This document shows positions 1-41,202 of a DNA stretch of 41,202 nucleotides, piece by piece. The notes under the pieces are model-generated. The model made no database searches. It was not told the DNA's origin and saw only the letters and a list, made by a program, of their open reading frames with translations. The first letter of the stretch is position 1, and each line of letters begins with the position of its first letter. A program made the position numbers and the translations under genes. The DNA is from a virus: the IMG/VR virus record IMGVR_UViG_3300005618_000010, positions 1-41,202 of that record; one strand, 5' to 3'.

Positions 1-734
1 ACGCAACGCAAGCGTTCAACTCGGATGCGACTACGGGCGCGGTTGATCCTGCGGCGATTGCTGCATTCATCGGCGGCGGCAATGGCTTCATTACGACTTG
101 GAACGACTACGGCACGGCTGGCGAGGATGGGGTGCAGGCGACGAATGGGAGTCAGCCTGCATGGACCGCTTCAGTATTCGGTTCTGTTCCTGCTCTTTCC
201 GGTGATGGCTCAGACGATTTCCTTGCGACTGCCGGAAACATTGTTCTTGCCAATGGCGCGTTTACCTACGTCTTTGTAATCGACTCGTCCAGCATTGGCG
301 GTGCCTTGGCCGGGATCAATTCGGACCAAGTTTCGGGGGCTGGTGAATACATCGGGGCTGGTTTATTTGGTGTAGGTCTAGGGCCGACAGATTTCAAGTT
401 CTTCTGCGACGCAAGCTCGGACGGAGCGAACACAAATGAAGCTGGCGGCACATCCCATAACGCCACGGTTGCCGCAAGCAATGTGGTTGTCATTCGGTGG
501 GATGGCACGAATACCAGCTATCGCATCAACGGCGTGGATGTGACGCCGAATCTGTCTTTCGACTTCGGGACTGTTGGTTCTATTACCGGGCCGCTCGCTT
601 TATTCGCGGCGGACGCCGTGCCCGCGTCTTTCCTACTCGGGAAAATAGGCGAGGGGCTGATTTACGACACCTACCTTTCGGACGGCGATACCACATCGCT
701 TGAGGCAAACATTTCCACTTACTACGGGATATGA
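1..734 (+). CDS. LamG/arabinofuranosidase-like virion protein, 3' part
   Basis: This is the 3' part of a gene whose 5' part lies at 40939-41202; the two join in frame across the circular junction to give about 315 residues. The joined N-terminal region reads VVPGAVVAYGQRAMAAANLG, then a TIRRDSDDATQAF segment and GGGNGFITTWNDYGTAG. This is the pattern of the phage proteins that resemble the catalytic/jelly-roll region of arabinofuranosidase B (AbfB). The C-terminal half looks like a concanavalin/LamG beta-sandwich. It lies directly after portal and before the scaffold-like gene, so it is probably a virion decoration or carbohydrate-binding protein. Enzymatic activity is not implied. The stop overlaps the next start (ATGA). 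Confidence 0.7.
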   Translation, partial: ATQAFNSDATTGAVDPAAIAAFIGGGNGFITTWNDYGTAGEDGVQATNGSQPAWTASVFGSVPALSGDGSDDFLATAGNIVLANGAFTYVFVIDSSSIGGALAGINSDQVSGAGEYIGAGLFGVGLGPTDFKFFCDASSDGANTNEAGGTSHNATVAASNVVVIRWDGTNTSYRINGVDVTPNLSFDFGTVGSITGPLALFAADAVPASFLLGKIGEGLIYDTYLSDGDTTSLEANISTYYGI

Positions 735-931
735 CCATGAGCGACCAAGACGAAACCGATCCGGGCATGGAAAAGTTGCCAGATGGCAGCATCATCATCG
801 GCCCCGCATCCGTGCGAGCGCAACTGAAAAAGCAATCGCAAGAGGCTTTGGAGAACGCGCAGAAAGTTGTTAAGGGCATAAACAAGGAAACCGAAGATCC
901 GAACGCAAAGGCTCCGGGCAGCGAGGAGTAA
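731..931 (+). CDS. small hypothetical protein (66 aa)
   Basis: Starts in an ATGA overlap with the LamG-like gene; a second ATG two codons later (737) is equally possible. The product is short, charged and hydrophilic (DQDETDPGMEKLPDGSIIIG), with a predicted helix around AQLKKQSQEALENAQKVVKG. No recognised domain. Its position in the head gene block suggests a minor structural or assembly role, which is inference only. Confidence 0.6.
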   Translation: MTMSDQDETDPGMEKLPDGSIIIGPASVRAQLKKQSQEALENAQKVVKGINKETEDPNAKAPGSEE

Positions 932-934
932 TCT

Positions 935-1333
935 ATGCACCAGTACGGCACCCTCGGGGACACCCTCTATTTCGGCTTCGCGTCGAACCTGACCAGCGGC
1001 GCTGCGGGCGATGGTGCCTCGCCTACGTTTCAGGTGCGGCAATGCGGCGCGGCATCTAACGCTGCCCCGATTCTGACCGGGACGCCGACGCTACTTACAA
1101 ATGCCGGGCATGTTGACGGCTCCTACGAGGTCGCAATCGCCGCCACAGCGGGCAATGGATTCGTAGCTGGCAATGTGTATCTCGTATTCGCAGGACTCAC
1201 AATATCTGCGGTCATCCCGAATAGCTGCATCGGCAGCCTGACGCTCGCGCCAGTGCCGGCAGATGCCGTGAAGATGAACGGATCTACGATCAACGGCACC
1301 GGCACATCGGGCGACCTGTGGAGGGGAGCGTGA
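935..1333 (+). CDS. hypothetical virion-associated protein (132 aa)
   Basis: Begins MHQYGTLGDTLYFGFASN. The sequence alternates hydrophobic and small residues in a way typical of all-beta phage proteins, and it ends with PADAVKMNGSTINGTG, a motif I associate with short phage head/fibre-region proteins. No enzymatic motif. It sits 3 nt after the previous gene and overlaps the next by GTGA, so it belongs to the same head operon. Function is unknown; a decoration or fibre-attachment role is possible. Confidence 0.65.
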   Translation: MHQYGTLGDTLYFGFASNLTSGAAGDGASPTFQVRQCGAASNAAPILTGTPTLLTNAGHVDGSYEVAIAATAGNGFVAGNVYLVFAGLTISAVIPNSCIGSLTLAPVPADAVKMNGSTINGTGTSGDLWRGA

Positions 1334-1728
1334 GCGCGTTCGCAAGGGCCGCGCTCAGCGTTTCCGCATTTAGCGTTGGCGCGTTTGCGTTCGATTCCGC
1401 TCCGATTCCGCCCGCTCCTGCACCAACCGGGTCAGGCGGCGGTCGCTATTACTCTCCCGGAAAACTCGACGAAGACCTCGAAAAACTACGCCTCGAAGCA
1501 GAGCACGCGGAACAGGTGCGCGAGGCGGTCGTCGAGGCCGTAACGCAGAACTACTACGCGCCAGAAAAAGTCGCGAAACGTGACGCGCTTGCGAAACTCT
1601 CAGAGATCGCAGCGTTCCTGCAATTCCGCGTGACGAAGGCTGACCGCGAACTTCTCGCGCTCGAAGTGATGATCTTAAAAATGGAGCAGGACGATGACGA
1701 CGACGCAATTGCCATCCTCCTCCAGTGA
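1330..1728 (+). CDS. hypothetical protein with hydrophobic N-terminus and coiled coil
   Basis: I chose the GTG at 1330 because it overlaps the previous stop (GTGA) and follows GAGGGGAG; an upstream in-frame GTG at 1318 also exists. The first ~20 residues are hydrophobic (ARAALSVSAFSVGAFAF), followed by a Pro-rich linker and a charged helical region (LDEDLEKLRLEAEHAEQVRE) with heptad character. The C-terminus is acidic (QDDDDDAIAILLQ). It could be a membrane-anchored or signal-bearing protein; no family recognised. Confidence 0.6.
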   Translation: MSAFARAALSVSAFSVGAFAFDSAPIPPAPAPTGSGGGRYYSPGKLDEDLEKLRLEAEHAEQVREAVVEAVTQNYYAPEKVAKRDALAKLSEIAAFLQFRVTKADRELLALEVMILKMEQDDDDDAIAILLQ

Positions 1729-1931
1729 TGGATAAGGGAGTGAAAGCGGCGGTGAACGATCTCTCGGGGAACTTCTCCTTCGGCGTCGTCGTCGCGCAAA
1801 TCGAAAAACTCGCCCCCCTCGTGCCTGACTACAAGCCGGACGAGAACAACGTCGAAGAAATGAAATTCAGGTCGGCGCAGAAACAACTGCACGACCTCGT
1901 GATGGCAATCCTCAAACCAAAGGAGCAATAA
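1725..1931 (+). CDS. small hypothetical protein (68 aa)
   Basis: ATG overlaps the previous stop (ATGATG). A compact, mixed-charge product with no Cys and no membrane segment: LSGNFSFGVVVAQIEKLAPL and MKFRSAQKQLHDLVMAILKP. It ends 1 nt before the scaffold-like gene. No domain recognised. The coupling on both sides supports that it is a genuine gene. Confidence 0.6.
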   Translation: MMDKGVKAAVNDLSGNFSFGVVVAQIEKLAPLVPDYKPDENNVEEMKFRSAQKQLHDLVMAILKPKEQ

Positions 1932-1932
1932 C

Positions 1933-2628
1933 GTGGAAACCGCAACGCCCGACGCGAGCGCCCCTGCCGCTGAAGCAACCCAACAACCCGCACCCGAACC
2001 GACGCTCGAGGACGTTTACAAGAGCGCCGCCGCCGATTTTCAACTCGCAGCGCCAGTCGCACCCGTAGCGCCGCCCCAACCGGCCATCGCACCATCTGCG
2101 CCAGCCGCGCCAATCATCCCGGACCCCTACGACACGGAGGCCCACAAGGCGTATCTCGCACAGCTGGCCAAGGGTCAGACAGAAACGCAGGAAGCACTGA
2201 GGCAAGTCGCCGGATTCCTTACTCAGCAACAGCAGAAGGAAGCCAAGGCTGCACTCGACGCCGATATCAAAAGTGCCGTTGACACCGTGAACGAGGTCGT
2301 CGGCCACCCGAAACCGAAAGTCATCGAAGCGATGCTCGATGCGAAGGCCAGAGAAGACGTTCGTTTCAAGGCGCTGTTCGAAAACCGGGCGAAGAACCCG
2401 GCCGCCTGGAGCAACGCCCTGAAGGCCGTTTCGCGCGAGATCGCCGCCGATCTGTCGGTCAAGGTGGACCCGGCTTTGCAAGCGTCGCAACGGGCACGAA
2501 AGATTGCCCAGCAACAAATGGCGACCACCGAAGCCCCGAAGTCAGAAACGGAAGAGTGGGAATCGCTCTCCGTCGAGGAACAGCAAGCGAAGATGAATCG
2601 CATGCTGAACCAAGCAATGATGGGCTGA
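1933..2628 (+). CDS. scaffold-like head assembly protein
   Basis: GTG start, 231 residues. The N-terminus is strongly Ala/Pro-rich (residues 1-60), the rest is charged, helical and glutamine-rich (GFLTQQQQKEAKAALDADIK), and the C-terminus reads SVEEQQAKMNRMLNQAMMG. Composition, size and position immediately upstream of the major capsid gene are those of phage scaffold proteins, which fill the prohead and leave before DNA packaging. There is no protease triad visible, so this looks like a plain scaffold rather than a protease-scaffold fusion. The call rests on position and composition. Confidence 0.65.
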   Translation: METATPDASAPAAEATQQPAPEPTLEDVYKSAAADFQLAAPVAPVAPPQPAIAPSAPAAPIIPDPYDTEAHKAYLAQLAKGQTETQEALRQVAGFLTQQQQKEAKAALDADIKSAVDTVNEVVGHPKPKVIEAMLDAKAREDVRFKALFENRAKNPAAWSNALKAVSREIAADLSVKVDPALQASQRARKIAQQQMATTEAPKSETEEWESLSVEEQQAKMNRMLNQAMMG

Positions 2629-2677
2629 ACGCTGGACGCCGTGACCTGAAGCGCCGAGAGGCGAAAGGAAAAACATC

Positions 2678-3763
2678 ATGGCTGCAATTGTCACCACAAA
2701 CGGAACCTTCCTCACCCAGCCCGTCAACTACGTGCTGATGAAGGGACTGCTCCAGGCTGCACGCAAGAAACTCCCGTATTTCAACGGCACGCTGCCGGGA
2801 GAACTCATCAAGAACGGCGGATCGTCCGCCGTGAAGTGGGAGCGAATCAACAACCTCGCCGCCGTCAGCACGGCGCTGGGTGAATTCGTCGGCACTTCGG
2901 CGTTCCTGTTCGGACGCGCCCTGGTCACGCCGACCTATTCGTCCGTGACCGCGACCGCCGCCAAGTACGGCAACGCGATCCAGGTCACCGAGGAAGTCGA
3001 CCTGTTCAACGTCAACACCCGTTCGCTCAAGCTGATGGACACGCTGGGCGCGAACGCGGGCGAGTCGCTGAACACCGTCCTGAAGGCCGAGTACGACAAT
3101 GCGACGCAGATCCGCTATTGCAATGCAGCGGCCGGCGGCGCGACGAAGACCTCGGACGTCGCATCGAAGATGATCCTCCTGGACATCTCCTACGCGGTGA
3201 ACAAGATCAATGCCGGTTCCGGGATGCCATTTACGCCGATGGCGACTGGTTCGCGTGACATCGGCACCACGCCGATCCGCGCGTCCTACTACGGCATCTG
3301 CCATGTGGACGTCGAAGAGGACATCCGCGGGCTGACCGGGTTCTCGCCCGTCGAGGTCTATGGCGGCTACACCGAAACGATGCCGTTCGAATTCGGCGCC
3401 GTCGGCGGTGTGCGCTGGTGCAGCACGCAGGTCTCGACGATCCAGTTGTCGGCCGGCAAAAAGACCGCCACCGGTTATCGGGGCTCGACCACGATCCTGA
3501 ACAACGTGTACTCGTCCTACATCTACGGCCGGGAAGCGATCGGCACGGTGGGCCTGGGCAACATGCACGCCGCGAACTCCTACGAAATGTACAACCCGAA
3601 GACCCCGCCCGCAGTCGAGGCGATCTTCAAGCCGGTCGGGAGTGCCGGCGCGGGCGACCCGTACAACGAGATCGCGTCGTTGGCGTGGAAAGCCTGGTTC
3701 GTCGGGAAGATCCTGAACTCGACCTGGATCGTGAAGCTCAAGTGCCTCGCGACCAACCTGTAA
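2678..3763 (+). CDS. major capsid protein, N4-gp56 family
   Basis: 361 residues. The order of segments matches the N4-gp56-type major capsid family: an N-terminal arm, KWERINNLAAVSTALGEFVG, the VTATAAKYGNAIQVTEEVDL segment, then GANAGESLNTVLKAEYDNAT and the ...ASYYGICHVDVEEDIRGL region. This shell protein has an HK97-like fold and builds the icosahedral head. GAAAGGAAAAACATC precedes the ATG as ribosome binding site. A strong hairpin 16 bp after the stop would isolate this highly expressed gene from the tail genes. Confidence 0.85.
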   Translation: MAAIVTTNGTFLTQPVNYVLMKGLLQAARKKLPYFNGTLPGELIKNGGSSAVKWERINNLAAVSTALGEFVGTSAFLFGRALVTPTYSSVTATAAKYGNAIQVTEEVDLFNVNTRSLKLMDTLGANAGESLNTVLKAEYDNATQIRYCNAAAGGATKTSDVASKMILLDISYAVNKINAGSGMPFTPMATGSRDIGTTPIRASYYGICHVDVEEDIRGLTGFSPVEVYGGYTETMPFEFGAVGGVRWCSTQVSTIQLSAGKKTATGYRGSTTILNNVYSSYIYGREAIGTVGLGNMHAANSYEMYNPKTPPAVEAIFKPVGSAGAGDPYNEIASLAWKAWFVGKILNSTWIVKLKCLATNL

Positions 3764-3778
3764 CGCAGTAGCGATGAA

Positions 3779-3803
3779 CGGGCGGGGCCAATAACCCCGC
3801 CCG
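3779..3803 (+). terminator. hairpin terminator after the major capsid gene
   Basis: A perfect 9-bp GC stem, CGGGCGGGG with CCCCGCCCG, around a 7-nt loop (CCAATAA), placed between the major capsid stop and the next start. No strong T-run follows (CTTCGAAAG), so termination would be partial or the hairpin could act to stabilise the upstream mRNA end. Visible directly in the sequence. Confidence 0.7.
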
Positions 3804-3812
3804 CTTCGAAAG

Positions 3813-4055
3813 ATGAACAGCGTAAAGATTGAAATGAATATCGGCGGCAGGGAGTTCGAACTGTCGTATGACATTCCCGATGCGATCGGCGAAATAAGCC
3901 CGACGGATTTGAACGCCACCTGGCTCGACGAGCGCTTTCGCGTCGCGCTGCGGGCGATTGTCGGACGGCCTGTTCTCCGGATGCGCGCCGAAGCGCCGAC
4001 TCCGATCCTCGTCAAACCCGCGGCGAAACGCGTGACGGCTGCCGGAGCGCTCTGA
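3813..4055 (+). CDS. small hypothetical protein (80 aa)
   Basis: Product starts MNSVKIEMNIGGREFELSYD, a predicted beta-rich N-terminus, followed by a short helical part and a basic tail (LVKPAAKRVTAAGAL). It is 1 nt upstream of the adaptor gene and just after the capsid terminator. No family recognised. A head-tail joining accessory role would fit the position but is not shown. Confidence 0.6.
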   Translation: MNSVKIEMNIGGREFELSYDIPDAIGEISPTDLNATWLDERFRVALRAIVGRPVLRMRAEAPTPILVKPAAKRVTAAGAL

Positions 4056-4056
4056 A

Positions 4057-4767
4057 ATGACTTTCATCGACCTCGTAAACCGGATGCTTCGGCAAAACGG
4101 AATTATCAGGGGCGATACCGATGTCCTGACCACGTTCTCGGACACGAGTCACAACAGCACGTCGCAGATCGCGCAGATTGCAGTGCAGAGCGAGATTTCG
4201 GAACTCTCCTCGCGCGGGCTGCTTCCCTATCAGCACACGATTCAGGCCGCGCTCACGATGGCGACCTCGACGCGCAGCTATTCTCTTCCGGACGCGTTTA
4301 TTCAAATGTGGGGCGACCCGCCGTTCTTCCTCGACACGACGCAGAACTATCGGATATTCGAATATCCGGGCGGCGAGGATCAGCTTCGCAATGACATTCT
4401 CACCTATCGGACCCAGGCCGGGGCGCCGATATGGTTTTACTTCGAGCTCGGCACGACGCAGAAAGTGTCGTTCTTCCCGGTCCCTGACGCGACGATCAAC
4501 GGGCGCGTGCTGAATTACGACTATGAGGCGTCGGTGAACGTGATCCTTTCTTCGGACACGATCCCGCTGCCGACAGTCGACCAGCAATACGCGTTCTGCG
4601 ACATGGTTTGCCGTCGGTTCAAGCTGCTGTTCGAGGGCAAGATCGACACGCCGGTCGACACCGACCCGATCTACCGCGAAGCCCGCGCGCGTCTCTATGC
4701 GCTCATCAAGGGAAAGCAGCCCTCCGGTAGCTATGGCTCCGTTTACATGGGGGCCGCGCAGCCTTGA
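4057..4767 (+). CDS. head-tail adaptor protein, SU10-like
   Basis: 236 residues. Starts MTFIDLVNRMLRQNGI, then alternates helix and beta segments with SRGLLPYQHTIQAALTMATS, YSLPDAFIQMWGDPP and a C-terminal helix KLLFEGKIDTPVDTDPIYRE. This arrangement resembles the adaptor proteins of short-tailed phages (SU10-type), which sit as a ring under the portal and connect to the nozzle. The next gene is the nozzle-like protein, starting in a TTGA overlap, which supports the assignment. No catalytic motif. Confidence 0.65.
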   Translation: MTFIDLVNRMLRQNGIIRGDTDVLTTFSDTSHNSTSQIAQIAVQSEISELSSRGLLPYQHTIQAALTMATSTRSYSLPDAFIQMWGDPPFFLDTTQNYRIFEYPGGEDQLRNDILTYRTQAGAPIWFYFELGTTQKVSFFPVPDATINGRVLNYDYEASVNVILSSDTIPLPTVDQQYAFCDMVCRRFKLLFEGKIDTPVDTDPIYREARARLYALIKGKQPSGSYGSVYMGAAQP

Positions 4768-6398
4768 ACAACGTCGTCGCCCCGTCGGATCAGTTTGCGA
4801 CGGACGCCCCTGTTCCGCGCGCAATAATTTCGTTTGCGGCGGGGCTCAATGAGAACACGACTCCGGATATCCAGGAGTGCAGCGCCGGGTTCAATTTCGA
4901 CCTCACGCTTAATCAAACCTCGTTAATACCGCGCAAGCCGTTCGACCTCAAGGGGACGGCAACGAACGCCGGAGAACTGACCAGCATCATGCAACTGGTC
5001 ACGCGCGCGAACGCCCAAACGACTCTGACGGTGAATGGGAACCAGGTGTATCTGTGGGACGGTGGATCGACGTTTACGTCGAAGGCAACCGTTACCGCCC
5101 CGGCCGCCCTTCGGGACGCGTACTGGTCGCTGAACGACGAACTCATCATCACCGATGTAAACCTGAACAATGTCGTCGCAAAGTGGGACGGGACGACCTA
5201 CGCGAACTTGACGACCGGACTCGCGCAGCCGCTGAAAGCAAAGTACGTGATTGTCCATCTGAACCGCGTCTGGCTGTTCAACATCACGTACAACAGCGTG
5301 AATTACCCGCACATGATTCTCGTGTCCGCGTTCGAGAATCGCCAGAATTACGATATCTCCACGCGCGGGGGCCCGACGACCGTCGGCGGCGGCGTGTTCC
5401 CGACCGGGCTGGAGGCGTTTTATCTGCTGGTGCCTGACCTGAAGCCGATCAACGGCGTAACGCTTTTTCAGAACACGCTCCTCATTTCTACGCTCGAGGG
5501 ACGCACCTGGAAACTGACGGGCTCCTCGCCGCTAGATTTCCAGTTTGGCGACTTTTTCGACACCGAACCCGCGATAGGTTCGGAGAACATCACCGATATA
5601 GGAAACGACGTGCTATTCGTCGGGAGGGGCGGAAACATTCAGCTGCTTTCCGCGACGCAGACATACGGCGACGTGCGCTCATTCAGTCTGTCGCGCTGGC
5701 TGCCGAATACCACCGCAAACCTGTCGACGGTGAACCGAATCGTCTATGACCGCCTCGGCCAGCGCGTTCTGCTGTTCACCCCGAGCAAGGTGCTGGTGCT
5801 GTTCAAGAATATGCTGAAGCAGAATCGTTATCAGGCGAGCGAAGGTCTGTCTCCGTGGTCGGTCTACACCACGCAGGATTCGGCGTCATTCAATACGCAG
5901 TTTGCGAAGTACATGCTGATCCCCGGCACGACGAATTTCAGCGTGTTCTTCGGCGATTCGGCTGGGCGAATGTTCGACTTAAATGGTGTTGGCTCTGGGG
6001 ATGCCGGCGCGAGCCAGATTCTCGTGTCTCGCCGCACCAGGCACATCGGCCCGGAAATCGTGCAGCCGTGGCCGTGGGACACCGAGAACATTACCGGGCA
6101 TTTGCGCTATCGGCGCCTGACGCCGCTCGACTTTACGGTATCGCTCGACTGGGACGATGAGTACAACACCGGGGCAAACGTCCTTTCGCTCAAAGGCCCT
6201 GCGGCGAACGATCCGGCGCCATATTGGAACGGAGGGTTTTACTGGAACGGCTCGAGTTACTGGAATCAAGGCTTTGCGTTTGCATCGCGCGTGTCGAGCA
6301 TGAACATAGACCCGGGCGGCAAGGGTCCTGGCTTCTATCTGACGGTATCGACTGCCGCGAATGCCCCATTTCAGCTCGACGCTGTGGAGTTTGATTGA
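4764..6398 (+). CDS. tail nozzle-like protein
   Basis: 544 residues, TTG start overlapping the previous stop (TTGA). Repeated beta-rich blocks of the form NGNQVYLWDGGSTFTS and DELIITDVNLNNVVAKWDG, then KAKYVIVHLNRVWLFNI and GNDVLFVGRGGNIQLLSATQ suggest a beta-propeller core, as in nozzle or tail tubular proteins of podoviruses. Its position directly after the adaptor supports a role as the hexameric tail tube closing the head. An unusual C-terminal stretch repeats the motif YWNGGFYWNGSSYWNQGF, a short Trp/Asn/Gly repeat. Confidence 0.65.
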   Translation: MNNVVAPSDQFATDAPVPRAIISFAAGLNENTTPDIQECSAGFNFDLTLNQTSLIPRKPFDLKGTATNAGELTSIMQLVTRANAQTTLTVNGNQVYLWDGGSTFTSKATVTAPAALRDAYWSLNDELIITDVNLNNVVAKWDGTTYANLTTGLAQPLKAKYVIVHLNRVWLFNITYNSVNYPHMILVSAFENRQNYDISTRGGPTTVGGGVFPTGLEAFYLLVPDLKPINGVTLFQNTLLISTLEGRTWKLTGSSPLDFQFGDFFDTEPAIGSENITDIGNDVLFVGRGGNIQLLSATQTYGDVRSFSLSRWLPNTTANLSTVNRIVYDRLGQRVLLFTPSKVLVLFKNMLKQNRYQASEGLSPWSVYTTQDSASFNTQFAKYMLIPGTTNFSVFFGDSAGRMFDLNGVGSGDAGASQILVSRRTRHIGPEIVQPWPWDTENITGHLRYRRLTPLDFTVSLDWDDEYNTGANVLSLKGPAANDPAPYWNGGFYWNGSSYWNQGFAFASRVSSMNIDPGGKGPGFYLTVSTAANAPFQLDAVEFD

Positions 6399-7219
6399 TG
6401 TCGGCGACCCTGAAAACAATGAAACAGCGTCGCGAGCGGTTGTTTGGCGCCTCGCGCCCGCTGGTGCGCCCATTCGACCCGCAGACGGATATGTGGGTCA
6501 TGTGGGCGGCGTATGACCTCGGCTCGTTCCCCGCAATTCCGCAGGGACTCACGATCAAGGAATTCGGCGCGCTAGTGATGGCGCAGGTTGGCTCGCGCTC
6601 GTCATGCCTTGTGATCGAGGACGACTGCAAATACTTCAAATCCGGCCGCGGGCCCGCGTGCTTCGTGGCCGTGGACAACTACGGCTGGCGGATCGAGCCG
6701 CACGCCGATTTCTTCATGTGGTCGACCAAGCGCATGACGCTGCGTTGCGTGGTGGCGTTCCTGCAAATGGCCCGATACAGCAAGGAAATTGGGGTCTGCG
6801 TGGTCAGGTCACTCGCGAAATCGACCAATCTTTTCAAGCATGCGCAGCGGTACGTGATGTTGAAGGACTGCGGGCGGATCGAAATGGGCGATGCGCGCGG
6901 GGATGAGTTTCTTTTCAGCATCAAGGGCAGCAGGCAATCAGCAATTCTAGGAGCGAAAAATGCCGGGACTGATGGGATTGGACGCGGGACAGGGAGCGGG
7001 CTTCAACGGGAGCGTGATGGTGGACGGTCAGCCCCTCCAGGTGAAGAACGGGATAGCGAATTTTCGAGGGATTCCGTTTCGGGTGAGCGCGGAGGGGAGG
7101 GTGACGGCGCCGAACGGTCAGCCAGTCGGGGAAATCCGCGAGGGCGCGTTCGTGCCGCTGCCGCCCGAGAAACTGAAGCAGGGGTTGAGGCCGCAGGCGC
7201 AACCGCCGGGGTGATGTGA
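6398..7219 (+). CDS. GNAT-like acyltransferase-fold protein with out-of-frame run-on tail
   Basis: ATG at 6398 overlaps the previous stop by 1 nt (an in-frame TTG at 6395 is the alternative). Residues 1-~185 look like the GNAT-fold proteins found in podovirus tail operons: DMWVMWAAYDLGSF, FKSGRGPACFVAVDNYGWRI, SLAKSTNLFKHAQRYVMLKD and a final GDEFLFSIKGS. Homologues normally end about there. Here the frame stays open for a further ~85 low-complexity residues, which read through the whole next gene (6960-7214) in another frame. The tail is probably not a functional domain. See findings. Confidence 0.6.
   Translation: MSATLKTMKQRRERLFGASRPLVRPFDPQTDMWVMWAAYDLGSFPAIPQGLTIKEFGALVMAQVGSRSSCLVIEDDCKYFKSGRGPACFVAVDNYGWRIEPHADFFMWSTKRMTLRCVVAFLQMARYSKEIGVCVVRSLAKSTNLFKHAQRYVMLKDCGRIEMGDARGDEFLFSIKGSRQSAILGAKNAGTDGIGRGTGSGLQRERDGGRSAPPGEERDSEFSRDSVSGERGGEGDGAERSASRGNPRGRVRAAAARETEAGVEAAGATAGVM
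6960..7214 (+). CDS. small hypothetical protein nested in the GNAT-like frame
   Basis: ATG preceded by AGGAGCGAAAA, an excellent ribosome binding site. The 84-residue product (MPGLMGLDAGQGAGFNGSVM, then GQPLQVKNGIANFRGIPFRV and GQPVGEIREGAFVPLPPEKL) looks like a genuine folded Gly/Pro-rich beta protein. The overlapping frame of the upstream gene is compositionally random here. Its stop lies 1 nt before the GTG alternative start of the next gene. Probably a small tail-assembly protein; no family known to me. Confidence 0.65.
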   Translation: MPGLMGLDAGQGAGFNGSVMVDGQPLQVKNGIANFRGIPFRVSAEGRVTAPNGQPVGEIREGAFVPLPPEKLKQGLRPQAQPPG

Positions 7220-8760
7220 TGGCGCTCCTCGACGACATCATGGCCGCGCAAGCCGAGAACGGCATTTACAACAACTACGACATTGGCTCGAACGGTTGGG
7301 GTGTCTACAACGGCAAAACGTACATCTTCAGCCCGAATGCGAAGGTGCCCCCTGATGTCGTCGCGCAGTACCCGATCGCGAGCGGTCAGGAGTTTTACAA
7401 CCTGACGAGCCCGAACGCGCCCGGAAACGGGAATGGCGCGGGCGGTTTGGGGTCGGTTCTTACCGATCCTGACTCGCTGAAGCTCCTCGGCGTCATGGCT
7501 GGCGGCATTGGAGCGGCGGGGGGCTTCGGCTCTCTGTTCGGGGGAGCGACGCCCGCAGCCAGTTCTGGCGGCCTCGTAAGTAGCCCCTGGGCCGCAACAG
7601 CGCCCGGAATCGGCGCATCGCCCCTGACCGGCATGGCAGGCAGCGTATTGGACACGGTAGCGCCGGCAGCGACCGGATGGGGTTCGGGAATCGGTGCAGG
7701 AACAGCAGCGGCGGGAGCCGGCGCGGGAGGCAGTATGAGCGGAGTTTTCGATTTATTGGACGGCGGCGGCGTCGACATGACCGGTTTCATGGGGAATGGC
7801 CCGGTCGACCCTTGGGGCGCTGGCAGCCCAGTTCTCGGCAGCGCGGACCCGTACGGCTCGCTCGGCGGGCTGAATTACGGCTCGGTCGGCGCCGACCCCT
7901 ACGGCCTCGGCTGGGGGCCAATGACGGCAACCGGCAACGCAAGCTGGGACGCCCTGCTCTCCGGAGGGGCCAACCTACCCGCAGGAGGGCCGTGGAACGA
8001 TTACTCGCTCAACCCGTATGGAAGCGGGCTCTCTACCGGGTTGAACGTCCCAAGCGCGCTGAAACAACTTCTGAGCGGGCCGACAGGCTCCGCAAAAGGC
8101 GTCGGCGGCCTATTCAACCCTGACGGCTCTCTAAATCTCGGCGCGCTTGGCAGTCTGGCGGGTAGCGCGCTTCCCGGCATCGCCGCGCTCACCTACGCCA
8201 ATAGTCAGCCAGGAATCAATGTTTCGCCGTTGACTTCGACCATCGACCAGATCGGCGGCATGAACGCGGACTCGCAGCAAAGCGTGTTGCAAAGGATGCA
8301 GGACGCGGGGGCGAGCCAGGCGGCGAACGCGCCCCTGTTCGTGCAGGCGGCCGTCGACCCCGTGCAGCGGAACATTGCGGCTGGATATGGGGCCCTCCAG
8401 CAATCGCAGGCGTTGCGCGGGCTCGGGGGATCGAGCTTCGGCGACACGTCCCTCGCCAACTACATGGACCAGGGCAACCGGACTCTGGCGAACGCCGGGG
8501 CGACCGCGGCGCAGGCGGCCGGGCAATTGCAAAACCAGAACCTTGGGCTGCAGGGCACGCTCTCGAGCGGGATCTACAACTCCCAGCTGGCGCGGTTGCT
8601 CGGGCAGGGGGGATTGCAGCAACAAGTGATCAGCCTGCAGAACCAGGCGCAAAAGAACAAAAACGACCTATTCGGGCGTGCATTCAGCGCGTTCGGGCGC
8701 TCGGCCGGCGGTGGCGGGCTCGGAAACGGGCTCAATCTCAGCGCACTCGGACTGCCTTAA
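7219..8760 (+). CDS. Gly/Ala-rich internal virion or tail protein
   Basis: About 513 residues; the start may also be the GTG at 7216. The N-terminus reads LLDDIMAAQAENGIYNNYD, then a long Gly/Ala/Pro-rich low-complexity middle, and a helical C-terminal third rich in Gln and Ala (ANAPLFVQAAVDPVQRNIAA, AGATAAQAAGQLQNQNLG). Similar proteins lie in podovirus genomes just before coiled-coil ejection proteins. A role in the internal core or DNA ejection is therefore likely but is inferred from position. Confidence 0.6.
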   Translation: MALLDDIMAAQAENGIYNNYDIGSNGWGVYNGKTYIFSPNAKVPPDVVAQYPIASGQEFYNLTSPNAPGNGNGAGGLGSVLTDPDSLKLLGVMAGGIGAAGGFGSLFGGATPAASSGGLVSSPWAATAPGIGASPLTGMAGSVLDTVAPAATGWGSGIGAGTAAAGAGAGGSMSGVFDLLDGGGVDMTGFMGNGPVDPWGAGSPVLGSADPYGSLGGLNYGSVGADPYGLGWGPMTATGNASWDALLSGGANLPAGGPWNDYSLNPYGSGLSTGLNVPSALKQLLSGPTGSAKGVGGLFNPDGSLNLGALGSLAGSALPGIAALTYANSQPGINVSPLTSTIDQIGGMNADSQQSVLQRMQDAGASQAANAPLFVQAAVDPVQRNIAAGYGALQQSQALRGLGGSSFGDTSLANYMDQGNRTLANAGATAAQAAGQLQNQNLGLQGTLSSGIYNSQLARLLGQGGLQQQVISLQNQAQKNKNDLFGRAFSAFGRSAGGGGLGNGLNLSALGLP

Positions 8761-8770
8761 GGAGACTGAC

Positions 8771-10051
8771 ATGGCTGGATTTGGCGAAGGTTTCCTCGGG
8801 TCCCTCGGGCAGGGACTGCAAAACGCAGGCGCGATCCTGTCGCCCGCGGTCGATGAGCAGCAGGCGAAGGAGCGGGCCGACTTCCTGCCGAACGTGCTGC
8901 GGTCCCTCCAGGTCCGCAAGGAAATGCGCACGCTCGACGCTGACCAGCGATTCAGCGAGGCGGTCGGCGGCCTGCAACCCAGCGAAATGACCGATTCGGC
9001 CTCGATCCTCGACCGGCTGAAAAAGGTTCCGCTCGACGTACTGGCCGAAAGCCCGCGCGCACAACAGACGTTCAAGATCGCGGGCGATCTGCAGGCGAAA
9101 GAGGCGGCGCAGCAGGCCCGGAAAGACGCCCTGCAAATGCGTTACGACCAGATGGAGCAGCAGGCAGAGGTTGCGCGTCAGCGGTCGGAGGACACGCGGC
9201 TCGGCATCCAGGAGCGAGCGGCGGCTGACCGACGCCACGCCGAGCTCCAGCAGGCAACATTGCTGATGCGGGAGCAAATGGCGCGCGAAGGCTTCGCCTT
9301 GCGGCGCGAGATTGCGTCCGGGAACCAGGCGCTTCGCCGCGACATGATGGACGAGCGCCGCCAGCAGCGCGAGGACTCGCTGCTCACTCCGGAGGAGGCC
9401 CGCTTCATGGCGAAGCAGGCATGGACCGGCGATACATCCGTCTTCAACAACGTCGGCCGAGGCGCGCAGGGATCGCAGAACATCAAGATTCTCCGCTCTG
9501 CGATTATGGAAGTCGGCAAGGAAACAGGGAAAACCCCGGAGCAACTGGCCGCGAAAAATGCCGAGTTTTTCGGCACGAAAGCGGGCCAGCGCACCATCGG
9601 GACGCGCACAGCGAATATCGAAATGGCGGTGTCCGAGGCTCAGAACGTCATGCCGATTGCGCTAGCGGCGTCCGAGGCTGTAGACCGCACGAAGTACCCG
9701 AAACTAAACGACGTGTTGCTCGCCGTGCAGAAGGGGTCCGGCGACGAGAACGTCGTGAAACTCGGGACGGCGGTAAACGCACTCATCAACATTTACTCGC
9801 GCGCCATTGCGCCAAGCGGCGTGCCGACCGTCAGCGACAAGGATCACGCGCGAGACATCATCGCGGCGGCGTATTCGAAAGGGCAATTCCGCGCGGTTAC
9901 CGACATCATGAATCAGGAAATGGAAGCGGCGAAGAAATCGCCAGGGCAGGTCCGGGACGCGATGCGCCGTGAGATTACCGGCGAGGAGAGGCCGACTGCG
10001 CCTGCGGCATCCGCACCGAAAGTCGTGAAGTGGGGCGATCTGAGGCCATAA
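8771..10051 (+). CDS. coiled-coil internal virion/ejection protein
   Basis: 426 residues from the ATG at 8771, which follows the ribosome site AAGGAGACTGAC; an upstream in-frame ATG at 8678 lies inside the previous gene and is unlikely. Starts MAGFGEGFLGSLGQGLQNAG, followed by a long charged coiled coil (about residues 90-215, RYDQMEQQAEVARQRSEDTR) and a helical C-terminal domain ending KVVKWGDLRP. This matches proteins that are carried in the capsid and ejected with DNA by short-tailed phages. No lytic transglycosylase motif is seen. Confidence 0.6.
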   Translation: MAGFGEGFLGSLGQGLQNAGAILSPAVDEQQAKERADFLPNVLRSLQVRKEMRTLDADQRFSEAVGGLQPSEMTDSASILDRLKKVPLDVLAESPRAQQTFKIAGDLQAKEAAQQARKDALQMRYDQMEQQAEVARQRSEDTRLGIQERAAADRRHAELQQATLLMREQMAREGFALRREIASGNQALRRDMMDERRQQREDSLLTPEEARFMAKQAWTGDTSVFNNVGRGAQGSQNIKILRSAIMEVGKETGKTPEQLAAKNAEFFGTKAGQRTIGTRTANIEMAVSEAQNVMPIALAASEAVDRTKYPKLNDVLLAVQKGSGDENVVKLGTAVNALINIYSRAIAPSGVPTVSDKDHARDIIAAAYSKGQFRAVTDIMNQEMEAAKKSPGQVRDAMRREITGEERPTAPAASAPKVVKWGDLRP

Positions 10052-10053
10052 AC

Positions 10054-11844
10054 ATGGACGTTGAACTTCCAGATGGAACCGTAGTGCAGGGCGTGCCGGA
10101 AAACATCACCCGGCCGCAACTGGCAATGCGCCTTTCGGCGAACGGCATGAAGGTTCCCGCCGAGTGGATGCGCCCTGATAAACCCGAGGCCGACGCAGCC
10201 AGCGGCGCTGTGCAGGCTGGGCTATCAATGCTGTCCAGCGCGACGACGGGCCTCCTCGGGCGCGCTGGCGGGACCATCGGCGGCATCGCGGGCTCTATCG
10301 CTTCCGGGAAGTTCGGAACGCAGGAAGGCGCGCAATTGGCCGGGGATATCGCGAACGAAACCGCGCGCAAGTTCACATACCAGCCGGAAAGCGAAGCCGG
10401 GAAGTCGGCCCTGGAGTCGATTGGAAGGCTATTCGAGGCGTCTAAACTAGGCGGCCTGGGACCGGCCGAAACCTTCGCTCTGGGCGGCATCGCGCCGGCC
10501 GCGCGCCCTGCGGTCCCGCAAGTGCGCGCAGCGGTGACGAGGGCGCTTGCGAAGGACATCCCCGACGAAGCAATGGGCGTGGTCAGTGGAGTCCCAGCAA
10601 ATACCCGCTTCGGAACGGTCGGCGGTGCTGGGGTAGCCGAAGACACGCTGCGCCGCACTCAGGCCGCGTCGCTGCCGGTTCCGGTGAAACTCACGAAAGG
10701 CCAGGCGACGCGAGACTTCGCCGACCAACAATTCGAGCGCGAGACCGCGAAGAATCCGACCGTCGGCGAGCCTCTACGTCAGCGATTCGCAGAGCAGAAC
10801 CAGCAAATCCTGCAGAACTTCGACGCCTGGCTCGACAAGACGGGCGCCGAAGCTGGAAGCCTGCGGGCAACCGGCGAGGCAGTTTCGAAGGCGGTCGTCG
10901 AGAAATCGAATAAGGCAAAAAGCGAGATCCGCGCGGCGTACAAGCGCGCTGCGGAGACCGGGGCAATGTCCGAGGAAATCGACCTCGCGCCGCTCCGAAC
11001 CTACCTCGAAGAGCATAAGCCGGAAGCAATCAATGCGACCGTACTCGCAACCGCCGAGGCGAAATTGGACCAACTTTCCGGCGGCCGGCCGACGATGCCC
11101 ATCGGAGCGCTCGAGGAGGTCCGCAAGGCGGTCGGGAAAGTGTCAGGAAAGGACGCCACGAACGCGACTTTCGGGGCCGAAGTAAAGAACGTAATCGACG
11201 GACTCACTGATGGAAAAGGCGGTGAAGCCTACAAGCAGGCGCGCGCCATGCGTTTCCGGTATGGCGAAGAATTCGAGCGCCAGGGCGTAGTCGACAAACT
11301 GCTCTCGAAGAAACCCGGCACGAACGACCGCGCCGTCGCCTTCGAGGACGTTTTCGATCACAGCATCCTGAAGGGAAGCCTCGATGACGTGCGCGCGATG
11401 CGAAAGACGCTCCAGACAGCCGGGCCGGAAGGTCAACAGGCGTGGCGCGAGCTCCAAGGTGCGACGATCAAACACCTAAAGGACGAGATTACAAAGAGCG
11501 TCGCACCGGACATCAACGGGAATCAGGTCGTATCTCCGGCCCGTCTAAACGCGCTGGTGACTGCGCTCGACAAGGACGGGAAGCTAGATTTCATCTTCGG
11601 CAAGCAGGGCGCCCAGCAGATCCGCGACGTGAACGGGATCGCAAAAGACGTATTCACATCGCCCCCCGGGTCAGTGAACCACTCGAACACGACGAGCGTT
11701 CTCGTCATGATGCTGGACAAACTGGCCGGCAAGACGACGGGGATTCCTGGACTTGGATGGGCGACGGGGGCAGCGGCGAAGGAGGTTCAAAACGCAGGGC
11801 TGCGCAAACGCGTCCGCGAATCCCTTGCGGAGCCCCCGCCATGA
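10054..11844 (+). CDS. large internal virion protein
   Basis: 596 residues from the ATG at 10054, 2 nt after the previous stop. The first ~35 residues read MDVELPDGTVVQGVPENITR, a small N-terminal module that recurs in phage internal and ejection proteins. A hydrophobic Gly/Ala segment follows (SSATTGLLGRAGGTIGGIAG, residues ~60-85), possibly membrane-interacting during ejection. The rest is mostly helical and charged. The trio of large genes from 7219 to 11844 is best read as the ejectosome set. Confidence 0.6.
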   Translation: MDVELPDGTVVQGVPENITRPQLAMRLSANGMKVPAEWMRPDKPEADAASGAVQAGLSMLSSATTGLLGRAGGTIGGIAGSIASGKFGTQEGAQLAGDIANETARKFTYQPESEAGKSALESIGRLFEASKLGGLGPAETFALGGIAPAARPAVPQVRAAVTRALAKDIPDEAMGVVSGVPANTRFGTVGGAGVAEDTLRRTQAASLPVPVKLTKGQATRDFADQQFERETAKNPTVGEPLRQRFAEQNQQILQNFDAWLDKTGAEAGSLRATGEAVSKAVVEKSNKAKSEIRAAYKRAAETGAMSEEIDLAPLRTYLEEHKPEAINATVLATAEAKLDQLSGGRPTMPIGALEEVRKAVGKVSGKDATNATFGAEVKNVIDGLTDGKGGEAYKQARAMRFRYGEEFERQGVVDKLLSKKPGTNDRAVAFEDVFDHSILKGSLDDVRAMRKTLQTAGPEGQQAWRELQGATIKHLKDEITKSVAPDINGNQVVSPARLNALVTALDKDGKLDFIFGKQGAQQIRDVNGIAKDVFTSPPGSVNHSNTTSVLVMMLDKLAGKTTGIPGLGWATGAAAKEVQNAGLRKRVRESLAEPPP

Positions 11845-12008
11845 CCGGCGTGAACTACGTCCCCCGTGTACCGAACGCTGCCGATTTCAAATATGAGAAC
11901 GGGACGTGGCCGATCTGCGTCGACTCGACGACGGGCGATGTATACGTGATTCTTACCGGCGTTGCGCCGTACAACGAAATAGTGAAGGTGGCGCAAGTTA
12001 TTCCATAG
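11841..12008 (+). CDS. small hypothetical protein (55 aa)
   Basis: ATG in an ATGA overlap with the preceding gene. Product begins MTGVNYVPRVPNAADFKYEN and ends TGVAPYNEIVKVAQVIP; it is beta-rich and Tyr/Val-rich. The coupling supports translation. Function unknown; it sits between internal virion proteins and the tail fibre, so a minor tail role is possible. Confidence 0.55.
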   Translation: MTGVNYVPRVPNAADFKYENGTWPICVDSTTGDVYVILTGVAPYNEIVKVAQVIP

Positions 12009-12020
12009 CGCCAAATTAAA

Positions 12021-12041
12021 TAGACCGTCGGGATGACGGAC
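12021..12041 (+). repeat. 21-bp repeat with inverted symmetry, copy 1
   Basis: Identical over 21 bases to 37170-37190. Contains the hairpin-forming core CCGTCGGGATGACGG (5-bp stem CCGTC/GACGG). Located in the leader of the tail-fibre gene, upstream of its ribosome binding site. The second copy spans the start codon of the large terminase. Both are on the plus strand and in front of structural genes. Confidence 0.75.
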
Positions 12042-12052
12042 AGGAGCAGAAG

Positions 12053-12877
12053 ATGGGATCGAAGTACACGAGCCAGACGCAATCGGGATACAACGCCAGC
12101 CCACCGCCTGACGACGGCAGCGTTCAGGCGTCGAACAAGGTTTCATGGTCGACGATGGTAAAGGCGAAGATCGGAGACCCGGTGCTCGCTTTGGCGCAGG
12201 CAATCAACTCCGCTCTGGTGACGTTCACGAACTTCGGCTCTCGCGCAGTCACCGCCACTGATTCGGTGGCCGCCGCCGATCACATGAAAACGATTGAGGC
12301 GAGCGGCACGTTCACCGAGTCTCTACCGGACGCCGCTGCGACGGGCGCGGGATTCATTGTGACGGTGAAGAATATCGGCACGGGAGTGATAACTGTTGCG
12401 CTGACTACGGCGGCAGACACACTCGACACAACGGTAAACGGGACGCTCAAACTCCCTCAAAAGTGTGTTGCACGATTCAAGATAAATGACGCCGCGACTG
12501 GATACATCATTGATTCGTATTCAACGGAATATTCAGATTCCTATACGCCGACCATCGGGGATACAAACAACATCACCTCGTCAACAGCGCGGGTAACTGG
12601 CTACAGCCGCGTCGGAAATAGCGTCACCCTGGCCGGTGGAGCACTCCTGAATCTTACATCGACCGGAGATACGTACTTTTCTATCACCCTCCCGGTCGGC
12701 GGAAACTTTGTCAATACGTTCGACGCCGGCGGCCAGATAAGCGTTGCCGGGACAACCTTTTCGGACGCCGGAAGTGGGGCTGGAATAGTGTCGAGCGCAA
12801 AGATACTTTTCCGATATTTCGCAAGCGTATCCGGGGTGCAGGCAGTTTCTTTCAGCGCGACATATCAGGTTCTTTAG
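12053..12877 (+). CDS. tail fibre-like protein
   Basis: 274 residues; CAGGAGCAGAAG gives the ribosome binding site. N-terminal residues are polar and disordered (SQTQSGYNASPPPDDGSVQA). Beta-rich Ser/Thr/Gly/Ala sequence then forms two parts: residues ~60-160 (GTGVITVALTTAADTLDTTV) and a C-terminal part ending SVSGVQAVSFSATYQVL. The composition matches trimeric tail fibres or baseplate proteins of phages. It precedes the tail esterase by 5 nt, and the two probably form the host-recognition apparatus. Confidence 0.6.
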   Translation: MGSKYTSQTQSGYNASPPPDDGSVQASNKVSWSTMVKAKIGDPVLALAQAINSALVTFTNFGSRAVTATDSVAAADHMKTIEASGTFTESLPDAAATGAGFIVTVKNIGTGVITVALTTAADTLDTTVNGTLKLPQKCVARFKINDAATGYIIDSYSTEYSDSYTPTIGDTNNITSSTARVTGYSRVGNSVTLAGGALLNLTSTGDTYFSITLPVGGNFVNTFDAGGQISVAGTTFSDAGSGAGIVSSAKILFRYFASVSGVQAVSFSATYQVL

Positions 12878-12882
12878 AGGCT

Positions 12883-14088
12883 ATGGAAGAATCATCCTCC
12901 AGCGGCCAAACAATCACGCCCACGCCGCAGAACCTTGCGCTGTTCACATTGAAGGGCGGCAAGGTGTGGGACGTTGCCGCGAGTTTCTCGGTGGAAAATG
13001 TTAACGGCAATTCCTGGATTCAATTCGGTATCAGCCAGGCGAGCCAAAACATCACCGGAGCGGCCGGCAAGGATTGGCTTCGCGCCAATTGCAGCGGGGC
13101 GAACGCTGTCTGCGGAGGGAGCATTCCTAGAGTAAGAATTACTCTACCGCAAGACGCTCCGATCTATTTCGTCCTCAAAAGCGACTCCTGCAACACGGGC
13201 GCGAATGCATCGGCGTATTTATCGGCGGTCGAAGTTCTTGAGCCGCGCAGCACGATTACCTGCCACGGAGACTCACTGACGCAGGGAGTAGGAGTAACGC
13301 CGTGGCCGACCACGCTTGCCAGCCTGCTCGGGCGCACCGTGGAGAACAAGGCTTTGAGCGGACGCCTATCCAAGCATATCGCCGGGAACATGGGCGCGGC
13401 AGCGCTGCTGCTGTCCGTCACTGGAGACACGATTCCCGCGAGCGGTGCGGTTATAGCCACGTTCAACCCGGCAGCGGCGAACCTGTTCAGCAACTCGAAC
13501 ATGGGAACGATCAGCTACACCGGATCGCTTTATGGCATTCGCGGCACGCTGGCGGTTTCCTACACCGGGCCTGATACAGGGACTGCCACCTTCACGCGCA
13601 CGGCAGCGGGTTGCCCGGAAATCATCCCGCCCGATACGCCTTTCATCATCGACACGGCCGGGCACGAGTTCAATACGACGGTCATTTGGGCGGGGAAAAA
13701 CGACCAGATCACCAATCCGACGACTGCGGTTGCCGACATTCTTGCCAACGTCGCGCGGATGGTTGCTTTCCTCAAGCCGGTGGACAAGCGGTTCATCGTC
13801 ATGGGGATTCACGCAGCGCGATACGAGCCAATCGGCAGCGGGTATCAGACAGTCATCAATGCGATCAACCAGGCACTGCGGATAGCGTACCCGAACAACT
13901 TCCTCGACATTGGGCGCATCCTGGTCAACGCCTACGACCCGAGCGTGGCGCAGGACGTAACCGACCACGGGAATCTCGTCATTCCGTCCACGCTGGTTGT
14001 CGACGGGATGCTGCATCCGAACACACTGGCAAACACGACCGTCATCGCCCCCGCGGTGCAGGCGTTCATCAGTCAAAGGGGATGGTAA
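12883..14088 (+). CDS. tail-associated SGNH/GDSL esterase
   Basis: 401 residues. An N-terminal ~115-residue beta domain (attachment or carbohydrate binding) precedes an SGNH hydrolase. Block I is CHGDSLTQG with nucleophile Ser131, block II-like NKALSG follows, block III is GKND with oxyanion Asn273, and the Asp/His pair lies in DGMLHPN (Asp374, His378). A beta-rich insertion (~residues 190-250) separates blocks II and III. SGNH enzymes on phage tails commonly remove acetyl groups from surface polysaccharide during adsorption. The substrate cannot be read from sequence. The spacing of Asp and His is one residue longer than the usual DxxH. Confidence 0.8.
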   Translation: MEESSSSGQTITPTPQNLALFTLKGGKVWDVAASFSVENVNGNSWIQFGISQASQNITGAAGKDWLRANCSGANAVCGGSIPRVRITLPQDAPIYFVLKSDSCNTGANASAYLSAVEVLEPRSTITCHGDSLTQGVGVTPWPTTLASLLGRTVENKALSGRLSKHIAGNMGAAALLLSVTGDTIPASGAVIATFNPAAANLFSNSNMGTISYTGSLYGIRGTLAVSYTGPDTGTATFTRTAAGCPEIIPPDTPFIIDTAGHEFNTTVIWAGKNDQITNPTTAVADILANVARMVAFLKPVDKRFIVMGIHAARYEPIGSGYQTVINAINQALRIAYPNNFLDIGRILVNAYDPSVAQDVTDHGNLVIPSTLVVDGMLHPNTLANTTVIAPAVQAFISQRGW

Positions 14089-14358
14089 ATGGACGCGAAA
14101 AGGTTTCATCCAGAGGACATTGAGGCAATGGCTCTGGCCTTTGCTCGCGCCATACAACAGGCGAGAAGCGTGTCAGACAGCGAACACTTCGACCATCACC
14201 GATGGGTGAGCAAGAGAATTCTTGCCGAGCAAGCGCGAGAGGCGTTCTGGAAACAAATGTCCGAGCACGCAGCGAAGTGGGGAATGATTTGCGTGCTGAG
14301 TGCTGGATTCTATGCCCTGTACCTCGGGGCGCGATTCATGCTGAAGCTGCCGGTATGA
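14089..14358 (+). CDS. small membrane protein, holin-cassette candidate
   Basis: 89 residues. A hydrophilic, His-rich N-terminal part (SVSDSEHFDHHRWVSKRILA) is followed by one C-terminal membrane segment (WGMICVLSAGFYALYLGARF). This class of short phage protein often lies next to holins and endolysins. Translationally coupled to the following membrane gene (ATGA). It may be a class III-like holin or a holin partner; the alternative is a virion membrane protein. Confidence 0.6.
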   Translation: MDAKRFHPEDIEAMALAFARAIQQARSVSDSEHFDHHRWVSKRILAEQAREAFWKQMSEHAAKWGMICVLSAGFYALYLGARFMLKLPV

Positions 14359-14669
14359 GAGCAACCGATGCCGCGTTGATGATCGTCGCGCTCTGCGTGG
14401 CATGGAGCTTCTACCGTGCCCATCGTAACGCCGCGTTCACCTTCAACCTGTTCGATCTCATCATGGACAACGGCCGGGTTTCGCGCTTGGCCTGCGTGTT
14501 CCTAGGCTCATTCCTCGTCACGTCCTGGATCATGGTTCGCCTGACGCTCGACGGAAAGATGACCGAGGGCTACATGACCGCATTCGGGGCGCTGTGGATT
14601 ATCCCGATCACGGCCAAGCTATTCAGCCCTGCGCCGATCACGCCGAACAATCCCCCGGGGACACCATGA
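14355..14669 (+). CDS. three-segment membrane protein, probable holin
   Basis: 104 residues, with ATGA overlaps at both ends. Three hydrophobic segments are visible: ALMIVALCVAWSFY near the N-terminus, LACVFLGSFLVTSWIMV in the middle and AFGALWIIPITAKLFS near the C-terminus, followed by a Pro-rich polar tail. Size, topology and position directly before the endolysin are those of a holin, which permeabilises the inner membrane at lysis time. It is assigned by context rather than a signature motif. Confidence 0.65.
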   Translation: MRATDAALMIVALCVAWSFYRAHRNAAFTFNLFDLIMDNGRVSRLACVFLGSFLVTSWIMVRLTLDGKMTEGYMTAFGALWIIPITAKLFSPAPITPNNPPGTP

Positions 14670-15217
14670 CCGATCCTGATGACACGCTGCCGGGCATCCC
14701 GCAGATCACTCTCGAGCAGCTCGAGGCCATCGTCCCGCACGCCAGTCCGGGGCGCTTGCAGGGGTTCGTTGACCCGATAAACGCGGCCATCCGGGAATTC
14801 GGTATCCAGAAGGTCCCCGAGTTCCTCGCCCAGACCGCCCACGAATCCGAGGGGTTTCTCTACCTGCGCGAGATTTGGGGACCGACGCCTGAGCAGGCGC
14901 GCTACGAAGGCCGCGCCGACCTCGGCAACAACCGACCCGGCGACGGAAGCCGCTACCGCGGCCGCGGCTTGATTCAGGTCACCGGCCGGGCCAACTACGC
15001 CGCCTGCGGGGATGCGCTCAACCTGCCGCTCCTTGAGCAGCCCGAGTTGCTCGAGCACCCGGAGGGCGCCTGCCGCTCGGCCGGCTGGTTTTGGAAAGAG
15101 CGCGGGCTGGACGCAATCGACGATTTCGAGCGCATGACCAGGCGGATCAATGGGGGCACCAACGGCCTAGCCGATCGGTTCGCCTACCTCGGCCGAGCAA
15201 GGGAGGCGCTCGCATGA
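14666..15217 (+). CDS. endolysin, glycoside hydrolase family 19
   Basis: 183 residues, ATGA overlap with the holin candidate. Contains the GH19 signature region EFLAQTAHESEGFLYLREIW with the catalytic Glu60 in AHES, the GSRYRGRGLIQVTGRANY motif and the C-terminal RRINGGTNGLADRFAYL. GH19 lysozymes of phages cleave peptidoglycan glycan strands. No signal peptide is seen, so export depends on the holin. Length and motifs are complete. Confidence 0.88.
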   Translation: MTDPDDTLPGIPQITLEQLEAIVPHASPGRLQGFVDPINAAIREFGIQKVPEFLAQTAHESEGFLYLREIWGPTPEQARYEGRADLGNNRPGDGSRYRGRGLIQVTGRANYAACGDALNLPLLEQPELLEHPEGACRSAGWFWKERGLDAIDDFERMTRRINGGTNGLADRFAYLGRAREALA

Positions 15218-15621
15218 ATCTCCTGCTCTACGGGGTTGTGGCCTTGGCCATCATCGGCGCTCTGGGTGGCATTGGCTACAAGGTCCGCGAATCCGGATAC
15301 GACGCCTGCAAGCTCGAATGGCAGGAAGCGGAGGCCGAGCGAATGAAGGACGAGGTAGGGAAAAACTTCCTTGCCTCTACAAAACTGGAGAAAGGCAATG
15401 CAGATGCGAAAGTCGTTTATCGCACCATCACCCGGGACGTGGACAAAGTGGTTGATCGTGTGGAGTACCGCGATGTGTGCTTCGATGATGATGGGCTGCG
15501 CCTCGCCAACGACGCCCTCCGGGGCACGCGCACCCCTGTCGGCGGACCTGACCTCACCCTGCCCGGACCTGGAGCCGCTGGAAGCGGGATCAAGAGCGGC
15601 GGTGCTGCGAAAGGTCGTTGA
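15214..15621 (+). CDS. Rz: Rz-like inner-membrane spanin
   Basis: 135 residues. N-terminal membrane anchor (LLLYGVVALAIIGALGGIGY) is followed by a charged periplasmic region with coiled-coil character (CKLEWQEAEAERMKDEV). It overlaps the endolysin by ATGA and contains the Rz1 gene in another frame. Rz bridges to the Rz1 lipoprotein to disrupt the outer membrane at the last step of lysis, consistent with a Gram-negative host. Confidence 0.8.
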   Translation: MNLLLYGVVALAIIGALGGIGYKVRESGYDACKLEWQEAEAERMKDEVGKNFLASTKLEKGNADAKVVYRTITRDVDKVVDRVEYRDVCFDDDGLRLANDALRGTRTPVGGPDLTLPGPGAAGSGIKSGGAAKGR

Positions 15622-15685
15622 GGTGAGCGAGTCGTACTATGAGTGCCAGCGGCGCCACCGGGCTCTAGCCGAAGCGGTGAAGTGA
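15398..15685 (+). CDS. Rz1: Rz1-like outer-membrane spanin lipoprotein, embedded in Rz
   Basis: About 95 residues in a frame different from Rz. The start at 15398 has GGAG 7 nt upstream; 15404 is an alternative. It carries a basic signal peptide with hydrophobic core (TWTKWLIVWSTAMCASMMMG) and a lipobox MMGC, followed by a Ser/Pro/Thr-rich mature N-terminus and a charged C-terminus (ESYYECQRRHRALAEAVK). It overlaps Rz for most of its length and extends past its stop, the classical nested spanin arrangement. Confidence 0.78.
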   Translation: MQMRKSFIAPSPGTWTKWLIVWSTAMCASMMMGCASPTTPSGARAPLSADLTSPCPDLEPLEAGSRAAVLRKVVEVSESYYECQRRHRALAEAVK

Positions 15686-15966
15686 ACGCCCTGACCGACA
15701 AGCTGACCGAGCACGAGCGGCAGATACTCGTCGGTCTCTGCAACGGCCTTTCATTCCCCGACATCGCCGACGTGATGCGGCTGCAGGCCCACGCCGTCCG
15801 GGTTGCCGGCTGGCGGATGTACCCGAAGATCGGGGCGGCAAATTCGGTGCAGGCGGCCTACCTGTGGGGGTGCGCGGAGGAGCGGCCGGCGGATCGCAGG
15901 CTCGCGGCCGACATCGCCAAGGCGGCGGCCGGGATCGCGCTGGGCAGGATCATGCGGCGGGCGTAG
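15682..15966 (+). CDS. LuxR/GerE-type HTH DNA-binding protein
   Basis: 94 residues, GTG start overlapping the Rz1 stop (GTGA). The region LTEHERQILVGLCNGLSFPD then IADVMRLQAHAVRVAGWRMY is a GerE-type helix-turn-helix; no receiver or ligand-binding domain precedes it. As the last gene of the late block before attP it may regulate late or host genes. An upstream in-frame ATG at 15643 is less likely. Confidence 0.65.
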   Translation: MNALTDKLTEHERQILVGLCNGLSFPDIADVMRLQAHAVRVAGWRMYPKIGAANSVQAAYLWGCAEERPADRRLAADIAKAAAGIALGRIMRRA

Positions 15967-15978
15967 CCCTGGGGAGAT

Positions 15979-16000
15979 TTTCCCCGCCCTTTCCCCACCC
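15979..16000. repeat. attP arm repeat, left copy
   Basis: A 22-bp segment made of two tandem 11-mers, TTTCCCCGCCC then TTTCCCCACCC, lying 13 bp after the HTH gene stop. An identical copy lies exactly 200 bp away at 16179-16200, in the same orientation, on the other side of the tRNA-like core. This is the arrangement expected of arm-type binding sites of a tyrosine integrase; the binding role is inference. Confidence 0.7.
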
Positions 16001-16082
16001 GGAGCCGATTTGGGCGGTATTGGGCCTCGGCTGGCTGCTGCCGTCATAGGGAAGCGCGGGATGTCCGGGCACGCCAACCGCA

Positions 16083-16137
16083 CTTGAAAACCGGCAAGGC
16101 GCAAGCCTTCGTGGGTTCGAATCCCACCCCTTCCGCC
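16083..16137 (+). other. attP: attP core: 3' half of a tRNA-Ser(UGA) gene
   Basis: Reads as a class II tRNA from the anticodon loop onward: CTTGAAA loop (anticodon TGA at 16085-16087), ACCGG stem strand, a long variable arm (AAGGC-GCAA-GCCTT), T arm GTGGG-TTCGAAT-CCCAC, acceptor strand CCCTTCC and GCC. The 5' half upstream does not fold (anticodon stem mispairs), so this is not a working tRNA. Placed next to int, it is the expected phage copy of the 3' end of a host tRNA-Ser gene used for integration. Integration would restore the host tRNA. Confidence 0.85.
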
Positions 16138-16153
16138 CTCTGAAAACAGGGAT

Positions 16154-17155
16154 TTACGCTTTTTTCCTCGAAATAGTCTTTCCCCGCCCTTTCCCCACCC
16201 TGCCGAGCCTTGGAAGGGCGCTCACGGCATCCCGCAGGTGCGCCGGCGCAAGGTGAGCGTATCGGTTCGTGACCCCCAAAGACGAGTGCCCGAGCAGATC
16301 CCGGACGGCGGTGAGCGGCTTGCCGGCCTGCACCAGCCAAGAGGCGTAGGTATGCCGGATGTCATGCCAGCGCACATGCTCGAGCCCGGCCGCGCTACGG
16401 GCCTCCAGGAAGCGCGCGCGCAGTAGGGAGTGGCTGACCCCCCAAGGAAGGCGCTTGCGTGCAATGGTGGCGGCCTGCGGCGGCAGCGGGATAGCGCGTG
16501 GCCGGCCGCTTTTCGTCTGCGCGTCGAGCAGCACGGCACGGTTCCTGACCTGTTCGGGCCTCAGGGCGAGCATTTCCCCGCGGCGCAACCCGGTCAGGGC
16601 GGCGAACTGGATCATGTCCGAGGTCAGCGGGTCGGCCTTCCCGCAAAGCCGGTCAATCTCCTGCCGGGTAAGGTAGACGTGGCGCTCGGAGTTTTCCGGG
16701 AGAAGCTGGATCCGCCTGCCCAGGGGTAAGTCCGTCCAGCCCCAGCGCTCGGCCAGGTTGCCGACATGCCGCAGGAGGGCGACATAACGGTTCGTGGCGG
16801 CCGGGGAAAGCCCCTCCTTCGCGCCGTCCCGTTTGATGCGATCGGCAACGTCAACGATGCCTTCGAGCTCGGTGGTGCCGGCGTACCGCAGGAGGACCGG
16901 GACCCGGAATTTCAGGTCGCGCTTCCAGCTTTTCAGGCCCCGGGCGGCGGTTTCAACCCAGCGGTGGATTGCCGCCGAAATCAGGTGTCTTTCAGGGCGA
17001 CCAATCGCAGAGTCGATCTGTTCGCGGCGGACCAGAGCCTCGAGCGCTTTCGCGTCGGCTCGGGTTGAACCGGGCGGCAATGTTCGCTCAACACGCGCAC
17101 CACCGCCGATGCGGACGCGGACCTGCCAGCGTTTGCCGATTTGACGGACGGACAT
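16154..17155 (-). CDS. int: tyrosine integrase
   Basis: 333 residues. An arm-binding N-terminal ~60 residues (QIGKRWQVRVRIGGG), a SAM-like core-binding region and a complete catalytic domain: Arg191 in TGLRRGE, Lys215, His264 and Arg267 in WHDIRHTY, His290 in LLGHSS and nucleophile Tyr299 in TNRYAHL. Its 3' end points at the tRNA-Ser attP 17 bp away, and the right arm repeat lies inside its last codons (residues ~319-326, GKGRGK). It catalyses phage integration and, with Xis, excision. Confidence 0.92.
   Translation of the reverse strand: MSVRQIGKRWQVRVRIGGGARVERTLPPGSTRADAKALEALVRREQIDSAIGRPERHLISAAIHRWVETAARGLKSWKRDLKFRVPVLLRYAGTTELEGIVDVADRIKRDGAKEGLSPAATNRYVALLRHVGNLAERWGWTDLPLGRRIQLLPENSERHVYLTRQEIDRLCGKADPLTSDMIQFAALTGLRRGEMLALRPEQVRNRAVLLDAQTKSGRPRAIPLPPQAATIARKRLPWGVSHSLLRARFLEARSAAGLEHVRWHDIRHTYASWLVQAGKPLTAVRDLLGHSSLGVTNRYAHLAPAHLRDAVSALPRLGRVGKGRGKTISRKKA
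16179..16200. repeat. attP arm repeat, right copy (inside int)
   Basis: Same 22-bp tandem as at 15979-16000, here within the 3' end of int. Being coding and still identical to a non-coding copy suggests selection on the DNA sequence itself. Confidence 0.7.
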
Positions 17156-17319
17156 AGGACCCCTTGGGCGGCAATGTAGCGGTCGAGTTCGGTTCGCGCA
17201 ACCAGGCGGCGCCGGCGCACCATGACGAGCGCCAGTTTCCCCTCGCGGTGCTCGCGCTCAAGCGTGCGCACGGACACACGCAATTCTGTGGCGGCTTCGG
17301 AGAGGAGTAGCAGGCTCAA
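16981..17319 (-). CDS. excisionase-like HTH protein overlapping int
   Basis: TTG start (no ATG or GTG between it and the upstream in-frame TAA). The first ~55 residues (LLLLSEAATELRVSVRTLER, then VRRRRLVARTELDRYIAAQG) form a winged-helix/MerR-like HTH_17 domain typical of Xis-type recombination directionality factors. The frame then runs on for ~55 Arg/Ser-rich residues overlapping the int start by 175 nt. The tail may be incidental, or a true overlap as known for other int/xis pairs. Confidence 0.6.
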   Translation of the reverse strand: MSLLLLSEAATELRVSVRTLEREHREGKLALVMVRRRRLVARTELDRYIAAQGVLCPSVKSANAGRSASASAVVRVLSEHCRPVQPEPTRKRSRLWSAANRSTLRLVALKDT

Positions 17320-17334
17320 AATGGTCCGCTCAGG

Positions 17335-17697
17335 TTAGGGGGTTGACGCGAGCCATGCGAAGGTCAGGAACAGTGCCGTGAAGTGCAGAGCCTGATCCGC
17401 GCCGATTACCACGAAGAACCAATGGCGTTCGCCAGCCTGATACAGCTTCGTGGTCAAGCGCGAACTGATGTAATCGGTCACGAAATGCGCCAGCCAATTC
17501 ACACCCAAGAACATGCTCGCCTGATGCGGGGTGAAATACCAAAGAGCGAAGGGAATAAAAGTCGCTATGTAGATCGTCACATGCAGGACTAAAACCTTGT
17601 TGTCCTTCCCTTTAGCGAGCGCAACCTTGTCGGCCTGAAAGATGAAGTCCGCGAGGAAGTGAATCCAGACCAGCAGCAGCGCGACAGTGAGAGTCAT
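17335..17697 (-). CDS. DUF3307-type membrane protein
   Basis: 120 residues, at least three membrane segments. Recognisable DUF3307 motifs: LVWIHFLADFIFQADKVALA, VNWLAHFVTDYISSRLT and HWFFVVIGADQALHFTALF. Function of the family is not established; it occurs in phages and bacteria. It is coupled to the upstream gene by ATGA and lies just upstream of xis/int on the same strand. Confidence 0.72.
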   Translation of the reverse strand: MTLTVALLLVWIHFLADFIFQADKVALAKGKDNKVLVLHVTIYIATFIPFALWYFTPHQASMFLGVNWLAHFVTDYISSRLTTKLYQAGERHWFFVVIGADQALHFTALFLTFAWLASTP

Positions 17698-17867
17698 TCT
17701 GAATGGTCCGTGTTTGAGGTCGTGTCCAACCAGATGCTGATCTCTCGCAAGAAAATCCCGTAGGCGATTTCGCGCTTGTCAAACTTCGACAGCGGAACGG
17801 GCGGAATATCGCGCATCAGCGGCACGTTGTAGGTGACTTTGGCGTAGCCGTTCAGGGTGGGGGCCAC
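17694..17867 (-). CDS. small hypothetical protein (57 aa)
   Basis: GTG start overlapping the previous stop (TAGTG) with GGGGAGG just upstream. The product contains GYAKVTYNVPLMRDIPPVPL and FDKREIAYGIFLREISIWLD. A longer frame to 17993 exists but would overlap the neighbour. No family recognised. Confidence 0.55.
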   Translation of the reverse strand: MAPTLNGYAKVTYNVPLMRDIPPVPLSKFDKREIAYGIFLREISIWLDTTSNTDHSE

Positions 17868-18049
17868 TAGTTTGCCTCCCCATCCGAATGAAAGACAAAG
17901 CGCACGCCGTTTTCCTCCCACCGACACATCAAGGTTCCCGGTTCGGTAAGTTCCCGAGTCTCGATTAGGCATCCGCCGCCGTTTTTCTTGCACATAGCGA
18001 TGAGTGCGGCGCGGTACATATTCAGCGTCGATTCACGAATTTGCGTCAT
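17867..18049 (-). CDS. small hypothetical protein (60 aa)
   Basis: Start chosen at the ATG giving MTQIRESTLNMYRAALIAMC, preceded by GGAAGCGGACGACGAC; an upstream ATG at 18106 would overlap the next gene by 26 nt. Contains CKKNGGGCLIETRELTEPG. Compact helix-strand protein with no recognised domain. Part of the left operon. Confidence 0.55.
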   Translation of the reverse strand: MTQIRESTLNMYRAALIAMCKKNGGGCLIETRELTEPGTLMCRWEENGVRFVFHSDGEAN

Positions 18050-18080
18050 GTCGTCGTCCGCTTCCAGAGAACGGGACACT

Positions 18081-18377
18081 CTAGACCTCAAGCCTTGCGC
18101 GAGCATTGACGATTGCGCGGGTCGTTACTTCAACGCGCTCCGCGAGATTACGGATGCGGTTCGCAACCGGGACCATAATCTCGGCCACAGGCGCAACCTC
18201 CTTCGCGGGCGAAGGCGGCTCATTGAGCGATACATCCGATAGCGCATCTATCATGTTGCCAACCTCGCGCTCCAGCATTTCAATCGCCGCATCCAAATGC
18301 GCAATTTGCGAATTGACTTGGGTGCTGCGTTCCGGCGCGACCGCTGTTGCCTGTCCTGCTCCTGAGTATCCAGCCAT
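18081..18377 (-). CDS. hypothetical coiled-coil protein (98 aa)
   Basis: Good ribosome site (AAGGAGAAATAGAA before ATG). Low-complexity N-terminus, then helical heptad-like sequence NSQIAHLDAAIEMLEREVGN and a second helix IRNLAERVEVTTRAIVNARA. Probably forms a coiled-coil dimer. No function recognised. Confidence 0.62.
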   Translation of the reverse strand: MAGYSGAGQATAVAPERSTQVNSQIAHLDAAIEMLEREVGNMIDALSDVSLNEPPSPAKEVAPVAEIMVPVANRIRNLAERVEVTTRAIVNARARLEV

Positions 18378-18379
18378 TT

Positions 18380-18649
18380 CTATTTCTCCTTGTGTAAACC
18401 GCTTGTGGTGAACGGCGCAACCACGAATTTAACGGGTCGGTGTGCGCCGGATAATCTGCCAGGAATGGCCCTACGAAACCCGAGCGCGGCGGCAACCTTC
18501 GGCGTCAAGGCACACTTCCCCTTGAGAACGTGGTACGTCAGGCGCGCTGGCAATCCGAGCGCCCGGTCGGTCGCCAGATAGTTCCCGCCGTTCTTCTCAA
18601 CCTCGGCGCGAAGTAGGCGCTGCAAATGCGCCTCGTCAAATTCACGCAT
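18380..18649 (-). CDS. HTH-like DNA-binding protein
   Basis: Start set at the ATG at 18649 (MREFDEAHLQRLLRAEVEKN), which overlaps the previous stop by 8 nt; an ATG at 18679 is possible but has no ribosome site. Sequence NGGNYLATDRALGLPARLTY followed by HVLKGKCALTPKVAAALGFR fits a small helix-turn-helix fold as in Cro-type proteins. Basic C-terminus. May bind operator or accessory sites; the role is unknown. Confidence 0.55.
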   Translation of the reverse strand: MREFDEAHLQRLLRAEVEKNGGNYLATDRALGLPARLTYHVLKGKCALTPKVAAALGFRRAIPGRLSGAHRPVKFVVAPFTTSGLHKEK

Positions 18650-18824
18650 CGCGTCTACCGTTTGCGTCGAGCGGACCATACTGAACGAGCCTGAAAATAT
18701 CGCACGGGTTATTGTTCTTCCACATTTTCAGAACGTCGCGCCCATTGGCCCGGTCAAGCGCGATCCCGACAGTCGGCTCCCATTCCCTGTTTTCGGTATT
18801 GAGCATTTCGACAATCCAGATCAT
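18642..18824 (-). CDS. small hypothetical protein (60 aa)
   Basis: ATG in an ATGA overlap with the Cys-rich gene upstream. Product MIWIVEMLNTENREWEPTVG, ending with KMWKNNNPCDIFRLVQYGPL and a charged tail. Beta-strand then helix pattern; this kind of short W-rich protein is common in phage left operons. The frame is open further upstream (to 18929), but that part is the shadow of the neighbour. Confidence 0.6.
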   Translation of the reverse strand: MIWIVEMLNTENREWEPTVGIALDRANGRDVLKMWKNNNPCDIFRLVQYGPLDANGRRDA

Positions 18825-18991
18825 CGACGGCTCGACTGAGGTTGGGGCGCACGATGTTCCGCGATCAACTGGAGCAGTCCTTCTGTCCGATACTCCTTGC
18901 AGCAGAACGGGCAAAAGACACTCGGCCATTCCGGGTCGAGCCGGTAGTCGCAGCAGGTCGGCCAGCCCTTTGCATCCAGAACGGCAGGCAT
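18821..18991 (-). CDS. Cys-rich zinc-finger-like micro-protein (56 aa)
   Basis: ATG preceded by a near-perfect AAGGAGG ribosome site. The product reads MPAVLDAKGWPTCCDYRLDP and then FCPFCCKEYRTEGLLQLIAE: CC plus CPFCC, a likely zinc-binding ribbon. The start overlaps the upstream stop (TGATG) and the stop overlaps the downstream start (ATGA). May be an anti-host or regulatory micro-protein; unknown. Confidence 0.62.
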   Translation of the reverse strand: MPAVLDAKGWPTCCDYRLDPEWPSVFCPFCCKEYRTEGLLQLIAEHRAPQPQSSRR

Positions 18992-19785
18992 CACGCCTCC
19001 TTGTGAGGTAGCGAGTTCATATAGAGACGATAGCCAACTATGTCCCTACCGTATGGCTCTCGGTCGTGATTCCAAGAAAAACTGTCAGGCCAGCCAATCA
19101 TCGTAGTGCCGTCCCGAAGCATCACTTCAACCATCGGAAGGGGGCATTTGCCGCCCGTCCATTCAATCCATGTGTCCTTTTCTTCCGGTCGTGACTCCAC
19201 TGGCAGCGGGCACCATTCGCTGACGCAGCCTAAGTCTTGGTCGGGCGTGTGAAGCCATTTGCCTCTTTCGTAGTGAGCGAATCCAAGCTGCCCATCTGCA
19301 TCGCGCACGATATAAAGATCGTCGGCGGTGGGAGAATCATCGCGCAGCCGCCATCCTGTAGTCCGTGTTGCGGAAGCGGACGATGCGCGCTTGATCGCGG
19401 CGATTACCTCATCGTCGGAAACGTCAGTGCGTCCCTGCGTCGAGTCCTTCACGATGGCATACCCGCATGGCTCGCCTAAGGTGAGTGGATCGCCGCCGCC
19501 AGGGACGCAGGGGTATGGGTTGTCGAAGGCCCAATACTCCGGCCTTCCGTCAACAAAGTTCTTCCAGAGCCATAGGCGCTTCGGCGCCTCCGTCTCCGAC
19601 GGAGGCTCCATCATTCCGAAGATGATGCTCGACAGTGCGAGGTTGCACAGCTTCTCAAATCCCTCTTTCGTCGGAATCCAATAGCGGCCATCGCCCATGC
19701 CATAGTCGTCAATCGACGCAAGCCAATCTTCGATCTGGCCACGAGTGAGTGGTACGCTTGGGGCAGGGGGTTGACGATCATTCAT
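18991..19785 (-). CDS. hypothetical protein with DUF551-like C-terminal parts
   Basis: 264 residues from the ATG at 19785 (ATGA overlap; an ATG four codons upstream is less likely). N-terminal half unknown (RGQIEDWLASIDDYGMGDGR). The C-terminal half carries two short modules of the type found in phage DUF551 proteins: FAHYERGKWLHTPDQDLG...SEWCPLP and WIEWTGGKCPLPMVEVMLRD...IVGYRL. These are small beta domains of unknown function. It looks like an accessory left-operon protein. Confidence 0.6.
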   Translation of the reverse strand: MNDRQPPAPSVPLTRGQIEDWLASIDDYGMGDGRYWIPTKEGFEKLCNLALSSIIFGMMEPPSETEAPKRLWLWKNFVDGRPEYWAFDNPYPCVPGGGDPLTLGEPCGYAIVKDSTQGRTDVSDDEVIAAIKRASSASATRTTGWRLRDDSPTADDLYIVRDADGQLGFAHYERGKWLHTPDQDLGCVSEWCPLPVESRPEEKDTWIEWTGGKCPLPMVEVMLRDGTTMIGWPDSFSWNHDREPYGRDIVGYRLYMNSLPHKEA

Positions 19786-20114
19786 GCTTTTGTCCATCGA
19801 GCCTTAGCCCCTTGCTTTGCTATTTCCTTCTTGCGCTCCGGCGACAATTTTGCGGCCCGAGCATTGCCGCCTTTCTGTTTGCCTGGGGATTTGAGCGTCA
19901 CGATAAGATTCATGTGCCCTGTATGCTTCACTGGAGATTCGGCAATTAACCTGCCGAGGTGGTCTAGGTCGATGGCGCACCGATACGCCAATGTGCCAAT
20001 CATTCCTGCTGATCCCTTAACTCCCTCTGCGAATTCAGCGCATCTCTTCCCGAACGCGGATACTTCCTCACTAGTCGGATAGGGGACAAAACCTTTCGGC
20101 ATTTTCTCTTTCAT
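19782..20114 (-). CDS. hypothetical protein (110 aa)
   Basis: ATGA overlap with the upstream frame. Helical N-terminal two thirds (SEEVSAFGKRCAEFAEGVKG, RCAIDLDHLGRLIAESPVKH) and a basic C-terminus ending AKLSPERKKEIAKQGAKARW, a motif found in short basic phage and plasmid proteins that may contact nucleic acid. No firm family. Confidence 0.62.
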   Translation of the reverse strand: MKEKMPKGFVPYPTSEEVSAFGKRCAEFAEGVKGSAGMIGTLAYRCAIDLDHLGRLIAESPVKHTGHMNLIVTLKSPGKQKGGNARAAKLSPERKKEIAKQGAKARWTKA

Positions 20115-20326
20115 TTTTTCCCTTTGTTGGCGCGCCCGGAAGGAATCGAACCTCCGGCCTTGCGGTTCGGAACCGCCTGCTCTTTCCCCTGAGCTACGGG
20201 CGCTAGTATGCGAAGTGCCTCATCGAACCCCATCTGCGGGATGCCGTTTCGATAGCAGCGCGGAAATTCAACCGCCTTCCCGCTCTTGTCGATGCGCGTG
20301 AATGAGAGTTTAGGATTGCTTTTCAT
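20111..20326 (-). CDS. small ORF running through the tRNA-Arg gene
   Basis: 71 codons. The first ~40 residues (MKSNPKLSFTRIDKSGKAVE, FPRCYRNGIPQMGFDEALRI) look protein-like. Most of the rest is encoded by the tRNA gene read in frame on the same strand. The frame ends in an ATGA overlap with the next gene. Either a true gene containing a tRNA, or a gene whose original end was replaced by tRNA insertion. The ribosome site is weak. Confidence 0.45.
   Translation of the reverse strand: MKSNPKLSFTRIDKSGKAVEFPRCYRNGIPQMGFDEALRILAPVAQGKEQAVPNRKAGGSIPSGRANKGKK
20128..20203 (-). tRNA. tRNA-Arg (anticodon CCG)
   Basis: 76 nt, full cloverleaf. Acceptor GCGCCCG pairs perfectly with CGGGCGC; D stem GCTC/GAGC with loop AGGGGAAA; anticodon loop TTCCGAA (CCG at 20170-20168); T arm GGAGG-TTCGATT-CCTTC; discriminator G and encoded CCA. 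One mismatch (G-A) closes the anticodon stem. It would decode CGG, a plausible supplement for a phage. It lies in the left operon, so it is probably processed from the operon transcript. Confidence 0.88.
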
Positions 20327-20354
20327 TGTCAGCCGTGTAGCTGTAAATCACCAT

Positions 20355-20585
20355 TCAGCGAATCCTCGTTCTGAGCATTTCGTCCATGCGCGGCGAAACA
20401 TCCTTCAGCCGCACAATGTCGGAAGCCTTGAGTTCAAGCCCCTGCACTTTCTCCACATCGTTTCCGACATAGCGGGCCTGTGTAGATGCGATGTTGTGCG
20501 AAAGGCACCACGCGATGAAATCCTTGTAGGTTCCACCAGCGACAACCTTTTTCCTGAACACAAGTTTGGCGTCCCTATCAGTCAT
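20355..20585 (-). CDS. hypothetical protein (76 aa)
   Basis: Start at the ATG that overlaps the methyltransferase stop (ATGA); a GTG three codons upstream is the alternative. Product MTDRDAKLVFRKKVVAGGTY, then KDFIAWCLSHNIASTQARYV and VQGLELKASDIVRLKDVSPR. Mostly helical and basic. No family recognised; it may be linked to methyltransferase function by operon position only. Confidence 0.6.
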   Translation of the reverse strand: MTDRDAKLVFRKKVVAGGTYKDFIAWCLSHNIASTQARYVGNDVEKVQGLELKASDIVRLKDVSPRMDEMLRTRIR

Positions 20586-21345
20586 CGCTGCCACGCGAGG
20601 TACGCTTTGACGACTTCCGCGGCAAGCTCCGCAACGATTGCATTGCCGTAACCCCGCAGTCGTCCCACACGCTCGGCAGCCCCATGAGCCAGCGGGAATG
20701 TGCCGGGTTCAACTGGCCGCGCTTTCCCGTCTGTGCAGGGGAGCCAGTCGCACTCGCGCCAGAAACCGTTAGTTGGGCCTGCCTGGGCAATTGATCCACA
20801 CGCCGGCGCTCCGATCCGTCCGGGTTCGTCCCCGTCGTCGCCATGCCCGCCGTGTCCTTCCAGTCCCTCGCGCTTGGCGTCGCCCAACTCGCCACCACGG
20901 ACAGGTTCTCGCTGACCCCGGTGTCCGCGGTCTGGGGCGTCGGCCACGAACCACGTTCTGTGCCGACCGTGCGGGGCACCGATGCCCGCAGCAGGCACAA
21001 CGATCGGCCCGAAGGCATAGCCACACGCTTCCAGGTCAGTTTGTACAAGGTCGAGCCACACTCGCGCACCCGCGCTCGCAACCTGTTCTCCAAACACGAC
21101 GCAAGGCTCGCGCTGCTCGATGAGATGGAACCATGCGGGCCAAAGGTGCCGCTCGTCAGCAAACCCAAGTCCTTTGCCTGCTTCGCTGTAAGGCTGGCAC
21201 GGACAGGATCCGGTCCACCCTGGGCGCGAATCAGGCCACCCGGCGAGCCGGAGGGCGTAACTCCAGACTCCAACGCCGGCGAAGAAGTGGCACTGGCTGA
21301 ATCCTGCAAGGTCGGCAGGTCGAATATCGACAATTGACCGCTCAT
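20578..21345 (-). CDS. second coding frame across the methyltransferase gene
   Basis: 255 residues in a different frame of the same strand. Reads MSGQLSIFDLPTLQDSASAT, later LYKLTWKRVAMPSGRSLCLL, GSWPTPQTADTGVSENLSVV, ASWATPSARDWKDTAGMATT and RGQLNPAHSRWLMGLPSVWD. These WPTP/ATPSARDW and LNP..RWLMG..W motifs are familiar from a phage/bacterial protein family often annotated as methyltransferase-associated or hypothetical. So this is unlikely to be a meaningless shadow. The start is coupled to nothing obvious; GGGGGAAG lies upstream. See findings. Confidence 0.65.
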   Translation of the reverse strand: MSGQLSIFDLPTLQDSASATSSPALESGVTPSGSPGGLIRAQGGPDPVRASLTAKQAKDLGLLTSGTFGPHGSISSSSASLASCLENRLRARVRECGSTLYKLTWKRVAMPSGRSLCLLRASVPRTVGTERGSWPTPQTADTGVSENLSVVASWATPSARDWKDTAGMATTGTNPDGSERRRVDQLPRQAQLTVSGASATGSPAQTGKRGQLNPAHSRWLMGLPSVWDDCGVTAMQSLRSLPRKSSKRTSRGSDD

Positions 21346-21439
21346 CGACTTCCCCCGGAGCAATGACGCCGGCGCGGATCAACTCCCGCAACCAGGCGGC
21401 GGCTTTGGGGTCGATTTCGTTGTAGTAGGCGCATGGCAT
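20582..21439 (-). CDS. C5-cytosine DNA methyltransferase
   Basis: 285 residues from the ATG at 21439, which overlaps the preceding 22-codon ORF (TAATG). Motif I-like FFAGVG (53-58), motif IV PCQPYS with catalytic Cys81, motif VI-like GEQV (117-120), motif VIII GRHRTWFVAD, and C-terminal RGYGNAI (motif X-like). Such phage enzymes methylate cytosine to evade host restriction. No partner endonuclease is present. A longer frame to 21562 is shadow. Nearly the whole gene is overlapped by the second frame above. Confidence 0.85.
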   Translation of the reverse strand: MPCAYYNEIDPKAAAWLRELIRAGVIAPGEVDERSIVDIRPADLAGFSQCHFFAGVGVWSYALRLAGWPDSRPGWTGSCPCQPYSEAGKGLGFADERHLWPAWFHLIEQREPCVVFGEQVASAGARVWLDLVQTDLEACGYAFGPIVVPAAGIGAPHGRHRTWFVADAPDRGHRGQREPVRGGELGDAKREGLEGHGGHGDDGDEPGRIGAPACGSIAQAGPTNGFWRECDWLPCTDGKARPVEPGTFPLAHGAAERVGRLRGYGNAIVAELAAEVVKAYLAWQR

Positions 21440-21507
21440 TACGCTGTGGCGTACCCGTCGAAGGAACGGTAGAAGTGGGGTGCGGCTGGCTGTGCAGGTG
21501 TTGTCAT
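21439..21507 (-). CDS. 22-residue coupling ORF before the methyltransferase
   Basis: Begins MTTPAQPAAPHFYRSFDGYA. Its ATG overlaps the upstream stop (ATGA) with GGAGAGTCC as ribosome site, and its TAA overlaps the methyltransferase ATG (TAATG). Both junctions imply active translation and coupling. It may act as a leader for expression of the methyltransferase rather than as a stable protein. Confidence 0.5.
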   Translation of the reverse strand: MTTPAQPAAPHFYRSFDGYATA

Positions 21508-21713
21508 GGACTCTCCGGGGCACCTTTTGCCCGTTTTTCAGACTCGGCCACAGCCAAGACATTCCGACGACGATAATATCGGGACAGGTGCTTGCGACCG
21601 AGCTTCAACGTTGTCCATTCCGCTCCCGCGTTAAAAGACACGCGGGCACGCCTATGGCGTTTTCCAGCCTCTCGTTCCTGCCGTCCCGGATTACCAAATC
21701 TACGCGCCGTCAT
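21504..21713 (-). CDS. small very basic protein (69 aa)
   Basis: ATG preceded by GAGGGAACAGTCCAC. Arg/Lys-rich throughout (RQEREAGKRHRRARVSFNAG, LGRKHLSRYYRRRNVLAVAE), so nucleic acid binding is plausible. Stop overlaps the next start by ATGA. No family recognised. The 73 bp upstream (21714-21786) hold no gene and no convincing promoter. Confidence 0.5.
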   Translation of the reverse strand: MTARRFGNPGRQEREAGKRHRRARVSFNAGAEWTTLKLGRKHLSRYYRRRNVLAVAESEKRAKGAPESP

Positions 21714-21786
21714 GTGGACTGTTCCCTCATCGTCCTACTCTACGTCTGCCAACCGCACTTCACTTCTACCGTTTACCTAAAAAAGA

Positions 21787-21990
21787 CTAGTCATCGTTCA
21801 TGCAATGGCACGGCAACTGAGCGCCGCCGCAATGCACGCAGTAGTGATAGAAGGCCTCAAGGCGCGCTTCCTCGCTCATCATGCCGAGCAACACTTGCAC
21901 GGCCTCCAGCGGCGTGTGCCGAATCTCGGTGGATGTGGATTTGTTTGTCTCCACCCAAATCTCCACTCGAATTTCCCTGATCTGTTCCAT
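21787..21990 (-). CDS. small protein with C-terminal Cys/His motif (67 aa)
   Basis: Helical N-terminus (LEAVQVLLGMMSEEARLEAF) and a C-terminal putative zinc ribbon YCVHCGGAQLPCHCMNDD. This short C-x2-C...C-x-C...ND ending is familiar from small phage proteins of unknown role. A complete-looking gene in the left operon. Confidence 0.65.
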   Translation of the reverse strand: MEQIREIRVEIWVETNKSTSTEIRHTPLEAVQVLLGMMSEEARLEAFYHYCVHCGGAQLPCHCMNDD

Positions 21991-22002
21991 GCGCCGTTTT
22001 AC

Positions 22003-22335
22003 CTATAGGGCGGATTCGACATACTCAGCAATCGCGCCGAAATCCTTGCCATGGTTGTCATTCATGTCGATCAGGGTTTTTTCGGTTTCCAGCGATATAT
22101 CGAAATCCTTTCTTAGCGAATCTAAATCGCCTTCGCACGAAACGAGCGGATCGCCGTCATAACCCCACTCAACAACGTACAGGCCTTCCGCAGCCCATTC
22201 GCCCTTGTTGGATATATCGAGCAATACCCCCAAGCAGCAAAACGCGCCTTCATCGCTTCTAAGCGTGTTCGTGGCTTGCTTGTAGTTGCCGCTCCGCAGC
22301 GCCGCCACCCACTTCGATTTGAGTTCTTTGTCCAT
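22003..22335 (-). CDS. conserved phage hypothetical protein (110 aa)
   Basis: Start at the ATG giving MDKELKSKWVAALRSGNYKQ; the frame further upstream is shadow of the neighbour. It contains LRSDEGAFCCLGVLLDISNK, the hallmark of a widespread phage/plasmid protein family (ALRSG..KQ...L...FCCLGVL). Acidic C-terminal half (DLDSLRKDFDISLETEKTLI). Function not known. Confidence 0.68.
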   Translation of the reverse strand: MDKELKSKWVAALRSGNYKQATNTLRSDEGAFCCLGVLLDISNKGEWAAEGLYVVEWGYDGDPLVSCEGDLDSLRKDFDISLETEKTLIDMNDNHGKDFGAIAEYVESAL

Positions 22336-22358
22336 ATCGTCCCTATTCCTAGCGCGGC

Positions 22359-22637
22359 CTACGCAGGAAACATCTCTTTGATGATCGCGGCGAACTGCGA
22401 CTTGCGGCGCTCCAGCAGGGCGCGTTCGTCCAGTGCCGAAATGAGGCTGTCGAACTTGATCGGGTAGACGGAGCAGAGTTCCTGGATCTTGCTGTCGTGT
22501 TCGACCATCTTGCCGTCGATCTTGGCGATCTCCAGTTCGGCCTGCTTCTTCATCTCCAGCGCACGGAGCGGCGCGAGGGCTTCCTGAATGGCTTCCTTGC
22601 CGAGTTTCAGGACTTTCGCGTAAGGGGTCAGCTTCAT
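22359..22637 (-). CDS. hypothetical coiled-coil protein (92 aa)
   Basis: ATGA overlap with the upstream gene and GGAGG near the start. Almost entirely helical and charged: LGKEAIQEALAPLRALEMKK, then KIDGKMVEHDSKIQELCSVY and ERRKSQFAAIIKEMFPA. Unknown role; may be a structural partner of another left-operon protein. Confidence 0.62.
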   Translation of the reverse strand: MKLTPYAKVLKLGKEAIQEALAPLRALEMKKQAELEIAKIDGKMVEHDSKIQELCSVYPIKFDSLISALDERALLERRKSQFAAIIKEMFPA

Positions 22638-22876
22638 ACATCCTCCAGAAGTAAAAGTACGGGGTTGGGTTTGGGTGTTACTTGCGCAGCGGCGATTGCT
22701 CCACCTTGAATCTGTCCGAGGGCCGCGCTTGAAATCGTTGTTACGCCTAAGTTTTGGTACTGGAGCAGGTTTGTCATCGCGTCATTTTTTGCGCGCTCGT
22801 AGGCTTGTTTTTCCCGCCAGCGCATTTCTTCCTCTATACGTTGGCGGTCAATGTATGGGTTAAAGTTCATTGCCAT
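22634..22876 (-). CDS. hypothetical protein (80 aa)
   Basis: ATG preceded by AGGAGAG. The N-terminal half is a charged helix (RQRIEEEMRWREKQAYERAK), the second half small and hydrophobic (LGVTTISSAALGQIQGGAIA). Coupled to the next gene by ATGA. No recognised family. Confidence 0.6.
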   Translation of the reverse strand: MAMNFNPYIDRQRIEEEMRWREKQAYERAKNDAMTNLLQYQNLGVTTISSAALGQIQGGAIAAAQVTPKPNPVLLLLEDV

Positions 22877-22912
22877 TTTTCTCTCCTGTGTCGGACCTAT
22901 TGGCGACGAGGG

Positions 22913-23119
22913 CTACTCTGCCGCCGTCTCGACCTTCACCCCGGCCGGCGCCAGGCGCATCGCGTCGTCGACCGTGGCGCGATCGACGCTGATCGTGTCG
23001 CTGACGACGTGCTTGATGGCTGCAGCCTCGTTCTTCGCGCGCACAATGCGCTCGCGCTGCACGGCGGGTTTCGTGGCGTCCGCGGCGGGGACGGTTGTGC
23101 GGATCAGGTAATCAGGCAT
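22913..23119 (-). CDS. small hypothetical protein (68 aa)
   Basis: Overlaps the end of the second recombinase by 8 nt. Product MPDYLIRTTVPAADATKPAV, RIVRAKNEAAAIKHVVSDTI, ending VKVETAAE: a beta-alpha small domain resembling the short proteins that occur beside phage recombination genes. Function unknown. Confidence 0.6.
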   Translation of the reverse strand: MPDYLIRTTVPAADATKPAVQRERIVRAKNEAAAIKHVVSDTISVDRATVDDAMRLAPAGVKVETAAE

Positions 23120-24164
23120 TCGGTTGCTCCGGGGTTGTGGTTTGTGCTTCTTCGAGGAATTTCTCGCCGAGGTCGACGAGTTCGGTTTCTAGTTTTACGG
23201 CCGCACGAAATTCGGCCTCTTGCTGCGGCTGGGTTTTCGGCTTGCGATGCAAATCCCGCGCGCGCAGGCGGGCATAGGTACGCATCAACACGCCGGGAGT
23301 CTTGTGCCCTGTCAGCACCATCGTTTCGGCGACGCTGTACTTCTCGCCGTTCAGGGTGCCCTCTAGGGCCCGGCTCGCGCATTCGGCGCGGTTGTCGTGC
23401 AGACGAAGATCCTCGATGCCGAGTTTCTTTTTCGCGCGCGCATAGTTCGCGCTAACGGACTTCGCGATGTACGGGAAGATCCGCTCGTTCGGGTCATCGG
23501 TAAGGCGCGGCTGCGCCATCACAATGTCCCAGGCGCGACCGAGCAGGGGGAATTCGTGGTCGTTGCCTTTCTTGTTCTTCGGGTCCTTCATGTCCCGGAC
23601 GATGCAGGTCATGTCCGCGCCGTTCACGTCGCCCCATTTCAGGCGGCATGTTTCACCGATGCGCCGGGCCGACCAGAGCGAAAATTCCACGATGGCGAGC
23701 ATGGGAATCTTCTGTTTCGTGCGGGTGCGGTAATACTCGAACAGGCGCTCGAGCTCGTTCTCGGTCGGTCGGCGCTCCCGCGGACGCCCTTTCCCGACAA
23801 GCTGGAACTTCTCGAGGATCGGCGCGGCGTCGATCAGCGCTTGGTCGGAGATACCCTTCAGCCCGAATCCGAATTTCGCGTATTTCAGGGGTCCCCGCAG
23901 ATAGGTAAGGTCCTGGCGCACCGTGGCGGCGCATACCGCCTTTTTGCCGATCGTGCCGGCGCGCCGCGCTTTGCAATGGGTGATGAGGTGGTGGGGGCCG
24001 AGCTCAGTCGCCATGACCTTCCCGGTGGGCCAGCCTTGCCAATTGCGAAGGGTGTACAGGTGCGACGCCCCGAGTTCCTTCCCGGGCATCCCCTCGATTT
24101 CCTCGATGTACATCTGGACCAGCCAGGCAATCGTCCCGACGGTGAAGTCGGCCAGCGTGGGCAC
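23112..24164 (-). CDS. second tyrosine recombinase
   Basis: 350 residues from a GTG at 24164, just after the ATPase stop; the frame upstream of that is shadow. Catalytic set complete: Arg168 in SARRIGET, a Lys-rich beta-hairpin (KDPKNKKGN), His256 and Arg259 in RLHDNRAE, His287 in LTGHKTPG and Tyr297 in MRTYARL. Different from the attP-proximal integrase in sequence and length. It is embedded in the recombination module, so it may resolve multimers, invert DNA, or be a relic of a second integration system. No recombination site is obvious next to it. Confidence 0.8.
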   Translation of the reverse strand: MPTLADFTVGTIAWLVQMYIEEIEGMPGKELGASHLYTLRNWQGWPTGKVMATELGPHHLITHCKARRAGTIGKKAVCAATVRQDLTYLRGPLKYAKFGFGLKGISDQALIDAAPILEKFQLVGKGRPRERRPTENELERLFEYYRTRTKQKIPMLAIVEFSLWSARRIGETCRLKWGDVNGADMTCIVRDMKDPKNKKGNDHEFPLLGRAWDIVMAQPRLTDDPNERIFPYIAKSVSANYARAKKKLGIEDLRLHDNRAECASRALEGTLNGEKYSVAETMVLTGHKTPGVLMRTYARLRARDLHRKPKTQPQQEAEFRAAVKLETELVDLGEKFLEEAQTTTPEQPNA

Positions 24165-24172
24165 GGCGTCGC

Positions 24173-25084
24173 TCAGAGTGCACCCCCGGCCGGCGGCGTC
24201 GTGAGGGCCTTTTTGCGGTCGTCCTTGGCCGACTCGTATTTCTTCTTGTCCCCGACCGGGATCCGGCCCCAGACCGTCGCCAGCCCTTCCGGAGTCGAGG
24301 CTTTCTTGATTTCCTCGGCCCAGTCCGGGACCGCGCCGGCCGACCACAGGGCCAGCTGCGCGCCGGTATCCTCGTCGAGCGGCTGACCAGCCTTGAACAT
24401 CTGCACATGGCTGTTCGCCCGCTTGGGCACACCGAGTTTGAACGAGTCCTCGGACCAGTCAGGCACCCCGCCAGCGCCCGGCAGGAGCAGGCACCGGACG
24501 GTCATTTCGAACACGAATTCCTCGCCGGCAATGGCCTGCCAGCCAAGCTGTACTGGGTCCTTGCCCTTGACGATCTTCAGCTTCTCTTTCGCGCGGAAGC
24601 AGAAAACGAACGCGCAATTGATCTGCAGCAGGCGGTTGATGAGGTTGCGGCGCCGCGCGACGGGTTTGTTCCAGGCCGGGATGCTGGCGGCGTATTCGTT
24701 CCGGAACCCGCCGTCCTTGATGAGCCGGGCGACTTCGGTGTCGTGAAACTCGAGGTATCCCCCGGCGCCCTCGTGCTCGTGGCTCATGCTGTCGACGATG
24801 ACAACCCCGCCGGCCGCGGCCTCCGCAGCGGCTTCAAGGGCCTCGGCGTAGCGGTCCGAGCCGAACGGCGGGGTGAACGGGCAGTGGATGAACGCGTGCT
24901 CGTCGGCGTAGTGCAGCATCCGGTTCGCCTCGGTGTCGAGGGCGGCGATCTTCCCGCCGCGGACCTTCTGGATGCCCTCGGCCAGGCGCAGCGCGGATTT
25001 CGTCTTGCCGCTGCCGGAGGGCCCAGTCAGGCCGATCAGGAGCGGGGTGGCCTCGCGGATCGCGGGCCGGAATTGGAATGTCAT
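24173..25084 (-). CDS. RecA-like AAA ATPase of phage recombination module
   Basis: 303 residues; ATGA overlap with the exonuclease gene. Walker A GPSGSGKT (21-28), Walker B-like GGVVIVDSMSHEHEG, then RAKEKLKIVKGKDPVQLGWQ, a signature of the phage ATPase family often placed with Sak4-like single-strand annealing functions. It likely works with the neighbouring PD-(D/E)XK exonuclease in homologous recombination. C-terminal ~70 residues are charged and poorly conserved. The biochemical role is inferred from family and context. Confidence 0.75.
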   Translation of the reverse strand: MTFQFRPAIREATPLLIGLTGPSGSGKTKSALRLAEGIQKVRGGKIAALDTEANRMLHYADEHAFIHCPFTPPFGSDRYAEALEAAAEAAAGGVVIVDSMSHEHEGAGGYLEFHDTEVARLIKDGGFRNEYAASIPAWNKPVARRRNLINRLLQINCAFVFCFRAKEKLKIVKGKDPVQLGWQAIAGEEFVFEMTVRCLLLPGAGGVPDWSEDSFKLGVPKRANSHVQMFKAGQPLDEDTGAQLALWSAGAVPDWAEEIKKASTPEGLATVWGRIPVGDKKKYESAKDDRKKALTTPPAGGAL

Positions 25085-25980
25085 GCTGCCTCCTGAAGTC
25101 TGAGTTCGTGGTCGCGCATCTGCCAGGTCGCGGGCACGGTCCAGTGAATGCGCCCGCCGTAGGACGGCCAGTCGTTTTTCTTCATGCACTCGCGCCAGAT
25201 GCCGATCGCGCGCTCGACCTCGGCGTCGGCTATCTCCTGCAGGGCCGGATCGCAGGCGTGGAGCGTGCATTCGTGGGGGGGCTCGATGGACTGCGCGAGG
25301 AACACGAAGGCGGGGCTGCGGCCGGCGAGGGCGGCGCATCCGCGGCGATAGAACGCCTCCTGGATGTGGTATCCCATCCGGACGATCTGCCGCGAGAATC
25401 CGTCAGGCGAGGCGTCGGTGGTCGACTTGTAGTCGAGCATGAGGCGCCGGTCGGTCGTGTGCCAGTCCGGGCGGGCGCGGCACCACACGGTGCCTTCCTG
25501 CCAGATCATCGTCTGCTCGGGTTTGCCGTCATCGAATACGACCGCGAGCTCGGACGTCGCGAGGAAGTCCTTTGCGGCGTCGGCCATCGCCTTGATGAGA
25601 ACGTGGTCCCACGGCAGGATCGGCGTCAGGCCGTGTGCGCGGGCCTCCTCGCGTGCGGCACGAATTGCGTTGTTCGTCCATCCCTTCGGGATCGCACCGT
25701 CCGGGTTGTTCTTGTCCGGTTTGCTGCGATAGTCCTCTGGCTTGATGACGCAGATGCGCGGCGTGCCGCCCTCAAGGATCAGATCATGCGCGGCCGTGCC
25801 GAGGTCGAATTCTGCGGACTCTTTCGGCTTGTAATTCTTGTTCAGCCGGGGGTGCGAAAACGCAGCCTTGCGCGGCGACTCTCCGAGCAGGATTTGAACG
25901 AGCGAATTCGACAGCGACGGCTCCGGGCACGGATCGGCGTGATACGCCTCTGCGGTGATGGTGTGAAATCCTGGCGTCAT
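25081..25980 (-). CDS. PD-(D/E)XK exonuclease, RecE/YqaJ-like
   Basis: 299 residues from the ATG giving MTPGFHTITAEAYHADPCPE; the longer upstream frame is shadow. LSNSLVQILLGESPRKAAF, then EFDLGTAAHDLILEG, the active-site strand RRLMLDYKSTTDASPDGFSR (Asp-x-Lys) and a following helix with YHIQEAFYRRGC. This is the phage DUF3799/RecE-type nuclease layout, a 5'-3' dsDNA exonuclease that supplies 3' ends for annealing. It pairs with the ATPase downstream. Confidence 0.8.
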   Translation of the reverse strand: MTPGFHTITAEAYHADPCPEPSLSNSLVQILLGESPRKAAFSHPRLNKNYKPKESAEFDLGTAAHDLILEGGTPRICVIKPEDYRSKPDKNNPDGAIPKGWTNNAIRAAREEARAHGLTPILPWDHVLIKAMADAAKDFLATSELAVVFDDGKPEQTMIWQEGTVWCRARPDWHTTDRRLMLDYKSTTDASPDGFSRQIVRMGYHIQEAFYRRGCAALAGRSPAFVFLAQSIEPPHECTLHACDPALQEIADAEVERAIGIWRECMKKNDWPSYGGRIHWTVPATWQMRDHELRLQEAA

Positions 25981-26162
25981 GCTTTCCTCGGTTCGGTGAT
26001 TGCTTTCGCGTGGTATTCCAGCGCCATGCGCACCAGCGGAATCGCCAGCGCCTTTTCGTAGGTGATGCCCATTTCTGCGAGCCGCGTCTGTTCGTAGGCG
26101 CAGCGCAAGGGAGGGGCACCGGTAACGGTGAGAGGCAATGCGTGTTGACTCGCCGCGCTCAC
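25977..26162 (-). CDS. small hypothetical protein (61 aa)
   Basis: GTG start in a GTGA overlap with the micro-membrane gene upstream, stop in an ATGA overlap with the exonuclease. Contains GAPPLRCAYEQTRLAEMGIT and LVRMALEYHAKAITEPRKA, mostly helical. The frame upstream of the GTG is shadow. Unknown function. Confidence 0.58.
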   Translation of the reverse strand: MSAASQHALPLTVTGAPPLRCAYEQTRLAEMGITYEKALAIPLVRMALEYHAKAITEPRKA

Positions 26163-26314
26163 CGGAAAACCCCCGCCATCCAGGCATAGAATTGGTCGAG
26201 GAAGGAACCGGCGACCACAAGCGCCATCAGTAAAATGCACAGCGCGGCTGCTTTAAGGCTTGCCTCTTCGCTGCGCGAACTGCGGCCTTGGCCGAGGTTA
26301 CGGTCTTGCGTCAC
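26159..26314 (-). CDS. single-pass micro-membrane protein (51 aa)
   Basis: GTG start with GTGA overlaps on both sides. Polar N-terminus (TQDRNLGQGRSSRSEEASLK) followed by one hydrophobic segment AAALCILLMALVVAGSFL and a short tail. Too short for ordinary gene callers, but the chained overlaps indicate real translation. It may be a host-membrane-targeting or exclusion factor; not established. Confidence 0.55.
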   Translation of the reverse strand: MTQDRNLGQGRSSRSEEASLKAAALCILLMALVVAGSFLDQFYAWMAGVFR

Positions 26315-26406
26315 AGCGCAGCCACTATCAAGCCGAGCACGATCCAGAACGGCAGCGACAAGGCGAGGCCGATTACTATTCCTCGGATGGCGCGGTCCTC
26401 GCTCAC
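26311..26406 (-). CDS. 31-residue micro-membrane protein
   Basis: GTG start in a GTGA overlap, stop in a GTGA overlap. Short charged head MSEDRAIRG followed by a single membrane span IVIGLALSLPFWIVLGLIVA. The sequence is almost entirely one transmembrane helix. No family known. Confidence 0.5.
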   Translation of the reverse strand: MSEDRAIRGIVIGLALSLPFWIVLGLIVAAL

Positions 26407-26603
26407 TGGATCGCCTTCCTCATCGGCACGACTGAGGAGCGAACCTTGTCCCGCTCGGCGTTTTCGGCTTCCGCTTCAGTCCATGCGCGGACGAGCGCGC
26501 GGATCGCTTTCTGTTCCTCCGAGCGCATCTTTGCGAAACGCTTTCTCAGGTCAGTCGAATGGCTCGGGATGTAGACGAACGACTTGTCGGTCAGGCGCGG
26601 CAT
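26403..26603 (-). CDS. small basic hypothetical protein (66 aa)
   Basis: Start overlaps the upstream stop (TAATG); stop overlaps the next start (GTGA). Helical and charged: STDLRKRFAKMRSEEQKAIR, ALVRAWTEAEAENAERDKVR. No domain recognised. Confidence 0.58.
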   Translation of the reverse strand: MPRLTDKSFVYIPSHSTDLRKRFAKMRSEEQKAIRALVRAWTEAEAENAERDKVRSSVVPMRKAIQ

Positions 26604-26839
26604 TACTCGTCCTCCGGGTCAATGACGCAGGCAGCGGCATATGCCTTACTCATCGCGGCCAGCGCTCGTTCCATGTCGGTGCGGCAAAAATTCGGGTTCC
26701 GCATCGCGTCGGCGCACAGTTGAACGACTTGGCAGCACTGTTCGCGGATGATTTCGGATTGCTTGCGCTCGACCTCGCGGCGCCGTGCGGCTTCGGCGTG
26801 TTGGCCGTGGAACATTTCGACTGGGGCGCGCGCGTTCAT
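26603..26839 (-). CDS. small hypothetical protein (78 aa)
   Basis: ATGA overlap upstream, TAATG downstream. Helical, with several Cys (SEIIREQCCQVVQLCADAMR, NPNFCRTDMERALAAMSKAY) and an acidic end. Not recognised; the Cys spacing could support a metal site or disulphide but no standard motif is present. Confidence 0.58.
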   Translation of the reverse strand: MNARAPVEMFHGQHAEAARRREVERKQSEIIREQCCQVVQLCADAMRNPNFCRTDMERALAAMSKAYAAACVIDPEDE

Positions 26840-26991
26840 GTGCCGGGCTTCAGTACGCGGCCGAACGCGTCGTGTTCCTCGGCGTTCGGGTAGCTGCGGT
26901 CGGGTTTGTTGGTGCCGGTCATGCAGAGCGGACAGCCGAGGCAGGACGGCTGGTGTTGCTGGCGCTTCTCAATGTCGACGGGGAGATTCAC
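26836..26991 (-). CDS. micro-protein with CxxCxxC motif (51 aa)
   Basis: GTG start in a GTGA overlap; the longer frame upstream is shadow. Contains PSCLGCPLCMTGTNKPDRSY, a C-x2-C-x2-C cluster that would fit a metal centre, and a polar C-terminus (EEHDAFGRVLKPGT). Coupled both sides. Function unknown. Confidence 0.55.
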   Translation of the reverse strand: MNLPVDIEKRQQHQPSCLGCPLCMTGTNKPDRSYPNAEEHDAFGRVLKPGT

Positions 26992-27128
26992 TGCAGCACC
27001 GGGGCGATTGCCCACAGGACCAGCAGAAGAAACAGAACCGCGCCGCGCGCCTCGGCCGGCGTGATGACTTGGAACGCGTCGATGTAGTCGGCGGCGCGGA
27101 AATTCTTCATGTCGACGGGCGTTTTCAT
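26988..27128 (-). CDS. single-pass micro-membrane protein (46 aa)
   Basis: ATG in an ATGA overlap with the first operon gene; a second in-frame ATG six codons later. N-terminal amphipathic part (MKNFRAADYIDAFQVITPAE) then one membrane span GAVLFLLLVLWAIAPVLQ ending at the stop. Third tiny membrane gene of the cluster. Confidence 0.52.
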   Translation of the reverse strand: MKTPVDMKNFRAADYIDAFQVITPAEARGAVLFLLLVLWAIAPVLQ

Positions 27129-27526
27129 GCGACCACCATTTCATTGCCCTTGGCGTCCCATACGCGACCGTTATAGGAAATCTTCGCGACGATCCTTTTG
27201 CCTTGGCGCACGATGCCGCCATTGCCGACTTCGGAGCATCCGCCGCCGCCCATTTCGCTTTCACGCCGCACGAACTCGTTCCACTTGGCGCGTGCATCGG
27301 CGATGGATTCGACAATGGCGGCGGGGTGACGAGCGATCTTGAAAGTCAAGACTTCGCCCTTCTCGATCCGCGCCGTCTTGATGACTTCGACCATGCGGTG
27401 CTGCAGGGTCAAGTCGCCAGCGGTAAGGGTGCCCTTGGCGATCTGCCGCTCATGCGCTGCGAGCATCCGCGCCCGCACCATCGCCATGCCTGCCTTGCGC
27501 TGTTCCGGTGTGCTGGGGTATTCCAT
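27125..27526 (-). CDS. first gene of the left operon, hypothetical (133 aa)
   Basis: Start at MEYPSTPEQRKAGMAMVRAR, preceded by GAGGGAGAAAGCG; the upstream ATG at 27553 has no such site. It lies about 25 nt downstream of the expected PL transcription start. Helical basic N-terminal half, then GKRIVAKISYNGRVWDAKGN at the C-terminus. It holds the position of lambda N, but there is no recognisable antiterminator motif, so no function is assigned. Confidence 0.62.
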   Translation of the reverse strand: MEYPSTPEQRKAGMAMVRARMLAAHERQIAKGTLTAGDLTLQHRMVEVIKTARIEKGEVLTFKIARHPAAIVESIADARAKWNEFVRRESEMGGGGCSEVGNGGIVRQGKRIVAKISYNGRVWDAKGNEMVVA

Positions 27527-27560
27527 CGCTTTCTCCCTCGTGCTGGTTAGCATTGGAGAA

Positions 27561-27602
27561 AGCGTAACCGAACTCGGTTGCTAGTGTCAACCGATATCGG
27601 TT
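27561..27602 (-). promoter_or_regulatory. PL promoter with two repressor operators
   Basis: Minus-strand promoter: -35 TTGACA (27590-27585), 18-bp spacer, -10 TACGCT (27566-27561). Two 14-bp palindromes overlap it, AACCGAACTCGGTT (27566-27579) and AACCGATATCGGTT (27589-27602), centred 23 bp apart. The same spacing and one identical palindrome occur at PR, so this is the left operator region. Confidence 0.8.
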
Positions 27603-27658
27603 ATAAATGGACGAACGAGCGCAACCGATTGAGTAAAAAGGGGCTTATTCCGGGCGGG

Positions 27659-28042
27659 TTAGAACGAGCAGCGGGACGTGCAGAGTTGGTACTGATATCC
27701 GCGCGCCGTGCAGTCCTGAACGCACCGATAGTCGATTTGTGTAGGCGCCGCCCCGGACGGCGGGGACTGGAGTATCTGACCAGCTGCGCCGAAGCCTTGG
27801 CCTAGGCTTCGCAGAAAATTGTTCGCGCTTTCTGCGCCTCGCCTCGTCGACTCTACCTTGGCGACGATGCAGTCGATCTCAACCTGCCGCAGGGAAGAGC
27901 GAGCCCGAATAATGTCAGCCGGCACATCGCACTCAGGCCCATATCGGGCGACGACCTGCCACAGACGCTCTTCGTCTGATAGCGGGGGACTGGTCGCGCA
28001 CCCCGCTATGAAAATAAGCAAAAATGCGACGCGTGCGCTCAT
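27659..28042 (-). CDS. lipoprotein co-expressed with the repressor
   Basis: 127 residues. Signal peptide MSARVAFLLIFIAGCATSPP with lipobox IAGC; mature part is helical and ends in a Cys-rich stretch CVQDCTARGYQYQLCTSRCS that could form disulphides in the periplasm. ATGA overlap with the repressor gene indicates expression in the lysogen. Envelope lipoproteins in this position often exclude superinfecting phages or alter the host surface; that role here is inference. It has no recognised homologue in my knowledge. Confidence 0.7.
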   Translation of the reverse strand: MSARVAFLLIFIAGCATSPPLSDEERLWQVVARYGPECDVPADIIRARSSLRQVEIDCIVAKVESTRRGAESANNFLRSLGQGFGAAGQILQSPPSGAAPTQIDYRCVQDCTARGYQYQLCTSRCSF

Positions 28043-28377
28043 TTTTTCTCCTTGCTCGTCGCCACCTTTTCAAACGCTTCCCGCAGCCGTTCGTGAAACT
28101 CCCGCTCGGCCTGTGATAGAGGCATTAAAGCCGGCGGATTGGCCGGGTTCATGCCCGGAACGAATAGCTGCCATATTTCCAATTCATAGACTTTCGCGAT
28201 TTTCTCGATTTTTTCGATCTTCGCGCCGTTCCCCGCCAGGATACGGTCTACCGTTGCCTGACCGATCTTTGCTTCTGCCTTGAGCGCATGGACTGTCGAT
28301 GGGCCGGCCTTCATAGCTAGGCAGGCTTTTACGTTTTGGCGCAGCACCTCTTTGACTTCATAGTCCTTTCTGTCCAT
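28039..28377 (-). CDS. CI-like repressor without autocleavage domain
   Basis: 112 residues from the ATG giving MDRKDYEVKEVLRQNVKACL; an upstream frame to 28470 crosses the operators. The HTH_3-type region HALKAEAKIGQATVDRILAG followed by IEKIEKIAKVYELEIWQLFV is an XRE/Cro fold. The C-terminus is a short helix (EREFHERLREAFEKVATSKE), with no S24/LexA-type Ser-Lys dyad, so it cannot self-cleave. It sits between the PL and PR operators and would repress both. Downstream it is coupled to the lipoprotein gene. Confidence 0.8.
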   Translation of the reverse strand: MDRKDYEVKEVLRQNVKACLAMKAGPSTVHALKAEAKIGQATVDRILAGNGAKIEKIEKIAKVYELEIWQLFVPGMNPANPPALMPLSQAEREFHERLREAFEKVATSKEKK

Positions 28378-28401
28378 TACCCGAGTTTGATATCCAGTTG
28401 C

Positions 28402-28443
28402 AACCGAGTGCGGTTGACACGAACAACCGATATCGGTTACTTT
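28402..28443 (+). promoter_or_regulatory. PR promoter with two repressor operators
   Basis: Plus-strand promoter: -35 TTGACA (28414-28419), 18-bp spacer, -10 TACTTT (28438-28443). Palindromes AACCGAGTGCGGTT (28402-28415) and AACCGATATCGGTT (28425-28438) overlap it, centred 23 bp apart as at PL. The repressor gene is read away from here on the other strand, so its own promoter probably lies in the same interval. Confidence 0.8.
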
Positions 28444-28468
28444 GGCGGCCATGCTGAACGAAGAGACC

Positions 28469-28672
28469 ATGCTTAATTACGTCCGCCAGAGACTTCCGGC
28501 GCCCAATGACCGTGAGCGGCTCGAGGAAATTTCAAGCGGGGCAAACGTCCCATATCACACGCTCCTGAAGATTGCGAAGGGCGAAACCGTCGATCCGCGC
28601 GTGAGTACCGTCGAGGCGTTGAGCAGGTATTTCCGCGCGGCAAGGAAATCAAAGGGAAAAAAGGCGGCTTGA
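28469..28672 (+). CDS. Cro-like HTH regulator
   Basis: 67 residues from the ATG at 28469, which has GAAGAGA upstream; the ATG at 28451 coincides with the expected transcription start and would be nearly leaderless. RERLEEISSGANVPYHTLLK and IAKGETVDPRVSTVEALSRY give a compact helix-turn-helix with a basic tail (ARKSKGKKAA). First gene of the PR operon, divergent from the repressor: the position of Cro. Confidence 0.72.
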   Translation: MLNYVRQRLPAPNDRERLEEISSGANVPYHTLLKIAKGETVDPRVSTVEALSRYFRAARKSKGKKAA

Positions 28673-28746
28673 TTCATGACCGCAGTCTCTTTTTTTTCTC
28701 CGAATCTCTCCTTACGAACGCTTACGAACATTTCGCAGAGGTTCGC

Positions 28747-29148
28747 ATGACCCAACAAGAATCTCTCTTTTACGAGGACGTATACGACGTTCTCAAGGCG
28801 ATGGTGCAGGCGGCCGGCGGGACGAAAGCGATTGCGTCGCGCCTGTGGCCGCACAAACCAATCGCCGAAGCCCAGCGCGAATTGCTCGATGCGCTTAATC
28901 GCGACCGGCCTCGCAAATTGGATCCAGAAGAAACGCTGGCGATCATGCGCTTCTCTCGTGAGGCCGGCTTCCACGGCGGGAAGCACTGGATAGATGCAGA
29001 CATCGGATATCAGCCCACTGCGCCGGCAGACCCAAAGATTGAGCGCGATCGACTAGCCGATGAGTTGGCCCGCGCCGCGGACAACTTCAAGAATCTGCAA
29101 CGCGCCGTGGAAAGGATGGCTGCGCTGCGCGCAGTGGAAAAAGCCTGA
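28747..29148 (+). CDS. CII-like phage regulatory protein
   Basis: 133 residues from the ATG at 28747 (AGAGG upstream); a TTG-started frame from 28669 would add ~26 less likely residues. LFYEDVYDVLKAMVQAAGGT, KAIASRLWPHKPIAEAQREL and RPRKLDPEETLAIMRFSREA match the phage regulatory CII-type family, with HTH N-terminus and a C-terminal helix (NFKNLQRAVERMAALRAVEK) for oligomerisation. Second gene of PR, likely tuning lysogeny. The 28673-28746 leader is T-rich. Confidence 0.68.
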   Translation: MTQQESLFYEDVYDVLKAMVQAAGGTKAIASRLWPHKPIAEAQRELLDALNRDRPRKLDPEETLAIMRFSREAGFHGGKHWIDADIGYQPTAPADPKIERDRLADELARAADNFKNLQRAVERMAALRAVEKA

Positions 29149-29288
29149 AAAACCGTTGGACCCTGGCGCTGCTCTGGTGGCGCGGGCAATACATTTTTTG
29201 GTCGTGGTGGCACGACCGGAGACAACAAAAGAATGAGACCGGTGCTAAAGCGACCGCCAAAGCTGCGCGATGTGCTCGCGAAGAATAA
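29145..29288 (+). CDS. possible Trp-rich small ORF with CTG start
   Basis: 47 codons, opening with a CTG that overlaps the previous stop (CTGA). Reads LKNRWTLALLWWRGQYIFWS then WWHDRRQQKNETGAKATAKA. Trp-rich short proteins of this kind occur in phage right operons. It overlaps the next gene by 56 nt. No ATG, GTG or TTG is available in frame, so the call is weak. Confidence 0.35.
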   Translation: MKNRWTLALLWWRGQYIFWSWWHDRRQQKNETGAKATAKAARCAREE

Positions 29289-29730
29289 TGCCTCTGACCG
29301 GTTTCTGGCGTCGATGGCTGGCAAGGCTCCAATGGCCCAGTCCGTCATAGCGCCGAAGCGCGCATATACAAAGCCCGATCTCGAGGATACCGAGGCGCCC
29401 GTCCTGGCCGCTGTCGGCGAGCTTCTCCACTATCACCCCCAGGTTCTGCTCGCGATCCGCCAGAACTCCGGAGCCGCGCAAACCGAGACCGGCGCGCCGA
29501 TATGGTTTTTCAAGGTGTTCCGCAGTCCGCCGGAATTCACGCTGACGGATTACTGGGGGTTTTTGCGCGACGGGCGCCCGTTTGCCTTCGAATGCAAGAG
29601 GCCATCCTTCACGACGCCTCGCACGGAGCGCGAACTGAAACAACAGTCCCACATTCACCTGATCGAATCAATCGGCGGAATTAGCGGCTTCGTCAGGAGC
29701 GCACAGGAGGCCCAGTGCTTATTGCCATGA
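29233..29730 (+). CDS. VRR-NUC-like nuclease
   Basis: 165 residues. The C-terminal part carries the PD-(D/E)XK-type VRR-NUC layout: EFTLTDYWGFLRDGRPFAFE then ECKRPSF (Asp and Glu-x-Lys), and HLIESIGGISGFVRSAQEAQ. VRR-NUC proteins of phages act as structure-specific nucleases, such as Holliday junction resolvases. N-terminal ~70 residues are basic linker. GGAGA lies 11 nt upstream of ATG. Confidence 0.7.
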   Translation: MRPVLKRPPKLRDVLAKNNASDRFLASMAGKAPMAQSVIAPKRAYTKPDLEDTEAPVLAAVGELLHYHPQVLLAIRQNSGAAQTETGAPIWFFKVFRSPPEFTLTDYWGFLRDGRPFAFECKRPSFTTPRTERELKQQSHIHLIESIGGISGFVRSAQEAQCLLP

Positions 29731-29972
29731 ACATCGCACCGACACGCTGGTATGACGAAGGGCCGTTCCGAATTCTCCAGCATCCACTGCACGGCAATCC
29801 GTACTGGGCGACGCATTGGATCTATCGCACCGGGCGCTTGATCGGGAAGCTGCTCAGCGTACCCAGCCTCGCCGATTGCGAACTGCTCGAGCGCCAGGCC
29901 CCGCCGATCCCGTCCTATGAACGACCGAAGGCCGCACTCCGCGGCGTGGCAAAGCAGCGCAAGCGCGCGTAG
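29727..29972 (+). CDS. small hypothetical protein (81 aa)
   Basis: ATG in an ATGA overlap. Product MNIAPTRWYDEGPFRILQHP, LHGNPYWATHWIYRTGRLIG, basic C-terminus (KAALRGVAKQRKRA). Located between the nuclease and the primase-helicase, so possibly a replication accessory protein. No recognised domain. Confidence 0.6.
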   Translation: MNIAPTRWYDEGPFRILQHPLHGNPYWATHWIYRTGRLIGKLLSVPSLADCELLERQAPPIPSYERPKAALRGVAKQRKRA

Positions 29973-29981
29973 GCCAAATCC

Positions 29982-32429
29982 TTGTCGATCGACGTGGAGG
30001 GCCTGAAGGCCCGCATTGACCTCGTTGCCGTTGTCGGCAGCTATGTATCGCTTAAAAAGCGCGCTGGGGAATACCTCGGCCTATGCCCATTTCACGCGGA
30101 CAAAAACCCGAGTTTCTATGTCATCCCGCAAAAGGGATTCTGCAAGTGCTTTTCGTGCGGTTGGTCGGGCGACGTACTCGACTTCATGCAGGAAAAGAAC
30201 GGCGTCGATTTCAAGGCCGCGGCCGAAATGCTCGGCGCAACCGACGAATGGAAGCCCGCGCCGATCACGCAATCCGCGCCGCCGCTGCCCGAACGCATCA
30301 CCAGCAAGCCGCCGGCCGACGCGCCTGAGTGCCGGTTCACGCTGCGGCAGCTGGGCGAGCCGACGCGGGTGTGGCCGTATCTCGACACGGACGGCGGGCT
30401 CCTCGGATACGTGACTCGATACGACCCGCCGGAGGGTAAGCAGATCCGGGTGTGGTCGTGGGGCGCCCGCGGAGACGCGGCGCCCGCCTGGGGCTGCGGG
30501 CATTGGAACAAACCGCGCCCGCTATACGGGCTGGATAGGCTCGCGGCGCGCCCGAACGATCCGGTGATGGTCGTGGAGGGGGAGAAAGCCGCGGACGCTG
30601 CAGGCGTGCTCCTGCCGTCCTACGTATGCGTTTCATGGCCTGGAGGCGCGCAGGCGTGGCGGCACGTCGACTACAGCGCATTGCGCGGCCGGCGCGTGGA
30701 CTTCTGGCCCGACAATGACACACCCGGGCGTGAGGCGATGGCTGGCATTGCCGCGCTGATTTCAGACCCACGCGGGCTCGACTGCCACGGTAAAACGATC
30801 AATCCTGATGGCATGCCCGACGGTTTTGATGCCGCGGACTGGACGCCCGAGCTCGGCGACATCGCGCAATGGGCGTCGCAGCGTATCTCCTGGTATCGCG
30901 AACAGAGTCCAGCGCCGCAGGCCGCGGCAGATAAGGCAAAACCCTCCGAGCCTGAGTCTGTTGCGCCTGCGGATGCTGGACCGTCTGGCGAGTCGCCGCC
31001 GCTCGAGGCGTATGCCGCAGATGTGATTCCGATCACGAAGAAATCGAAGCGCAAACCGCGCGCGCGATCCTTGGAAGGGAATGCCGCACCACATCCAGAT
31101 CCGGACGAGACGCCGCTGCCGCAGGCGATGTCCGAGGACGCTTTGGCAAGCCATTTCGTCGATGAGCACGGCGACAACTGGCGCTTCGTGCGCCGCTGGG
31201 CGTCGTGGTTCGAATGGGATGGGGACGGTTGGCGGCAGGACGAAACCGGTAAGGTCGACTCGCTCGCTGTGATGGTGACGCGCCAATCGCTTTACTGGCC
31301 GGAAGCTGCTGCGCTGACCCCGAAAGAGCGGCGCCAGGTCAACAAGCGCTCTACAGCCGGCGCTGTGCGCGACATCGCCTCGAGCAACGCAAAGATTGCG
31401 GCCCGAATGGACCAATGGGATACCGATCCGTGGCTCTTGGGTTGCCCTGGGGGAGTTCTCGACCTCAAGTTCGGGAAGATGCTCGAAGCCGAGCGCGAGC
31501 AATACATCACGAAGCGCTGCGCGATCGCCCCCGCGACTGGTCAGCCGGCGCGCTGGCTCGAGTTCCTAAAGCGCGTGACCGGCGGCGACCAATCGCTGAT
31601 TGACTACTTGCAGCGCTTTTCCGGGTATTCCCTGACCGGGGACATTGGCGAGCACAGTCTTGCGTTCCTGTACGGCACTGGCGCGAACGGCAAGACGGTT
31701 TTCCTGCAAACCCTGTCGGGGATCCTTGGCGATTATGCGGTCAGCGCCGGCATCGAAACCTTCACCGAGACGAAGAACGAGCGCCACTCGACCGAGATAG
31801 CGCGCTTGCGCGGCGCGCGGCTGGTGGTGACTGAGGAAACCGACTCAGGCGGCCGATGGGCGGAGGGCAAGATCAAGCGCCTCACCGGTGGCGGGACCAT
31901 CTCCGCGCACTTCATGCGCCAGGACGACTTCGAGTTCGTCCCGCAGTTCAAACTCCTCGTTGCGGGGAATCACAAGCCGCAGTTGCGCAGCGTCGACGAG
32001 GCAATCCGCAGGCGCTTTCACATGGTCCCGTTCGCCGTGACGATTCCAGTCGCCGAGCGCGATCACAGCCTCATGGACAAGCTGAAATCCGAGTGGCCGC
32101 AGATCCTCGGGTGGATGCTCGAGGGCTGCGTCTCGTGGCAGGACTGCGGCCTGGGCCTGCCCGAAGCGATTCAGGACGCCACGGACCAATACCTGCTCGC
32201 GGAGGACATCCTCGGGCAGTGGATCAGCGACTGTTGCGACCGTGAGGGCGAGCACGAATCGGCGCTGCTGTACCGCAACTACTGCGAGTGGTGCGAGAAA
32301 CAGGGCGAGCGCGCCTGGTCGCGTCGGTCGTGGGCCAATGCGCTCGTCGACCGCGGGTTCGGCACCGGTAGGACCAACTCCATGCGCACAATCGTCGGTC
32401 TCAGACCCTTTCGAAATACCAATCAGTGA
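29982..32429 (+). CDS. primase-helicase (CHC2 zinc finger + Toprim-like + SF3 helicase)
   Basis: 815 residues, TTG start (a GTG at 29994 is the alternative). Zinc finger Cys35-x2-His38 and Cys56-x2-Cys59, a Toprim-like segment with VVEGEKAADAAG and VDFWPDNDTPG, a Pro/Ala-rich linker (~310-370), then a D5/P4-type superfamily 3 helicase with Walker A GTGANGKT (near residue 565), LVVTEETDSGG and FVPQFKLLVAGNHKPQLRSV. It would open and prime the phage origin. The stop codon lies in the first iteron of the adjacent origin-like region. Confidence 0.88.
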   Translation: MSIDVEGLKARIDLVAVVGSYVSLKKRAGEYLGLCPFHADKNPSFYVIPQKGFCKCFSCGWSGDVLDFMQEKNGVDFKAAAEMLGATDEWKPAPITQSAPPLPERITSKPPADAPECRFTLRQLGEPTRVWPYLDTDGGLLGYVTRYDPPEGKQIRVWSWGARGDAAPAWGCGHWNKPRPLYGLDRLAARPNDPVMVVEGEKAADAAGVLLPSYVCVSWPGGAQAWRHVDYSALRGRRVDFWPDNDTPGREAMAGIAALISDPRGLDCHGKTINPDGMPDGFDAADWTPELGDIAQWASQRISWYREQSPAPQAAADKAKPSEPESVAPADAGPSGESPPLEAYAADVIPITKKSKRKPRARSLEGNAAPHPDPDETPLPQAMSEDALASHFVDEHGDNWRFVRRWASWFEWDGDGWRQDETGKVDSLAVMVTRQSLYWPEAAALTPKERRQVNKRSTAGAVRDIASSNAKIAARMDQWDTDPWLLGCPGGVLDLKFGKMLEAEREQYITKRCAIAPATGQPARWLEFLKRVTGGDQSLIDYLQRFSGYSLTGDIGEHSLAFLYGTGANGKTVFLQTLSGILGDYAVSAGIETFTETKNERHSTEIARLRGARLVVTEETDSGGRWAEGKIKRLTGGGTISAHFMRQDDFEFVPQFKLLVAGNHKPQLRSVDEAIRRRFHMVPFAVTIPVAERDHSLMDKLKSEWPQILGWMLEGCVSWQDCGLGLPEAIQDATDQYLLAEDILGQWISDCCDREGEHESALLYRNYCEWCEKQGERAWSRRSWANALVDRGFGTGRTNSMRTIVGLRPFRNTNQ

Positions 32430-32563
32430 CGCAGGTGACGCATGGTGACGCAAGAAAAGCATTTAGCCCATGCGTGATATGCGCGTGAACGGGAAAGGGG
32501 AAATAGCGTCACGCTGCGTCACTGCGTCACTTCACTGCGTCATTGGTGACGCTTGGTGACGCA
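32426..32563. repeat. iteron array, candidate replication origin
   Basis: Nine copies of the octamer GTGACGCA or its complement TGCGTCAC (some one base short). Three direct at 32426, 32435 and 32445, four inverted at 32506, 32515, 32523 and 32536, and two direct at 32546 and 32556. Spacing of 8-10 bp places copies on one helix face. It begins in the stop codon of the primase-helicase and lies before an AT-rich patch. Layout resembles P4-type origins bound by the initiator-helicase. Confidence 0.78.
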
Positions 32564-32971
32564 TACTCACCAGTTCATTTCACGCAAGTTCGCCCGCTTG
32601 TCGGGCTGCTGGCGCGCTCGTATTTGCATATATCACATTGATTATAATCATCATGCGTAACTACACGATGAACGGACGACATTGAAACAGGCCGATCCGA
32701 GCGCGCCTGGCCCCGAAAAGCATTCTTTTCCCGCCGGCCGGTGGGGAGGGGGAACCCCCCAAAGACCCCGACGACTGTTGCAATACCCCTCTCCATTGCC
32801 GAGCCCCAAAAACTGGCGCGAGGGTTGCGCCGAGGCCGGCCCCGATACCAGATCGGGTATCGCCGTGGTGGTCGGAGCGGCTTGCCGATGTTCCACATGA
32901 AACACGGTTCGGTGTGCTGGCGTACGGAAATTGTTTGACTTTCAAAAAATGCGTGAGCATATTCGCGCGCA
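32564..32971. other. gene-poor origin-flanking region
   Basis: No convincing gene in 408 bp. It holds an AT-rich patch at about 32610-32656 (GCATATATCACATTGATTAT region), a likely unwinding element; a G-run/C-run hairpin near 32740-32760; a 7-bp inverted repeat CGATACC/GGTATCG at 32843-32862; and a parS-like palindrome at 32889-32904. Two open frames (from 32682 and 32741) are Arg/Pro-rich, without ribosome sites, and were not accepted. Confidence 0.6.
32889..32904. other. parS-like palindrome
   Basis: TGTTCCACATGAAACA differs at one position from the bacterial parS consensus TGTTNCACGTGAAACA. It lies in the non-coding origin-flanking region. No ParA or ParB gene is present in the window, so any binding would be by host ParB. 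Could be chance. Confidence 0.4.
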
Positions 32972-33730
32972 ATGAACGCCGATACGAGCCATGCCGTGAA
33001 TACGAAGCCTCCGGGTGTGGTGGTGCTCGGCATTGACCCGGGGCCGATGGCGCGGCTGGAGGAAGTGAAGCACGATCCGCTGGCAATGGCGGTGATCGCG
33101 CAGCGCGTCGCGGGCGGGGAGACGCTGCGCCAGGTCGCGAAGGCGTGGCGGGTGCCGCACGGGCCGCTGCTGCTGTGGATTATGGACGACGACGGCCGGA
33201 TGACGACGTACCGGAACGCGCGGGTAGCGGCGGGATTTACGCACGCCGACGACGCGCTCGAGATTGCCGACAGCGTGCCGGTCCAGGCGATCAGTGCGGA
33301 CGGTGCGCCGCTGTTTGACGAGGCCGGAAAGCCGGTGCTGGTCGAAAACGACGTGCAGCGCGATAAATTGCGCTCCGACGTGCGGCGCTGGAGTGCGGCG
33401 AAGAACGCGCCGGAGTTTTTCGGCGAGCGCCTGGATGTGCAGATGCACCGCGCGCTGCCCTCCGAGGAAGCGCTGCTCGCGCAGCTGAGCGCGATGGTAT
33501 CGGCGCAGCCGTGGCTGCTCGACGAACTGCTGCGCATGCGCGGGAACGCTGCGGTTCCGGCGGGATTGACATTCACGCAGGCGGCAGCCGGCACCGAACC
33601 CGACGCTTCGCAGAATGCGGAGTCCGTGAGGCCCGCGCCCGACCTCCTCCTGGGTGGAAGTTCTGCGCAAGCCGAGGGTCCCGAATCACATACCGCGCCG
33701 CACGGCGTATCGACAGGAGAAAAGGCATGA
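32972..33730 (+). CDS. terminase small subunit-like protein
   Basis: 252 residues. N-terminal HTH (GETLRQVAKAWRVPHGPLLL), a central segment (MTTYRNARVAAGFTHADDAL) and RDKLRSDVRRWSAAKNAPEF followed by FGERLDVQ, the pattern of phage small terminase subunits that bind pac DNA and recruit the large subunit. C-terminus is low-complexity. It starts the late block, though the large subunit is six genes away. Confidence 0.68.
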   Translation: MNADTSHAVNTKPPGVVVLGIDPGPMARLEEVKHDPLAMAVIAQRVAGGETLRQVAKAWRVPHGPLLLWIMDDDGRMTTYRNARVAAGFTHADDALEIADSVPVQAISADGAPLFDEAGKPVLVENDVQRDKLRSDVRRWSAAKNAPEFFGERLDVQMHRALPSEEALLAQLSAMVSAQPWLLDELLRMRGNAAVPAGLTFTQAAAGTEPDASQNAESVRPAPDLLLGGSSAQAEGPESHTAPHGVSTGEKA

Positions 33731-33894
33731 AGAATTCCAATCATTTGGCCGCCGAAAAGCACCCGTTCGGCGTGGCGAAAGTGACGCCGCGGCCGGCGAC
33801 GGCAACGATGAAGGGGCTTTCGCAGAGCCCGGGCGGCAACATCAAGCCTGGCACGTCGGCGAACGCCGCGATGAAAACAAAACCGGGGAAATAG
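33727..33894 (+). CDS. small basic hypothetical protein (55 aa)
   Basis: ATGA overlap with the small terminase. Lys/Thr/Ala/Pro-rich (FGVAKVTPRPATATMKGLSQ, SANAAMKTKPGK), probably disordered. A sister-like short protein lies at 34378. Function unknown; basic composition would fit DNA or capsid association. Confidence 0.6.
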   Translation: MKNSNHLAAEKHPFGVAKVTPRPATATMKGLSQSPGGNIKPGTSANAAMKTKPGK

Positions 33895-33903
33895 GAGAGG
33901 GTC

Positions 33904-34104
33904 ATGGCGAACACGACAAACACCGGAATGAAGCCCAACCAGGAGCTCGTCGTGCGCTACACCGGCACGGGGCGCGAACTGACGTATTTCATCCGCGAAT
34001 TCACCGATCGCAACATGCCGGCGTCGGCCAATGCCAATCGGCAGACGGTCGTCGCGACGCTGACGACGGCAATTGCGGCCGAACTCGTCACGCCGCCGGT
34101 CTGA
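33904..34104 (+). CDS. small hypothetical protein (66 aa)
   Basis: ATG with GGAGAGGGTC upstream. Product NQELVVRYTGTGRELTYFIR, then DRNMPASANANRQTVVATLT. Likely beta-rich. Not recognised; part of the head block small-gene group. Confidence 0.6.
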   Translation: MANTTNTGMKPNQELVVRYTGTGRELTYFIREFTDRNMPASANANRQTVVATLTTAIAAELVTPPV

Positions 34105-34117
34105 CCAGGGCCCCGGC

Positions 34118-34381
34118 GTGGCCGCACTACCCGGGATGTTCGACCCGACGGCGCCGTTCGACGAAAAGGCGACGCGTGAGCGGTTCGAAACGGGCGTTTT
34201 ACCGGACCTGAAGCGATTCGGGCCGGAAATGGGGGAAAAGGCGATGCAGGGCGACGCACTAGCCGAGGAAGTGATCCGCCGGTACGCGATTTACGCCGCA
34301 TGGCAGGACCCCTACAACCTTGGGCTGCTCGAAAACCGTGCGCGTCAGTGGCTCAAACGAAAAGAGGAGCTTCGAGCATGA
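34118..34381 (+). CDS. small hypothetical protein (87 aa)
   Basis: GTG start at 34118 with AGGG upstream; ATG at 34136 is an alternative. Helical protein DEKATRERFETGVLPDLKRF then EEVIRRYAIYAAWQDPYNLG and a basic C-terminus (ARQWLKRKEELRA). Coupled to the next gene by ATGA. Unknown role. Confidence 0.58.
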   Translation: MAALPGMFDPTAPFDEKATRERFETGVLPDLKRFGPEMGEKAMQGDALAEEVIRRYAIYAAWQDPYNLGLLENRARQWLKRKEELRA

Positions 34382-34548
34382 AAACAGCAGCAAAAGGCAA
34401 GATCCAGGCGCCCCCGCCGATGACTGGGAACAAGCCGAACAGCGTACGCGGCCAGGTGAAGACCGGATATAGCCGCGCGACGACCGCAACCGGCGCCGGC
34501 AAGCGCTCGAACAACATGGTTTCGGGCAACGCGTCGCGGAAACGGTAA
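34378..34548 (+). CDS. small basic hypothetical protein (56 aa)
   Basis: ATGA overlap. MKTAAKGKIQAPPPMTGNKP then GQVKTGYSRATTATGAGKRS. Lys/Arg/Thr/Pro/Gly-rich and probably disordered, similar in style to the protein at 33727. May be a structural or DNA-associated factor. Confidence 0.55.
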   Translation: MKTAAKGKIQAPPPMTGNKPNSVRGQVKTGYSRATTATGAGKRSNNMVSGNASRKR

Positions 34549-34563
34549 AAAACGGCCGCCGGC

Positions 34564-35607
34564 GTGCTGAATCACAGCATCAAAAAGCCCGAACTCTCCC
34601 GCGGCATCGCGCCACACAAGGGCCCGATCAACTGGGACGCGCTGCGGCTGATTGTCGACCGCGCGGAGGGCTCGGCGCTCGCAAAACAGTTGATGGGACC
34701 ACGGCTCCTGAAGGCCGTCCGACGGCACGGCATCGAATCGCTGACGCCGGAATGGCGCTACCGCTACTGCGGCGCGCGCCTCGCGCTGGGCGACTTCTCG
34801 GACTACTGGGGCTGGGAGTTCCGCGGGTATTCGGACGCTGACGAGGGTGCCGGCTGGGCTGCGGCGATGTATTGGGAGGAAACCTGGCTGCCGAAGTGGG
34901 GCGGCGGGTACGTCGATCGCCTGCTTGTGCTCGGCGAACAGGGCGTCGGCGACGCTGTTTTCTTCGCTTCGATCCTGCCGGAGTGCATGACGCGCGTGAA
35001 AACCGTCGTCTATGAATGCGACGACAGGCTGCACACGCTGCTCGAGCGCAGCCTGCCGGGGCTTGTCTGCGACAAGGAGCGGCCGTTCGAAGAGCGGCGC
35101 GCTGGCGACGCTTTTATCCCAGCGGCCGAACTCATGCGGATGTTTCGACGGGACCGCCGGCACTTTCCTGGCAAGCCGTATCTACGCCCGGATCCGGCGC
35201 GCGTTGCAGAATTCGAGCGTTTCGCTGGCCGCGATGGCGTCGCGTGGAACGCGCGCCAGGGCTCGCTCGACCCACTGAAACTGGAACTCCCGCACCCGGT
35301 CAGCCTGCAGTACAAGACATTCCACAGCGAGATTGAGCAGCCGCCTGTTGACCTCTGGGCGGATATCGAAGGCATTGTTGCCCTGTGCTCGGTGCTAAAC
35401 CGCGTCGTGACGGTCCCGACTAGCGTCCATCACTTCGCGGGCGCACTGGGCAAGCGTGTCGAGATCATCTGCCCGGAGGTTGCTGGCGTTGAGAATCAAA
35501 TCAAGTGGGACCATCCGCTCGGGATGTTGCCGTGGTACGGCAACGCGTGCGTATACCGAGATATCACGGCATGGAAGGCGGCGCAACGCGAGAGGGGCGC
35601 GCCATGA
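34564..35607 (+). CDS. glycosyltransferase family 9-like protein
   Basis: 347 residues, GTG start. LLVLGEQGVGDAVFFASILP and VVYECDDRLHTLLERSLPGL are the N-terminal Rossmann features of GT9/heptosyltransferase-like domains. The C-terminal VTVPTSVHHFAGALGKRVEI corresponds to their donor-binding motif (TSVHHFAGALG). Such enzymes transfer sugars from nucleotide donors. The role in a phage packaging module is unclear: it may modify a virion protein, DNA or host surface sugar. ATGA overlap with the next glycosyltransferase suggests a pathway pair. Confidence 0.75.
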   Translation: MLNHSIKKPELSRGIAPHKGPINWDALRLIVDRAEGSALAKQLMGPRLLKAVRRHGIESLTPEWRYRYCGARLALGDFSDYWGWEFRGYSDADEGAGWAAAMYWEETWLPKWGGGYVDRLLVLGEQGVGDAVFFASILPECMTRVKTVVYECDDRLHTLLERSLPGLVCDKERPFEERRAGDAFIPAAELMRMFRRDRRHFPGKPYLRPDPARVAEFERFAGRDGVAWNARQGSLDPLKLELPHPVSLQYKTFHSEIEQPPVDLWADIEGIVALCSVLNRVVTVPTSVHHFAGALGKRVEIICPEVAGVENQIKWDHPLGMLPWYGNACVYRDITAWKAAQRERGAP

Positions 35608-36977
35608 TCCTCCTCCCATCGCGCGGGCGCCCGGAAAAACTTGCGCGCTTTCTCAAGGCGTATCGGGACACTGGAGGCACCGAACCTGGTCTGCTGATGA
35701 TCGAGGCGCGCGACGAGGCCGCCTATGCGGGCATTGAATTACCCGCGAATTGGCGCCTTCAGATCGTTCCCGAGTCTCTTATCTCGAAGAAATTCAACGA
35801 CGGCGCTCTCGTGTATGCGCCGGGCGAGCCTTGCTACATGATCTGCGCCGACGACATGGTTCCGGAAACCCACGGCTGGGATGTGGCACTGAAAGACGCC
35901 TGCCTCCCGGGATTTATTTCGCACGGAGACGACAAACTGACCGGCTCGGAAATGTCGACGCACTTCTGCGTGTCAGGCGAAGTCGTCAGGCGCCTCGGAT
36001 ATCTTGCAAACCCGAAATTCGGGCATTTCTACTGGGACAACGTGCTGCGCGACGTCGGCATGGCCGCCGGAATCTTCCGGGCCGTGCCGGGGGTTGTTAC
36101 CAGGCATCTGCACTGGTCGATTACGGGCGAGTTCGACCAGACCAGCAAGGAGCGCGGATCGTCGGATGCGGACGCGGAAATATACGCTCTATGGCAGCAA
36201 ACCGAACGCGCGGCGGATGTGGCTCGCGTGATAGGCACGAAAGCGCCGTCTAGCGTCGCCGTGGTGTGCGTCGAAATGGGCGACTACTGCGGACGCGGCG
36301 AGCGGTATGTGCGCACGCTGAAGGCGATGGTCGCGCGGCATTTGAACGTCCCGCACACGTTCTATTGCATCACGGACACCCCGAAAAGCGGCATCAATTG
36401 CATCGAGGCCGACCCGCGCGCGCCGGGATGGTGGCAGAAACTGCATCAGTTCAAGCATGGTCTTTTTACCGAGGACAAGATTCTTTCCTTCGACCTCGAC
36501 ACGTTCGTCATCGGCAACATCGACAAGATCGTCGAGCTCGACACTGACCTCGCGCTTATCCGCGATTTCTGGCGCCCGCAGGTTGCGATGAACGCCGTCA
36601 TGCTCTGGCGCAATGGAGGACTCGCGCATCTGTTCTGGGATTTCTACGAAGAGCAGGGATTTCCACAGGAGTACGCCTTCGGGGACGGCGGCTGGATGGG
36701 CGACCAGGCAATGCCGAAAATGAACTTCCACATGCTCCAGGATCAGTTTCCCGGGCAACTCGTCAGCTACAAGACCGAATGCATGAAGATCGGTCTAGAG
36801 AATCTGAAAGCGGCGCCCGTCGGAGCGCGCATCGTCTGCTTCCACGGCCATCCGCGCCCGCATGAGGCCGATGGCTGGGCGCGCGGTGTGTGGAATCAAT
36901 ACAAGCCGGTACAGAGCGACGAAGCGAGCCGGATTATTCGGCTCTCGGAGTTTCAGCAAACGGTGGCGCCGCATTGA
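35604..36977 (+). CDS. two-domain glycosyltransferase (GT2-like + GT8-like)
   Basis: 457 residues from the ATG overlapping the previous stop. The N-terminal ~200 residues are GT-A-like: MILLPSRGRPEKLARFLKAY and CYMICADDMVPETHGWDVAL with an ADD metal motif. The C-terminal ~250 residues form a second GT-A domain: SVAVVCVEMGDYCGRGERYV, GWWQKLHQFKHGLF and KILSFDLDTFVIGNIDKIVE with a DLD motif. Two active sites in one chain suggest consecutive transfers. Acceptor unknown. Confidence 0.72.
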   Translation: MILLPSRGRPEKLARFLKAYRDTGGTEPGLLMIEARDEAAYAGIELPANWRLQIVPESLISKKFNDGALVYAPGEPCYMICADDMVPETHGWDVALKDACLPGFISHGDDKLTGSEMSTHFCVSGEVVRRLGYLANPKFGHFYWDNVLRDVGMAAGIFRAVPGVVTRHLHWSITGEFDQTSKERGSSDADAEIYALWQQTERAADVARVIGTKAPSSVAVVCVEMGDYCGRGERYVRTLKAMVARHLNVPHTFYCITDTPKSGINCIEADPRAPGWWQKLHQFKHGLFTEDKILSFDLDTFVIGNIDKIVELDTDLALIRDFWRPQVAMNAVMLWRNGGLAHLFWDFYEEQGFPQEYAFGDGGWMGDQAMPKMNFHMLQDQFPGQLVSYKTECMKIGLENLKAAPVGARIVCFHGHPRPHEADGWARGVWNQYKPVQSDEASRIIRLSEFQQTVAPH

Positions 36978-37129
36978 ATACGTGCGGAACATGCGCAAAC
37001 GGGGCGACCCATTTTTACCGTAGCGGCGAGCCGAGCGGTTTCGTGATTTGCAGATTCGCTGAAGTGGGTAGGTGGTTTGCAGCGCACATCGAGTGTCAGT
37101 TCAAGCCGATGCGCTGGGTGAAAAAGTGA
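36974..37129 (+). CDS. Cys-rich small protein (51 aa)
   Basis: TTG start in a TTGA overlap. MNTCGTCANGATHFYRSGEP, then SGFVICRFAEVGRWFAAHIE and CQFKPMRWVKK: C-x2-C plus two further Cys, a zinc-ribbon-like layout. Upstream extension is shadow of the glycosyltransferase. Function unknown. Confidence 0.55.
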   Translation: MNTCGTCANGATHFYRSGEPSGFVICRFAEVGRWFAAHIECQFKPMRWVKK

Positions 37130-37169
37130 AGTAGCAAGGGCAGGGCAACGTCGGGAGACGTGGCGAATT

Positions 37170-37190
37170 TAGACCGTCGGGATGACGGAC
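37170..37190 (+). repeat. 21-bp repeat with inverted symmetry, copy 2
   Basis: Identical over 21 bases to 12021-12041; core CCGTCGGGATGACGG. Here it spans the ATG of the large terminase gene, whose start would be inside the hairpin. It could modulate translation initiation or be a protein-binding site. Confidence 0.75.
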
Positions 37191-38696
37191 TGGAAGAGCA
37201 TGGAAGCAGTTCAGCAGTCGAGCATGAGCCACCCGGGCGCAGCAACAGGCGCGCCGGGCGTGCGCGACCTCGTAGCGGTGCTGGAGAAACTTGACCGGCG
37301 TCGGCAGGTCTACAAGCTCGAGTATTACAGGCCCTACCCGTACCAGGAGAAATTCCACAACGCGGAAGGGTATCTGACGCCCGGAAAGCCGGCCGAACAG
37401 CGCCTCCTGTGCGCCGCGAACAAGGTCGGAAAGACGACTTGCGCCGCGACCGAAATCGCCATGCACGCGACCGGTCGATATCCGGCATGGTGGAAGGGAA
37501 ACCGCTTTTCGCACCCTGTCGAGATCCTGTGCTCTGGGGTCACGAACGACAGCGTGCGCGACATCGGACAGCGCGAACTGTTCGGTGATTCGTCGGACGC
37601 GAATGCTATCGGCACCGGGGCTGTGCCGATCGACTGCATAGGCAAGATCCGCGGGAAGGCCGGCGTTCAGAACGCCTACGACACCGTGCAGGTCAGGCAT
37701 GTTTCCGGGCGCTGGTCGCGGATTTTCTTTCGCGCCTATGAGCAGGGATGGAAGAAATTTCAGGGCATCGCGTTCGATGTGGCATGGCCCGACGAAGAGC
37801 CGCCCGAAGAAATCTGGTCCCAGCTGCTGCGCTCCACGATAGCGCGTCGCGGCGCCATTATCCTCTGCACGATGACCCCGGAAGAGGGGATGACGAAGGT
37901 CGTCAGCGGGTTCATGAACGACCTGCAGAAGGGGCAGGCGATTATCGGCGCCACTTGGGACGACGCTCCGCACCTGACACCGGAGGTAAAGGCCCAGCGC
38001 CTTTCCGCGTTCAGCCCGCACGAGCGGGATATGCGCTCCAAAGGCATCCCGCTCTTCGGTGCCGGGCTGGTTTTCCCGGTTTCAGAAGACCAGATCATCG
38101 TCGAGCCGCGCGAGATCCCGCGGCACTGGCCGCAGATCACCGGCATTGACTTCGGCTGGGATCACCCGTTTGCAGCCGCCCGGCTTGCCTGGGACCGCGA
38201 CAGCGACACGGTTTACATGACCAGCGAGTACCGGGAGTCGCGCGCGCTGCCGGCCATCCACGCCGCCGCAATCAGCGCCTGGGGGGACTGGATCCCGGTC
38301 GCATGGCCGCATGACGGCCTGAATACGGAAAAGGGTACTGGCGACGAGTTCATCGAGCTCTACCGCAAGGCAAAGGTGAACCTGCTCTCCGACAAGGCCA
38401 CCAATCCGCCGACCCCAGGGCAGTCCGAAGGCGAGGGCGGCAACTCCGTCGAAGCGCCGTTGCTGGAAATGCTGACGCGCATGGAGACCGGCCGCTGGAA
38501 GGTGTTCTCGACCTGCGCGAAGTGGCTCGAGGAAAAGCGGATGTACCACCGGGACCAGCGCGGGAAGCTGGTCAAGCAGATGGATGACCTGATTTCTGCC
38601 TCGCGGTACGCCTACATGATGCTGCGGCACGCCCGCACGGTATCGGTTCTGCCCGCGCGTCGCGCGCCGGCCGCTGCTGGACTGAGGAATTGGTGA
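37182..38696 (+). CDS. terL: terminase large subunit
   Basis: 504 residues. ATPase: Walker A AANKVGKT (78-85) and Walker B ending in AWPDEEPPEE (~200-208), with the coupling motif ILCTMTP after it. Nuclease: GIDFGWDHP (Asp323), a later WPHDGLN, and a C-terminal region with DDLISASRYAYMMLRHA. This is the motor and cutter for packaging; the class resembles T7 gp19-like enzymes of short-tailed phages. It starts inside the 21-bp hairpin repeat, and its stop overlaps the portal start (TGATG). Confidence 0.9.
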   Translation: MTDWKSMEAVQQSSMSHPGAATGAPGVRDLVAVLEKLDRRRQVYKLEYYRPYPYQEKFHNAEGYLTPGKPAEQRLLCAANKVGKTTCAATEIAMHATGRYPAWWKGNRFSHPVEILCSGVTNDSVRDIGQRELFGDSSDANAIGTGAVPIDCIGKIRGKAGVQNAYDTVQVRHVSGRWSRIFFRAYEQGWKKFQGIAFDVAWPDEEPPEEIWSQLLRSTIARRGAIILCTMTPEEGMTKVVSGFMNDLQKGQAIIGATWDDAPHLTPEVKAQRLSAFSPHERDMRSKGIPLFGAGLVFPVSEDQIIVEPREIPRHWPQITGIDFGWDHPFAAARLAWDRDSDTVYMTSEYRESRALPAIHAAAISAWGDWIPVAWPHDGLNTEKGTGDEFIELYRKAKVNLLSDKATNPPTPGQSEGEGGNSVEAPLLEMLTRMETGRWKVFSTCAKWLEEKRMYHRDQRGKLVKQMDDLISASRYAYMMLRHARTVSVLPARRAPAAAGLRNW

Positions 38697-40942
38697 TGGC
38701 TGACGCAATGGTCACAACCGCCACCGTCAATCCGCCGCCTGGCCAAGGCGACGCGCCGGCCAAGGGTGCGCGCATCACGAAAAAGGACTGGGAGAAGGTC
38801 CAGACGTTCCTGATGGCTGAACTGGAGGCCCGCAAGCGCTCTGATTTCCGGCAATCCGCCGAGCGCCGCTGGCGTGAAGTCGACCGCCAGATCGCGATGG
38901 ATCCGATGATGAAGATCGCCCGTGATGGCAGCCAGGTCGACTCAGGCTGGCACAACACCATCGAACTCGGCGAGCTCGCCAAATCGTCCGAAAACATGAG
39001 CGCAGATGTGCGTCGCATCGTTTTTCCGCAGTCGCGGTACTGGAATGAGCCGCACGCCGACGTCGCCGAAGCGATGCCGTTTGACCCGCAGACCGGCACA
39101 AAAACGGTCCCGGACAAGCTCCAGACGGGCGTCGACGGCCGATTGCGCGCATTTATGGCGCAGCAGCACAGCGATTTCGGCCTGAAAGATCGCGTCGAAT
39201 TGTCGGTGAAGGAGGCCCTGCATCACGGCTCTTTTGTCGCCGAGGTCGACTGGGACGAGCAGGAAATGGTTTTCGGCGGTGAGCGCACGAAGACGTTCGG
39301 CGCTGGCGTTTGGATTCCGCATTCGATGTGGAACTGCTATCCGGACCCTTCGCCGTCGGTCGTCGGGACGAACATGTTCTACACCGGGACGATGTTCATC
39401 GAGCGCTACCTGCCGCGCCACAAGGCGGAAAAGCTCGTGAAATCTGGCCAGGAAGGCTACATGGCGAGCCAGTGGCGGCTCGTGAAAAAGGACGAGCACA
39501 AAGTCGGCGGCGAAACAATCAAGGACGTAAAGATCACTACGTATTGGGGCGACATTGTGATCGAGCGCTCCGACGGCAATGACCTGTATTTCCCGAACCA
39601 CAAGGCGATGCTCTTCAACGGCGTCATCTGCTACATGGCGCCGAATGAAACGCCATATGTGCCGATTATCTTCCGCGGCTATGAGCGTCCGGACGTACGC
39701 AGCCCGTACTACACGTCGCCAATCGTCAAGCTCTCGCCGACGCAGAAATTGGCCTCCACGCTCGCGAACAAGGCGATGGACGGCATAGAACTCATCCTTG
39801 AGCCACCCATCGTCTATGACGGCAACGACCCGGATTTCGTGCTGAACGGGGGGCCGGAAATCCGTCCCGGCGCGAAGGTTTCGAGCAAAGGGAAAAACGC
39901 ATTCCAGCAGGTTCAGATCGGCGATCCGATGGTTGCGATCACCGGGCTGCAGTGGGCGGTCGGCGAAATGAAGGAAAAGCTCGGTCGCCCGGGAAAGCCC
40001 GTCGGCGATCGCGCGACGAAGGCCGAAGTCGTGAAGGCGTCTCAGGACCAGGAGGTCTCGCTGGTCGATTTCATCGACAAGGTAGAGGTCGGGCTGCGCA
40101 CATATCTCTACATGCAGCACGAATTGAACCTCCGGAAGCTGACAGAGTACAGCTACTACAGCCCGGAAATGGATGATCCGGACTTCCTGACGGTGAAAAG
40201 GTCGGATCTTCCGAAGGCGGTCCATTTCGAAGTTGTCGGCGCTCGCGGCGTGCTCGGGGAGCAGGAAAGAAACGAAAAAGTGACCGCCGTCACCGTATTT
40301 GCGTCCGGCAATCCGCTGTTTGCGCCCCTGCTTGAGCCGCGCGACATCCTGACGCAGATGTACCAGGACGCGGGCGCGAAGAACGCCGAGACGTTCGTGA
40401 AGCGTGAGGGCTCGGAAGACCCAGCCGCGCTGAAGGCGCAACTCGGTCAGGCGACGAAAGCCGTGCAGCAACTCGGCCAGGAACTCCAGCAGGAGAAATC
40501 AGGCAACGCCGCAAAGATGGCGAAGGTACAGGCCGACGCAGCAGCGAAGCAGGCGAAGCTCGAACAGGACGCCGCAATCGCGTCCGCAAAGATTCAGGCC
40601 GACTACGAGACGAAGATGGCTCAGATTCAGGCCGACGCAAAAGCCGAAGGCATGCGCGTGTTTCATGAACATCTTGCGACCCTGCGCGAAAACGACTTGA
40701 AAACCGCGCAGGCCGCGCACGCAGCGCGCTTGGAGGAAGAAAAGCTCGCCCAGGCAAACGCTGAATCGCAGGCCAAAGAAAAGGAGGCGAAACAAAAAGC
40801 GCTGGCCGAGCGTGATTCGAAAAGCGACGAGGTTCTGAAGGCGGTTCGTGAGACGCACGAATTGCTGAAAAAGCCGCGCATCAAGCGCGCCAAAAAGCTC
40901 GGCCCCCATGAGTGGGAAATGACCGAGACGATCGCGCCATGA
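38696..40942 (+). CDS. portal protein with long C-terminal coiled coil
   Basis: 748 residues from the ATG at 38696 (GAGGA 8 nt upstream; TTG and GTG just before are alternatives). Helical N-terminus, FPQSRYWNEPHADVAEAMPF, SVKEALHHGSFVAEVDWDEQ, IPHSMWNCYPDPSPSVVGTN and SPIVKLSPTQKLASTLANKA match large podovirus portal proteins. Residues ~580-720 are a long charged coiled coil (AAKQAKLEQDAAIASAKIQA) that may form the barrel inside the head. It forms the dodecameric vertex for DNA entry. Confidence 0.85.
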   Translation: MADAMVTTATVNPPPGQGDAPAKGARITKKDWEKVQTFLMAELEARKRSDFRQSAERRWREVDRQIAMDPMMKIARDGSQVDSGWHNTIELGELAKSSENMSADVRRIVFPQSRYWNEPHADVAEAMPFDPQTGTKTVPDKLQTGVDGRLRAFMAQQHSDFGLKDRVELSVKEALHHGSFVAEVDWDEQEMVFGGERTKTFGAGVWIPHSMWNCYPDPSPSVVGTNMFYTGTMFIERYLPRHKAEKLVKSGQEGYMASQWRLVKKDEHKVGGETIKDVKITTYWGDIVIERSDGNDLYFPNHKAMLFNGVICYMAPNETPYVPIIFRGYERPDVRSPYYTSPIVKLSPTQKLASTLANKAMDGIELILEPPIVYDGNDPDFVLNGGPEIRPGAKVSSKGKNAFQQVQIGDPMVAITGLQWAVGEMKEKLGRPGKPVGDRATKAEVVKASQDQEVSLVDFIDKVEVGLRTYLYMQHELNLRKLTEYSYYSPEMDDPDFLTVKRSDLPKAVHFEVVGARGVLGEQERNEKVTAVTVFASGNPLFAPLLEPRDILTQMYQDAGAKNAETFVKREGSEDPAALKAQLGQATKAVQQLGQELQQEKSGNAAKMAKVQADAAAKQAKLEQDAAIASAKIQADYETKMAQIQADAKAEGMRVFHEHLATLRENDLKTAQAAHAARLEEEKLAQANAESQAKEKEAKQKALAERDSKSDEVLKAVRETHELLKKPRIKRAKKLGPHEWEMTETIAP

Positions 40943-41202
40943 GAATCGCAGCCGGAAACCAGTTGAGTCCGACGCAGAACCTGATTGCGAATGGCGATCA
41001 GGCGAGTACGCGGAACGCTGCAAGCGGGCCGCCTCCTAGCTACACAGGCCCGCTCGATGTGGTTCCCGGCGCGGTAGTGGCCTACGGTCAACGCGCAATG
41101 GCAGCGGCGAATCTGGGCTCGCCTGTCTACACGATACGCAGGGACAGCGACGACGCAACGCAAGCGTTCAACTCGGATGCGACTACGGGCGCGGTTGATC
41201 CT
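40939..41202 (+). CDS. LamG/arabinofuranosidase-like virion protein, 5' part
   Basis: ATGA overlap with portal. MRIAAGNQLSPTQNLIANGD, then the polar SGPPPSYTGPLDVVPGAVVA, which passes across the window end into position 3 in the same frame (the last 50 bases repeat the first 50). Together with 1-734 it makes one ~315-residue protein. Confidence 0.72.
   Translation, partial: MRIAAGNQLSPTQNLIANGDQASTRNAASGPPPSYTGPLDVVPGAVVAYGQRAMAAANLGSPVYTIRRDSDDATQAFNSDATTGAVDP
41153..41202. repeat. terminal 50-bp overlap with positions 1-50
   Basis: Exact 50-base identity between both window ends, inside one gene. Marks closure of a circular or circularly permuted genome; length after collapsing is 41,152 bp. 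Confidence 0.9.

Follow-up and report, generated by a model that had tools for sequence, protein, structure and literature searches.

A phage cytosine-5 methyltransferase very probably made as two polypeptides from overlapping reading frames of one gene locus

On the minus strand of a phage genome, the gene for the catalytic chain of a predicted C5-cytosine methyltransferase (alpha) is overlapped in its +1 frame by a second gene (beta), and both frames are conserved and constrained across relatives. We consider it highly likely that a single cytosine-5 methyltransferase is made here as two polypeptides, translated from frames that overlap on the same piece of mRNA.

Gene layout of the locus

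The window (the whole stretch of DNA that was analysed, 41,202 bp) comprises the entire virus record and contains integrase, terminase, portal, head, tail fibre and primase genes, and is therefore assigned to a temperate phage. Coordinates of the features at the methyltransferase locus are collected in Table 1. The alpha reading frame is open over 21562..20582 of the minus strand, and its start was placed by homology at the ATG at 21439 (MPCAYYNEID), the same position at which the original prediction had ended the feature. Beta, the smaller of the two genes and nested in alpha, starts at the internal ATG at 21345, and its codons begin at the second position of alpha codons (the +1 frame of alpha). 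Two coding frames on one strand over about 760 bp had been proposed from the sequence, together with a 255-aa second-frame protein and a set of quoted motifs; the frames, the protein and every motif are present. The description of this overlap as one of the longer ones of its kind is fair for the window at 764 nt, and open overlapping frames in relatives reach about 1,600 nt. Along the DNA, the methyltransferase motifs follow the canonical order (I to VIII, target domain, IX, X), with the middle part alone in the +1 frame.

Table 1. Positions of the two reading frames and their sequence features in the window
Feature	Position	Strand	Evidence
Alpha, predicted C5-cytosine methyltransferase catalytic subunit	20582..21439	-	Motifs I, IV, VI, VIII, X; phrog_363; PF00145; HhaI profile; Foldseek
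Beta, 255 aa, read in +1; probable subunit for target recognition and motif IX	20578..21345	-	phrog_1008; constraint test
Two-frame overlap, 764 nt	20582..21345	-	ORF coordinates
Shine-Dalgarno-like GGGGGAA ahead of the beta ATG, within the alpha PGEVD codons	21350..21356	-	
Alpha motif I, FFAGVG (AdoMet binding)	21269..21286	-	Conserved in alignment
Alpha motif IV, PCQPYS, catalytic Cys	21185..21202	-	HhaI profile match
Alpha motif VI, GEQV, catalytic Glu	21080..21091	-	Alignment
Alpha motif VIII, GAPHGRHR	20957..20980	-	HhaI profile match
Alpha motif X, RLRGYGNAIV	20633..20662	-	Alignment
Beta conserved segment GSTLYKLTWKRVAMPSGRSLCLLRAS, beta-specific N-terminal part	20980..21057	-	Alignment; low alpha synonymous diversity
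Beta WPTP.../WATPSARDWKDT... modules, probable target-recognition domain	20713..20946	-	Likeness to ShiLan gp70 modules
Beta motif IX, LNPAHSRWLMGLPSVW (cf. Dcm RRLTPRECARLMGF)	20665..20712	-	Alignment

Elsewhere in the window, a 490-aa protein (35505-36977) has halves that match the glycosyltransferase families phrog_14945 and phrog_1962, with a further weak match to a DNA methyltransferase family. On the minus strand, open frames of 518 and 509 aa run antisense to the head and portal genes (2459-4015 and 38942-40471) and are probably a by-product of GC-rich coding on the opposite strand.

Selection on the second frame

Relatives of the locus were gathered twice, by beta and independently by alpha. 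Among the 66 dereplicated relatives chosen by alpha alone, the +1 frame held at least 200 open codons in 65 (the remaining one is a fragment with 195), compared with none of the 66 for the +2 frame. Synonymous shuffles were generated by permuting the synonymous codons of alpha with the protein and its codon usage retained. For the window alone, 2.7% of shuffles reached a +1 frame of equal length (p = 0.027, mildly unusual); across 119 relatives the median p-value for the +1 frame was 0.005, with p ≤ 0.05 in 110 of them, and the +2 control gave a median of 0.67. When each chain was located by profile, alpha and beta stood in the +1 relation in 324 of 331 loci, and the other seven hold both families with the frames displaced at a single indel or internal deletion.

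Constraint was measured in 30 independent pairs of relatives as the share of differing codons at conserved alpha residues. This share was 0.53-0.57 at alpha 49-72, ahead of beta, and 0.50-0.55 at alpha 97-120, where beta is poorly conserved and which serves as an internal control. It fell to 0.13-0.15 at alpha 169-192, under the TWK..PSGR segment of beta, and to 0.15 at alpha 289-300, under motif IX, and rose again to 0.44 at alpha 313-324, at the end of alpha and past the conserved end of beta; p3/p1 divergence dropped from 3.3 to 1.2 in the same test. Synonymous variation in alpha thus declines from about 0.55 to about 0.13-0.15 where beta is conserved, and beta is under purifying selection and is not an annotation shadow.

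An annotation shadow would be a second frame that is open and similar among relatives merely through the conservation of alpha in GC-rich DNA. At a GC content of 59% long open frames are commoner, and the shuffle result for the window taken singly is of the size that such an account allows, but it is contradicted by the profile of synonymous diversity, as well as by the openness of the +1 frame only, the shuffles across relatives, the recurrence of the pair in 324 loci, the start-codon bias described below and the occurrence of the layout among phages that infect other hosts, Paenibacillus for example; we regard it as practically dismissed. Second-frame stops in close relatives and conservation of the shadow kind only, which the original prediction had named as grounds for abandoning it, were sought and not found, and its expectation that both proteins would prove conserved holds.

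Several loci at first appear to encode single-frame fusions (L062, L065, L066, L073, L243, L061 and L086). These were rejected as functional fusions and attributed to frame slips by indel or deletion. In L065 and L066 an internal deletion joins the catalytic N-terminus of alpha to the C-terminus of beta in one frame, and both are probably decayed copies.

The internal start site of beta

Of 111 loci, 96 have a start codon for beta at one of two aligned sites within the GEVDERSIEDV motif of alpha. At the second and commoner site (alpha D79), the ratio of GAT to GAC is 76:18, against 738:1346 elsewhere (p = 1e-18), and the use of GAT instead of GAC creates the beta ATG. The alpha codons at this site also yield an AGGAG-like sequence ahead of the start, AGG is enriched at the Arg of the motif, and in a test run on the aligned start sites the Shine-Dalgarno sequence exceeded that of synonymous shuffles (p = 4e-8). 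In the window beta starts at the first site, preceded by GGGGGAA; GAT is still preferred there (59:50, p = 1e-4), and the Shine-Dalgarno sequence is no stronger than in synonymous shuffles. The beta start codon and, at the commoner site only, the Shine-Dalgarno sequence are held in place by biased synonymous codons of alpha.

These data bear on programmed ribosomal frameshifting, by which a slip near motif VIII would give one fused chain (I to VIII, target domain, IX) and not two subunits. The motif order on the DNA is collinear with that of single-chain enzymes and the split frames are nearly always +1, as frameshifting would have it. Yet far ahead of motif VIII beta is already under constraint (beta ~49-120), and its start codon, with the biased synonymous codons, lies about 390 nt upstream of VIII; both would be superfluous for a slip at VIII, and the fused product would be without motif X. 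Frameshifting is in our judgement unlikely, and separate initiation of beta at its own ATG is preferred.

The catalytic chain

Alpha matched phrog_363 (E = 1.9e-79) and PF00145 (E = 4.1e-13); as a profile it aligned to HhaI residues 76-175, the match stopping at motif VIII, and Foldseek with alpha returned HhaI/HaeIII. The chain carries the features that define a C5-cytosine methyltransferase (motif I, PCQ of motif IV, Glu of motif VI, RxR of motif VIII and motif X). Behind motif VIII comes a variable stretch, followed by motif X; between the two, alpha has neither motif IX nor a recognisable target domain, and the model for motif IX locates it in the +1 frame. The methyltransferase had been called complete in the original prediction, which is wrong for alpha, because motif IX and the target-type modules sit in the second frame. 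No restriction gene was matched among the searched genes around the locus, and alpha is, as judged from its motifs and matches, a predicted orphan C5-cytosine methyltransferase chain.

Relation of beta to single-chain methyltransferases

Beta is a member of the phrog_1008 family ('DNA methyltransferase'; E = 7.5e-24) and was found in 224 phage records. Beta itself matched no Pfam family, members of its family gave scattered weak Pfam hits only, none of them to a methylase, and the beta profile had no match among PDB sequences. The AlphaFold2 model of beta was poor (pLDDT 64, pTM 0.29) and Foldseek with this model returned no match, so the target-domain fold of beta stays predicted.

It had been suggested to look for the second frame outside methyltransferase overlaps, and there the beta family makes up the C-terminal half of phage methyltransferases that are single chains. 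ShiLan gp70 has the same parts as the window locus (catalytic motifs, PTP modules, IX and X), but in a single frame and a single chain: it matches catalytic families (phrog_363), and its residues 196-388 match phrog_1008 (E = 2e-61), as do the ORFs nested in the K1G (1e-55) and Arcticfreeze (6e-72) loci. In the Mycobacterium phage proteins ShiLan gp70 and Papez gp46, a motif IX of the beta type lies between VIII and X of one chain, and in ShiLan gp70 several PTP modules precede it. The C-terminus of beta (LNPAHSRWLMGLPSVW) was aligned by eye with motif IX (Dcm RRLTPRECARLMGF). Because the beta-family match falls between VIII and X of single chains, beta is best interpreted as the middle portion of a C5 methyltransferase, detached from the rest, and most likely forms the other half of the enzyme. 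Its PTP-type modules are probably for target recognition, judging from their position and variability; single-linkage clustering of the modules merged nearly all of them and was uninformative on specificity.

The original prediction had considered a linked function for beta, as partner or as inhibitor of the methyltransferase. The partner role agrees with beta being the target-domain/IX part that alpha lacks; the inhibitor does not fit. More generally, beta could be a small protein in its own right, outside the enzyme, with an effect on the methyltransferase or the host (as inhibitor, antitoxin or anti-restriction factor), and its N-terminal ~125 residues (with the LTWK..PSGR segment) are indeed conserved, with no recognised counterpart in the single chain of ShiLan. 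This is nevertheless very unlikely in our view, given that the C-terminal half of beta corresponds to a part absent from alpha and present in single chains, and that beta without alpha was seen in no locus except fragments at contig edges.

Distribution of the layout among phages

A query with only the catalytic chain of a Paenibacillus phage, from a different lineage, gave 80 loci, with IX in the +1 frame and X in the 0 frame in 73; the nested layout was found in 6 of 9 loci of the Microbacterium phage type, and the ShiLan-type scan gave 29 nested, 21 M.AquI-like and 10 single-chain loci, and since all of these are the loci nearest to the queries, the frequencies describe these families and not all phage methyltransferases. 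In the M.AquI-like loci (e.g. L441, L437 and GordDuk1, L334) the catalytic frame stops right after VIII and both IX and X are in +1, with the frame of X partly dependent on one seed. The motif IX and X models behind the frame assignments in all these scans took their seeds from pattern hits within the data set itself. In the unrooted tree of catalytic domains, a branch (98/97) has the nested forms on a single side.

Named carriers of the nested pair include N15, epsilon15, K1G, PMG1, PhiXhv-28, Paenibacillus phages and Stenotrophomonas SBP3.1phi2.1. Both frames are annotated as DNA methyltransferases in K1G (ORF31/ORF30), PhiXhv-28 and Arcticfreeze, in records that state no mechanism. Alpha alone is annotated in many records (N15 and epsilon15 among them) and beta alone in one PMG1 record; among the matches listed to the N15 gene, all those in E. 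coli genomes are annotated as one DNA cytosine methyltransferase. No paper presenting the nested layout as general in phages was found in the literature searched, a partial collection. By these sequence comparisons, the two-polypeptide nested layout appears to be far commoner than the annotations imply.

Rhodococcus phage ReT1v-1 (L512 1300-2400) shows a fourth arrangement, in which the PTP modules are in +1 (under the 'hypothetical protein' RPTV1_580) and the catalytic frame holds both IX and X. In the single-chain loci L426 and L428, extra PTP modules can also be read in +1 after VIII, before the main-frame modules begin, and it looks as if modules had slipped between frames. In Microcystis phage Mwe-JY08 (L511 60-760) the nested pair is readable, although a small hypothetical protein is all that the record lists at this place.

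Comparison with known systems

M.EcoHK31I is a two-polypeptide enzyme, with the gene for its small chain contained in that for its large chain and read in a different frame. The M.EcoHK31I large subunit has motifs I-VIII and X and the small subunit motif IX (PMC3404938), the same division of motifs as in the window. The two differ in that the predicted target domain of M.EcoHK31I (YGGCCR) was assigned to the large subunit (PMC3404938), whereas the target-type modules of the window are in beta, and in that M.EcoHK31I belongs to a restriction-modification system, of which the searched genes around the window locus gave no sign in the form of a restriction-gene match. By its published description, M.EcoHK31I is the enzyme whose type of split the window would fit. 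M.AquI (CYCGRG) also has a catalytic half and a target/IX half on two polypeptides, but its small subunit includes motif X, which the window has in the alpha frame, and the window is thus not of the M.AquI type. An HNH endonuclease hidden out of frame in a phage methylase (PMC11855218) resembles the window in that a second protein occupies another frame of a methylase gene, and differs in being a homing insertion in the third frame with an unrelated function. Set against these systems, split methyltransferases of two polypeptides are of a known kind, and what appears to be new here is their frequency in phages and their relation to single-chain enzymes.

Discussion

We propose that alpha would supply AdoMet binding, the catalytic Cys and Glu and motif X, and that beta, expressed by separate initiation at the ATG within alpha, would contribute motif IX and the probable target-recognition modules, the parts that stand between VIII and X in ordinary enzymes. 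Both chains would be needed, and their assembly would give a single active enzyme for methylating the DNA of the phage itself, presumably at a sequence read by beta. Its role would most likely be protection against host restriction, or orphan modification.

A broader reading, for which we see about even chances, is that a target-recognition/IX cassette set in frame +1 relative to the catalytic gene is the rule among phage C5 methyltransferases, and that IX, X and the modules have switched frame several times (nested, M.AquI-like, single-chain and the modules-only form of the Rhodococcus phage). If so, two-frame coding would be a stable, selected linkage of catalytic and specificity halves over a large part of phage diversity, and the databases would hold many phage methyltransferases that lack their specificity half.

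Where alpha alone is annotated, cloning or modelling it is expected to give an inactive or misread enzyme, and specificity predictions for such phage methyltransferases are therefore probably incomplete. The locus is an uncommon example of a same-strand overlap that is both long and old and in which linkage has an evident rationale, the two genes being the probable halves of one enzyme. It was examined here with comparative data from hundreds of loci, and it is well suited to the study of how overlapping genes originate and persist.
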